DNA of 40,155 nt from positions 1 to 40,155 of IMG/VR virus record IMGVR_UViG_3300046812_000189. One strand, 5' to 3'. This DNA comes from a virus. Within the stretch, counting starts at the first letter, position 1. Each line of letters opens with the position of its first letter. The notes under the pieces were generated by a model that had not been told where the DNA came from, made no database searches, and saw only the letters and a program-made list of their open reading frames with translations. Made by a program: the position numbers and the translations under genes. This document shows positions 1 through 40,155 of this stretch, one piece after another.

Positions 1-140
1 GGCGGCCCTGGCGCGCCGTCGACCGTGACGCCACCCGCCGCGCCCGCGCCGGCGCTCGCCGCCCCGGCCGCCGTGTCGGCCTTTGACGCCGGCGGCGGCG
101 GCACGTTCGCCGGCCCGACGACCTACCGCCCGGCGCCGGC
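1..140. repeat. Terminal direct overlap, left copy
   Basis: These 140 bases recur at 40016-40155 with a single difference, at position 127 (C here, G at 40142). An open reading frame continues in frame across the join. The repeat therefore closes the sequence into a circle of about 40,015 bp. It reflects either a circular or circularly permuted genome, as expected for headful packaging, or the overlap left by an assembler. It is not a gene duplication. The mismatch changes one codon, CGC (Arg) here against GGC (Gly) in the right copy. Confidence 0.93.
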
Positions 141-1101
141 GTCGATCCCGCCGCCGATCGGCACCCCGCCGGCCGCCGCGGCGCCGGCGCGCCCGTTGAC
201 GCCGAACGAGGCGACCCTGAAGGCCTACGCCGACCAGCGCAAAGCGATCGAGGACGCCAAGGATCCGCACTCGGCGCCGTACAAAGAATGGCAGGACTAC
301 AAAGCGCAGGGCGGCGATCTCGCGTTCGATGCCTATATGACGATGGACGCGAACCGGAAGAAGCCGGTCGTGAGTCTGTCCGGCATGAACGCGCTCTATC
401 AGTCGACGGACCCGAAAGGGATCGCGGACGGCATCCGGTCGGGCACGTTCCCCCCGGATATTTCGCAGTACGGGCGGCCGGTGCAAGGGGCGATCGCGTC
501 GGAGCTCGCGAAACAAGGGTTTGATCTCTCGCGCGCGCAGACCGATTGGAAGGCGACGCAAAAGCACATCGCCACGCTCAACGGGGCGCAACAGCTGCGG
601 CTGAATCAGGCGGTCAACGCGCTGCCGGACATGCTCGATTCGGTCGATGCGTTGGCGGCGAAATGGCAAGGGGGGCAATTCCCGATCCTGAACCGGGCCA
701 ACCTCGCCCTGGCGAAAGGCGGGGCCTACGGGAAGGACGTGGCCAGCGTCGCCAACCAACTCGACGCGCAGATCGCCGACGTCACGGCGGATCTCGGCAA
801 TGTCTACATGGGCGGCAATTCGCCGACCGATCATGCGCTCGGGTTGGCGGGGAAGAGCCTCTCGGGCGATTGGGACCAGAAGGTGCTGCATGACATGGTG
901 CAGCTCGCCAAGAAGAACGTCACCATCCGGCAGAACTCGATCGCCAACACGGGCGTGGCCGGGGCGAGTGCGACGAATCCGTACGCGGCCCCCGCGCCCG
1001 CCGCCGCCCCAACGGCGCCGATCCGCCAACCGATTCCAGGGATGCCGGGCGCGCTGGCGGAATCGACGGACGGCGGCAAGACCTGGAAGCGGGTGCAATA
1101 G
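1..1101 (+). CDS. Internal virion (ejection-type) protein, 3' part of gene split by the window ends
   Basis: This is the C-terminal 366 residues of a 591-residue protein that starts at ATG 39341. The frame is continuous through the 140-bp overlap, so GTG 25 is not the true start. The segment has a Pro/Ala-rich linker (first 60 or so residues), then a charged helical domain with LTPNEATLKAYADQRK and many Gln/Lys/Asp. The stop TAG at 1099-1101 overlaps the GTG start of the next gene by one base. Its place after the P22-like tail genes, its length and its helical low-complexity composition suggest a protein packaged in the head and ejected with the DNA. The role is inferred from position. Confidence 0.75.
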   Translation, partial: GGPGAPSTVTPPAAPAPALAAPAAVSAFDAGGGGTFAGPTTYRPAPASIPPPIGTPPAAAAPARPLTPNEATLKAYADQRKAIEDAKDPHSAPYKEWQDYKAQGGDLAFDAYMTMDANRKKPVVSLSGMNALYQSTDPKGIADGIRSGTFPPDISQYGRPVQGAIASELAKQGFDLSRAQTDWKATQKHIATLNGAQQLRLNQAVNALPDMLDSVDALAAKWQGGQFPILNRANLALAKGGAYGKDVASVANQLDAQIADVTADLGNVYMGGNSPTDHALGLAGKSLSGDWDQKVLHDMVQLAKKNVTIRQNSIANTGVAGASATNPYAAPAPAAAPTAPIRQPIPGMPGALAESTDGGKTWKRVQ

Positions 1102-2606
1102 TGGCAGACCAACCCCCGGCCGTCGGCCAGGACGTCACGGCGCTGATGCCCGCGGTCGGGCAGGATGTGACGCATCTGATGGCCGCGCCCGATTTCACCG
1201 CGCAGAACGAAGAACCCTCGGCCGCGATGCGGGCGGCGAGTGAATTCTACGAGAAGAGCCCCCTGGCGGCCGTCGTCGGCGTGGCGAAAGGCGTCCGCAA
1301 GGTTTGGGATCATCCGCTCGACACGTATTTCGGGGCCGTGCCGATCGCCGAGACGGTGAAAGATCTGGCCAAGGCGCAATGGGATCAAGCGGTCACCGCG
1401 GCGCAGAAGGCGAAGGCCGCGGCCGTCGCCGCGCGCGGCGGGCAGACCACGGAGGCGGCGCTCTCGGCGACGGAAGCCCTGGGCCACGGCCTCGCGGCGG
1501 TGCTACCGATTCTCGGGCCGGCGGCAGCCGACGTCGGCGCGCACGGTGCCCGCGGCGATCTCGCCGGGATGGCCGGCGGCGCGGCGGGGCTCCTCGTCCC
1601 CTTCGCGGCCAAGTACGGCCTCGAACAGCGCGCGGCGGCGAACCCGGCGCGCGCGGATCTATTGACGCGGGAGGCCGAGCAACAGGTCGCGGAGCGCGTG
1701 CTCGCCCCGGGCAATCCGCGCTACCGCGGGACGGCGGCCGCGCTCGCCCCGGAGATCCTCGATCGGAAGCTGCAGGGGAGTCGGCTGGAATTGCAGCAGA
1801 TGGCCGACGAGGGGATGGACGCGGCCGGCCAACAGATCGACGCGGCCATCAATGCGAGCGGCGGGCGCCAGGCGCCGATTCCCACCCAGCCGATCCTCGA
1901 CGCGATGACCAAGCGGATCGACGACCTCAGCGTCACCCATCCCGCGACCGGGGAAGTGACGCCGATCCCGACCGCGGTCGGGCGCGTGGAGAATTTGACG
2001 AAGCTGCGCGACTACATCCAGGCCCAGGGGCCGGACATCGCCTTCGATCAGCTCCAGAAGATCCGCGACGACTTCTACGCCGAAGCGGCCAAGAAGGGCG
2101 GGTACGAGCGCGCCGGGAATGTCCAGCTCGCCGATACCGCCTGGGCCGCCCGCGAAGGCGGATCGGCGATTCGGGAGGCGCTGGCGCAGGCGATGCCCGA
2201 GACGACGCCGCACTATGCCGAGTATGCGTTCTGGAAAAATCTCGACACCGTGCTGGATCCGGCGCTGGGACGGCCGAAGGCGGGCGTCACGGGCCGTTTG
2301 TCCATCCCGGGCGCGATCGTCGGCGCGGCCGTGTCCAAGGCGCCGGGGCTCAGTGCGACCGGGGCGCTGGTGGTTAGCAAGCTCTATGGGGCGATCCGGG
2401 ACGCGCAAGCCTCGCCCGCGTGGCAGCTCGCGTCCGCGTCGAAAAAGATGGCGATCGCACGGGCGATCCAGAACGGCGATCTGAGCATCGCGAAGGGGAT
2501 GTTGTTGAAACTCGCGGAGACGGCCCCGCGGGGGCTGACGGCGCCGGGGCTGGCGACCGCTACAGCGTCGGACGCGCCGCCCACGCCAGCAGTAGTGCAG
2601 CGTTGA
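1101..2606 (+). CDS. Putative DNA-ejection / internal virion protein with amphipathic segments
   Basis: A 501-residue protein starting at GTG 1101, overlapping the previous stop by one base. The N-terminus carries a short internal repeat (VGQDVTALM, then VGQDVTHLM). Two long Ala/Gly/Leu-rich stretches, at about residues 118-175 and 395-430, could insert in membranes. A charged helical region lies between them. It is the last gene of the ejection cluster that follows the head-completion genes, which is where P22 places gp7, gp20 and gp16. I see no enzymatic motif. By position it may help DNA cross the host envelope, but homology to P22 ejection proteins was not demonstrated. Confidence 0.7.
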   Translation: MADQPPAVGQDVTALMPAVGQDVTHLMAAPDFTAQNEEPSAAMRAASEFYEKSPLAAVVGVAKGVRKVWDHPLDTYFGAVPIAETVKDLAKAQWDQAVTAAQKAKAAAVAARGGQTTEAALSATEALGHGLAAVLPILGPAAADVGAHGARGDLAGMAGGAAGLLVPFAAKYGLEQRAAANPARADLLTREAEQQVAERVLAPGNPRYRGTAAALAPEILDRKLQGSRLELQQMADEGMDAAGQQIDAAINASGGRQAPIPTQPILDAMTKRIDDLSVTHPATGEVTPIPTAVGRVENLTKLRDYIQAQGPDIAFDQLQKIRDDFYAEAAKKGGYERAGNVQLADTAWAAREGGSAIREALAQAMPETTPHYAEYAFWKNLDTVLDPALGRPKAGVTGRLSIPGAIVGAAVSKAPGLSATGALVVSKLYGAIRDAQASPAWQLASASKKMAIARAIQNGDLSIAKGMLLKLAETAPRGLTAPGLATATASDAPPTPAVVQR

Positions 2607-2703
2607 GCACGCACAGGATCGTGAGGGTCGCGACCAGGGCCCAGTACCACGGGAGGACGCCATCGACGATCGCGGCGGGGATGGTGATCAGGAAGCGGCG
2701 CAC
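2560..2703 (-). CDS. Antisense one-helix membrane protein candidate
   Basis: A 47-codon frame on the minus strand, GTG at 2703 and TAG at 2560, overlapping the 3' end of the preceding plus-strand gene. It begins MRRFLITIPAAIVDG and has one strong transmembrane segment (about residues 18-42, WYWALVATLTILCVLNAALL) with a positive N-terminus. A good leftward promoter (TCGACA, 18-bp spacer, TACAAT) lies just upstream. The ribosome-binding site is weak, so start choice is uncertain. It could be an accessory, exclusion or lysis protein. It is the only minus-strand gene in the structural region and may be spurious. Confidence 0.4.
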   Translation of the reverse strand: MRRFLITIPAAIVDGVLPWYWALVATLTILCVLNAALLLAWAARPTL

Positions 2704-2715
2704 AGGGGAGCCTGC

Positions 2716-2745
2716 ATTGTACCGCCTGACGAGCACCCCTGTCGA
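2716..2745 (-). promoter_or_regulatory. Leftward sigma-70-like promoter
   Basis: Read on the minus strand: -35 TCGACA (2745-2740), 18-bp spacer, -10 TACAAT (2721-2716). Transcription would start near 2709, only a few bases before the GTG of the 47-codon membrane frame at 2703. Each hexamer matches the consensus at five of six positions. This is a sequence prediction. Confidence 0.45.
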
Positions 2746-2848
2746 GCCGCCCTTCGATGACGGATCGCCGGCGTGTTGGGACGTGGCATCGCGGCAGGTC
2801 AGTCGTGGTCACGAGTAGCGCGCGCCGTCGGTCCGTCGCCGGATCGCC

Positions 2849-2932
2849 ATGACCCCGGGGCTGCTGCTCGTCGTCGCGCTGCTGGCGTTGCTGCTGGTCG
2901 GCCGCGGGGTGCGGCGCGACAAAGGAGACTGA
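2849..2932 (+). CDS. 27-residue single-helix membrane peptide
   Basis: The ATG at 2849 opens a 27-residue frame, MTPGLLLVVALLALLLVGRG followed by the basic tail VRRDKGD. It is nearly all one transmembrane helix with a charged C-terminus. Its last codons (AAA GGA GAC) provide the Shine-Dalgarno sequence for the gene at 2937, so the two would be coupled. The size and shape recall tiny phage membrane or lysis-helper peptides, but no family is recognisable. It could also be a leader peptide. Confidence 0.45.
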   Translation: MTPGLLLVVALLALLLVGRGVRRDKGD

Positions 2933-2936
2933 CCGC

Positions 2937-4331
2937 ATGACGAAAGCGAAACCCGCCGCCGCCGCCGACCCGGAATATCTCGTGCTGTTTCACGTCGAAG
3001 ATCCGGCCGGCCACCCGATCGCCAACGCCGCAGCCGCGAGCACGGGCGGGCCGGGGCCCTGGCAGTCGATGACGAATCCGTGCGGTGACGTGGTGAACCC
3101 CAAGGATGGCCTCGCCGGCGTCATGTTGCGCGCCGGTGACTACACCGTGACCTTCAGCGCGGCCGGCTACGTCGATCGCACGCTGCCGGTGCACATCGCG
3201 ACCGAAGGCCCGCCGATCCGCGTGGGGCTCGAGCGCGCGACCGGCGGCGGGACCGGCCCGCTCCCGCCGCGGCCGACGCGCGCCCAGGTGTGTAGCGTCC
3301 AGCACTCGCTCGCCGGCCTGACCTATCACACCAAGGAATTTGGCAACGTGCCGGCCTGGTTCTATGGCCGGCTCAACGCCGAGGACCGCGCCGCCGCGCG
3401 CGCCGCGCACCGCGCCGCCGGCGATACGCACCTCCCGATCCCCGTCACCGAGGCGTATCGCGAGAGCGGGACGCTCTGGCCCGCCGCGCTCGCCGACGGC
3501 TACGACTACACGCAGGATCTCGACACCTATCGCGCGATCGCGCACGAGACGATCGCGGACGGGTTCCTGATCGATTGCCCGCTCGGCGGCGATGGCCTCG
3601 GCGCGGGCCCGGACTACAACGATCCCGTCGGCCGGACCTACGGCTGTCAATGGCTGATGATGAATCTCGAGCGCATGATCCGCGCGCTGCAAGGCGACGG
3701 CACCGACGCGCGGCCGGACCTGACGCAATACATCTGTTTCCGCCCCGGATGGGACGCGGTGTTTTATTCGTGGGGCGATCCGACCGCGGCGCGCAGCAAG
3801 GGCGGGCTCCGCTGGCGGTGGGTGCGCTGGCGAGAGACACCCGGCGCGAAGGCGCCGGCGCCGCTCACCGCGAAGATGCTCGACGAGCAGCAGGCGCGCG
3901 TCAAGAAGTTCGGCGAGCTGTTCCGCCAGGTGCTCCCGGCCGGCTATCTCGCGATCGAGCACACGCCGGGGAATATTCCCTGCGGCGAAGGCGGCGGCGA
4001 CTACGCGCCCGGTGGGCTGATGACCACCTACGACACGATCATGGGCGAGTACAACACGTTCCACGAGGACAGCTATTGGCAGATCGCCGGACGGATGCTC
4101 GACGACTACCACCGGCCGCCGGATCAACCGCGCGGCGACGATCCGAATCCGCCGAAGTATCTCGGGCCGGACAATCCGCGCGGTCCGTACTTCTACGTCG
4201 TGTTTGAGCCGACGAAAAACGGCGTCTACGAATGGTGTCGCGGGCGCTGCACGCGCGAGGCGATGCAGCAGGAGGACGCGTACATCCGCGCGTCCGGCGC
4301 GACGCTGACCGGCTATCCGGTGATCTGGTGA
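2937..4331 (+). CDS. Putative surface-binding or glycan-active tail protein (Ig-like domain plus barrel-like domain)
   Basis: A 464-residue protein starting at ATG 2937, 10 bases after an AAAGGAG ribosome site. Residues about 13-100 look like a carboxypeptidase-regulatory-type beta-sandwich (GHPIANAAA, then AGDYTVTFSAAGYVDRTL), common in surface-binding proteins. A Pro linker (PLPPRPTR) leads to a domain of about 350 residues rich in Trp, Tyr and Asp. That domain has alternating strand and helix segments and acidic strand ends (YLAIEHTPG, YDTIMGEYN) reminiscent of a TIM-barrel glycoside hydrolase. It lies beside a collagen-like fibre. I infer a receptor-binding or depolymerase role. No catalytic pair can be assigned with certainty. 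Confidence 0.5.
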   Translation: MTKAKPAAAADPEYLVLFHVEDPAGHPIANAAAASTGGPGPWQSMTNPCGDVVNPKDGLAGVMLRAGDYTVTFSAAGYVDRTLPVHIATEGPPIRVGLERATGGGTGPLPPRPTRAQVCSVQHSLAGLTYHTKEFGNVPAWFYGRLNAEDRAAARAAHRAAGDTHLPIPVTEAYRESGTLWPAALADGYDYTQDLDTYRAIAHETIADGFLIDCPLGGDGLGAGPDYNDPVGRTYGCQWLMMNLERMIRALQGDGTDARPDLTQYICFRPGWDAVFYSWGDPTAARSKGGLRWRWVRWRETPGAKAPAPLTAKMLDEQQARVKKFGELFRQVLPAGYLAIEHTPGNIPCGEGGGDYAPGGLMTTYDTIMGEYNTFHEDSYWQIAGRMLDDYHRPPDQPRGDDPNPPKYLGPDNPRGPYFYVVFEPTKNGVYEWCRGRCTREAMQQEDAYIRASGATLTGYPVIW

Positions 4332-4361
4332 TCTGGTAACGCAGCCTGACAGGAGGGATCG

Positions 4362-4523
4362 ATGACGAGCCCCGCCGCGCCTGACCGCGACCGCGACGAC
4401 GACGACCGCCCCGCGCCTCCGATCGCGCCGGGCGACGGCGACGCGCATCCCGCGCACCCGATCGCCGAGCCGCCGCCGGCGCGCCCGACGCCGCCGCCGC
4501 CGCGGCCCACGCCGAAACGCTGA
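4362..4523 (+). CDS. Small Pro/Asp-rich protein of unknown function
   Basis: A 53-residue frame with a near-perfect ribosome site (AGGAGG, 7 bases before ATG 4362), so it is probably translated. The N-terminal half is acidic ([10 protein letters not shown]). The C-terminal half is a polyproline stretch ending RPTPKR. The gene at 31839 ends in a very similar RPTPKAKR tail, and 15 bases of DNA are identical there. It has no predicted fold. It sits between the barrel-like surface protein and the collagen-like fibre. Confidence 0.6.
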
Positions 4524-4539
4524 GACCAGGGGCCTCCGT

Positions 4540-5265
4540 ATGGCGTGTACCTGTCCAACTGAACTCCCGCCGCCCAGTGCCGCCAATTTCAACGAGACGG
4601 TCTATCTCATCCTCAACTGTCCGGACCACGGCGTCGTGGTGCGGGCACCGGGTGGCACCCCTGGACCGCCTGGCGCGCAAGGCCCGCCCGGTCCCGCAGG
4701 TCCGCAAGGGCCGCAAGGCGAGGTCGGACCCGTCGGTCCAGCCGGTCCCGTGGGCGCGACGGGCGTTGATGGCGCTCCTGGTCCTGCGGGTCCGCAAGGC
4801 GCGCAGGGACCGCAGGGGCCACAAGGCCCAGCCGGTGAAGGCGGCGTCGGTGGGGGCGGCGGCACCGGTCCACAGGGGCCGCAAGGCGTGCAGGGGCCGA
4901 TGGGGCCAGCCGGACCGCCCGGACCGCCAGGACCGCAGGGCGCGGCCGGCAGCGGGGGCGGCGGCGGGGCGGGGCCACAAGGTCCGCCCGGACCGCCCGG
5001 ACCTCCGGGTCCGGCCGCTGAGGGCGGGCTGACCCGCGCCGAGGTGCAGGCGATGATCGACGAGTCGTTGCGCGACGTCCTGCACTACGGCCAGTGGGTC
5101 GCGTTGCAGGCGTGCGGCAAGACGGGGACGGGACAGATCGGGTTGTACCTGACCGCCGAGGAAGGCGGACCCACGCAGTCCTTTGAGCCGTTCGACCTCC
5201 GAGGGCGCGATGTCGTGGCGTCGTGGCAGTCGTGGAAGCTGTTGCGCGGAGAACAGGTCGACTGA
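4540..5265 (+). CDS. Collagen-like tail fibre protein
   Basis: A 241-residue protein. After a 38-residue head containing three Cys ([15 protein letters not shown]), it has a collagen region of Gly-X-Y triplets to about residue 160 ([19 protein letters not shown] type). Gly-only interruptions ([17 protein letters not shown]) break the triplets. The C-terminal 80 residues form a globular domain ([13 protein letters not shown] onward) likely to seed trimerisation or bind a target. Collagen-like repeats in phages form trimeric fibres. The gene starts at ATG 4540 and its TGA directly abuts the next ATG at 5266. Confidence 0.75.
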
Positions 5266-5769
5266 ATGGCGAGCTCCGCGACGCGCCACCATCTCCGCGT
5301 GGATCACATGACCCGCAAGTGCGAGAGCTTGAAGATCGGCTATGACACGCGCGCCGAGGCGCTCGAGGCCTGCGAAGCGCAGATGCTCGCGGACCTGGTG
5401 GACCCGGGCTGTCACATCATGCCCTACGCCTGCGAGCTCTGCGGCGCCTGGCATACGCGCAATCAGCGGATCGTGTTCACCGAGGCGCCGACGAACCTCG
5501 CGCGCGCCGACGACCGGCGCCGGAAAGATGATCATTGGCCGCGTCGAGCGAACATGCTACCGGCTTGTAGAATTCCGACAGAGGGGGAGCACCACACCAT
5601 GACCGACACCGACACCGCACCCACCGAGACACCGACCGACGCGACACCCGGCGCCGACGCGATCGCGCGCTGCGCGTGCGGCGTGCCGCTGGGGACCGCG
5701 CACTACTGCACCGCGCAGGATCACAATTGGGTGAAGGCGCCGGAGCCGGACGAGCCGAGCGACGGCTAA
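5266..5769 (+). CDS. Small zinc-finger phage protein with possible internal start
   Basis: A 167-residue frame. Residues 15-80 match a phage pattern of Tyr/Arg plus helix plus CxxC-xWH: YDTRAEALEACEAQ, then CELCGAWHTRNQ, a probable zinc-binding module. After about residue 90 the sequence is less protein-like. A strong ribosome site (GAGGGGGAG) then precedes an in-frame ATG at 5599, which would give a second 56-residue product MTDTDTAPTET with CACGVPLG and HYC. Either one gene with an internal start or two fused frames is possible. It is the last plus-strand gene before the minus-strand cassette. Confidence 0.55.
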   Translation: MASSATRHHLRVDHMTRKCESLKIGYDTRAEALEACEAQMLADLVDPGCHIMPYACELCGAWHTRNQRIVFTEAPTNLARADDRRRKDDHWPRRANMLPACRIPTEGEHHTMTDTDTAPTETPTDATPGADAIARCACGVPLGTAHYCTAQDHNWVKAPEPDEPSDG

Positions 5770-5842
5770 CGGCTCACCGGGGCGCTCGCCGCGGCTTCGC
5801 CGTCGTCGGGCGCGTCGGGCGTCGCAGGAATGTCCATACAAT

Positions 5843-6262
5843 TTAACGGGCCTTCTTTGCGCGGCGGCCGACTGTCGGCTCGTAGACCGGATCGCCGCAC
5901 AGATGGCGATAGACCTTGACGCCTGAGTAGCGTTTCGATCCGATCGGCGGCTTGAGCAGAAAGAGGTCGAACGCGCCCACCTTCGCGAGGTTGTGAAACT
6001 GCGCGTGCTTGATGCGAAAGATCTCGCCGAGCTCCTTCCCGCTGAGGGGCACGCCGGCTTTCGCCCGCTCGATCGCCCGGCGCGCGTCGTCGGCGGCGAG
6101 ATCGAGCCTCGCGCGGGCACGAGCGGTGAACTTGCGCGCGCGGCGCGCGGCGGTACGAGATGAGGTAGATCGTTTCGGTGCGGGACGGGACATCACAGAC
6201 CCGCGGGTCCGTTTCTTCATCGTCTTCAACGTGGTCCTCAGTCGAGCACAGAGAGCCACCAT
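5843..6262 (-). CDS. Small helix-turn-helix DNA-binding protein
   Basis: A minus-strand gene of 139 residues from ATG 6262, chosen because GGAGG lies 8 bases upstream. ATG 6220 and ATG 6193 are alternatives. The N-terminus is very basic. The C-terminal 70 residues contain a helix-turn-helix followed by a wing (LSGKELGEIFRIKHAQFHNL, then FLLKPPIGSKRYSGVKV), the layout of MerR/excisionase-type DNA binders. It is the last gene of a four-gene leftward operon and overlaps the 51-residue membrane gene by 25 bases in another frame. It may regulate its own cassette or the divergent rightward genes. Confidence 0.6.
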   Translation of the reverse strand: MVALCARLRTTLKTMKKRTRGSVMSRPAPKRSTSSRTAARRARKFTARARARLDLAADDARRAIERAKAGVPLSGKELGEIFRIKHAQFHNLAKVGAFDLFLLKPPIGSKRYSGVKVYRHLCGDPVYEPTVGRRAKKAR

Positions 6263-6393
6263 TTCGTCGCCCTCCAAATGTTGGCGACGACAAACCCCAT
6301 GGTCATGATCACGAGCACCGCCGCGACGAAGGCCAGCCAGGCGCCGAACAGCCATTTGAGGACGGTCGTCCAGGCGCGTGCGGCGTCCGTCAT
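6238..6393 (-). CDS. 51-residue single-helix membrane protein
   Basis: A minus-strand frame starting at ATG 6393, five bases after the stop of the upstream gene, and ending at TGA 6238. It reads MTDAARAWTTVLKWLFGAWL then a transmembrane helix (about residues 14-38) and a basic/Trp tail (RATKWWLS). Its 3' part carries the GGAGG ribosome site of the next gene. The tight spacing on both sides supports translation. The topology would suit a small holin-like or exclusion protein, but no family is recognisable. Confidence 0.55.
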   Translation of the reverse strand: MTDAARAWTTVLKWLFGAWLAFVAAVLVIMTMGFVVANIWRATKWWLSVLD

Positions 6394-6398
6394 CACCG

Positions 6399-6608
6399 TC
6401 AGGCCCCGCCTTCGGGGTCGCGCAGCGCGGCGCTGATCGCCTTCTCGATGTGTTCGATCACCGCCTGGCTATAGCGGTTGTTCTTCTCGATCCGTTCCTC
6501 GACCTCGATCAAATGGTGGACCGCCTCGCGCATCAGCCGGCCGTTCTCGCGGAGGTATTGCGCGGTCGCCGCGAGCTCGGCCAGGACGTCTTGCCTCGGC
6601 GTCGCCAC
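6399..6608 (-). CDS. Small helical protein of unknown function
   Basis: A 69-residue minus-strand gene. The GTG start at 6608 overlaps the stop of the upstream gene (TAGTG). It is predicted to be entirely helical with heptad-like leucines (VLAELAATAQYLRENG, then HHLIEVEERIEKNNRY), probably a coiled coil. It is the second gene of the leftward operon. Function unknown. Confidence 0.55.
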   Translation of the reverse strand: MATPRQDVLAELAATAQYLRENGRLMREAVHHLIEVEERIEKNNRYSQAVIEHIEKAISAALRDPEGGA

Positions 6609-6802
6609 TAGCGCCCCGTCTCCCGCTTGCGCGCCTGCGCCGCCGCCGTGCGCGCCGCGGCCGCGGCCCGGCTCGCTTTGGTCGCGCTCGCGCGCCGCTC
6701 GGCCGCCGTCATCGTCGCTGCCCGCCGCTTGCCGCCAATCTGGCCGCCCCGCTTCCCGTGGTCCTGAAAGAAGCGACGCGCCTCTTTGGAGAGTTTCGCC
6801 AT
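6608..6802 (-). CDS. Small basic KGG/AT-hook-like protein
   Basis: A 64-residue minus-strand gene, ATG at 6802, strongly basic and Ala/Arg-rich. The stretch HGKRGGQIGGKRRAATMTAA resembles the short GGK-repeat proteins found in many bacteria and phages, which often sit near DNA-binding genes. It heads the leftward operon 6802 to 5843. No clear Shine-Dalgarno precedes it, so the transcript may have a short leader. Nucleic-acid binding is inferred from charge only. Confidence 0.55.
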   Translation of the reverse strand: MAKLSKEARRFFQDHGKRGGQIGGKRRAATMTAAERRASATKASRAAAAARTAAAQARKRETGR

Positions 6803-6868
6803 GCGGTCATCGTAACCCGGTTCAACGGGGTCACGGTAAAATAATTGTGGTGAGATGCAGATGAGGGC

Positions 6869-6898
6869 TTGACTTCACCGTAACCCCCATGCGATAGT
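6869..6898 (+). promoter_or_regulatory. Rightward sigma-70-like promoter for the 7029 operon
   Basis: -35 TTGACT (6869-6874), 18-bp spacer, -10 GATAGT (6893-6898), in the 226-bp gap between the divergent operons at 6802 and 7029. The surrounding gap holds three CGTAAC motifs (6811, 6879, 6951), the same core found in the iterons at 18722-18865. These may be operators or coincidence. Confidence 0.45.
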
Positions 6899-7028
6899 AA
6901 GAGAGTCAACGGCATCGGCGAGGTCTGATACACCCCGCCGACGCCTCACCCGTAACCGAGACCGATTCGGCCGCGGGCTCCCGTCAGTGTAAGGGGAGCC
7001 TCGCCGCCACGTAAAGGCAGGCCCCACG

Positions 7029-7364
7029 ATGGCACGCTCCGCACGCACGACCGCCGGCATCAACGCCGGCGCCTGGTTCGCCGCTCAGTCCTTCCACCAC
7101 TCCACCACGATCGCGACCCCGGCGACCCCGGCGACCCCGGCCGCCGCGCCGCCTGCGCTGTTCGGCGCCGACACCGCCGCGGACACGCAGTTTTATGCCG
7201 GCTTACTGCTCGAGGCCTTCGACACGCGCGAGGTGCTCGAGGCCGAGGCCGAGGATCGCGCGCTCATCGCCGACCGCGACCTCGAGCGCGAAGCCGCCTA
7301 TCGCGCCGACCGCGAGGGCGACGCCTGCGGGACGGCCTGCGGCTACTGCGGACGGTGCAGCTAA
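7029..7364 (+). CDS. Hypothetical protein with Cys-rich C-terminus
   Basis: A 111-residue protein, first gene of a short rightward operon, with AAGG/CAGG upstream of ATG 7029. The first 50 residues are low-complexity and include three TPA repeats encoded by a 9-bp tandem repeat. The middle is a charged helix (LIADRDLEREAAYRADREGD). The end is CGTACGYCGRCS, a likely metal-binding knuckle. The family is not recognised. The stop TAA overlaps the next ATG. Confidence 0.55.
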   Translation: MARSARTTAGINAGAWFAAQSFHHSTTIATPATPATPAAAPPALFGADTAADTQFYAGLLLEAFDTREVLEAEAEDRALIADRDLEREAAYRADREGDACGTACGYCGRCS

Positions 7365-7549
7365 TGCGCGCCGCGCCGCCGCTCACCCTGACCGCCGCCG
7401 AGCTCGCCGCCGTGGTGCGGGCGCTTGGCCGCGGCCGCTCGCTCGCCGCCTGCCTGCGCCGCATCGCGCAGCAGCGCGCCGCGCGCCTCCAGATCCCGCT
7501 CACGCTGGATCGCCCCTATACCCTCACCCCCACGACAAGGAACCGCTAA
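7364..7549 (+). CDS. Small hypothetical protein
   Basis: A 61-residue protein whose ATG overlaps the previous stop (TAATG). It is helical, with Ala/Arg-rich segments (LTAAELAAVVRALGRGRSLA). A ribosome site for the next gene (ACAAGGAA) lies in its last codons. No family recognised. Operon position and coupling support translation. Confidence 0.5.
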   Translation: MRAAPPLTLTAAELAAVVRALGRGRSLAACLRRIAQQRAARLQIPLTLDRPYTLTPTTRNR

Positions 7550-7551
7550 CC

Positions 7552-7968
7552 ATGACCACGAACATCAACGACTACTTTCCGAGCCGGTATCTCAAAGCGC
7601 ACGACCTCAAAGGCAAGACCCCGACCGTCACGATCGCGCGGGTGACCTTTGACCAGGTCCGCGGCGGCCGGACCGGCAGCGTCGAGACGAAGGCGATTCT
7701 GCACTTCGCCGGCAAGGACAAAGGCCTATTGCTCAACAAGACCAACGCGCGCGCCATCATCGCGATCGCCGGCACCGCGATCACCGAGCAGTGGACCGGC
7801 GTCACCGTGACCCTGTTCGCGACCGTCGACACCTTCGGCAAGGAAAAGCACGACGTGATCCGGATCAAGGCGCCGGCCGCGGTGCCCGCGCGCCGCGAAG
7901 CGGGCCCGGCGATCCTCGTCGACGCGCTCGAGATTGATCTGGCGGACGGCCAGGGACGGGCCTACTAA
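7552..7968 (+). CDS. Conserved phage protein, possible nucleic-acid-binding partner of the adjacent nuclease
   Basis: A 138-residue protein from ATG 7552, 10 bases after AAGGAA. The start NINDYFPSRYLKAHDLKGKT, the segment GKDKGLLLNKTNARAI and the later segment VTVTLFATVDTFG follow a pattern seen in many phage hypothetical proteins encoded near recombination genes. Strand-rich composition suggests an OB-like or other beta fold. Its TAA overlaps the ATG of the RecB-like nuclease, so the two are probably co-translated. A single-strand-binding or nuclease-accessory role is a guess. Confidence 0.65.
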   Translation: MTTNINDYFPSRYLKAHDLKGKTPTVTIARVTFDQVRGGRTGSVETKAILHFAGKDKGLLLNKTNARAIIAIAGTAITEQWTGVTVTLFATVDTFGKEKHDVIRIKAPAAVPARREAGPAILVDALEIDLADGQGRAY

Positions 7969-8831
7969 TGGCAACCCAGGTGATCCAAGTCAACGGCCCC
8001 AACGGCCGCTTCTACAACGTCGACGGCGAGCTCTTTCCCTCAGTGACGCATATTCTGAGCGCGATCAATCGTCCCGCTCTGGTGCCGTGGGCGGCGCGCG
8101 TCGAACGCGAGGCCTGCACCACGGCCGCCGCGGCGCTCTACGACGAGCTCGGCGCGGCGGGGCAGCGGTACCCGGGCTCGTGGTTCGCGGCCGCGCTGGC
8201 GGCCAAGCTCGGCACGATCAAAGCGCATCAGCGCACGCTCGAGCGCGAGGGCAATATCGGCACCGAGGCGCACCGCGCGATCGAATGGCTCCTGCGGACG
8301 GCGCTCGGCGCCGAGGCGGGCCCGAAGCCAGTCATCAGCGCGCCGGCGTTGATCGCGGTGCAGGCGTTCAAGGCCTGGGCGGTGCGCGTGCAGCTCAAGC
8401 CGATCCTGATTGAACGGATCGTCTACTCGAAGCGGCACCGCTACGCCGGCACGCTCGACCTGTTGGCGCGCGTCGATGGCGTCGTCTCCAATATCGATTT
8501 CAAGACCGGGAAGGCCGTCTACGCGGAGGCGCATCTGCAAGCGGCGGCCTACGGCGCGGCGCTCGAGGAGATGGGGTATCAGGCGCCGGCGCAGTCGCTG
8601 ATTATCCGCCTGCCGAAAGTGGCCGGTGATCCGCCGGTCGAGGTGGTGCCGGTCCCGACACCCGCGGCGCTACTGCCGGTGTTCGTCGCGACGCGCGCGC
8701 TGTGGGAATGGCAGTACGCCCACGAACAGGCGTTCAAGGCGCGTACGAAGAAGCCGCGCGCAGCCAAGGCGGACCCGCTGCCGCCCCTGCCGCGGATCGT
8801 CGCCGTCGAAGCGATCGCGAGGGCGCAATGA
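7968..8831 (+). CDS. PD-(D/E)XK exonuclease, RecB/Cas4-like
   Basis: A 287-residue nuclease with the full RecB-type motif set: GTEAH (residues 98-102), Asp164 in YAGTLDLLAR, the catalytic IDFKTGK (Asp177, Lys179), and QAAAY (Gln191, Tyr195). Such proteins process DNA ends for phage recombination. It overlaps the upstream gene (TAATG) and the downstream 36-residue gene (ATGA). The phage carries a second nuclease of the same kind at 17045 beside recT. There is no Cys cluster as in true Cas4, so it probably lacks an iron-sulphur centre. Confidence 0.8.
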   Translation: MATQVIQVNGPNGRFYNVDGELFPSVTHILSAINRPALVPWAARVEREACTTAAAALYDELGAAGQRYPGSWFAAALAAKLGTIKAHQRTLEREGNIGTEAHRAIEWLLRTALGAEAGPKPVISAPALIAVQAFKAWAVRVQLKPILIERIVYSKRHRYAGTLDLLARVDGVVSNIDFKTGKAVYAEAHLQAAAYGAALEEMGYQAPAQSLIIRLPKVAGDPPVEVVPVPTPAALLPVFVATRALWEWQYAHEQAFKARTKKPRAAKADPLPPLPRIVAVEAIARAQ

Positions 8832-8938
8832 CCCTCGTGATCACCGGCCAGGACGTGCTTGACCTGCTCGGCGTCCTGGCGGTCTACCTCTGTGTCGCCC
8901 TCCCGGCCGCGCACTGGCTGCACGCGCGGGCGCGCTAA
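8828..8938 (+). CDS. 36-residue membrane peptide
   Basis: ATG 8828 overlaps the nuclease stop (ATGA). The frame is short: MTLVITGQDVLDLLGVLAVY followed by LCVALPAAHWLHARAR, one transmembrane helix with a basic end. It closes the 7029-8938 operon. No family recognised. It could be a small exclusion or regulatory membrane peptide. Confidence 0.45.
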   Translation: MTLVITGQDVLDLLGVLAVYLCVALPAAHWLHARAR

Positions 8939-8959
8939 GAGGCGCCTGGTGATGCGCCC

Positions 8960-9033
8960 TTGACAATGAGCCTGCTTAACATTGTTAATACTGAAGCTTA
9001 ACCTTGACAATGTTCAGGTTAAACTTTACAATG
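8960..9033. promoter_or_regulatory. Operator array of TTnACAATG motifs
   Basis: Four copies of TT(G/A/T)ACAATG lie in an AT-rich island: 8960-8968, 8980-8988 (minus strand, within the near-palindrome TTAACATTGTTAA at 8976-8988), 9004-9012 and 9025-9033. The last two are 21 bp apart, two helical turns, and contain the -35 and the -10 of the promoter of the gene at 9055. That gene encodes a winged-helix protein, so autoregulation is the simplest reading. Confidence 0.6.
9004..9032 (+). promoter_or_regulatory. Strong sigma-70-like promoter of the wHTH-ATPase gene
   Basis: -35 TTGACA (9004-9009), exactly 17 bp spacer, -10 TACAAT (9027-9032). The start of transcription would be near 9039. A GAGGG ribosome site (9042-9046) precedes ATG 9055. 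This is the best promoter in the window. It gives the accessory gene its own expression, independent of the upstream operon. Confidence 0.7.
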
Positions 9034-9054
9034 TCTGGTGTGAGGGTTGCCTAA

Positions 9055-10170
9055 ATGAGCCGTGTGCGCGCCCGGGGCGAGGAGGTCCGACGATTCATCC
9101 TGGGGAATGTGCAAGCGAACCCAAGCACGATCTGTAAATTGGCCGCGGATCGGTTTGGTGTCAGCCGTCAGGCCGTGAATGAGCACTTGCGGCGGCTCGT
9201 CGCGGCGGGGGCGCTGACGGAAGTCGGCCAGACGCGCGGGCGGGTCTATACGCTCGCGCCCCTTGAGGTGTGGGAGCGGCACTACACGATCGAGGCCAGT
9301 CTCGCCGAGGATGTGGTCTGGCGCGCAGACGTCTCGGGCGTGCTCGGCAAGCTGCCGGAGAACGTACGCGATATCTGGTATTACGGCTTCACGGAGATGT
9401 TCAACAACGCCATCGACCACTCAGGCGGCACCGCTATCTCCGTGCACGTGACCAAAACGGCCGTGTCGACGGAAATGATCATTCTGGATGACGGCATCGG
9501 CATCTTTCGAAAGATTCAGCAGGCGCTGCAATTGCTCGATGAGCGTCACGCGATCTTCGAACTCGCGAAGGGCAAACTCACCACCGATCCCCAGAATCAT
9601 ACAGGGCAGGGGATCTTTTTCACCTCCCGGGTCTTCGATGGCTTCGACATCCTCTCGGGCGGCGTGTTCTACAGCCATGAATTCGGCAAGCCGGAAGACT
9701 GGTTGAGTGAACGCAAGAATCCCCGCCACGGCACGGCTATTTTCATGAAACTCGGGAATCACACCGCCCGCACGACGAAGAAAGTCTTCGACCAATACCT
9801 GAGCGGCGAACCGGACGACTACGGGTTCAACAAGACCGTCGTCCCTGTCGAACTCGCTCAGTACGGCAACGACAAGCTCATTTCGCGCTCGCAAGCGAAG
9901 CGCGTGTTGGCGCGCGTCGAATTATTTAAGAAGGTCATTCTGGATTTCGAGAAGGTGCCGACGATCGGCCAGGCGTTCGCCGACGAAATGTTCCGCGTGT
10001 TTCCGCAGCAGCACCCCGACGTGCAGCTGATTCCGATCAAACCGAATTCCGACGTGAAGCGGATGATTCTGCGCGCCGTGCATGACGCCGCCACGAGCGC
10101 CAGTCCGGGTCCGAGTCCAGAACCGCCCGCGGCCGAATGGCACGGCGACGGGGATGCGCCTGGCGATTAA
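9055..10170 (+). CDS. Winged-helix / GHKL ATPase / DUF4325 (STAS-like) fusion protein
   Basis: A 371-residue protein. Residues about 10-70 form a winged helix (GVSRQAVNEHLRRLVAAGAL). Residues 100-235 form a GHKL-type ATPase: N-box FNNAIDHS (116-123), DDGIGI (145-150), GQGIFF (184-189). Residues about 255-355 match the STAS-like DUF4325 pattern (ILDFEKVPTIGQAFADEMFR). The C-terminus is a Pro/Ser tail. This combines sensor-like ATPase and DNA-binding functions in one chain. It has its own promoter and lower GC than its neighbours, so it looks like an acquired accessory gene. A regulatory, exclusion or defence role is plausible, not shown. Confidence 0.8.
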   Translation: MSRVRARGEEVRRFILGNVQANPSTICKLAADRFGVSRQAVNEHLRRLVAAGALTEVGQTRGRVYTLAPLEVWERHYTIEASLAEDVVWRADVSGVLGKLPENVRDIWYYGFTEMFNNAIDHSGGTAISVHVTKTAVSTEMIILDDGIGIFRKIQQALQLLDERHAIFELAKGKLTTDPQNHTGQGIFFTSRVFDGFDILSGGVFYSHEFGKPEDWLSERKNPRHGTAIFMKLGNHTARTTKKVFDQYLSGEPDDYGFNKTVVPVELAQYGNDKLISRSQAKRVLARVELFKKVILDFEKVPTIGQAFADEMFRVFPQQHPDVQLIPIKPNSDVKRMILRAVHDAATSASPGPSPEPPAAEWHGDGDAPGD

Positions 10171-10174
10171 GAGC

Positions 10175-10210
10175 CGCGAGGCGCCCCGGCTCAGGTCGGG
10201 CGGTCTCGCG
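10175..10210. terminator. Candidate bidirectional terminator hairpin
   Basis: CGCGAG (10175-10180) pairs with CTCGCG (10205-10210), and the stem extends inward through GCGCCC against GGGCGG with one bulge. It lies between the convergent genes ending at 10170 (plus) and 10245 (minus). There is no T-tract, so termination is uncertain. Confidence 0.35.
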
Positions 10211-10244
10211 ACGACGCATGGCGGCGCGGGGTGTCAGAGAGAGG

Positions 10245-10757
10245 TCAGATCGCGAGCCGTACGGAGCCGTCGCGACCGTCGTACACCAGGAGCATGTCCT
10301 TGAGCATCGAGCGACCGAGCAAGGCTTGGTGCGGTTGCTGGCCCGCGCGCAGTTTCACGCCCATGAACCGCCCGAATTGCACGAACCCTAACGCCGCAAT
10401 GCGAATATACCCAAGGTAAATGCTGAAGTCTTCCGTGCCGCCGATGCCGGAGCCCTTGGCCCGATCGATGAGGGGCAGCTGGAGCTCTTTCGCGAGGTCC
10501 TCATCGATGCAACTCTCCGTCGCCCCGGTGTCGATCAACGCGTCGAGCAGCTGCGCTGGCGGCTGCGCATGGACCGATGCAATCGCCTCTTGGACCACGG
10601 CCGGATCGGCATGAAAGAAGGCCTGATTGAACCCGATCTCGACCCCCACGGTCGGGCCTTTCATGACGAGGAGATCGCGTCCCGTGATGAACCGCGGGGG
10701 CGTGCTGCCGGGCACCAGGACGAGCGGCGGGAACCCGCAGTTCGCGATCGGGCTCAC
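10245..10757 (-). CDS. Retropepsin-like aspartic protease
   Basis: A 170-residue minus-strand protein with the retropepsin signature ALIDTGATESCIDEDLA (catalytic Asp76 in DTGA, residues 76-79), a flap-like glycine segment (GSGIGGTED) and the typical C-terminal ALLGRSMLKDML (about 145-156). Such single-domain proteases act as dimers. The residues before the active site form an extra N-terminal region of about 70 amino acids. The GTG start at 10757 overlaps the stop of the DUF5678-like gene (GTGA), so the two are coupled. Substrate unknown. Viral polyprotein processing is unlikely given its place outside the head genes. Confidence 0.8.
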   Translation of the reverse strand: MSPIANCGFPPLVLVPGSTPPRFITGRDLLVMKGPTVGVEIGFNQAFFHADPAVVQEAIASVHAQPPAQLLDALIDTGATESCIDEDLAKELQLPLIDRAKGSGIGGTEDFSIYLGYIRIAALGFVQFGRFMGVKLRAGQQPHQALLGRSMLKDMLLVYDGRDGSVRLAI

Positions 10758-11017
10758 ACGGGCGCCTGACGAAAGAGCACCGAGGCGGGGAGGGTGGGCC
10801 GGGGCGCGCCGACTTGTCGAATGAGATACGGCCCGCGACCGAACCGCGTCGCGGCGTCCATGGCGGCCGCGTTCAAGGTGTCCCAGGCGCCGATCAAGTC
10901 ACGACCCTTGAACACCACAAACTTGCCGGAATACAGCCGCTCCAGCTCCGCCTGCTGCTGCTCGTAGGCGGCAATCTCCGTCGTGAGATCGGACACGGGC
11001 ACCGACTCCTCAGGCAT
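10754..11017 (-). CDS. DUF5678-like small protein
   Basis: An 87-residue minus-strand protein. After an N-terminal helix (IAAYEQQQAELERLYSG) come GKFVVFKGRDLIGAWDTLN and RFGRGPYLIRQVG. This matches the short DUF5678 pattern of a strand, an acidic turn, a helix, then P-x-L-I-x-x-V. Proteins of this type often stand directly upstream of retropepsin-like proteases, as here, with a four-base overlap. A possible leftward promoter (TTGATT, 18 bp, TACAAC) lies upstream of ATG 11017. It may deliver substrate to, or modulate, the protease. The function is unknown. Confidence 0.65.
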   Translation of the reverse strand: MPEESVPVSDLTTEIAAYEQQQAELERLYSGKFVVFKGRDLIGAWDTLNAAAMDAATRFGRGPYLIRQVGAPRPTLPASVLFRQAPV

Positions 11018-11129
11018 GTCGATCCCAGTTGTACGGCGGTCTGCTCGGGGAAATCAACTCGCACAAGATGTAGGGCCCCGTTCGGTGTCTGGTAAACTGT
11101 CCCCGCACCCCCACCGCACCGCCCCCCCC

Positions 11130-11300
11130 ATGACCGCGCCCGACGACCCGACCCCGCCGACGCTCGCCGAGGTGCTCGCCGCCTGCCTGGCGGTCCAGGC
11201 GATCTATGCCGCCCGTGACGCCGCCGCTGCGGCCCAGAACGGCGCGCCAGCGCGTCAGGATGGCCCAGACGCGGCGATCGGCGCGACGGCCGAGGGATAG
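11130..11300 (+). CDS. Doubtful small Ala-rich ORF
   Basis: A 56-residue plus-strand frame (MTAPDDPTPPTLAEVLAACL onward) in the gap between the DUF5678 gene and the integrase-arm gene. It overlaps the latter's 3' end by 46 bases. A C-run stands in place of a ribosome site, and no family is recognisable. It is helical and Ala-rich, which the base composition alone can produce. The rest of the gap (11018-11129) holds only the putative leftward promoter. Confidence 0.25.
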   Translation: MTAPDDPTPPTLAEVLAACLAVQAIYAARDAAAAAQNGAPARQDGPDAAIGATAEG

Positions 11301-11593
11301 AGGCGGGCGCGGACGCCTTGCAGGGTCGGCCCCTTCCCGTTGGCCTGGTCGCGAATCGCCTCCTGCACGATCGCGAGGATCGCCGTCTTGAGCTCGTCGC
11401 TCAACTCAGAGACGCGCATCGTCGGGGCCGGCCTCTCGAGGTCGGGCCGTTGACTGCGCCGCCAGGCTTGCATCTCGTCGCGCGTCGCGGTGCGGGGAAA
11501 GGTGCGGCTGAGGAAACGTCGGCCGACACGCACGTACGCTTGCCAGCCCTGGCCGTTCCGGCGAATGCCCACTCGAGGATCGCTGTGTTGCAT
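11255..11593 (-). CDS. Free-standing integrase arm-binding-domain protein
   Basis: A minus-strand protein of 112 residues from ATG 11593 (an upstream frame to 11746 is open but runs through repeats and a hairpin). Its start, RVGIRRNGQGWQAYVRVG then SRTFPRTATRDEMQAWRRSQ, aligns with the N-terminus of the phage integrase (EIGIRRKGEGWQAFIDVDGE then EIRAWRDAQ). No core-binding or catalytic domain follows. The rest is a helical region (ELSDELKTAILAIVQEAIRD). It may be a remnant of another integrase or a small protein competing for arm sites and so controlling integration or excision. Confidence 0.6.
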   Translation of the reverse strand: MQHSDPRVGIRRNGQGWQAYVRVGRRFLSRTFPRTATRDEMQAWRRSQRPDLERPAPTMRVSELSDELKTAILAIVQEAIRDQANGKGPTLQGVRARLYPSAVAPIAASGPS

Positions 11594-11631
11594 GTGCAAC
11601 ATTCTGCAACACTGTTGCAACTTATTGCAAC
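11587..11631. promoter_or_regulatory. Helically phased TGCAAC repeats, probable arm-type integrase sites
   Basis: Direct TGCAAC hexamers start at 11595, 11605, 11616 and 11626, spaced 10, 11 and 10 bp, that is once per helical turn. An inverted copy, GTTGCA, lies at 11587-11592. The group stands about 140 bp from the attP core, on the side away from int, as expected for P'-arm sites bound by the integrase N-domain. It also overlaps the start of the arm-domain gene at 11593, so that protein could repress itself. Confidence 0.6.
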
Positions 11632-11707
11632 TCTGGGCAAGTTCCTGGGCAAGGTTAGCGCCCCACACGGCACAAAACGCCCCGTTCTGGCCGTTCATGA
11701 CCGTGAG

Positions 11708-11734
11708 GAAACCGCGCGCGAATTGCGCGGTTTC
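11708..11734. terminator. 10-bp hairpin between attP and arm sites
   Basis: GAAACCGCGC (11708-11717) and GCGCGGTTTC (11725-11734) form a perfect 10-bp stem with a 7-base loop. Because of its A/T ends it could stop transcripts in either direction, for example the leftward integrase message after it crosses attP. The T-run is short. A protein-binding role (IHF-like bend region) is an alternative. Confidence 0.45.
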
Positions 11735-11769
11735 TGCGGGAATCATTGAATGTTCTAGGAGTTTTCGAG

Positions 11770-11815
11770 TGGAGCGGGCTACGGGGATCGAACCCGTGTC
11801 CGAGGCTTGGGAAGC
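11770..11815 (-). other. attP core: 3' part of tRNA-Gly(CCC)
   Basis: Read on the minus strand, this segment is the 3' part of a tRNA: anticodon loop TTCCCAA (CCC, 11811-11809), stem side GCCTC, T-arm ACGGG-TTCGATC-CCCGT, acceptor strand AGCCCGC, U73 and encoded CCA (11772-11770). The 5' half is missing, so it is not a functional tRNA. It lies directly at the 3' end of the integrase gene, whose TAA stop overlaps its edge. That is the classical attP arrangement for integration into a host tRNA gene, which the phage copy would restore. Confidence 0.85.
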
Positions 11816-12937
11816 TTAGGACCCGTTCGCTAAGCGCTGTATCTGCGGCTGTTTGCGGCGTCGGGCAAGTTTCGCAGGCAAGCTAAGCGGCCGTTGGGCC
11901 GCGCGCGCGGCCTGTAATTTCACGAGCGCCGCGCGATCGACCTCCGCATGGGCGCCCATCGCATACCGCTGCGTCACGATCGAGCCCGCGACATGGCCGA
12001 GCAACCGGCCGACCGTCGCCAGGTCGTGCGTCTCGCGGTAAGTGTCGGCGCCGAGGCTGTGGCGTAGGTCGTAGAGGCGGATCGGCGTGTCGGCGCCGCA
12101 CACCTTCCGGGCCGCGCGCTTGAACGACGTCGACAACCGCTCAGCCGCGAACGGCCCCCAGGCGCCCGCGGCATCGAGCGCGACGAACGCGGCGACGCCG
12201 GCCGCCGAGAGCTCGCGCGTGTGCGCGGGCGTGCCGCCGCCCTTGTCGCGCCACGGCATCCGCACGAACGCGCCCTTACGGTCGAACAGGTGCGCGCTTA
12301 GCTTCATCAGCTCGGCCGGCGGGATGCCGGTGTGCAGGATGACGGCGACGCGCAGCCGCGCGAACGACGGCTGGCGGATGCCCTTCGCGACCAGGCGCTC
12401 GCTCGGCATCGCGTCCAGGATTTGCTCGAGCGTGGCGAAGGGCACCGAACGATCGACGGGGCGATAGTGATCAGGCCGCGTCGTGCCGGTAACGGGATTG
12501 TGTCCCGGCGTGTCGCCGTTCATCACGACGAAGAATGACCCGAGCGCGGTGCGCCGGTGGTAGACCGTCGGTTGCGCGAGGCCTTCAGCCAGCCAGCGTT
12601 GCAGGACCGCCTCGACCTCGGCGCGCGTGACCGTATAGCGTGAGCGCGCGCCGCCGAGCGCGTCGATCCAGAGCTGCAGATGGCGCGCGCGTTCGTTCAC
12701 GGTCGGCATCGCGGCAATCTCCGGGCGCCGCAAATACGTCGCGACGTCCGCCGCGAACGATCCCGCGGTGAGCGGGGCGCGGGCGGTGCCCGCCTGGGCA
12801 TCGCGCCAGGCGCGTATCTCAACCATCGGCGTGTCGATCGCGAATTGCTGCGATCGGAACTCACCGTCGACATCAATGAAGGCCTGCCAGCCCTCGCCCT
12901 TGCGTCGGATCCCGATCTCTTGGCGTCGTCGTTTCAT
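11816..12937 (-). CDS. int: Tyrosine-type site-specific integrase
   Basis: A 373-residue minus-strand protein from ATG 12937 (an earlier in-frame ATG at 13018 would span palindromic upstream DNA). Residues 8-45 form the arm-binding domain, about 60-150 the core-binding domain, 190-340 the catalytic domain. Visible catalytic residues are Lys232 (WRDKGGG), Arg292 (YDLRHS), His315 (LLGHV) and the nucleophile Tyr325 (TQRYAMG). Box I reads TGIPPAE, with Pro where Arg is normal, and the HxxR histidine is Tyr289. Its C-terminal end abuts the attP core. It would insert the phage into tRNA-Gly. Confidence 0.9.
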   Translation of the reverse strand: MKRRRQEIGIRRKGEGWQAFIDVDGEFRSQQFAIDTPMVEIRAWRDAQAGTARAPLTAGSFAADVATYLRRPEIAAMPTVNERARHLQLWIDALGGARSRYTVTRAEVEAVLQRWLAEGLAQPTVYHRRTALGSFFVVMNGDTPGHNPVTGTTRPDHYRPVDRSVPFATLEQILDAMPSERLVAKGIRQPSFARLRVAVILHTGIPPAELMKLSAHLFDRKGAFVRMPWRDKGGGTPAHTRELSAAGVAAFVALDAAGAWGPFAAERLSTSFKRAARKVCGADTPIRLYDLRHSLGADTYRETHDLATVGRLLGHVAGSIVTQRYAMGAHAEVDRAALVKLQAARAAQRPLSLPAKLARRRKQPQIQRLANGS

Positions 12938-12965
12938 GGGGTTCGGTGCGTTCGCTGTGAAAGGG

Positions 12966-13007
12966 CCTGTATATTTTGACAGGCATAGATCTATTCCGAT
13001 TAGGAAT
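12966..13007. promoter_or_regulatory. Three consecutive inverted repeats upstream of int
   Basis: CCTGT-8-ACAGG (12966-12983), the perfect palindrome ATAGATCTAT (12985-12994) and ATTCC-GATTA-GGAAT (12993-13007) stand side by side in an AT-rich stretch just upstream of ATG 12937. They are candidate operators for int or binding sites of a recombination factor. The rest of the 230-base gap to the repressor gene (13019-13248) contains no convincing gene. A weak plus-strand frame from 13143 is discussed among the findings. Confidence 0.45.
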
Positions 13008-13248
13008 GTGCAAGGCACTCGATCAACGCCAGCCTGAACGATGCATCAGAGAAAAAAACACAGATTACGCATACTGTCGTGTTGCGAGCAGTCGCGGCGA
13101 TCGCATAGGCTAGGCGGTCTGGATTATGAGGTCTCACGAACTATGGCCTCCTCAACGCGCCGCCGACTACTGCTGACCACCACCGAAGATCGCGAAGTGC
13201 GGATCTTGCGCCTGCTCCCCGCCTCGCTGCGTCGGTCCATCCGCGATC

Positions 13249-13626
13249 TCATTTACGATTGCGGCCGCGGCCCTTCTTCTGCCGGGTCCAGTCTTCGAGT
13301 AGCTGGACCAACAACTGACGCGAGGGCTCCGGCAACGCCCGATAGAGGTCGATTACGCGCGCCTCGGCGGGGTCGGCCGGGGCGTCGAACAACGCCGTAA
13401 GGGAATGCCCGAAGACGCGGCCGAAGGCGGCTAACGTCTCGAGGTCGGCGCCGAGTTCACCGCTCAGGTAGCGACTGATCCAGGCCTGCGGTTTCCCGAT
13501 TAGCGGGGCGAGGGCGGTTTGCTTGACGCCCATACTCTGAATCCAGGTGCGGATCCGGTTACGGGCAATTTGATCCAGCGACGGCGGCGACGGGGGCGGC
13601 ATGTCATCGAGAATTGAATGTTCCAT
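13249..13626 (-). CDS. XRE-family repressor (CI-like)
   Basis: A 125-residue minus-strand protein. Residues about 20-80 are a Cro/CI-type helix-turn-helix (MGVKQTALAPLIGKPQAWIS, then RYLSGELGADLETLAAFGRV). The C-terminal 40 residues are a helical tail (VIDLYRALPEPSRQLLVQLL) probably for dimerisation. No LexA-like cleavage domain is present, so induction cannot depend on RecA-promoted self-cleavage. It diverges from the Cro-like gene at 13706, with paired operators between them, and most likely maintains lysogeny. Confidence 0.75.
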   Translation of the reverse strand: MEHSILDDMPPPSPPSLDQIARNRIRTWIQSMGVKQTALAPLIGKPQAWISRYLSGELGADLETLAAFGRVFGHSLTALFDAPADPAEARVIDLYRALPEPSRQLLVQLLEDWTRQKKGRGRNRK

Positions 13627-13632
13627 GTCGGG

Positions 13633-13677
13633 TAGTCAAACGAGTATACCAAAAATACATACCTAGTTGACGAGTGT
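13633..13677. promoter_or_regulatory. Paired operators of the repressor/Cro switch
   Basis: TAGTCAAACGAGT (13633-13645) and TAGTTGACGAGT (13664-13675) are near-direct repeats 31 bp apart, three helical turns. The second includes the -35 of the rightward promoter. The first lies over the probable leftward -10 (TATACT read on the minus strand, 13650-13645). A dimeric repressor bound to both could control both directions. Confidence 0.55.
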
Positions 13678-13702
13678 TATGTGAATGGGTATATTCCCAT
13701 TC
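13667..13702 (+). promoter_or_regulatory. Rightward promoter with palindromic -10 region
   Basis: -35 TTGACG (13667-13672), 17-bp spacer, -10 TATATT (13690-13695). The -10 is the centre of a 20-bp inverted repeat, GAATGGG-TATATT-CCCATTC (13683-13702), a likely operator. Transcription would begin near 13702 and the ATG is at 13706, so the message would be almost leaderless. The earlier ATG at 13685 lies upstream of the -10 and cannot be the start from this promoter. Confidence 0.65.
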
Positions 13703-13705
13703 ATC

Positions 13706-13972
13706 ATGAGCAAGGCTGCCAAGCATTCGGACCGGTTCGTCTTACCGCGCCCGACCTTTCCTGACCTCGCCACCTACATCCAGAAGACCGGCGATACCCA
13801 GGAACACATTGCCGGCGAGATCGGCGTCACCCAAGCGCATCTCTCGCGCATCGTGGCGGGGCGGGTTGTGCCGCGCCCGACGATCGCGCTGGCGCTCGCG
13901 ACCTACGCGAAGATTCCGCTCGAGTCGTTCACGCTGGTGTACCTGCGGAACCAGGACGACGAGGTCGCGTGA
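13706..13972 (+). CDS. Cro-like XRE-family regulator
   Basis: An 88-residue protein from ATG 13706, with a helix-turn-helix at about residues 20-70 (DTQEHIAGEIGVTQAHLSRI, then VAGRVVPRPTIALALATYA). It is the first gene of the rightward early operon and diverges from the repressor gene. It would act as the lytic-side switch protein. The start was chosen because the promoter -10 is at 13690-13695, giving a leaderless or near-leaderless message. Its stop overlaps the next ATG (TGATG). Confidence 0.75.
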   Translation: MSKAAKHSDRFVLPRPTFPDLATYIQKTGDTQEHIAGEIGVTQAHLSRIVAGRVVPRPTIALALATYAKIPLESFTLVYLRNQDDEVA

Positions 13973-14199
13973 TGCCGGACATTCGCTGCTACTTGATCCC
14001 CGAGATCCTCGCGCACCTGCAGATCTCGAAGCGCACATTCAACCGCCAGCGCAAGGCCGGCGCGCTGCCGTTCCTCGAAGAACTGCGCCCGCGGATCGGC
14101 CGGCGGCCCCGGTACCGGGCCGAGCCGATCGATCGCTATCTCACCGGCGAGTGGGGCCGGCCGTCGCTGGTCTTCGGCCGCAAGCGAGGCGGGCGGTGA
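13972..14199 (+). CDS. Excisionase/MerR-like small DNA-binding protein
   Basis: A 75-residue protein, ATG overlapping the Cro-like stop. The pattern YLIPEILAHLQISKRTFNRQ, KAGALPFLEE then RRPRYRAEPIDRYL is that of winged helix-turn-helix excisionase-type proteins (recognition helix, wing, basic strand). Coming right after the Cro-like gene, it could be the recombination directionality factor, or a further early regulator. The next gene starts within its stop codon region (GTGA). Confidence 0.65.
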   Translation: MPDIRCYLIPEILAHLQISKRTFNRQRKAGALPFLEELRPRIGRRPRYRAEPIDRYLTGEWGRPSLVFGRKRGGR

Positions 14200-14345
14200 T
14201 CCTCATGGCCGCTGCGATGGCACTCGCGGTCGCCCTGGTGGGAGTCGTCGCGGTCCTACTGATCCGCGGCGCGCAGGACCGCAGCGACCGCGTCACGAAT
14301 CAGTGGATCGATTCGCATCTTCGGGACAGGCAAGACGATGCCTGA
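14196..14345 (+). CDS. 49-residue single-helix membrane protein
   Basis: The GTG at 14196 overlaps the previous stop (GTGA); ATG 14205 is an alternative. One transmembrane helix (MAAAMALAVALVGVVAVLLI) is followed by a charged tail (RGAQDRSDRVTNQWIDSHLR). It is the last frame before the first pentameric GG array. No family recognised. An early membrane protein of exclusion or sensing type is possible. Confidence 0.5.
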   Translation: MILMAAAMALAVALVGVVAVLLIRGAQDRSDRVTNQWIDSHLRDRQDDA

Positions 14346-14390
14346 CGCCTGTGAGTGCGGTGGGCCGTGGGCGCGGTTGGCCGTCGGCCT

Positions 14391-14588
14391 GGCGTGGTCA
14401 GGCGAGCTGCGGCAAGGCGCGGCGAGCCGAGGTCGGGCGTGACTCGGTACGGCGCGGTTGGGTCGGCCGAGGCGCGGTCAGGACAGGTCTGGTGAGGGAA
14501 GGCGCGGAGTGGCCGGGTTTGGTTTGGTGTGGTTAGGTTTTGAAGGGTCGGGACAGGACAGGCCGGGTTTGGTTTGGTTCGGGCAAAC
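14391..14588. repeat. Pentameric NNNGG array 1
   Basis: For about 190 bp a GG dinucleotide recurs almost every five bases in one phase on the plus strand (about 35 of 39 positions, for example CGCGG TCAGG ACAGG TCTGG, and TTTGG TTTGG TGTGG TTAGG). The three variable bases differ from unit to unit, so this is not a copied tandem repeat. The stretch lies between the membrane gene at 14196 and the gene at 14637. A similar array stands before recT. Four units equal GG-N3-GG-N3-GG-N3-GG, a two-layer G-quadruplex pattern in the message strand. Confidence 0.8.
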
Positions 14589-14636
14589 GAAGGGCCGCGC
14601 TCAGAACGCGGCCCCAGTATCACGCGAGGACATCAC

Positions 14637-15284
14637 ATGACACCGACAGCGACCAGCGTAGCACGAAGTGACGTGATTGGCATCGGGCCGGCGGCGACCA
14701 ATGGCGGGAAGGTCGCGATCGAGTACGCGATCCCGTACACGGCTGACGTCGCCATCGTCGGCGTCGCGGATCTCCTGTTCCATCGCTGGAACGTCGAGAG
14801 CGTCGAAACGAAATCGCGCGCCGCGAAAGGATCGAAGGCGAAGAAGTCCGACGACCTCGAGAGCTATGTCTACCGCGACGAGCGGGGCGAGCTCGCGATC
14901 CCCGGCGAGTACTTGCGCCAGGCGGTGATTCATGCGGCGAAGTTTCGGCAGGACCCGCGGTCGCCGCGCAAGAGCGCGATGGATCTGTTCAAGGCCGGCG
15001 TCGTGTGCTTGACGCCGCTGGCGTCGCTCGGCGCGCCGGTGTGGGACTACGAGGATCGGCGGCGCGTGATGATTCAGCGCAACGGCATTACGCGCGTGCG
15101 GCCGGCGATGCGCGCCGGGTGGTCGGTCACGATTCAACTGCTGGTGAACCTGCCCGAATACATTCCGCCCGACGCGTTGCAGGACGTGATCGTGAATGCG
15201 GGGCGGCTGATTGGGCTGGCGGATTTTCGGCCGACCTATGGGCGCTTCGCCGTGCAGAGTTTCGGGATCGCGCTGCCGGAGTGA
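14637..15284 (+). CDS. Unknown phage protein between the two GG arrays, upstream of recT
   Basis: A 215-residue protein, ATG 14637, with GAGGA 6 bases upstream. Features: ADLLFHRWNVESVETKSR, a Lys-rich linker (GSKAKKSDDLESYVYRDE), GELAIPGEYLRQAVIHAAKF, and a Gly-containing C-terminal loop (GLADFRPTYGRFAVQSFGIA). I have an impression of similar unnamed phage proteins near recombinases, with a pattern loosely like RAMP/Cas7-type RNA-binding folds, but cannot assign a family. Both flanks are pentameric GG arrays. A single-strand nucleic-acid-binding role beside RecT would fit the context. That is inference. Confidence 0.7.
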   Translation: MTPTATSVARSDVIGIGPAATNGGKVAIEYAIPYTADVAIVGVADLLFHRWNVESVETKSRAAKGSKAKKSDDLESYVYRDERGELAIPGEYLRQAVIHAAKFRQDPRSPRKSAMDLFKAGVVCLTPLASLGAPVWDYEDRRRVMIQRNGITRVRPAMRAGWSVTIQLLVNLPEYIPPDALQDVIVNAGRLIGLADFRPTYGRFAVQSFGIALPE

Positions 15285-15292
15285 TCAGGCGG

Positions 15293-15535
15293 GGCATGGC
15301 AGGCGCAGGTACGGTTCGGCGCGGTCCGGCGCTGGCAGGGCGGCGGCGGGGCCGGGACGGGTTTGGTTAGGTGAGGTCCGGCGAGGCGAGAGGTGGACTG
15401 GCACGCTCTGGCGAGGCGAGGCCGGGCGAGTTCTGGCCTGGTTCGGCATTGGTCGGGATTGGTGGGGCGGTGCAGGGCGGCGGTCGGGCGTGGTGCGGCA
15501 AGGTCGGGCCCGGCAGGGTCTGCTAAGGCGAGGCT
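15293..15535. repeat. Pentameric NNNGG array 2, directly upstream of recT
   Basis: The second array fills the 254-base gap before ATG 15539. GG recurs every five bases in runs (15298-15328, 15355-15385, 15395-15445, 15482-15532) whose phase shifts between runs. Examples: TACGG TTCGG CGCGG TCCGG, and TTTGG TTAGG TGAGG TCCGG. Fill-in bases vary as in array 1. The G-rich strand is the message strand. No Shine-Dalgarno other than AAGG/GAGG in the array itself precedes recT, so the array is also its leader. Confidence 0.8.
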
Positions 15536-15538
15536 TCC

Positions 15539-16414
15539 ATGAATGAGCAGTCTGCGCGACCGGGGATGACGATGGCTGAGACCCCTGAGAGGGCTGAGAG
15601 GGCTGAGACCTCTGAGCGGCCTGAGACCCCGACGACCGCCTTGCAGCCGGCCGCGCCGGCGTCGAAGACGCCCGCGCGCATCGGCGTCGCGCCGACCACG
15701 CTCGACGAGGGCTGGCGCCTGGCGCAGATGATGGCGAAGTCGGACCTCGTCCCGAAATCCTTCCGCGGCCACCCGGAGGACGTGCTCGTCGCCATTCAGC
15801 TCGGCACCGAGATCGGCTTTGCGCCGATGCAGGCGCTCCAGAGCGTGGCGGTGATCAACGGACGCCCGTCGGTCTGGGGCGACGGCTTCCTGGCCCTGAT
15901 CATGGGCTCGGCGCTCTACCGCGACCACGACGAGTACTACGAGGTGGACGGGCTGCGCGCGGACGGTCTGAACGCCGAGGCGTTGAAGAAAGACACCACC
16001 GCGGCGGTCTGCACGTTCTGGCGGAAGGGCAAACCGGAACCGGTCACGCGGCGCTTCACGGTGGGGCAGGCGAAGAAGGCGCAACTCTTCGACAAGCGCG
16101 ACACGCCGTGGATCACGTACCCGGATCGGATGCTGCTGATGCGCGCGCGGTCCTGGGCGGGCCGCGACTGTTTCCCGGATCTCCTCCGCGGCATCCGCAC
16201 CGCCGAGGAAGCGCTCGACGAGCGCGAGATCGTGGACGTGCCGCTCGTGCGCGAGGTCAAGCGCGTGTCCGAGACACGCGAGGGCTCAGACCCGCGTGTC
16301 GGAACCGGGGGCGAGAGAGTGGAGCCGCCCCCTGCGGTTGCCGAGCGCGTCGACGAGACGACCGGCGAAGTCTTGCCGCTCACCGCGGCCGACATCCCCT
16401 TCGGTGGCCGATGA
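15539..16414 (+). CDS. recT: RecT-family single-strand annealing recombinase
   Basis: A 291-residue protein. The first 50 residues are a low-complexity Glu/Thr/Pro region. The RecT core follows: LAQMMAKSDLVPKSF, HPEDVLVAIQLGTEIGFAPM, QALQSVAVINGRPSVWGD, then RRFTVGQAKKAQL and YPDRMLLMRARSWAGRD. The tail ends with DIPFGGR, an acidic/Pro C-terminus of the kind that may bind partners. RecT anneals complementary single strands during phage recombination. A RecB-like nuclease (17045) four genes downstream could supply the resected ends. ATG 15539 follows the GG array directly. Confidence 0.85.
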   Translation: MNEQSARPGMTMAETPERAERAETSERPETPTTALQPAAPASKTPARIGVAPTTLDEGWRLAQMMAKSDLVPKSFRGHPEDVLVAIQLGTEIGFAPMQALQSVAVINGRPSVWGDGFLALIMGSALYRDHDEYYEVDGLRADGLNAEALKKDTTAAVCTFWRKGKPEPVTRRFTVGQAKKAQLFDKRDTPWITYPDRMLLMRARSWAGRDCFPDLLRGIRTAEEALDEREIVDVPLVREVKRVSETREGSDPRVGTGGERVEPPPAVAERVDETTGEVLPLTAADIPFGGR

Positions 16415-16569
16415 TCGTCTCCCATTACTGCGACTGGGACGCGCCCGGCCAACGCCTCGTGCGCGCGCTCTGCGGCATCCTGATCCGCCGCCGCGAACAT
16501 GTGAACCACCCGACGTGCCCGGTGTGCGCGAAGCTCCTCGCCGCGCGCGAGGCCGAGGTCGGGCCATGA
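16411..16569 (+). CDS. Small zinc-knuckle protein
   Basis: A 52-residue protein, ATG overlapping the recT stop (ATGA). It contains HYCDWDAPGQRLVRALCG and HPTCPVCAKLLAAREA, a probable CxxC-type metal site. It lies between recT and the HNH gene, each joined by four-base overlaps. Function unknown. Confidence 0.6.
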   Translation: MIVSHYCDWDAPGQRLVRALCGILIRRREHVNHPTCPVCAKLLAAREAEVGP

Positions 16570-17048
16570 GCCGCCCGCGTGGTTCCAAGAACCGCTGTTC
16601 GGTCGCGCACTACTACGGGCGCGGATCGGCGGCTCGCCATTGGAAGGGCGGGCGCCGAATGTCCGGCGGCGGCTACGTGATGATCTTCGTCGGCGGCATC
16701 GAACGCTACCGCTTCGAACACGACCTCGTCGTCGAGCGCGCGCTCGGCCACGCGCTACGTCCGCCGGCCCTCGTCCACCATGTCAACCGCGACCGAACGG
16801 ACAACCGCAACGCGAACCTCGTGCTCTGTCCTGACGACGCCTATCATCTCGAGCTTCACCGGAAACTGCGCGTGCTGCGCGCCGGCGGCAATCCGTGGAC
16901 GGATCGCGTCTGCTCCGAGTGCGGGCCGCGAAAGGCCGATCTGTTCCCGTGGCAACGTCGCAAAATCACCGCCTACAACCCGAACGGGTACGGCTCGACC
17001 TGTATGGCTTGTTGTCGCAGACTGCGCCGAGAAAGGCGGGCGGCATGA
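16566..17048 (+). CDS. HNH endonuclease
   Basis: A 160-residue protein. The HNH core is at residues 70-98: VHHVNRDRTDNRNANLVL then YHLELHRK (His71/72, Asn80, Asn84, His94, His98), the pattern of phage HNH nucleases. A C-terminal Cys module (CSECGPRK, then CMACCRRLRRERR) probably binds zinc. Free-standing HNH proteins in phage early regions may be homing-type nickases or aid packaging. Its place between recT and a RecB-like nuclease favours DNA processing. Overlaps of four bases on both sides. Confidence 0.75.
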   Translation: MSRPRGSKNRCSVAHYYGRGSAARHWKGGRRMSGGGYVMIFVGGIERYRFEHDLVVERALGHALRPPALVHHVNRDRTDNRNANLVLCPDDAYHLELHRKLRVLRAGGNPWTDRVCSECGPRKADLFPWQRRKITAYNPNGYGSTCMACCRRLRRERRAA

Positions 17049-17692
17049 GCCTCGTCTTTTACGAGGCGGATCACACCTACGAACTGGATGGCGTCCGCGT
17101 GCCGTCGGTCACGGGTGTTTTGCACCGCGCTGGCCTGATCGATTTCTCGCACGTCCCGCCGTCCATCTTGGCGGCGGCGCTCGACCGTGGCGCCAAAACT
17201 CACAGGGCCATTCATTTCTGGAACGAGCGCGACCTCGACGTCGCCGACTTCGACCGCGCCTTCCCCGAGTGCGCGCCGTACCTGCACGGCTGGATCGCGT
17301 TCACCGAGCAACGCCGGTTTGTGCCGGTGCTCAACGAGTGCCGCGTGGCGTCGCGCCGGCACCAGGTCGCCGGTACCCTGGATTGCCTCGGTCTGCTCGA
17401 CGGCTCCGCGGTCCTGCTCGACTTCAAGACGGGCCGCCCGGAGGACGTCGCCGCCGATCTCCAGACCGCGGCGTATCACGCCTTGGCGGTCGAGTGGGCC
17501 GAGGAGGATGACGCCCTGGCGCGCTTCCTGGGGACGCATCCGGTGGTGCGGCGCTTCGCGGTGCAGCTCCGGAAGGATGCGACGTTCCGCGTCGAGGCCT
17601 ACGCCGACCCGCGCGACTTTCGGGATTTTCTCACGCTGGTCGCCGCGCAACAGATCGTCGCGCGGCGCGGGCGATCCGAGGTGGCCGCATGA
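17045..17692 (+). CDS. Second RecB-like PD-(D/E)XK exonuclease
   Basis: A 215-residue protein with GAKTH (His53), Asp113 in VAGTLDCLG, the catalytic LLDFKTGR (Asp126, Lys128) and LQTAAY (Gln140, Tyr144), the RecB-type nuclease motif set. It is shorter than the related nuclease at 7968. Being in the recT operon it is the natural end-resecting partner of the recombinase, as in other phage exonuclease/annealing-protein pairs. ATG 17045 overlaps the HNH stop, and its own stop overlaps the next ATG. Confidence 0.8.
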   Translation: MSLVFYEADHTYELDGVRVPSVTGVLHRAGLIDFSHVPPSILAAALDRGAKTHRAIHFWNERDLDVADFDRAFPECAPYLHGWIAFTEQRRFVPVLNECRVASRRHQVAGTLDCLGLLDGSAVLLDFKTGRPEDVAADLQTAAYHALAVEWAEEDDALARFLGTHPVVRRFAVQLRKDATFRVEAYADPRDFRDFLTLVAAQQIVARRGRSEVAA

Positions 17693-18369
17693 CCGCCGTC
17701 GTCGACTTCAATCAGCCCGGCACCGTGCAGGCGGTCGGCGGCGAGCTCGCGGCCGATACCTCCGCCCTCGTCGCGCGCGTCGGCGCGGTGCAGGTCCTCG
17801 ACCGCGCCTCCCTCGAGCAGGCGGTCCTCGACCGCCAGGCGATCGGCGACTCGGTCAAACGTGTCCAGGCGTTCTTCGAACCATTCAAGTCGAGCGCCTA
17901 CAAGCTCCACCGGATGCTCTGTGACCGCGAGAACGAGATCCTCGGCCCGCTGCTGCGGCTCGACCAGGCGATGCGCGACGGCATCTCCGCGTTCAAGGCC
18001 GCCGAGGATCGCGCCCGCCAGCAGCGCGAACGCGAGGAGCGCGACCGGCGCCGGCGCGAGGACGAGGACCGCGCGGCGCTCGAAGCCGCCGCGCTCGAGG
18101 CGGCGGGCGATCACGCCCTGGCGGCGTCCATTGTCGAGGAGGCGCTCGCCGCGCCCGCGCCGGTCGTGGTGTTGCCCGATACGACCGCGGGCGTCGAGGG
18201 GCTGACGTTTCGGCGCCGCTGGCTCTGGCGCCCGCAGAACGCGGCGCTGGTGCCGCGGGAGTTTCTCTGCCTTGACGAGAAAAAGATCGGCGCCTACGTG
18301 CGCGCGATGAAGGGGAGCGGGGCGATCCCCGGTCTCGAGATCTACTGCGTGGACGACCCGGTACGGTGA
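17689..18369 (+). CDS. Conserved coiled-coil phage protein
   Basis: A 226-residue protein. The middle (residues about 55-150) is a long charged coiled coil (AAEDRARQQREREERDRRRR). The C-terminal segment, FRRRWLWRPQN, VPREFLCLDEKKIGAYVRAM then IPGLEIYCVDD, resembles the end of a common phage hypothetical protein found near recT or erf genes. It joins the recombination operon by an ATGA overlap. Function unknown. A structural partner of the recombinase is possible. Confidence 0.6.
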   Translation: MTAVVDFNQPGTVQAVGGELAADTSALVARVGAVQVLDRASLEQAVLDRQAIGDSVKRVQAFFEPFKSSAYKLHRMLCDRENEILGPLLRLDQAMRDGISAFKAAEDRARQQREREERDRRRREDEDRAALEAAALEAAGDHALAASIVEEALAAPAPVVVLPDTTAGVEGLTFRRRWLWRPQNAALVPREFLCLDEKKIGAYVRAMKGSGAIPGLEIYCVDDPVR

Positions 18370-18721
18370 GGGCATGACACGGATGACCGGCCTCTATTGG
18401 TGGATCGATCGCTGGCGCACGAGCACCGCGTTTCGCGAGATGACGCTCGAAGAGCAGGGCGCCTATCGCAACCTCCTCGACGAGGCGAGCCTCTGCGGCG
18501 GCGCGCTGCCGGATGACGAGCGGATTCTGGCGCGGGCGTGCGGGGACGCCACCCGCTGGCCGGCGGTGCGCGATCGCGTGCTCGCGAAGTTCACGCGCAC
18601 GGCAACGGGGTGGCACAACGAGACGCTCGACGCCGTGCTCCGCGAATCGCGCGTCCGGGCGAAACGCCAGCGGCGCTATCGGACCGGCAAGGGGAACGGG
18701 AAGGAGCACACGGCGCGCCAC

Positions 18722-18865
18722 TGAGGGCATAACGGCGACCGTAACGGCGGGCATAACGGCGACCGTAACGGCGACCGTAACGGCGACCGTCACGACACGC
18801 GTCACGGAGGGCGTCACGCGATGCATAACGACGGGCATAACGACCGGCGTAACGACCACCGTAAC
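18722..18865. repeat. Twelve 12-bp iterons, probable replication origin
   Basis: Twelve uninterrupted 12-bp units with consensus G(G/A)CGACC(G/A)T(A/C)AC, such as GGCGACCGTAAC. The last six bases are CGTAAC in five units, CATAAC in four and CGTCAC in three. An exact 12-bp register without spacers, beside a DUF1376 gene and a loader-like gene, points to an origin bound by a phage initiator. The units also encode a tetrapeptide repeat when read through the TGA. Downstream lie an A-rich stretch and the palindrome CGTACGTACG (18896-18905), which could be unwinding elements. Confidence 0.75.
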
Positions 18866-18917
18866 GAGAGGGCACCTCTGGATCTGGATCAAGAACGTAC
18901 GTACGAAAAACAAGAAC

Positions 18918-18946
18918 AGGGCGGCGCCCGTAGGGCGAGCCGCCCT
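18918..18946. other. Nested hairpins downstream of the iterons
   Basis: AGGGCGGC (18918-18925) pairs with GCCGCCCT (18939-18946). A second perfect stem, TAGGGCG-AGC-CGCCCTA (18931-18947), competes with it. On the minus strand the first hairpin is followed by a T-rich tail, as in a leftward terminator, though no leftward gene is near. In the rightward message it would lie just before the gene at 18976. An origin-associated structure is also possible. Confidence 0.4.
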
Positions 18947-18975
18947 AGTTCGTGGATGGGCCTGTGGTACTGCGT

Positions 18976-19560
18976 ATGACTGAGGCCGATTTCGGCACCT
19001 TCGATCGCGCCTTTCGGCGCGTCTGCGGTGCCTTCCGGCTGCGGGTCAAAGCGACGGCGGTGGAGGAGTTGAGCCGCACGTATTTCCGCATTTTGGAGCA
19101 CGCCCCGCTCGACGAAGTACTGACCGCGGGCAAGGCCTGCGTGGCGTCGTGTCGCACGTTTCCGAAGCCCGCCGAGTGGCTCCAGGCGTTGCCGATCCCG
19201 CCCGCCGCGGCGGCGCACGGCGACCTGCGCGTGATGGCGACCACTGAGCGCGAGGACTATGCGCGCGCCGAGGCATTGCGCTACGAGGACGCGCCCTGCG
19301 GGTGCTTGCTGTGCCAGGAGGCGGCCGTCACGCACCGCCCGCTCCGCTTCGTGCCCGACGAGATTCTCGGCGTGCTCGACAAGGCGCTCGACACCGTGCG
19401 CAACCGCATCGTCGTCACCGGCCACTGGGCGCACGGCCAGGAGCTCGCGCGGTGGTACGTCGCCCGCGCGGCCTTCTACGCGAGCGCGCCACGCCGTGGG
19501 CCGATGGCCCGGGCGCTGGCGCTGATCGGCGGCGCGCGCGAACCCGGCGAGGACGGCTGA
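18976..19560 (+). CDS. Possible helicase-loader-like replication protein
   Basis: A 194-residue protein. ATG 18976 was chosen because it overlaps TGA 18977-18979 of the extended DUF1376 frame; GTG 18952 is an alternative. Residues 1-75 (FDRAFRRVCGAFRLRVKATA, then YFRILEHAPLDEVLTAG, SCRTFPKPAEWLQAL) match the general layout of phage helicase-loader/inhibitor proteins: a helical N-domain ending in an FPxPxE-like motif. A CGCLLC knuckle follows. The place beside the iterons supports a replication role. The assignment is by pattern only. Confidence 0.55.
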   Translation: MTEADFGTFDRAFRRVCGAFRLRVKATAVEELSRTYFRILEHAPLDEVLTAGKACVASCRTFPKPAEWLQALPIPPAAAAHGDLRVMATTEREDYARAEALRYEDAPCGCLLCQEAAVTHRPLRFVPDEILGVLDKALDTVRNRIVVTGHWAHGQELARWYVARAAFYASAPRRGPMARALALIGGAREPGEDG

Positions 19561-19790
19561 TGAAGATTTACCAGGACTCGCGCAACCTCTCGGCGTGTCG
19601 GTCGTGTGGCGCCCCGATCGAGTGGGCCGAGACGTCGACCGGCAAGCGGATGCCGTTCGATCCGCCCATCGTCACCGTGCCGGTGCTCGTGCCGGTGATC
19701 CTCGCGGGGCGCGTCGTCGAGGACGTCGACGGCGCGACGGTCTCGCATTTCGCGACGTGCCCCGACGCGCAGGACTGGCGGCGGCGCTGA
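19560..19790 (+). CDS. Small zinc-ribbon protein
   Basis: A 76-residue protein whose ATG overlaps the previous TGA. It contains ACRSCGAPIEWAET then HFATCPDAQDW, which together could make a four-ligand zinc site, around a strand-rich centre (VTVPVLVPVILAGRVVED). Similar one-domain zinc-ribbon proteins accompany replication genes in many phages. Its stop overlaps the RusA start. Confidence 0.6.
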   Translation: MKIYQDSRNLSACRSCGAPIEWAETSTGKRMPFDPPIVTVPVLVPVILAGRVVEDVDGATVSHFATCPDAQDWRRR

Positions 19791-20263
19791 TGCTCCGGTT
19801 CACGGTCTACGGCGAGGCGCAACCGCAGGGCAGCGCGAAAGCGTTCATCCCGAAGGGCTGGGCGCGGCCGGTGATCACCAGTGACAACCGATCGCTGCGC
19901 TCGTGGCGGCAGCTCGTCGCCGACGGCGCCAACCAGGCGCTCGGGGCGTTGTCGCCGGTCGAGCGCGCGCTGCTCGTCGAGGGCGTCCGCCTGTCGATCG
20001 CGTTCTACCTGCCGCGGCCCAAAAGTCTGCCGAAGCGCGCGACGGCGCACACGAAGAAACCGGACCTCGACAAATTGGTGCGCAGCTGCTGCGACTCGCT
20101 GACCGCGATCGTGTTCCGCGACGATAGCCAGGTCTGCGAGCTCGTGGCGGTAAAGCACTACGCGGCCGAGCAGCAGCCGCCGCGCGTCGACATCTGCGTC
20201 GAGCCGACGGCGGGGACCGTGCCGCTCGCGCGCGATCAGCCGTTGTTCGCGGGGATGCGGTGA
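19790..20263 (+). CDS. rusA: RusA-family Holliday junction resolvase
   Basis: A 157-residue protein with RusA features: FTVYGEAQPQGSAKAF at the N-terminus, the acidic KPDLDKLVRSCCDSL (Asp92, Asp94, Lys95, Asp102) and FRDDSQV (Asp111, Asp112) before the closing strand. RusA dimers cut Holliday junctions and would resolve branched or concatemeric DNA before packaging. It starts at ATG 19790 within the stop of the zinc-ribbon gene and ends overlapping the next ATG (TGATG). Confidence 0.85.
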   Translation: MLRFTVYGEAQPQGSAKAFIPKGWARPVITSDNRSLRSWRQLVADGANQALGALSPVERALLVEGVRLSIAFYLPRPKSLPKRATAHTKKPDLDKLVRSCCDSLTAIVFRDDSQVCELVAVKHYAAEQQPPRVDICVEPTAGTVPLARDQPLFAGMR

Positions 20264-20514
20264 TGACCGCCTTCGACAGGGAAGCGTTGCGGGACCGCAT
20301 CGCGGACTGGCTCGTGGACATGGAGCCGCTGTTCGACCGTCGCTGCAAGCTGACGTTCGTGATGCGCGCGCCGCACCTGCCGGACGGCGATCTCATCGTG
20401 ACTGCCGACGACATCGACGCCGTGATTGTCGCGCTGCAACGGTTACGCGGCTACCAAGAAATTCGCTCACCGCTCGCCCCAACACCAGGGACCACCGCTC
20501 CGGAGGGCTCATGA
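20263..20514 (+). CDS. Small acidic hypothetical protein
   Basis: An 83-residue protein, ATG overlapping the rusA stop. Pattern: helix (REALRDRIADWLVDMEPLFD), two strands (CKLTFVMRAPH, GDLIVTADD), then a helix (IDAVIVALQRLRGYQ). This compact alpha/beta layout is seen in small early phage proteins, but I cannot name a family. Confidence 0.55.
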   Translation: MTAFDREALRDRIADWLVDMEPLFDRRCKLTFVMRAPHLPDGDLIVTADDIDAVIVALQRLRGYQEIRSPLAPTPGTTAPEGS

Positions 20515-20966
20515 TCGAGATCGAGAAAAGCGAGACCGCCGACACGCGCACCTGCGACTACGCCCACGTCTCGAAGGAGACGCTGCTGGCGTCCTCGAAG
20601 CAGCACATTCGGGACGTGCGCGAGGCGCATCAGTTCTTCAGCCGCAAGATTGCCGAGGCGATGCTCGCGCACGACACCGACAAGATCACGGACATCGACG
20701 GCTTTCACCGCGATTTCCTGACCGGCTTCACCGTGACCGAGTGGTGGGACCGTCACCGCACACTCAACCGGCACCATCTCCAACAGGACGACGGTATCCC
20801 GGCCGACGTGAACCTGATCGACGTGCTCGACTTCATCGCGGATTGCGTCATGGCGGGCATGGCCCGCAGCGGCAGCGTGTATCCGTTGCAGCTCTCGCCG
20901 GGACTGTTGGAACTCGCGTTTCAGAACACCGTGACGCTACTCAAGGCGCAAGTGGTCGTGCGGTGA
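20511..20966 (+). CDS. DUF5662-like phage protein
   Basis: A 151-residue protein starting in the stop of the previous gene (ATGA). The spaced motif HDTDKITDIDGFHRDFL, WWDRHRTLNRHHLQQDDGIP and NLIDVLDFIADCVMAG follows the DUF5662 pattern, with conserved His/Asp residues that look like a metal-binding helical bundle. HD-type hydrolase activity is possible. The biological role in phages is unknown. Confidence 0.65.
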   Translation: MIEIEKSETADTRTCDYAHVSKETLLASSKQHIRDVREAHQFFSRKIAEAMLAHDTDKITDIDGFHRDFLTGFTVTEWWDRHRTLNRHHLQQDDGIPADVNLIDVLDFIADCVMAGMARSGSVYPLQLSPGLLELAFQNTVTLLKAQVVVR

Positions 20967-21063
20967 CGCGATGCCGGGTGTCTACCGGGACGGCATCGGC
21001 GTGCGTCGGTGTGAGGCGTGTTGGCAGCCCTGGCCGTGTGGGTGTGTGAAGGAGAAATCGACG

Positions 21064-21492
21064 ATGGCGAAGAAGGCGACGAACGCGAAGCCGCGCGCGA
21101 AGCGCGTCAACGGGCGCGTCAACACGTTCAAGACCCACGGCGGGCTGCCCGAGTCGCGCGAGATCGCGCCGCCGCGTCGCGGCCGCGGCCGTCCGCGCCA
21201 GCAGGATCTCCCGGGCACCGACGATCGTCTTCTGCAACCGCTCGAGGACATCGCCGCGGCGTACGCGGACGTGCGCGATCGGCGGATCGACCTGAATCGC
21301 GAGGAAGCCGAGCTCAAGGCCAGCGCGCTCGAGCTGATGCATCAGTTTCACAAGACGATCTACAAACGCGACGGGATCGAGATTCGCCTCGTCGCGGGCG
21401 AAGAGGACGTCAAGGTGAAGGTCCGCAAGGCGCCGGACGACGAGGTCGAGAACGACGGCGAGGACGTGGCGATCGCCGAGGACCAGCCATGA
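21064..21492 (+). CDS. Host-nuclease-inhibitor-like or DNA-binding basic/acidic protein
   Basis: A 142-residue protein from ATG 21064, 9 bases after AAGGAG. The same frame is open from ATG 20971, adding 31 residues with a zinc knuckle (CEACWQPWPCGC), so a longer start is possible. The N-terminal third is basic with an RGRGRPRQQD motif like an AT-hook. The middle is a long helix (YADVRDRRIDLNREEAELKA), then strands (IEIRLVAGEEDVKVKVRK) and an acidic tail. The helix-strand pattern resembles small Gam-type phage proteins only weakly. Confidence 0.55.
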   Translation: MAKKATNAKPRAKRVNGRVNTFKTHGGLPESREIAPPRRGRGRPRQQDLPGTDDRLLQPLEDIAAAYADVRDRRIDLNREEAELKASALELMHQFHKTIYKRDGIEIRLVAGEEDVKVKVRKAPDDEVENDGEDVAIAEDQP

Positions 21493-21764
21493 CGCGGTGG
21501 GAACCGCCGGACGGCCTCGCGCACTTTGTACACCTGCTGCAACACTGTGCGCCGGCCGACGCGATCGGCCTGTTGACGCGGGCATTCGAGACGTGCGCCG
21601 CGGCCGCGGTCCTGCAGGACTTCCAGGTGCGCGCGGCCGCGCCGCACCTCCTGGCGGCCTGCAAAGCCGCGCTTGAGACCGCCGACACCGGGCGCGCGCT
21701 CGACTGGCACCGCCTCATGGCCGCCGTCGAAGAGGCCGAACGCTGCGAGGCCCCGGTCGCATGA
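21489..21764 (+). CDS. Small helical hypothetical protein
   Basis: A 91-residue protein overlapping its neighbours by four bases on each side. It is helical and Ala/Leu-rich with several Cys and His (FVHLLQHCAPADAIGLLTRA). No family recognised. Gene order and coupling support expression with the early operon. Confidence 0.5.
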   Translation: MTRWEPPDGLAHFVHLLQHCAPADAIGLLTRAFETCAAAAVLQDFQVRAAAPHLLAACKAALETADTGRALDWHRLMAAVEEAERCEAPVA

Positions 21765-21985
21765 CCCGCCGCCGCGTCGCCGTCGAGCCGCCGCCCGTCG
21801 TGCGGGACGAGGCCGTGCATATTCCGACGGGGGACACGACCTACACGATCGACCTCGACGAGCGCACCGTCGAAGCCCTCGAGCGCGGGATCTGCCCCGA
21901 AGATCTCGCCCAACGCATGCACGACCTGTTGCGCTGGCGGCGCGAGGCGATCCGCGCCACCACGCCGTCGCGGACGTGGCCATGA
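21761..21985 (+). CDS. Small hypothetical protein
   Basis: A 74-residue protein in the ATGA-coupled chain. The middle reads TYTIDLDERTVEALERGICP, EDLAQRMHDLLRWRRE: a strand, then two helices, a layout compatible with a small ribbon-helix-helix or protein-protein module. No family assigned. Confidence 0.5.
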   Translation: MTRRRVAVEPPPVVRDEAVHIPTGDTTYTIDLDERTVEALERGICPEDLAQRMHDLLRWRREAIRATTPSRTWP

Positions 21986-22188
21986 CCCGCCAGTTCTGTG
22001 ACCGCTGCACCGCCGACGTCACGCAGAAGCGATCGGCCAGCGTGTCGGTGATCTCCGACGCCGACTCGCAGGGGAACGGCGCGGTGACGACGCACGCCGA
22101 TCTCTGTGCACCCTGCCGGCGCGCGCTTGAACGCTGGTTGCAGACGCCGCCGACCCACACGAAGACGAAAGCGCGGGTGATGACGTGA
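21982..22188 (+). CDS. Small two-CxxC zinc protein
   Basis: A 68-residue protein with FCDRCTADVTQ near the start and LCAPCRRALERWL near the end, a four-Cys zinc-ribbon layout around a strand-rich core. Proteins of this size and pattern are frequent in phage early regions. The stop overlaps the GTG of the J-domain gene. Confidence 0.6.
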   Translation: MTRQFCDRCTADVTQKRSASVSVISDADSQGNGAVTTHADLCAPCRRALERWLQTPPTHTKTKARVMT

Positions 22189-22847
22189 GCGAGGCCACGC
22201 GCTATCCGCTCGCCTGGCCGATCGGCTGGACCCGCACGAAGGCCCGACGCGCGGCGATGTTCTCGAAGAACCCGCGCAAGACCAACGGCGCCGGCGTCGT
22301 GTGGCGCCAGCGCGAAGGCTTGACCGTCGGCGACGGCCTCGCGCGCCTCGCCGGCGAGCTCCGGCGCCTGGGCGCGCGGACTGTCGTCATCTCGAGCAAC
22401 CTCCGGACGAACCTCGACGGCACGATCACCAGCAAACAAGCCAAGGTGCTCGAGGACCCCGGCGTCGCGGTGTACTTCCGACTCCACGATCAGCCGCGCG
22501 TGTTGGCGTGCGATCGCTGGACGAGTGCCGCGGACAACATGGCGGCGATCGCCGCGCACATCGAAGCGATCCGGGCGCAGGACCGCTACGGCGTCGGCAC
22601 GCTCGATCAGGCCTTCGCCGGCTATGCGGCGCTCCCGCCCGTCGGCGGCAGCCAGGGCGGCGACTGGCGCGCGGAGTTTGGGATCCGCCCCGACGAACAG
22701 GGCCTCACGCTGACGCAGATCGAAGGGCTCTATCGGTTGCTGGTGCAGGAACGGCATCCCGACCGCGGCGGCTCGCATGACGCGATTATCCGGCTCAACC
22801 TCGCGCGCGACGCGGCGCGCGCCTTCTTCAAGGACGCGACCCGATGA
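22185..22847 (+). CDS. J-domain-like phage protein
   Basis: A 220-residue protein (GTG 22185, overlapping the previous stop). The C-terminal 50 residues form a J-domain half: LTLTQIEGLYRLLVQERHPD, RGGSHDAIIRLNLARDAARA, with the HPD triad at 191-193. The N-terminal 150 residues include PLAWPIGWTRT, FSKNP, and a domain with VVISSNLRTNLDGTIT and DPGVAVYFRL, a layout common to phage proteins of unknown role. The J-domain implies recruitment of host DnaK, perhaps for replication-complex remodelling. Confidence 0.75.
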   Translation: MSEATRYPLAWPIGWTRTKARRAAMFSKNPRKTNGAGVVWRQREGLTVGDGLARLAGELRRLGARTVVISSNLRTNLDGTITSKQAKVLEDPGVAVYFRLHDQPRVLACDRWTSAADNMAAIAAHIEAIRAQDRYGVGTLDQAFAGYAALPPVGGSQGGDWRAEFGIRPDEQGLTLTQIEGLYRLLVQERHPDRGGSHDAIIRLNLARDAARAFFKDATR

Positions 22848-23113
22848 CCGATCCCGACGACGACGCCGAGGAGCCGGCGTTTACGGAGCAGGAAATCAAG
22901 GCCGTCGTAACCGCGCTCTATCAGGACGGGCACGTCGATCTCGTCCTGGCGGATCGCGTCGCGGCGCTCCTGCTCGGGCGGGCCGCAGCGGGCGATCCCC
23001 CACCGGACACGGCGACGGTCTGGACCGGCCTGATGGCCGGGTGCGCGCCCGCCGCGACGGATCGCACCACGACCAACAGCGGCGATGTCGGCGGCCCGAC
23101 GGAGCCGTCCTGA
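22844..23113 (+). CDS. Small acidic hypothetical protein
   Basis: An 89-residue protein overlapping the J-domain gene by four bases. Acidic N-terminus (MTDPDDDAEEPAFTEQE), a central helix (IKAVVTALYQDGHVDLVLAD) and a Pro/Thr-rich tail. No family recognised. Confidence 0.5.
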   Translation: MTDPDDDAEEPAFTEQEIKAVVTALYQDGHVDLVLADRVAALLLGRAAAGDPPPDTATVWTGLMAGCAPAATDRTTTNSGDVGGPTEPS

Positions 23114-23117
23114 GGCC

Positions 23118-23489
23118 ATGTCCACCGGCGCCGCGGCCCACGACGAGGCGGATGCGACGGTCCACGGGCGCCGGCGCTCGTATCAGTGTGGCTGTGCCTG
23201 CCCGGCCTGCCTGGCGGCCAACGCCGCGTATAGCCGGCGCTACCGGGCGGCACAACGCGCCGATCGGCCCGTGCTTGGGGCACGCGCGCCGGCGCGCGCG
23301 GCGCTCTCGATCGTCGCGCAACTCGTCGCGGAAGGCTACCGGCGGGCGGACATCGCGCGCGGGATCGGCCGACATCCGGCGCGGCCGTGGCCGGAGCTCT
23401 CGATCGGCCGCCGCGGCGCCGCCGTCACCTGGCGGACCCTCTACCGGCTCAAGGTGCTCCTGCGCCGCCTCGATCGGCTCGACGCATGA
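23118..23489 (+). CDS. Zinc-knuckle plus helix-turn-helix protein
   Basis: A 123-residue protein. The first half contains HGRRRSYQCGCACPACLAAN, then AYSRRYRAA, a motif typical of actinophage-type small proteins (His-Gly, then CxCxxC, then a basic helix). The second half resembles a helix-turn-helix (LVAEGYRRADIARGIGRHPA). It lies directly before the small terminase and shares an ATGA overlap with it. It may regulate late genes or be a relative of HNH proteins without catalytic residues. Confidence 0.55.
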   Translation: MSTGAAAHDEADATVHGRRRSYQCGCACPACLAANAAYSRRYRAAQRADRPVLGARAPARAALSIVAQLVAEGYRRADIARGIGRHPARPWPELSIGRRGAAVTWRTLYRLKVLLRRLDRLDA

Positions 23490-24007
23490 CCCCCAAGCAA
23501 GCCAGGTTCGTCGCCGAATACCTCATCGACCTCAACGCGACCCAGGCCGCGATCCGCGCCGGTTATAGCCCGAAGGTGGCGAACCGGCAGGGCTCGGAGA
23601 ACCTGTCAAAACCTGACATCGCGGCGGCCGTCCAGGCTGGCCAGCGCACGCAGCTCGAGGCCGCCGGCGTGAGTAAAGCGCGGCTGCTCCAGGAGCTCGG
23701 GCGCATCGCGCTCAGTCAGGTCGCGGACTACTTCGATCCCGTGACCAAGGACGCGAAACATCCGGCCGACCTCAGTCCCGACGCCGGCGCCGCGCTCGCC
23801 GGCTTCGAAGTCCTGATCAAGAACGCGGCGGCCGGCGATGGCGTCACCGACACAATCCACAAGTTCAAACTGTGGGACAAGGTGAAGGCGATCGAACTCT
23901 ATATGAAGCATTACGGCATGTTGATCGAGAAGGTCGAGATCACCGACGCCGGCGTCGAGGCGCGGGTGGCGCGGCTCGAGGCCGCGCGGAAGCGCGTCGA
24001 TCGATGA
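23486..24007 (+). CDS. terS: Terminase small subunit
   Basis: A 173-residue protein. The N-terminus LTPKQ-type signature is present as MTPKQARFVAEYLIDLNATQ then AAIRAGYSPKVANRQGSENL, the DNA-binding helix-turn-helix of the terminase_2/small-subunit family. A central helical oligomerisation region and a C-terminal helix (ARVARLEAARKRV) follow. It recognises the packaging start and docks the large subunit. ATG 23486 overlaps the previous stop, and its stop overlaps terL. Confidence 0.88.
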   Translation: MTPKQARFVAEYLIDLNATQAAIRAGYSPKVANRQGSENLSKPDIAAAVQAGQRTQLEAAGVSKARLLQELGRIALSQVADYFDPVTKDAKHPADLSPDAGAALAGFEVLIKNAAAGDGVTDTIHKFKLWDKVKAIELYMKHYGMLIEKVEITDAGVEARVARLEAARKRVDR

Positions 24008-25527
24008 GCCCGCGGGGTCCGGTCGCCGACGTCTCGGCCGTCGACGACATCGACACGCAGATCGCCGACTTTGCCGCGAGCTGCTACGACGATCCGCTCC
24101 GCTGGGTCATGGGCGCGTATCCGTGGGGCGAACCCGGCCCGCTCGAGGGCGAGCCCGGCCCCGACGACAACCAGATCGAATTCTTGACCGCGCTCGGCGC
24201 CGACGTGCGCGCGCGCCGATTCGACGGCTCGACGCCGGTCATGCCGATCAAGATGGCGGAAACGTCCGGCCACGGCGTCGGGAAATCCGCGACCCTCGCC
24301 TGGCTCGTCGGCTGGATCCTCTCGACGCGCCCCCATTGCGATCTCACCGTCACCGCCGGCGGCTACGCGCAACTCGAGGCGCGCACCTGGCCGGCGATCC
24401 AGTTCTGGACGCAGCTCGCGCTGACCGCGCCGTGGTTCGACATCATGGAGCGCGGGATCTACGCGAAGGCCTACCCGTCGACGTGGAAAGTGCAGATGCA
24501 GTCGTGTAAGGAACAGAACGCGCAAGCGTTCGCCGGCCAGCACGCGCGGCGCTCGACGTCCGGCTATTTCTTCGACGAGGCGAGCCTCGTCCCCGACAAG
24601 GTGTGGGAGGTCGCGTACAACGGCATGACCGACGGCGAACCGATGCTGTTCGCCTTCGGGCAGATGACCCGCAACACGGGCGAATTCTATCGCGTCTGTT
24701 TCGGGAACCTCGCCGCGCGCTGGAACCATCGCCGCGTCGATTCCCGCACGTCGCGCTTTACCAACAAAGAATTTCTCGCGCAGCAGATCGCCGACTACGG
24801 GATCGACTCCGACTATTGTCGCGTCCGGATCCTCGGCTTTCCGCCGGCGGCCGATGAGCTCCAGTACATCGACCGCGCGCGGATCGACCTGGCGCGCCAG
24901 CGCGTGATGGTGCCCTTGCCGGACGACCCGTTGATCGCCGGCTTCGACGTGAGCGGCGGCGGGAAAGCGTGGAACGTGATCCGCTTCCGCCGCGGCTTGT
25001 GTGGGAACCCGCTCGGCGCCGACGGCAAGCCGCTCGGCCCGATCCGGATGCCCGGCGAGAAGGATCCCGACCGCTCGGCGCGGATTGCGCTGTGCGCGGA
25101 GCTCCTGAGCGATCGCCGGCCCGAGCACCAGCTCGCGGCGCTGTTCGTCGATAGCGCGTTCGGCGCGGCGATCGTCTCGCGGCTGCACGCGCTCGGCTAC
25201 GCCAACGTCCACGAGATCAACTTCGGCGGCGAGTCCCCGGACCCGCACGACTACAACCGCCGCGCGAACATGGCGCGCCGCTGTAAGGACTGGTTGTTGC
25301 TCGGCTCGCTGCCCGACGACGATCGCCTGTGCGATCAACTGGCGCTCGCCGGCTATCACCAGACCAACGGCCGCCTCGTCATCGAGAGCAAAGAGGCGAT
25401 CCAGAAACGCGGCGAAGTGAGCCCCGACGATAGCGACGCGCTGTGGCTGACGTTCGCCTCGGCCGTCGCGGGGCCGACGACGCGGAAGGCGCGGCCGGCG
25501 CCGCCCCGCGCGTCCCGCTGGGGCTAG
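24004..25527 (+). CDS. terL: Terminase large subunit
   Basis: A 507-residue packaging motor. ATPase: Walker A GHGVGKS (89-95), Walker B GYFFDEAS (188-194, Asp191 and Glu192). RNase H-like nuclease: GFDVSGGG (Asp315), LFVDSAFG (Asp383) and DDSDALW (475-481). Length is close to that of P22-type large terminases. The circular, terminally redundant assembly agrees with headful packaging. It follows terS with an ATGA overlap. Confidence 0.92.
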   Translation: MSPRGPVADVSAVDDIDTQIADFAASCYDDPLRWVMGAYPWGEPGPLEGEPGPDDNQIEFLTALGADVRARRFDGSTPVMPIKMAETSGHGVGKSATLAWLVGWILSTRPHCDLTVTAGGYAQLEARTWPAIQFWTQLALTAPWFDIMERGIYAKAYPSTWKVQMQSCKEQNAQAFAGQHARRSTSGYFFDEASLVPDKVWEVAYNGMTDGEPMLFAFGQMTRNTGEFYRVCFGNLAARWNHRRVDSRTSRFTNKEFLAQQIADYGIDSDYCRVRILGFPPAADELQYIDRARIDLARQRVMVPLPDDPLIAGFDVSGGGKAWNVIRFRRGLCGNPLGADGKPLGPIRMPGEKDPDRSARIALCAELLSDRRPEHQLAALFVDSAFGAAIVSRLHALGYANVHEINFGGESPDPHDYNRRANMARRCKDWLLLGSLPDDDRLCDQLALAGYHQTNGRLVIESKEAIQKRGEVSPDDSDALWLTFASAVAGPTTRKARPAPPRASRWG

Positions 25528-25569
25528 GGTGTAGGCCGAGGCCGATCCGGTGGAAAGGACACGACGCCC

Positions 25570-25716
25570 ATGAAACTCATCCTCCTGACGCTCGCGTTGC
25601 TGCTGTTTCTGCTCGCCGGCTTGCCGCCAATCCCGACCCCGTACGAGCCGTGGCGGTTCCGGTTGCTCGCGCTGGGCCTGGCCGCGTGGGTCGCGGCGAA
25701 TTACCCCTGGCCGTAA
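25570..25716 (+). CDS. 48-residue two-segment membrane protein
   Basis: ATG 25570 follows AAAGGA by 12 bases. The protein is MKLILLTLALLLFLLAGLPP, a Pro/Tyr turn (IPTPYEPWRF), then RLLALGLAAWVAANYPWP, giving two hydrophobic segments separated by a short loop. It lies between the terminase and the portal genes. A hairpin-like small membrane protein of this kind could be a holin-like or accessory protein. No family recognised. Confidence 0.55.
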   Translation: MKLILLTLALLLFLLAGLPPIPTPYEPWRFRLLALGLAAWVAANYPWP

Positions 25717-25873
25717 CCCGCGTCGCGCACGTCCCGCCCTGACGTGGGCTACGGTGAACCTCGCCGCCTGGCCGCCCTGCGGGCGTGCTGCGGGGCGTCC
25801 GTGGGGCGTCTGCCGGACGTTTCTGCCATCCGGACGGCGGACAGGGGCCGGGCTCCCGCATCGTCAGTTACGT

Positions 25874-26095
25874 ATGCCGATCACCTGTCCGACCCTGGGG
25901 CACACGTTCGACACGCCGGCCGCGCGCATCGCGACCGTCGGCATTTGTCCGATCTGTGGCGCCTCGTATGCGGTGAACCCCGACGGCACCGTCCGGCGCG
26001 CGATGGCGGCCGACACGGTGCCGCTCTCCGAGGCCGATCGCGCCACCTTGCGGAAGGCGCGCCCGTTCGATCGCCGCGGACGGGCCCGCCGATGA
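25874..26095 (+). CDS. Small zinc-ribbon protein
   Basis: A 73-residue protein with CPTLGH (Cys5, His10) and GICPICGASY (Cys25, Cys28), a probable zinc site, followed by NPDGTVRRAMA and a basic tail. ATG 25874 was chosen because the motif starts there; an upstream ATG at 25754 adds 40 residues of poor composition. The gap 25717-25873 holds no other gene. Its stop overlaps the next ATG. Confidence 0.55.
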   Translation: MPITCPTLGHTFDTPAARIATVGICPICGASYAVNPDGTVRRAMAADTVPLSEADRATLRKARPFDRRGRARR

Positions 26096-26424
26096 ACGGC
26101 ACCGCGCAGCGCGAGCGCCATACCGCCGTGGCGACGATCACCCGCCGCCAGGACGACCTCGAGACGGTCCTGCAGGCGCTCGCCGCCGAGCTCGTCACTG
26201 TGCGCGCCGGCGTCGAGGCCGAGCAGACCGGGCGGATCGCGCTGGCGCAGCGGATCCTCGCCGCGATCGAAGAACTGCACGCGGCCCGCCTCGAGGATCT
26301 GCAGCAGATTCACCAGGCGATCGACGCCGCGACCGCGACCGCCGCGGCGACCCGCGCGGCGCTCGAGGCCCACCAGGCGCAGCCGCTCGGCGCCCGCCTG
26401 GCCGCGCTCGTGCGGGGCGCCTGA
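26092..26424 (+). CDS. Coiled-coil protein before the portal gene
   Basis: A 110-residue protein, nearly all helix with heptad leucines and alanines (DDLETVLQALAAELVTVRAG, then LHAARLEDLQQIHQAIDAAT). It couples to the zinc-ribbon gene (ATGA) and to the portal gene (TGATG). The location suggests a packaging or head-assembly accessory. No family assigned. Confidence 0.55.
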   Translation: MNGTAQRERHTAVATITRRQDDLETVLQALAAELVTVRAGVEAEQTGRIALAQRILAAIEELHAARLEDLQQIHQAIDAATATAAATRAALEAHQAQPLGARLAALVRGA

Positions 26425-28781
26425 TGGCCGACGACCCCACCGATCCGGCCACGTCTGAGACAGCGCAGACAGGCGAGACCGGCGAGGCCGGCGGGCCCGC
26501 GCCGGGCAGCGACGCGGCGATCCTGGCCGAGCTCAACGAACGCTTTACATATGCGTGCGATCAGTGGTCGAAAATCATCGAGCAGGGCGCGATCGATGTC
26601 CGGTACGCCGCCGGCCACACCTGGGATCCCGAGGACGAAACCGAGCGCGGCGATCGGCCCATGCTCAACCTCGATCAGCTCTCGCAGTACACGAATCAGC
26701 TCGTCAACAGCTACCGCCAGAACCCCCGCGGCGCGATGGTCAGCCCCGCCGGCGGCGGCGCGACCAAAGAGACGGCCGAATTTTTCAGCAATCGGATCCG
26801 CCAGATCGAACACGACAGCCACGCCCAAGAGGTGTACACCGTCGCCGGCGAGAACGCCGCGACCCGCGGCTATGGGTACGCGCGGATCATCGCCGAATAC
26901 GCCGACGAGGACAGCGAGGATCAGGTCCTCCGGCTGAAGGCGATCCCGAACCCCGATCAGGTGCTCCCCGATCCCGACGGCGAGAGCACGAGCGGCGCCG
27001 ACTGGCAGTACCTCTTTTTCATCCATAGCGTGACGCAGCGGGAGTTTCGGCGCGACTGGCCGGACGCGAAGGTGCACGACTTCGACGCGCAGATTATGGC
27101 GGCGCTCCCGAAATGGTTTGGGAAAGACGGCCGCGTGTTGATCGCCGAGTACTGGACCGTGACCGAGACGCCGCCGCCGAGCGGCCGCGGCCGCCCGCGG
27201 CGCGAAGTGGCGCAGTACATCACCAACGGGCTCGAGCTGCTCGCCAAGCCGGGCCGGCCGACGAAAACGATCTGGAAAGGCGACACGATCCCGTTTGCGA
27301 GCTGCTACGGCCAGATCGTGTTCTCGACGGACGCCGCCGGCGGCGCCGTCAAGATGCTGCAGTCGTATATCCGCAAGGCGCGCGACGCGGCGAAGGCCTA
27401 CAACTGGACGGCGTCGACCAAGCTCGAGGCGCTCGCGCTGCCGGTGAAGGCGGCGCTGTTCGCCTACGTGGGGCAGCTCGGCCCCGACGAGATCGCGCTC
27501 GTCGAGCGATCGGTGCGCGAGCCGATCGCACTGATTCAAGCGAACCCGACGACCGAGGCGACCGGGCAGCAAGTCTTACCGCTCCCGCAGTACGGCACGC
27601 GCTCCCCGGATATTCAGGGCTACGAGATCGCCGGCGAGAGTTTCCGGCGCGACATCCAGAACGCGCTCGGCCGCTACAGCGCCAGTGACTCGCGCCTGGG
27701 CTCGACGAAGGTGACGAGCGGCGTCGCACTGAAGGAGCTCGAAACGCACGGCGACGCCGGATCGTTTCACTTTGTCGCGCACTACGACGACATGATCCGC
27801 GAGCTCACCCAGAAGCTCGCGAAATTGATCCCGTACTACGACGACACGTCGAAAGAGGTGGACACCCGCACCCCCGACGGCAAAACGAAGCGCGTCCGCC
27901 TCAACACGCCGAGCCAGATCGCGCCCGACGGGCGGCCGGTGTTCGGCCCCGGCGATCTGCAGCTCGACGCCCTGCAGCGCCACACGATCACGATCGCCGC
28001 GGGCCCGGCCTTCGACAGCCAACAGGCCGAGGGGAAAGACGCGGCCTTGACGCTGCTCAACAACCCGCAGGCGTTCCCGATCATCGCCGCCGACGCCGTG
28101 CGCCTGATGAACCTGGGCCCCGTCGGCGAGGAGATGGCGAAGGATCTCGAGTATCTGCAGCCGCCGGCGATGCGCCTCGAGAAGCAGCAGCAGGCCGGCC
28201 CCGGCGGCCCGCCCGATCCCCGGATGCTGCAGCAGCAGATCGGGAAACTGCAGCAACAGATCAAGGACGCCGAAGCGGCCATGCAGCAGCTCGAGCAAGA
28301 GGCCAAGGGCAAGCAGCTCGACAATCAGAGCAAGGAACGGATCGCCGATCTCGAGACGCAGCGCGACGCGATTCTCCAAGTGAAGCTGCAGACGATGAAG
28401 GACGCGACCGCGATCGCCGTCGCCAAGATCAACGCGCTCACCAAGGGCGTGATCGCCGACAACGAAAACCAGATCGAGCAGATCGCACTCGACCACGAGG
28501 CCGCGATCACCTTGATCGGCCAGCAGCACGAGGCCGAGCAGGCCGGGCTCGATCGCGGGCACCAGGCCGCGCTCGCGATCGCGCAGACGGGCGCCGCGCA
28601 GGCCCACGCGGCCGGGATGGCGGCCGCCGGCATCGGCGCCGCGGCCGACGAGGCCGACAAGGGCCGCCAGGCGGCGCTCGAGGCGCAGGGCGGGGAAGGC
28701 GCCGAAGGCGAACCCCTGCCCGTCGGCGCGCCGTCGACGGCCGGCGCGGCGCCGACCGATGCCGCGCCGCCAGGACTGTAG
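26424..28781 (+). CDS. P22-type portal protein
   Basis: A 785-residue protein, close in size to P22 gp1. The N-terminal half carries family features: GAIDVRYAAGHTWDPEDETE, RPMLNLDQLSQYTNQLVNS, then KAYNWTASTKLEALALP and TKVTSGVALKELETHG. From about residue 590 on there is a long Gln-rich coiled coil (MLQQQIGKLQQQIKDAEAAM) and an Ala/Glu-rich tail, comparable with the C-terminal barrel helices of P22-like portals. It forms the dodecameric DNA channel at the head vertex and docks the terminase. Confidence 0.88.
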   Translation: MADDPTDPATSETAQTGETGEAGGPAPGSDAAILAELNERFTYACDQWSKIIEQGAIDVRYAAGHTWDPEDETERGDRPMLNLDQLSQYTNQLVNSYRQNPRGAMVSPAGGGATKETAEFFSNRIRQIEHDSHAQEVYTVAGENAATRGYGYARIIAEYADEDSEDQVLRLKAIPNPDQVLPDPDGESTSGADWQYLFFIHSVTQREFRRDWPDAKVHDFDAQIMAALPKWFGKDGRVLIAEYWTVTETPPPSGRGRPRREVAQYITNGLELLAKPGRPTKTIWKGDTIPFASCYGQIVFSTDAAGGAVKMLQSYIRKARDAAKAYNWTASTKLEALALPVKAALFAYVGQLGPDEIALVERSVREPIALIQANPTTEATGQQVLPLPQYGTRSPDIQGYEIAGESFRRDIQNALGRYSASDSRLGSTKVTSGVALKELETHGDAGSFHFVAHYDDMIRELTQKLAKLIPYYDDTSKEVDTRTPDGKTKRVRLNTPSQIAPDGRPVFGPGDLQLDALQRHTITIAAGPAFDSQQAEGKDAALTLLNNPQAFPIIAADAVRLMNLGPVGEEMAKDLEYLQPPAMRLEKQQQAGPGGPPDPRMLQQQIGKLQQQIKDAEAAMQQLEQEAKGKQLDNQSKERIADLETQRDAILQVKLQTMKDATAIAVAKINALTKGVIADNENQIEQIALDHEAAITLIGQQHEAEQAGLDRGHQAALAIAQTGAAQAHAAGMAAAGIGAAADEADKGRQAALEAQGGEGAEGEPLPVGAPSTAGAAPTDAAPPGL

Positions 28782-28785
28782 ACCC

Positions 28786-28998
28786 ATGCCCACCAACAAG
28801 ACCCGCGGCGAGGCCGTCTCGAAAGCGCAGCAACGCCTCATGGGCGCCGCCGAGCACGGCGCGACGTTCCCGCTCGCGCGCCAGATCCGCCAGGCGATGA
28901 CGTACGCGCAGATGCACAACTTCGCGATCGGATCCGAGAAAGGCAAGCCGGAACACGTCCGGCCGAAGAAACGCCGCAAAACCGATCCGCGCGACTGA
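28786..28998 (+). CDS. DUF3008-like small basic protein
   Basis: A 70-residue protein from ATG 28786. The motif VSKAQQRLMGAAEHGATFPL and the basic tail (RPKKRRKTD) fit the DUF3008 pattern seen in small phage proteins encoded near portal and capsid genes. Charge suggests nucleic-acid binding. Its role in the head is unknown. Confidence 0.65.
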   Translation: MPTNKTRGEAVSKAQQRLMGAAEHGATFPLARQIRQAMTYAQMHNFAIGSEKGKPEHVRPKKRRKTDPRD

Positions 28999-29031
28999 GC
29001 ACGCGATCGCCCGCCTCTGCTGTAGTAACTC

Positions 29032-30021
29032 ATGCTCGACGCCGCGCCGGCCGCCGACGCCCAACCCGCGGCCCCGTCAGCCGCACCCGACGCCCCGACA
29101 CTCGCGCCGTCTGATGTCTCGCTCGACAGCTTGAGCGGGGATCAACTGCTCGAATGGCGCATGAAGGGCACGCTCCCGACTACACCGCCAGTTACGACGC
29201 CGACCGCGGACTCGTCACCCGCCGAGCCTGGGCCAAGCCAGGCCGCGCCAACGGGCGCGCCGTCGCAGTCTGCCGCCTCGGAACCGGCAGCAAAAGGCGC
29301 CGAGGCGCGGATCCCCGAACTGTTGCGCGACCGCGCCGCAGAACGGACCCGCGCCGAACGCGCCGAACGACGCCTGGCCGACCTCGAGCGCGCGACCTTC
29401 ACCCCGCCGGCCCGCCCCGACGCCCGCCCCGCGGCCTCGTCACCCGCAGCCCCGGCGACCGATGACGGTCCCGACCCGGAGACGTTCCCCTACGGCACCA
29501 GCGATCCCGCGTACGTGCGCGCCGTCGCCGCTCATAGCGTCGCCAAGGCGTTAGAGACGGAGCGGCGCCAGGCCGGGATCCGCGAGGAAGGCGCGCGCGT
29601 CATCGCGGGGTTTGAATCCCGCGCCGAAGCCGCGCGCGCCAAATACAAGGATTTCGACGCCGTCGCCATGCTGGCGCCGACCGAGATCCCGCAGGGCTCC
29701 GCGGTCGATCTGTTCGTGCTCGAGGATCCGGCCGGCGCCGACATCCTCTATCACCTGCAACAGCCGGCGAATACAACCGAGCTCAAGCGGATCCTCCGTC
29801 TCGCGCCTCTTGATCAACTCAAGACGCTCGTACGGCTCGGCGATCGCTTGACGACGCCGCCGGCCGGGGCCCGTTCCACCCATGCGCCGGATCCGCCGAC
29901 GGTGCTCTCGAGCCGCGCCACACCGGGCGACGCGGTCGATCGCGCCTTGGCGGCCGACGATACGGGCGCCTACCTCGCGGAAATGAATCGCCGCGAGGTC
30001 GCCCGCCGCTTGAAAAGGTAA
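29032..30021 (+). CDS. Putative scaffolding protein
   Basis: A 329-residue protein between the portal and coat genes, the P22 gp8 position. The first 100 residues are Ala/Pro-rich and disordered. A charged helix follows (LLRDRAAERTRAERAERRLA). The C-terminal third is helical with a basic end (RREVARRLKR). Scaffolds of this class have a disordered body and a basic coat-binding helix, which matches. Sequence identity to gp8 is not evident. Start at ATG 29032 lacks a clear Shine-Dalgarno. Confidence 0.7.
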   Translation: MLDAAPAADAQPAAPSAAPDAPTLAPSDVSLDSLSGDQLLEWRMKGTLPTTPPVTTPTADSSPAEPGPSQAAPTGAPSQSAASEPAAKGAEARIPELLRDRAAERTRAERAERRLADLERATFTPPARPDARPAASSPAAPATDDGPDPETFPYGTSDPAYVRAVAAHSVAKALETERRQAGIREEGARVIAGFESRAEAARAKYKDFDAVAMLAPTEIPQGSAVDLFVLEDPAGADILYHLQQPANTTELKRILRLAPLDQLKTLVRLGDRLTTPPAGARSTHAPDPPTVLSSRATPGDAVDRALAADDTGAYLAEMNRREVARRLKR

Positions 30022-30026
30022 ACCCG

Positions 30027-31334
30027 ATGGGCGCACCCAACGGCTTCGACGTGAGTGACTACCTCGCGCGCGAACAACTCCGCAAAATGACGAATAAGCT
30101 CGTCATCTCGGAATCGTTCAACACCTCATTCAACAAGCTCTTTACGCAGGCGTACGCCGCCGGCGCGATGGGCGACACCGTCCGCGTGCCCTATCCCCGC
30201 CAGTACATCCCCGGCACGCAAAACAATCTGGGGTACGAGCCGCAGCCGATGGTCGACCGCCACACCAGCGTGACGATCGATCAGATCAGCAAAGTGCATT
30301 TCGAGTTTGACGTGATCGAGCGCGCGCTGCGGATGCAGGACTACCAGGGCGCGCTCGACGAGGACATTATCGATCCGTCGTCGACGACGATGGCGCAGGA
30401 CATCGAGGACCGCTGCGCGTTCTACGCCTACCAGCACACCCCGAATATTGCCGGCGTGCTCGGCACCAACCCGACGACGTTCGACGCCGCGTTTTCCGCG
30501 CCGTACGAACGGTTTATCAACCTCGGCGGCGGATCGGGCGCGCGGCGCGCGATCATCGGCACCGGGATCCAGCGCGCCCTGACGGCCGTCGAGCTCGCGC
30601 TGCTGTTGCCCGACTCCGAATTTAACCGCGTGATGAAGGAGGGCAGCCTCGGCCGCGCCAGCACCTTCGACACGTTCGTGAGCCCGTCCCTCTACCGGCA
30701 CACGGCCGGCACCTGGGCCGGCGCCGTGACCGTCTCGATCGCGCCGACGATGCCGGTCGTCCCGGGCCCCTCGCCCAACGGCGGCGCGGCCGGGATCACG
30801 TCGATCACCGTCGCGTGCACCAACGGCGACACGTTCAAAAAGGGCGACGTGTTCAACATGAGCGCCGTCAACGAGGTGAACCTCACCTCGAGGCGCCCCG
30901 GCACCGGCGGGCTCAAGCTCCGCGAGTGCACGATCCTCGTGCCGACGACCGGCGCCGGCGGCCTGGCGACGCTCGTGTTTACGCCGCCCCTCTACGGCCC
31001 CGGCTCGCCGTATCAGAACATCGACGCCCTGCCGCTCGTCGGCGCGACGTTGACGCTGTTCCCCGGCACCGCGACGCCCAACGGCAAGAGCGGCGTGCAA
31101 AACCTCTTTCTCGGCAAGGACGCCTTCGCGCTCGTGGGCGTGAAACTCAAGGTCCCGGCGTCCGGCGGCGACATCAAGACCGCGCAGCGCCGCGACCCGA
31201 CGACGGGCCTCGCCGTCGTCTACACGCAGCAATTCACCAACGACGAAATGAAATACCGCTGTCGGTTTGATTGTCCGTTCGGCATGGGGGAACTGTGGAA
31301 CGCGGTCGCCGCCGTGCGACTGCTAGGAGCTTAG
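30027..31334 (+). CDS. Major capsid protein (P22 coat type)
   Basis: A 435-residue protein, almost the length of P22 gp5. Family features: YLAREQLRKMTNKLVISESF, GDTVRVPYPRQYIPG, a long body, and a beta-rich insertion (about residues 225-345) that corresponds in place to the P22 I-domain. The fold would be HK97-like. It starts at ATG 30027 after AAAAGG. The preceding gene is a scaffold candidate and the next a beta-rich candidate decoration protein. Confidence 0.88.
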   Translation: MGAPNGFDVSDYLAREQLRKMTNKLVISESFNTSFNKLFTQAYAAGAMGDTVRVPYPRQYIPGTQNNLGYEPQPMVDRHTSVTIDQISKVHFEFDVIERALRMQDYQGALDEDIIDPSSTTMAQDIEDRCAFYAYQHTPNIAGVLGTNPTTFDAAFSAPYERFINLGGGSGARRAIIGTGIQRALTAVELALLLPDSEFNRVMKEGSLGRASTFDTFVSPSLYRHTAGTWAGAVTVSIAPTMPVVPGPSPNGGAAGITSITVACTNGDTFKKGDVFNMSAVNEVNLTSRRPGTGGLKLRECTILVPTTGAGGLATLVFTPPLYGPGSPYQNIDALPLVGATLTLFPGTATPNGKSGVQNLFLGKDAFALVGVKLKVPASGGDIKTAQRRDPTTGLAVVYTQQFTNDEMKYRCRFDCPFGMGELWNAVAAVRLLGA

Positions 31335-31337
31335 CCG

Positions 31338-31760
31338 ATGCCGATCCAAGCCTTCACCCCGAGCGCGAACTATCCGCGCACCTCGACGCTCAGCTATCCG
31401 ACCGTCACGCCGACGCCCGAGGCCAACGTCGGCAACGCGAATTACACCGTCGCCGAGATTCTCAGCGGCTTGCTCAACCGGGACGCGCTCAGCGCGGCCA
31501 AGGCCGACGTACTGCCGACCGCGGCCGCGATCGTCGCCGGGATCAACGGCTGCCAGGTGGGTACGTCGTTCCGCACGATTCTCCGCAACGTGAGCGCGGC
31601 CGCCGGCTCGATCACGCTGACGACCAACACCGGGATCACGCTCGTCGGCACGATGGTGATCCCGTTTCAGTCGCTCCAAGAGCTGATGTTTGTCGTCACG
31701 AACGTGCTCCCCGGCCAGGAGGCCGTCTCCGTCTACAGCCTGGCGCGCGGCGCCGTCTAG
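31338..31760 (+). CDS. Beta-rich head decoration candidate
   Basis: A 140-residue protein with AGGAG 8 bases before ATG 31338. After a Thr/Pro-rich start it reads NYTVAEILSGLLNRDALSAA, GTSFRTILRNVSAAAGSITL, LVGTMVIPFQSLQELMFVV. This sequence of strands is common in phage virion proteins with trimeric, jelly-roll-like folds. Being directly after the coat gene, it may stabilise or decorate the capsid. It has no P22 counterpart by name. Confidence 0.6.
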   Translation: MPIQAFTPSANYPRTSTLSYPTVTPTPEANVGNANYTVAEILSGLLNRDALSAAKADVLPTAAAIVAGINGCQVGTSFRTILRNVSAAAGSITLTTNTGITLVGTMVIPFQSLQELMFVVTNVLPGQEAVSVYSLARGAV

Positions 31761-31780
31761 CGCGCGACGTTTCACACACG

Positions 31781-31817
31781 CGGCGGCGGGGCGCCTCGAG
31801 CGCCGCGCCGTCGCCGT
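31781..31817 (+). terminator. GC-rich hairpin after the coat/decoration genes
   Basis: A compact stem GGCGC-CTCGA-GCGCC (31790-31804), extended by imperfect GC pairing on both sides, is followed by GTTTCAC. It lies in the 78-base gap between the decoration candidate and the gene at 31839. It may attenuate transcription after the highly expressed head genes. The T-run is short. Confidence 0.4.
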
Positions 31818-31838
31818 TTCACGAACAAGGACCGCCCC

Positions 31839-32189
31839 ATGACGGCAGCAGAACGCAGCGACGCGCGCAACGTCCAACAGGACACCTCGACGCCGCGGCT
31901 CGTCTATCGCGGCAAACAGGACGTACTCGGCCTCGGCATGCACACCGACCCGGAGACGGGCGAGCTCATCGGCGAAAACAAGGCCGTGCAGACGCAGGAG
32001 GAGCTCGCCGAGGCGCAAGCCGACGGCTGGCGCCTGACCTCGGAAGATCCCGACGCCGAGCCCGTCGACGAGGTGAGCCCGCTCGGCGGTCACGACCCGG
32101 CCGGCCGCGCGCACCCCGATCACGATCTCCCCGGCCGGCCCACCGGCCCCGGCCGCCCCGCCCGGCCCACGCCGAAAGCCAAGCGGTAA
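31839..32189 (+). CDS. Hypothetical protein with basic Pro-rich tail
   Basis: A 116-residue protein. The first 70 residues contain RLVYRGKQDVLGLGMHTDPE and TQEELAEAQADGWRLTSED. The last 45 are Pro/His/Gly-rich and end GRPARPTPKAKR, like the end of the small protein at 4362. It sits between capsid and head-completion genes. Function unknown, possibly a minor virion component. Confidence 0.55.
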   Translation: MTAAERSDARNVQQDTSTPRLVYRGKQDVLGLGMHTDPETGELIGENKAVQTQEELAEAQADGWRLTSEDPDAEPVDEVSPLGGHDPAGRAHPDHDLPGRPTGPGRPARPTPKAKR

Positions 32190-32201
32190 GGCGGCGCGGC
32201 C

Positions 32202-32912
32202 ATGCCGACGCCCGTCGCGACGATCATCGCGAACGCGCTCGCCGGGCATAACGTCTACCTGCCCGGCGAGCCCGTCCCACCGGCGGCGGCCCAGACGTGC
32301 CTGTCGCTGCTCAATCTGATCATCGACGCCTGGAACGCCGATGCCGGCGCGAGTGTGGCCGAGGTGTTCACGCCGTTTGCGACCACGCCCGGCCTGCAGC
32401 CGCACACCCTCGGCCCGACGGGCGTCTGGGTGCTCCCGGTGCGCCCCGTCGCGATCGATGGCGCGGCCGTCGCACTCGGCGCCGGCTGGACGCCGATCAC
32501 CGTGCACGACGATCCCGACTGGTGGAACCGCCGATCGCCGATCAACGGCGGGCCGATCGCGGATCTCTACTACTCGGCCGATCTCCCGAATGGCAACGTG
32601 TATCTCGACGGGATCCCGCTGAGCGCGACGCCCGTCCGGCTGATGACGCGGACGGTGCTCGGCCCGGTGCTGTTGACGCAGGCGATCGCGCTGGCGCCCG
32701 GCGGCGAGCTCGCGCTCACGTTGACGTTGCAGGAAGCGATCGCGGAACCGTTCCACGCCACGATCTCGCCGGCGCTCGAGAAACGCGCCGGCAAGGCCCG
32801 CGGCCTCTACTTCAAGAACAACTTACGGATCCCGACGCTGACCGCGCGCGGCCAGGGCGCGCCGGGGCTGCGCGGCTGGCGGTGGGACTACCGCACCGGG
32901 ACGATCCGCTGA
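32202..32912 (+). CDS. gp4-like head-completion protein
   Basis: A 236-residue protein. The start MPTPVATIIANALAGHNVYL, then AQTCLSLLNLIIDAWNADAG and VFTPFATTPGLQPHTLG match the pattern of P22 gp4-type proteins, which form the adaptor ring below the portal and hold the packaged DNA. P22 gp4 is about 166 residues, so this one has extra C-terminal length. Position after the capsid genes agrees. Its stop overlaps the next ATG (TGATG). Confidence 0.75.
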   Translation: MPTPVATIIANALAGHNVYLPGEPVPPAAAQTCLSLLNLIIDAWNADAGASVAEVFTPFATTPGLQPHTLGPTGVWVLPVRPVAIDGAAVALGAGWTPITVHDDPDWWNRRSPINGGPIADLYYSADLPNGNVYLDGIPLSATPVRLMTRTVLGPVLLTQAIALAPGGELALTLTLQEAIAEPFHATISPALEKRAGKARGLYFKNNLRIPTLTARGQGAPGLRGWRWDYRTGTIR

Positions 32913-33718
32913 TGGCGAATGTCCTCGCGCCCGTCGCGCGCCAGCGGACGTTGACCGACCTCGGCGTCGTCGCGCCGGGCGCATTGCTCTACACCCTCGT
33001 GAGCGGCTCGCCGTCGACGCCGCTCGCCACGACCAGCGACGCGGCCGGCCTCGTGCCGAACACGAATCCGATCGTCGCCTCGGCGGGCGGCTTGTTCGGG
33101 CCGATCTACCTGACGCCCAACGTCGCGTATCACTTCCGCCTGACCGACGCCGGCGGGCTCCCGATCTGGGATCAGGATCCGGTGACGGGCGGCGTGGGCG
33201 GCACGCTCGCGGTGTCCGGCGGCGGCACCGGCCTCGCGGCGCTCGCGCCGGCCTGGGGCCCGCTCGTCGCCGGCGCCACCCCGACGAGCGCCGTCGGCAT
33301 CATCACGCCGGGCCCCGCCAATAGCCCCCTGCTGTCCGGCGGGGCGGCGGCGCCGCCGGTCTACGGCGCCCACGGCGCGCCGGTCGTCGTCGGCTTTTCG
33401 GGCAACGGCACGGTCCCGTTTGACGCCTCGCAGGGCTCGCTGGTGTTCATCGTCGCCAATGGGCCGTGCACGCTCGCGGTGCCGACCAATCCGCGCGACG
33501 GCCAAAAACTGTTGATCCGCTTCGTCGCCTTCAGCGGCGGCCCGCAGACCCTCACGTTGACCTCGTTTGCCGGCGGCGCGACGCCGGGCGGCTTCCGCTT
33601 CAGCGCGGCGCTGCCGGGCCTGACGCAGACGGCGGCGAACCTGACCGATTACATCGGCTGCGTGTACTACGCGGGCCCCCAATGTTGGGACGTGGTAGCC
33701 GTCAGTAAGGGCTACTGA
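32912..33718 (+). CDS. Tail-fibre-like protein with virion-binding N-domain
   Basis: A 268-residue protein. The N-terminal 100 residues (LYTLVSGSPSTPLATTSDAA, FGPIYLTPNVAYHFRLTDAG, LPIWDQDPVTGG) resemble the head-binding domain of short-tail fibres. Then come a Gly-rich repeat (GGTLAVSGGGTGLAALAPAW) and a strand-rich C-domain with FVAFSGGPQTLTLTSFAGG. It could be a short fibre attached to the neck. It is set between the gp4-like and gp10-like genes, a place not occupied by a fibre in P22. Confidence 0.6.
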   Translation: MANVLAPVARQRTLTDLGVVAPGALLYTLVSGSPSTPLATTSDAAGLVPNTNPIVASAGGLFGPIYLTPNVAYHFRLTDAGGLPIWDQDPVTGGVGGTLAVSGGGTGLAALAPAWGPLVAGATPTSAVGIITPGPANSPLLSGGAAAPPVYGAHGAPVVVGFSGNGTVPFDASQGSLVFIVANGPCTLAVPTNPRDGQKLLIRFVAFSGGPQTLTLTSFAGGATPGGFRFSAALPGLTQTAANLTDYIGCVYYAGPQCWDVVAVSKGY

Positions 33719-34530
33719 TGGCGACCGTCAGCTATCTGCTCGTCGGCGGCGGCGGCGCCGGCGGGGCCGGGGCCGGGATTGGCAGCGCGCGCGCGGGCGG
33801 CGGCGGCGGCGCGGGCGGCTTGGTGACGGGCACCTTCACCGCCACGCCCGGCACGACGCTCGCGATCGGCGTGGGCGCGGGCGGCGTCGGCGTCGGCACG
33901 CCGACCGCGGGGCCGATCAACGGCGGCGACACGACCGTGACGGGGCTCCCGACGGCCGTCGGCGGCGGCGGCGGCGGGCCGTCCATGTCGGCCGTCGGCG
34001 GCGGGGCAGGCGGCAGCGGCGGCGGCGCCGGCGATGCGGCGGGCGGATCCTGGCCCGGCGGCGCGGGCACGGCCGGACAAGGCACCGCCGGCGGGAATAA
34101 CGGCGGCTCGACCACCAACGGCGGCAGCGGCGGCGGCGGCGGCGGCAGCGCGGGCCCCGGCGTCCCGGGCGCGGCCGGCGGCGGCACGACGGCCGGCGGC
34201 GCCGGCACGAGTAACAGCCTGAGCGGCGCCGCGGTCGTCTATGCCGCCGGCGGCCACGGCGGCGCGGCCAACGTCGGCACCGTGGCGGCGGCGGGCGCGG
34301 ACGGCACCGGCGGCGGCGGCGATGGCGCGCCCGGCAACAGCGCGAACCATACCGGCGGCACCGGCGGATCCGGCGTGGTGATCTTTAGCTACCCGACCGG
34401 CACCCTCACGGCGACCGGCGGCACGATCACGACCAGCGGCGGCAACACGATCCACCGCTTCACGGCGCCGGATACGTTCGCCGTCGGCGGCGGCGCCGGC
34501 GGCAGCGGCGCGCTGCTCGAGGTGTTCTAG
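33718..34530 (+). CDS. Glycine-rich virion protein
   Basis: A 270-residue protein of about half glycine. It starts MATVSYLLVGGGGAGGAGAG and runs through PGRS-like blocks (GGGGGSAGPGVPGAAGGGTT), ending with a strand-rich cap (SGVVIFSYPTGTLTATGGTI). Such glycine-rich domains are known in phage fibres as polyglycine-II sandwiches that bind host receptors. A receptor-binding role is inferred. The ATG overlaps the previous stop. Confidence 0.65.
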   Translation: MATVSYLLVGGGGAGGAGAGIGSARAGGGGGAGGLVTGTFTATPGTTLAIGVGAGGVGVGTPTAGPINGGDTTVTGLPTAVGGGGGGPSMSAVGGGAGGSGGGAGDAAGGSWPGGAGTAGQGTAGGNNGGSTTNGGSGGGGGGSAGPGVPGAAGGGTTAGGAGTSNSLSGAAVVYAAGGHGGAANVGTVAAAGADGTGGGGDGAPGNSANHTGGTGGSGVVIFSYPTGTLTATGGTITTSGGNTIHRFTAPDTFAVGGGAGGSGALLEVF

Positions 34531-34532
34531 CC

Positions 34533-36017
34533 ATGCCCTTGTTTGCGGGCTTTGTGGGCGGGAGTAACGCCGAGGCCGCGCCCGGCCTGGATGCCGAGCT
34601 GACGGTCAATCTGTACCGGACGACCGTTGAAACCGAAGGCGCGCCCAAGGCGGCGTATCTCCGCGGCACGCCCGGCCTGCGACGCCTGACGGCCGTCGGC
34701 CGGACGGGCTGCCGCGGGATTTTCTATCAAGACGGCCGCTGTTGGACCGTGATCGCCGATGGCGTGTTCGAGCTCGGCCTCGACCCGCTGACCGGCGCGA
34801 TCCTCACCGGGGTGTTACTCGGCACGTTGATCGACGATGGACACCCCGTCAGCTGGGCGAGTAACGGCGACGGCGGCAATCAACTGCTCGTGTGCGGCGG
34901 CGGGCAACTGAAGGCGATCGGCCTGGCGGCCGGCGGCGGGCTGAGCGCGCCGATCGTCCTGCCGCTCGTCAACCCCCCGCAATTTATCGGCTTCATGGAC
35001 GGCTATTTCGTGCTCAGCGAGCAGAACGCGATCCGATTTTGGTTCTCCGCGATTGAGAACGGCCTGCTGTGGGATGCGCTCGACTTCGTGAGCCGCTCGA
35101 CCGCCAGCGATCGGATCGTGCGCGCCGAGTGCGCCAATTCGCGCGTGTGGGTGTTTGGCTCGGAGACGACCGAGGCGTACGAAGATGTCGGCGACGCGGA
35201 TAACCCGTTTCAGCCGATCAAGGGCTCGCTGTTTCAAATCGGCCTCGCGGCGCCCTACTCGCTGAGCCTCGGCGTCTCCACGCTGCGCTGGCTCGGCCGC
35301 AGCGCGACGAGCGGCCTCGCGGTCTACCGCCTCGACGGCTACGCCGGGACGCGCGTCAGCTCGCACGCGATCGAGCACAGCCTCGCGCGCGCGACCACCG
35401 TCGCCGACGCGGAAGCCTTCACCTACACGCAACAGGGCCACCTGTTCTATGCGCTGACCCTGCCGTCGCTCGACGCGGCGGGGGATACCGTGGTGCTCGA
35501 CGAAACGGAGCACGAGTGGCACCACCGGCGCACCTGGAATCCGACGCTGAGCCGGGAGGAACAATGGCGCGTCCGCGGCCACGCCTTTACCGGCCAGGTG
35601 CATATGGTGGGCAGTCGCGCCAGCGGCGCGCTGTGGGCGCTCGATCTCGGCGTCTACGACGACGACGGCGCGATCCTCCGCGCGCGCCGGCGCGCGCCCT
35701 ATCTCGGCGCCGAGAACACGTACGCGGCGATCGATGCGTTCGAGCTCGGCACGGAGCCCGGCGTCGGCCTCAATGACGGCCAGGGCAGTCAACCGCAGGC
35801 GGAACTGTTCCTCAGTCGCGACGGCGCCAAAACGTGGATCAGCGCGGGCCTCGCGGCGCTCGGCGCGATGGGGCACTACGGCGATCGCGTGCGGTGGACG
35901 CAGCTCGGCCAGGCGCGGATCGATCGGCTCGTGTTCGAAGTGGTGATCACGGATCCGGTCAAGCGCGTGCTCGGCCCCGGCGCCTGGATCACGGCGACGC
36001 CAGGACGGACGGCCTGA
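34533..36017 (+). CDS. gp10-like packaged-DNA stabilisation protein
   Basis: A 494-residue protein, near the length of P22 gp10. Signature features: VNLYRTTVETEGAPKAAYLR, GTPGLRRL, MDGYFVLSEQNAIRFWFSAI, and a beta-propeller-like series of strands with FGSETTEAYEDVGDADNPFQ. In P22, gp10 assembles under gp4 to close the tail and keep DNA in the head. The neighbouring gp4-like and fibre genes agree. Confidence 0.8.
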   Translation: MPLFAGFVGGSNAEAAPGLDAELTVNLYRTTVETEGAPKAAYLRGTPGLRRLTAVGRTGCRGIFYQDGRCWTVIADGVFELGLDPLTGAILTGVLLGTLIDDGHPVSWASNGDGGNQLLVCGGGQLKAIGLAAGGGLSAPIVLPLVNPPQFIGFMDGYFVLSEQNAIRFWFSAIENGLLWDALDFVSRSTASDRIVRAECANSRVWVFGSETTEAYEDVGDADNPFQPIKGSLFQIGLAAPYSLSLGVSTLRWLGRSATSGLAVYRLDGYAGTRVSSHAIEHSLARATTVADAEAFTYTQQGHLFYALTLPSLDAAGDTVVLDETEHEWHHRRTWNPTLSREEQWRVRGHAFTGQVHMVGSRASGALWALDLGVYDDDGAILRARRRAPYLGAENTYAAIDAFELGTEPGVGLNDGQGSQPQAELFLSRDGAKTWISAGLAALGAMGHYGDRVRWTQLGQARIDRLVFEVVITDPVKRVLGPGAWITATPGRTA

Positions 36018-36838
36018 TGAGTGTCGGCGATGTCCCGCTCACGCCGATCATCGACACCGTGACCGGGAGTGTCACGGAGATCGGGCGGATCTTTCTCCGC
36101 ACGCTGGCGGCGGCCGTCAACGGCCTGGCGCCGATCGACGCGGCGTACTGGACGAGCCGGCCCGCGGGCGTCCTGAGCGCCGAGGTCAATCTCGGCGCGC
36201 TCGCGTCCGGCTATCTGAAGATCGCGACCGCCGTCGGCATCGCGTCGCCGTCGACCGTGCCGACGATCCCGCAAACCGACGTGACCGGCCTGACGACGGA
36301 TCTCGCGGGGAAGGCGACGCTCCCGATCGCGCAGACCGACGTGACCGGCCTGACCGCGGCGCTCGCGCTCAAAGCGCCGCTCGCGTCGCCCGCGTTCACC
36401 GGCACGCCGACGACGCCGCAGCTCGGCTTTCCGGCGGTGCAAGTCCCGAGCGCGGGCGCGAACGTGCTCGACGACTACGAGGAAGGGACCTGGACGCCGA
36501 CGCTCGGCGGCTCGGCGACCTACAGCGCGCAAAGTGGGATCTATACGAAGATCGGCCGGCTCGTGCATGTCGTCGGCACGCTCACGGTGTCCGCGATCGG
36601 CACCGGCTCGGTCAACAGCATCAGCGGCTTGCCGTTTCCGATCGTGTTCACGAACACGCCGGGCGTCGTCGGCTACTTCACCGGCGCGGCGGTCGCGGTG
36701 ATCTGGCCGATGCTCGTCGGATCGGGGAGTGCGCTGTTTCTCTACGGCCTGACCGCGGGCGGGACGGCGGTCGCGCCGTTGGCGATGTTCGGCGCCGGGA
36801 CGACGCTGTATTTCGCGATGGACTACGAAACGAATTAA
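36017..36838 (+). CDS. Tail fibre protein
   Basis: A 273-residue protein. After a helical head region (FLRTLAAAVNGLAPI) come repeated QTDVTGLT motifs and an FTGTPTTPQLGFP linker, then the common fibre C-domain VLDDYEEGTWTPTLGG, YSAQSGIYTKIGRLVHVVGT. Such C-domains end phage fibres in many families and may carry host specificity. The ATG overlaps the gp10-like stop. Confidence 0.7.
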   Translation: MSVGDVPLTPIIDTVTGSVTEIGRIFLRTLAAAVNGLAPIDAAYWTSRPAGVLSAEVNLGALASGYLKIATAVGIASPSTVPTIPQTDVTGLTTDLAGKATLPIAQTDVTGLTAALALKAPLASPAFTGTPTTPQLGFPAVQVPSAGANVLDDYEEGTWTPTLGGSATYSAQSGIYTKIGRLVHVVGTLTVSAIGTGSVNSISGLPFPIVFTNTPGVVGYFTGAAVAVIWPMLVGSGSALFLYGLTAGGTAVAPLAMFGAGTTLYFAMDYETN

Positions 36839-36841
36839 GCC

Positions 36842-38299
36842 ATGCCGACCCCCAACCTCGGTTACGGCCAGCAGAGCGAGCAGAGCATTGACACCGTCAA
36901 TCAATGGATGCGCGCGTCGCCCTGGTATCAAACGCTGTTGCAGTCGTTCGGGCAAGACCCGCGCAACGTGCATCTGAACGATCAGCAAAAACAACAGGTG
37001 ATGAGAGCCGCCCAGGCCCAAGGCGTGATCGTCGACGAGGGGAACATGGAGATCGACCCGTCGGGCAACTTCAACCCGATCGGCCACAAGCTCCGCAACA
37101 CGTTGATCGTCGCCGGCCTGGCCGCGGCCACGATCGCGACGATGGGCGCGGCGGACGTGTTTGCCGGCGCGGCGGGCGCCGGGGCGGGCGCGGGCGCGGG
37201 CGCCGGGGCCGGTGTGGCGGGCGTGGAAGGCGGCGCGGCGGGCCTCTCGAGCGGCGCGCTCGCCGGCCTCGGCACCGGGGCGATGGGCGCCGTTCCGCTC
37301 GCGAGCGCCGGCGGCGCCGCGGCCGCGGCGGGCGGGCCGGTGCTCGAGGGCCTGGCGGCCGGCGGCGGCGGCGCCTCGACGGCGATCCCCGTCGGCACGA
37401 CCCTGAGCAGCGCCGCGGCGATCCAGGCGGCGAAAGATGCCGGCTACACCATCGACGCGAATGGCGTCGTCACCGACGCCGCCAATGTCCCGCCGGACTA
37501 TTTCGATCCCGGCGGCGCCAGCACCCGCAGCTATGCGGACATCTTGAAATACGGCCTGCCCACCGCCGGGACGATCGTCGGCTCGCTCATCGCGGCCAAC
37601 GCCAGCGGCAACGCGAGCGCCGCGCAGCAGAAGTACCTCGAGGACGCGCTGGCCTACGAGAAGGAGAACGATCTCTATAACCGCGGCGTCGCCGCGCAAA
37701 AGGTGCAGCTCGAGGCCGGCCGCTATGCCGACTACACCGGACGGATCACGCCGTTTGTCGCCAACGCGACGAGCGCCAATGACCGGATGTCGAGCTTGCT
37801 CGGCCTGCCGCCGCGCCCCGCCGGCACCTACAGCCCCGGCGGCGCGGGCAGCAGCGGCAGCAGCTACGGCACCCCCGGCCCGCAAGGCGTCGCCGTCAGC
37901 CCGCAGCTCACGCAGCGGATCCTCGACAATTACAAGGCGCTCGGCCTGACGCCGACCGGCCCCGGCAGCGGACCGACCGACTCGGCGTACTACGCCACGC
38001 AGTACGCCGCCACCGGCGGCGACACCGCCGCGAACAACGCCTATTGGTTTGGCCCGACGGGCCGCGTCGCGACCGACGCGCAGAAGGCCGGGCTCCAGTT
38101 CGGCACGCCGCCGCCGCCGCCCGCGACCGCGCCGACCCCGTCGCCGACCGCCCCGACCCCGTCGACGAACCCGATCCAGCCCAAGAGCGCGGCGCCCGTC
38201 GCGATGAAAGCGCCGGACGGGAGTACGCGCCTGATCCCGGCCGATCAAGTGGACTTCTACACGCAGCGCGGCGCGACCGTGCTCAGCGCAGGAGCGTAA
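36842..38299 (+). CDS. Putative internal virion / DNA-ejection protein
   Basis: A 485-residue protein. N-terminal helical region (QSIDTVNQWMRASPWYQTLL), a hydrophobic Ala/Gly stretch (residues about 85-200, LIVAGLAAATIATMGAADVF) and a Pro/Gly/Thr-rich C-terminus with NKSAAPVAMK-type end. Long Ala/Gly segments of this kind suit proteins that form a channel during ejection. Placement after the tail-completion genes matches P22 ejection proteins, with no direct identity seen. Confidence 0.6.
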   Translation: MPTPNLGYGQQSEQSIDTVNQWMRASPWYQTLLQSFGQDPRNVHLNDQQKQQVMRAAQAQGVIVDEGNMEIDPSGNFNPIGHKLRNTLIVAGLAAATIATMGAADVFAGAAGAGAGAGAGAGAGVAGVEGGAAGLSSGALAGLGTGAMGAVPLASAGGAAAAAGGPVLEGLAAGGGGASTAIPVGTTLSSAAAIQAAKDAGYTIDANGVVTDAANVPPDYFDPGGASTRSYADILKYGLPTAGTIVGSLIAANASGNASAAQQKYLEDALAYEKENDLYNRGVAAQKVQLEAGRYADYTGRITPFVANATSANDRMSSLLGLPPRPAGTYSPGGAGSSGSSYGTPGPQGVAVSPQLTQRILDNYKALGLTPTGPGSGPTDSAYYATQYAATGGDTAANNAYWFGPTGRVATDAQKAGLQFGTPPPPPATAPTPSPTAPTPSTNPIQPKSAAPVAMKAPDGSTRLIPADQVDFYTQRGATVLSAGA

Positions 38300-38303
38300 G
38301 TCA

Positions 38304-39344
38304 ATGGCAACCGCTGATCCGAACGCCCCCTCGAACTTCTGGACCCTGCCCGGGCCGCCCGGCTTCGATCAAGTCAACGGGGACTATCAGACGTATCTCG
38401 GCCGCCCGCTGACCCAGGCCGAATACGATCAGTATTGGGCGAACAAAACCAATTACACGAGCAACGACGTGGCCGGCACGCCCGAGGCCGTCGCGTACAA
38501 CACGCAGAAGGGCACCCCCGGCGCCATCCCGACCAACCCCGACACCGGCGCGCAGATCGGCGCCGGCCTGCCCTGGGCGAACGGCGCGCCCGTCGGCACG
38601 GTGCCCGGCTACCATTGGGACGCCCGCTTGCAAATGTGGCAGCCGGGCGATCCGCCCGGCACCACGACGCCCGCGGACACCGGCGGCGGCGGCTCGACCG
38701 GCGGCGGCGGCACATCCGGCGGCGGGACCACCGTCGCCCCGTCGACACCCGGCGCGACGTGGAACGCGCCGATCGGGCTGCCGGCGACCGGCTTCGGCGC
38801 GGCGCCGCCGACGTATCAGAGCGATCCGAACGCGCCGCAGTATCAGCCGCTCCCGACCTATGTCGCGCCGACGTGGACCGGCGGCGATTTCGTCAACCCG
38901 ACCGAGGCCGATCTCATCGCGTCGCCCGGCTACCAGGCACGGCTCGATCGCCTGATGCAAACCAAGACGCGCCAGGCCGCGGCGCAGGGCACGATCTTGA
39001 GCGGCGGCACGTTGCAGGCGCTCGATCGCGCCGGCCAGGACTACGCGACCAACGAGTACCAGACCTTCCGCAATAACGCGCTCGACGCCTACAAACAGAA
39101 ATACAGCCAGTTCACCGACGCGGCCGGGATGGATCTGAACGCGCGCACGATCAACGCGAACCAGAACAATACGACCTTCGCGAACCGGACCGCGACCTAC
39201 AACACCAACAACGCGCGCACGCTCAGCGACTACCTGACCAACGTCAGCGCGCAACGCAACGCCGAACTCGATTACTGGGGCCGGCTGACGGACGTGAACA
39301 ATGCCGGCGCCAACCTCGCCGGCAGCAGCTACCGGGCGCCATGA
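38304..39344 (+). CDS. Putative internal virion protein
   Basis: A 346-residue protein. Middle linker of Gly/Thr (about 125-150). The C-terminal half has SPGYQARLDRLMQTKTRQAA, AQGTILSGGTLQALDRAGQD, YATNEYQTFRNNALDAYKQK. This is a pattern shared by many podovirus ejection or DNA-transfer proteins (GYQ, then AAxG, then SGGTLxAL, then YG-type helix). It is coupled to the next gene by a four-base overlap (ATGA at 39341-39344). Confidence 0.65.
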   Translation: MATADPNAPSNFWTLPGPPGFDQVNGDYQTYLGRPLTQAEYDQYWANKTNYTSNDVAGTPEAVAYNTQKGTPGAIPTNPDTGAQIGAGLPWANGAPVGTVPGYHWDARLQMWQPGDPPGTTTPADTGGGGSTGGGGTSGGGTTVAPSTPGATWNAPIGLPATGFGAAPPTYQSDPNAPQYQPLPTYVAPTWTGGDFVNPTEADLIASPGYQARLDRLMQTKTRQAAAQGTILSGGTLQALDRAGQDYATNEYQTFRNNALDAYKQKYSQFTDAAGMDLNARTINANQNNTTFANRTATYNTNNARTLSDYLTNVSAQRNAELDYWGRLTDVNNAGANLAGSSYRAP

Positions 39345-40155
39345 CCGGGGTCAGTCAGATCCTCGCGCAGCTCGCCGAGAACGCCGGCAAGGCGCGGCTC
39401 GTCCAAGGGCAGATTTACGGGAACGCCGTCGCCGCGGCCTCGCAGGTGCCGGCGCAGATTCTCGACGATCAGGAGCGCCAGCAGCAGATCGACTTTCAAC
39501 GCGCGCGCGACGTGCAGCAGATGGGCCTCGCGCTCCGCGCCGATCAGCGCGCGACCGCGGATCAGGCGTATCAGGATCAGGCGCGCGCGACACAGGTCGC
39601 GCACGATCAGGCCGTCCGCGCCGGCCTCACGGCGGCGATGGGCCCCGATGGCGATCCGACGGTGTTCGACGCCGGCAAGGCCTGGCGCGCGGTGTCCGCG
39701 CTCGGCCGCCCGGACGCCATGACCGACGTGATCAACATCCACCAGGCGATCCGCGGCAAACCGCTCTTTAAGAAACAGGACGAGACGGGCGTCGACCCGA
39801 ATACCTACGCGCCGATCCCTGGCCTCGAGGCGACACCGAAGATCCCCGAGATGGGCACGCCGGGGTACGAGATTTATCTCCGCTCGCTCGCCAACCAACC
39901 CGCGGCCGCGCCGGGCGCGCCGGCCTCGAGCGCCGCGCCGCCCGTCGGCGTGCCCACCTACGCCGGCCGCGCCGATCTGTTACAGCACGGCCCGCCGCCG
40001 TCGCCGGTGCCGGCCGGCGGCCCTGGCGCGCCGTCGACCGTGACGCCACCCGCCGCGCCCGCGCCGGCGCTCGCCGCCCCGGCCGCCGTGTCGGCCTTTG
40101 ACGCCGGCGGCGGCGGCACGTTCGCCGGCCCGACGACCTACGGCCCGGCGCCGGC
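39341..40155 (+). CDS. Internal virion protein, 5' part of gene crossing the join
   Basis: ATG 39341 overlaps the previous stop. The frame is open to the window end and continues at base 1 of the window through the 140-bp overlap, giving one 591-residue protein ending at 1101. The N-terminal 110 residues are a long helical region (AENAGKARLVQGQIYGNAVA, then QQQIDFQRARDVQQMGLALR). A Pro/Ala linker follows. It is the third of the ejection-type genes. The role is inferred from context and composition. Confidence 0.72.
   Translation, partial: MTGVSQILAQLAENAGKARLVQGQIYGNAVAAASQVPAQILDDQERQQQIDFQRARDVQQMGLALRADQRATADQAYQDQARATQVAHDQAVRAGLTAAMGPDGDPTVFDAGKAWRAVSALGRPDAMTDVINIHQAIRGKPLFKKQDETGVDPNTYAPIPGLEATPKIPEMGTPGYEIYLRSLANQPAAAPGAPASSAAPPVGVPTYAGRADLLQHGPPPSPVPAGGPGAPSTVTPPAAPAPALAAPAAVSAFDAGGGGTFAGPTTYGPAP
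40016..40155. repeat. Terminal direct overlap, right copy
   Basis: Identical to bases 1-140 except at 40142 (G here, C at 127). It marks closure of a 40,015-bp circle, or the redundant ends of a permuted genome. The single difference lies in a Pro/Ala-rich linker codon. Confidence 0.93.

Follow-up and report, generated by a model that had tools for sequence, protein, structure and literature searches.

Organization of the locus

The window, by which we mean the whole stretch of DNA analysed, comprises all 40,155 nucleotides of the IMG/VR virus record IMGVR_UViG_3300046812_000189. The two ends of this record (1-140 and 40016-40155) repeat each other in 139 of 140 bases, which suggests a complete genome that is either circularly permuted or terminally redundant. 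The features of interest are collected in Table 1. Two arrays of short GG-containing units flank a single gene, listed as unknown in the first-pass annotation of this DNA, and lead into recT; the genes near the arrays encode HTH proteins, RecT, an HNH protein and an exonuclease. An annealase gene also lies downstream of array 2 in several close relatives. The nearest relative (L039) differs by 1 base in 3374 and is therefore without value as an evolutionary test. Array 2 ends 2 nt before the start codon of recT, and judging from this position the last units of block c may act as its ribosome-binding site.

Table 1. Positions of the array-bearing operon and its features in the window (vrRNA, VIPR RNA)
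Feature	Position	Strand	Remarks
Sigma-70-like promoter match	13667..13695	+	TTGACG-17-TATATT; ahead of the operon; consensus match only
HTH (Cro/C1-type) regulator	13685..13972	+	First gene of the operon
Second HTH / excisionase-like gene	13969..14199	+
Own homologue of the targeted gene	14196..14345	+	Small single-pass membrane protein, 49 aa; 5/16 guide match
Array 1	14386..14585	+	40 in-phase GGYNN units, 35 with GG; putative vrRNA array upstream of vipr
Guide, units 2-17 of array 1	14391..14470	+	16 units; 14-15/16 dinucleotides present in related phages, 1-nt skip
Stem-loop GGGCCGCG-ctcagaa-CGCGGCCC	14592..14614	+	Directly after array 1; candidate vrRNA 3' tail
vipr	14637..15284	+	215 aa; RAMP homologue of SUSP1 Vipr
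Array 2 block a	15288..15332	+	9 units, 8 with GG; target not found
Array 2 block b	15345..15449	+	21 units, 18 with GG; phase shifted; target not found
Array 2 block c	15482..15536	+	11 units, 10 with GG; phase shifted again
recT	15539..16414	+	RecT-like annealing protein; next gene after array 2

The recurrence of GG at every fifth base, which the first-pass annotation had put far beyond composition, proved to be real when compared with shuffled sequence. Array 1 has 35 in-phase GG dinucleotides and a best run score of 30; 1000 shuffles of the stretch that preserved its dinucleotides did not exceed 18 and 9, respectively. For array 2 the best run score was 15 (shuffle maximum 9), with 35 GG pairs at lag 5 where 15.4 were expected; in 20 shuffles of the whole window the best run was 5. 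No lag-5 GG run comparable to the arrays was found on either strand of the rest of the window. A period-9 GG pattern at 4540-5265 (24/24), which takes in the period-9 stretch at 4654-5009, belongs to the gene of a collagen-like Gly-X-Y tail-fibre protein and is unrelated to the arrays.

The view that the period itself is under selection is likewise upheld, as are the flanking arrangement and the expectation of similar tracts in other phages (see below). That the three bases between successive GGs vary freely holds for the last two only: 63 of the 71 units with GG continue with a pyrimidine (C or T), and the repeat unit is therefore GGYNN. Nor is array 2 the single phase-locked tract that it had been taken for, as it consists of three blocks, starting at 15288, 15345 and 15482, in different phases. 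Over both arrays, GG is missing from 10 of 81 units. A protein-coding origin of the period was rejected, with stops in all three forward frames of array 1 and stops that follow composition across loci.

Identification of the protein between the arrays

VIPR is a phage-encoded, CRISPR-related system with the RAMP protein Vipr, reported in a 2026 preprint (PMC13142463; bioRxiv 2026.04.26.720920) that supersedes the earlier statement that arrays of this kind have no established function. Its RNAs, the vrRNAs, alternate GGY and NN and are encoded in arrays that flank vipr; the NN pairs read DNA with one skipped base, which is usually the wobble base of a codon (PMC13142463). Seven VIPR types (I-VII) are distinguished, and Vipr is described with a glycine-rich loop and a thumb domain (PMC13142463). 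The reported vrRNAs have 9-16 repeat units and are separate molecules of about 100 nt with a conserved structured 3' tail, staggered arrays with overlapping vrRNAs are mentioned as well, and a vap accessory gene beside vipr is typical, though not universal (PMC13142463). The account of vrRNA transcription, RNP assembly and repression used here comes from experiments with SUSP1 (PMC13142463). In the phiSUSP1 record, GGTNN units were found upstream of its vipr homologue.

From profile comparison and structural modelling, the 215-aa protein encoded between the arrays of the window is identified as a Vipr, a RAMP of the Csm3/Cas7 type. A profile of 53 of its relatives matches PDB 36pp, "SUSP1 Vipr protein", with E=2.5e-30, and hhalign against the phiSUSP1 gene gave a probability of 99.6 and E=3e-24, with 28% identity in the profile alignment; by tblastn the similarity to phiSUSP1 is weak (E=3e-3). 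The AlphaFold model of the protein has a pLDDT of 90.2, and the best PDB folds found for it by Foldseek are Csm3/Cas7 proteins from type III and type VII systems (E=1.5e-7). The C-terminal glycine-rich region is conserved (G189, G193, D196, R198, P199, G202, R203). The gene is intact and similar to those of its relatives. Vipr had no match in Pfam, and PADLOC returned none for the 53 Viprs.

Association of GGYNN arrays with Vipr

Querying IMG/VR with a pattern of twelve GGNNN units returned at least 120 stretches, which makes such arrays common in uncultivated phages and VIPR loci findable by a simple sequence pattern. Most of the stretches are degenerate GGYNN arrays that lie between genes of the same strand, in genomes of 39-73% G+C. 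The variable dinucleotides of 378 distinct arrays resemble codon positions 1 and 2, the commonest being AA, GA, GC, AT and GT. A Vipr HMM, built solely from Viprs found by homology and then iterated, was run on the loci picked by DNA pattern only; of the loci that bear degenerate GGYNN arrays, 79 of 104 encode a Vipr, which is on the same strand in 78 cases and lies a median of 14 nt away, and of the loci that lack such arrays, 1 of 16 does. Among the close relatives of the window's Vipr (n=60, window included), an upstream array was recorded in 36 and a downstream array in 40 by a strict criterion, and their in-phase arrays reach 80 units. At the other 25 loci with degenerate GGYNN arrays (such as L030, L035, L055, L076 and L127) no Vipr was recognised nearby; they may belong to Vipr types that are more remote, lie at the edge of a contig or stand alone.

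The hairpin that follows array 1 is found in 9 aligned sequences and kept in the closest relatives. Covariation is limited, with a compensatory change in L140 only, and the folding z-score of the hairpin in the window (-0.43) is unremarkable. The hairpin may be the vrRNA tail. No tail structure was recognised after array 2, and a search of Rfam gave nothing above the gathering score. The 40 in-phase units of array 1 run on without a recognisable internal tail, and the target match described below spans exactly 16 of them. The motif GGCCGGGTTTGGTTTGGT occurs twice in array 1, at 14511 and 14556 (45-50 nt apart), and GGGTTTGGTTTGG also precedes the tail hairpin in L133, L134 and L136, which makes it a possible component of a conserved vrRNA 3' end.

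A guide with a natural target in related phages

Starting from unit 2, the dinucleotides of array 1 read GT CA GA GC AA GC GA GA CG GT TC AC GC TG CG GA, which with a skip of 1 nt after each pair decodes to V Q/H D/E A K/N A D/E D/E R V S T A W/C R D/E. A gapped query of nine units against 2.9 million viral contigs hit five places. Four of these, on three contigs, continue to match beyond the query up to 15 of 16 units and then stop at both ends; the fifth did not extend and was dismissed as chance. The contigs with extended matches are from relatives of this phage, with a RecT that is 88% identical. Two additional contigs were found by homology searches blind to the array: G004, found by RecT, matches 14 of the 16 guide units and G013, found by Vipr, matches 15. 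An exact gapped query of ten units against the whole of IMG/VR matched G004 and G013 only. The related phage contigs that match the guide thus total five (G001-G004 and G013).

Every skipped base of the target match falls at a codon wobble position, and each guide unit is present in at least one natural target allele. Between L205 and L207, the target alleles show 7 differences at skipped bases and none at read bases. This is a concrete and convincing natural target, with alleles that vary at skipped wobble positions alone. As read from the sequence, the product of the target gene has about 50 aa and one predicted-looking membrane segment. In L205 and L209, recT lies downstream of the target gene and other genes occupy the slot between the two; in G013 the gene is preceded by an HTH-like ORF and followed by one that was judged by eye to be annealase-like. 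No Vipr was found in the available sequence of G001-G004.

The homologue of the target gene in the window itself lies immediately upstream of array 1. Since only 5 of 16 units match the guide, this own allele is diverged and hence predicted to be spared. The best other match of the guide in the window (10/16, 7233-7280) is in frame in the ORF at 7195-7968, and is probably due to chance, given coding composition; the next best reaches 7/16.

Skip-1 reading was also compared with other readings in a target scan of 379 arrays over 4.5 million positions and both strands, at loci not chosen by target pattern. Alignments of at least 10 of 12 units numbered 15 for skip 1 against 2 for reversed unit order, and 0, 3 and 3 for skips of 0, 2 and 3; the 15 include repeated records of the same place. 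Also among them is an array of L145 (Vipr 87% identical), which matches G004 (L238, minus strand near 96) in 10 of 12 units; this target is antisense, in the wobble frame of a 119-aa ORF of G004, a phage also targeted by the window's guide. Arrays of L154 aimed at vipr of other phages likewise belong to the 15; a perfect array of 61 units there (3119-3420) carries guides that match vipr of L146, L107 and L156 in the wobble frame, and would be a VIPR directed against the VIPR of other phages.

For array 2 and the second half of array 1, gapped pattern searches found no targets: the queries, built on block b of array 2 and on units of that second half, gave 39 matches, none of which extended and which are taken as chance, and the array 2 pattern did not occur in 14 related records with up to 3 mismatches allowed. 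A tblastn search of the decoded peptides against named phages gave no match.

Alternative explanations

The first-pass annotation had considered the arrays as a target for RecT or nucleases, and a DNA-level signal of this sort, bound by a protein or acting by its structure at a recombination hotspot, would account for array 2 abutting recT and for the annealase genes that follow the array in several close relatives. As the arrays track Vipr across phages selected by pattern, as their NN positions hold decodable target sequence and as the best-matched guide is directed at other phages and not at the phage's own DNA, this explanation is unsupported and, in our estimate, extremely improbable. We attach next to no probability to a G-quadruplex leader RNA that controls the translation of vipr and recT. 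Two-layer quadruplexes are permitted by GG at each fifth base, but neither the pyrimidine after GG nor a strict 5-nt phase across 40 units is needed for them, and the target matches with their wobble-skipped positions would be left unexplained. For translation control by quadruplexes, as for the strand-asymmetric replication signal that had also been proposed, the evidence points elsewhere, namely to the co-occurrence with Vipr and to dinucleotides that can be decoded.

The arrays could also be a degenerate pentanucleotide microsatellite without guide function, or a decayed VIPR array in which one guide is left as a relic. The loss of GG from ten units, the splitting of array 2 into three phases and the finding of a target for one segment only are all in keeping with decay, whereas an intact vipr close to its relatives and a guide that matches phages of present-day metagenomes in 14-15 of 16 units argue against it; we consider this explanation improbable.

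Comparison with known systems

The closest described counterpart is the type II VIPR of Escherichia phage SUSP1 (PMC13142463; PDB 36pp), with which the window shares a Vipr homologue at 28% identity, GGY/NN arrays on the same strand both upstream and downstream of vipr, a 1-nt-skip reading with the skip at the wobble position, and targets in competing mobile elements. Unlike SUSP1, the window has no recognisable vap1 after vipr: no homologue of SUSP1 vap1 was found in the window, and no conserved neighbour of unknown function beside vipr in this clade. Whereas SUSP1 makes separate vrRNAs of about 100 nt, array 1 has 40 units without a visible break, and its candidate tail, read at hairpin level, is a simple hairpin. 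The system of the window resides in a recT operon and targets sister phages; that of SUSP1 targets satellites. The VIPR clade of P. fulva prophages (PMC13142463) is likewise prophage-borne, with guides against early or regulatory loci of related prophages. The targets there are mainly lysogeny-lysis regulators, whereas the target found here is a small membrane-protein gene between the regulators and the annealase gene.

Class 1 CRISPR effectors have the same fold as the Vipr model (Csm3/Cas7 of types III-A and VII, Foldseek E down to 1.5e-7). Csm3/Cas7 is an oligomeric RAMP protein, and the guide-target duplex of these effectors has periodic unpaired bases. In contrast to class 1 systems, neither CRISPR repeats nor genes for adaptation or nuclease subunits were recognised at the locus, and the guide is repeated in pentamers and read noncontiguously. 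An assignment of the locus to class 1 CRISPR-Cas was rejected on the absence of CRISPR repeats, on the PADLOC result and on the neighbouring genes (HTH, recT, HNH and exonuclease).

A model of repression between sister phages

The arrays, the homology and fold of Vipr, the target matches and the mismatch to the own gene are established for this locus, which is very probably a VIPR system in the early recombination operon of a temperate phage, with a guide against sister phages and the own copy spared. By analogy with the experiments on SUSP1 (PMC13142463), the arrays would be transcribed into vrRNAs and assembled into an RNP in which Vipr, as a Cas7-like RAMP, coats the vrRNA with its subunits gripping the GGY triplets. 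The NN dinucleotides would then read double-stranded DNA with one base skipped per unit and, as in SUSP1, bind the template strand, here in the early operon of a sister phage. With the guide at 14391-14470, binding would take place in the small membrane-protein gene upstream of the annealase gene and block transcription of the early recombination/replication operon in a co-infecting or resident sister phage. The role of the system is thus most likely the repression of the early recombination operon in competing sister phages.

A more specific proposal for the whole clade is made tentatively, at somewhat less than an even chance. VIPR would here be a self-sparing exclusion module in a swap slot, with a small early gene on one side and the annealase gene on the other. 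It would have a guide directed at the alleles of this small gene in sister phages, its own allele having diverged at the read positions; single guides would be excised from uninterrupted arrays of 40-80 units that lack separate tails, or be read inside them, and no dedicated vap gene would be involved.

The class of system as such is known since the report of 2026. New in detail is the targeting of sister phages with a spared self allele in a recT operon, along with the natural target, the self-sparing, the uninterrupted array of 40 units, the lack of a recognisable vap gene and the placement in the recT operon. The repeat code and the 1-nt-skip rule of VIPR are supported here by a fresh route, which started from an oddity in raw sequence and used data independent of the preprint. 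The locus also suggests a way for a phage to direct an RNA-guided repressor against closely related phages while missing itself. As to the hosts of this phage clade, a hint comes from three relatives of Vipr (L217, L218 and L219) that lie in MAG contigs of Phycisphaerae and Eremiobacterota.
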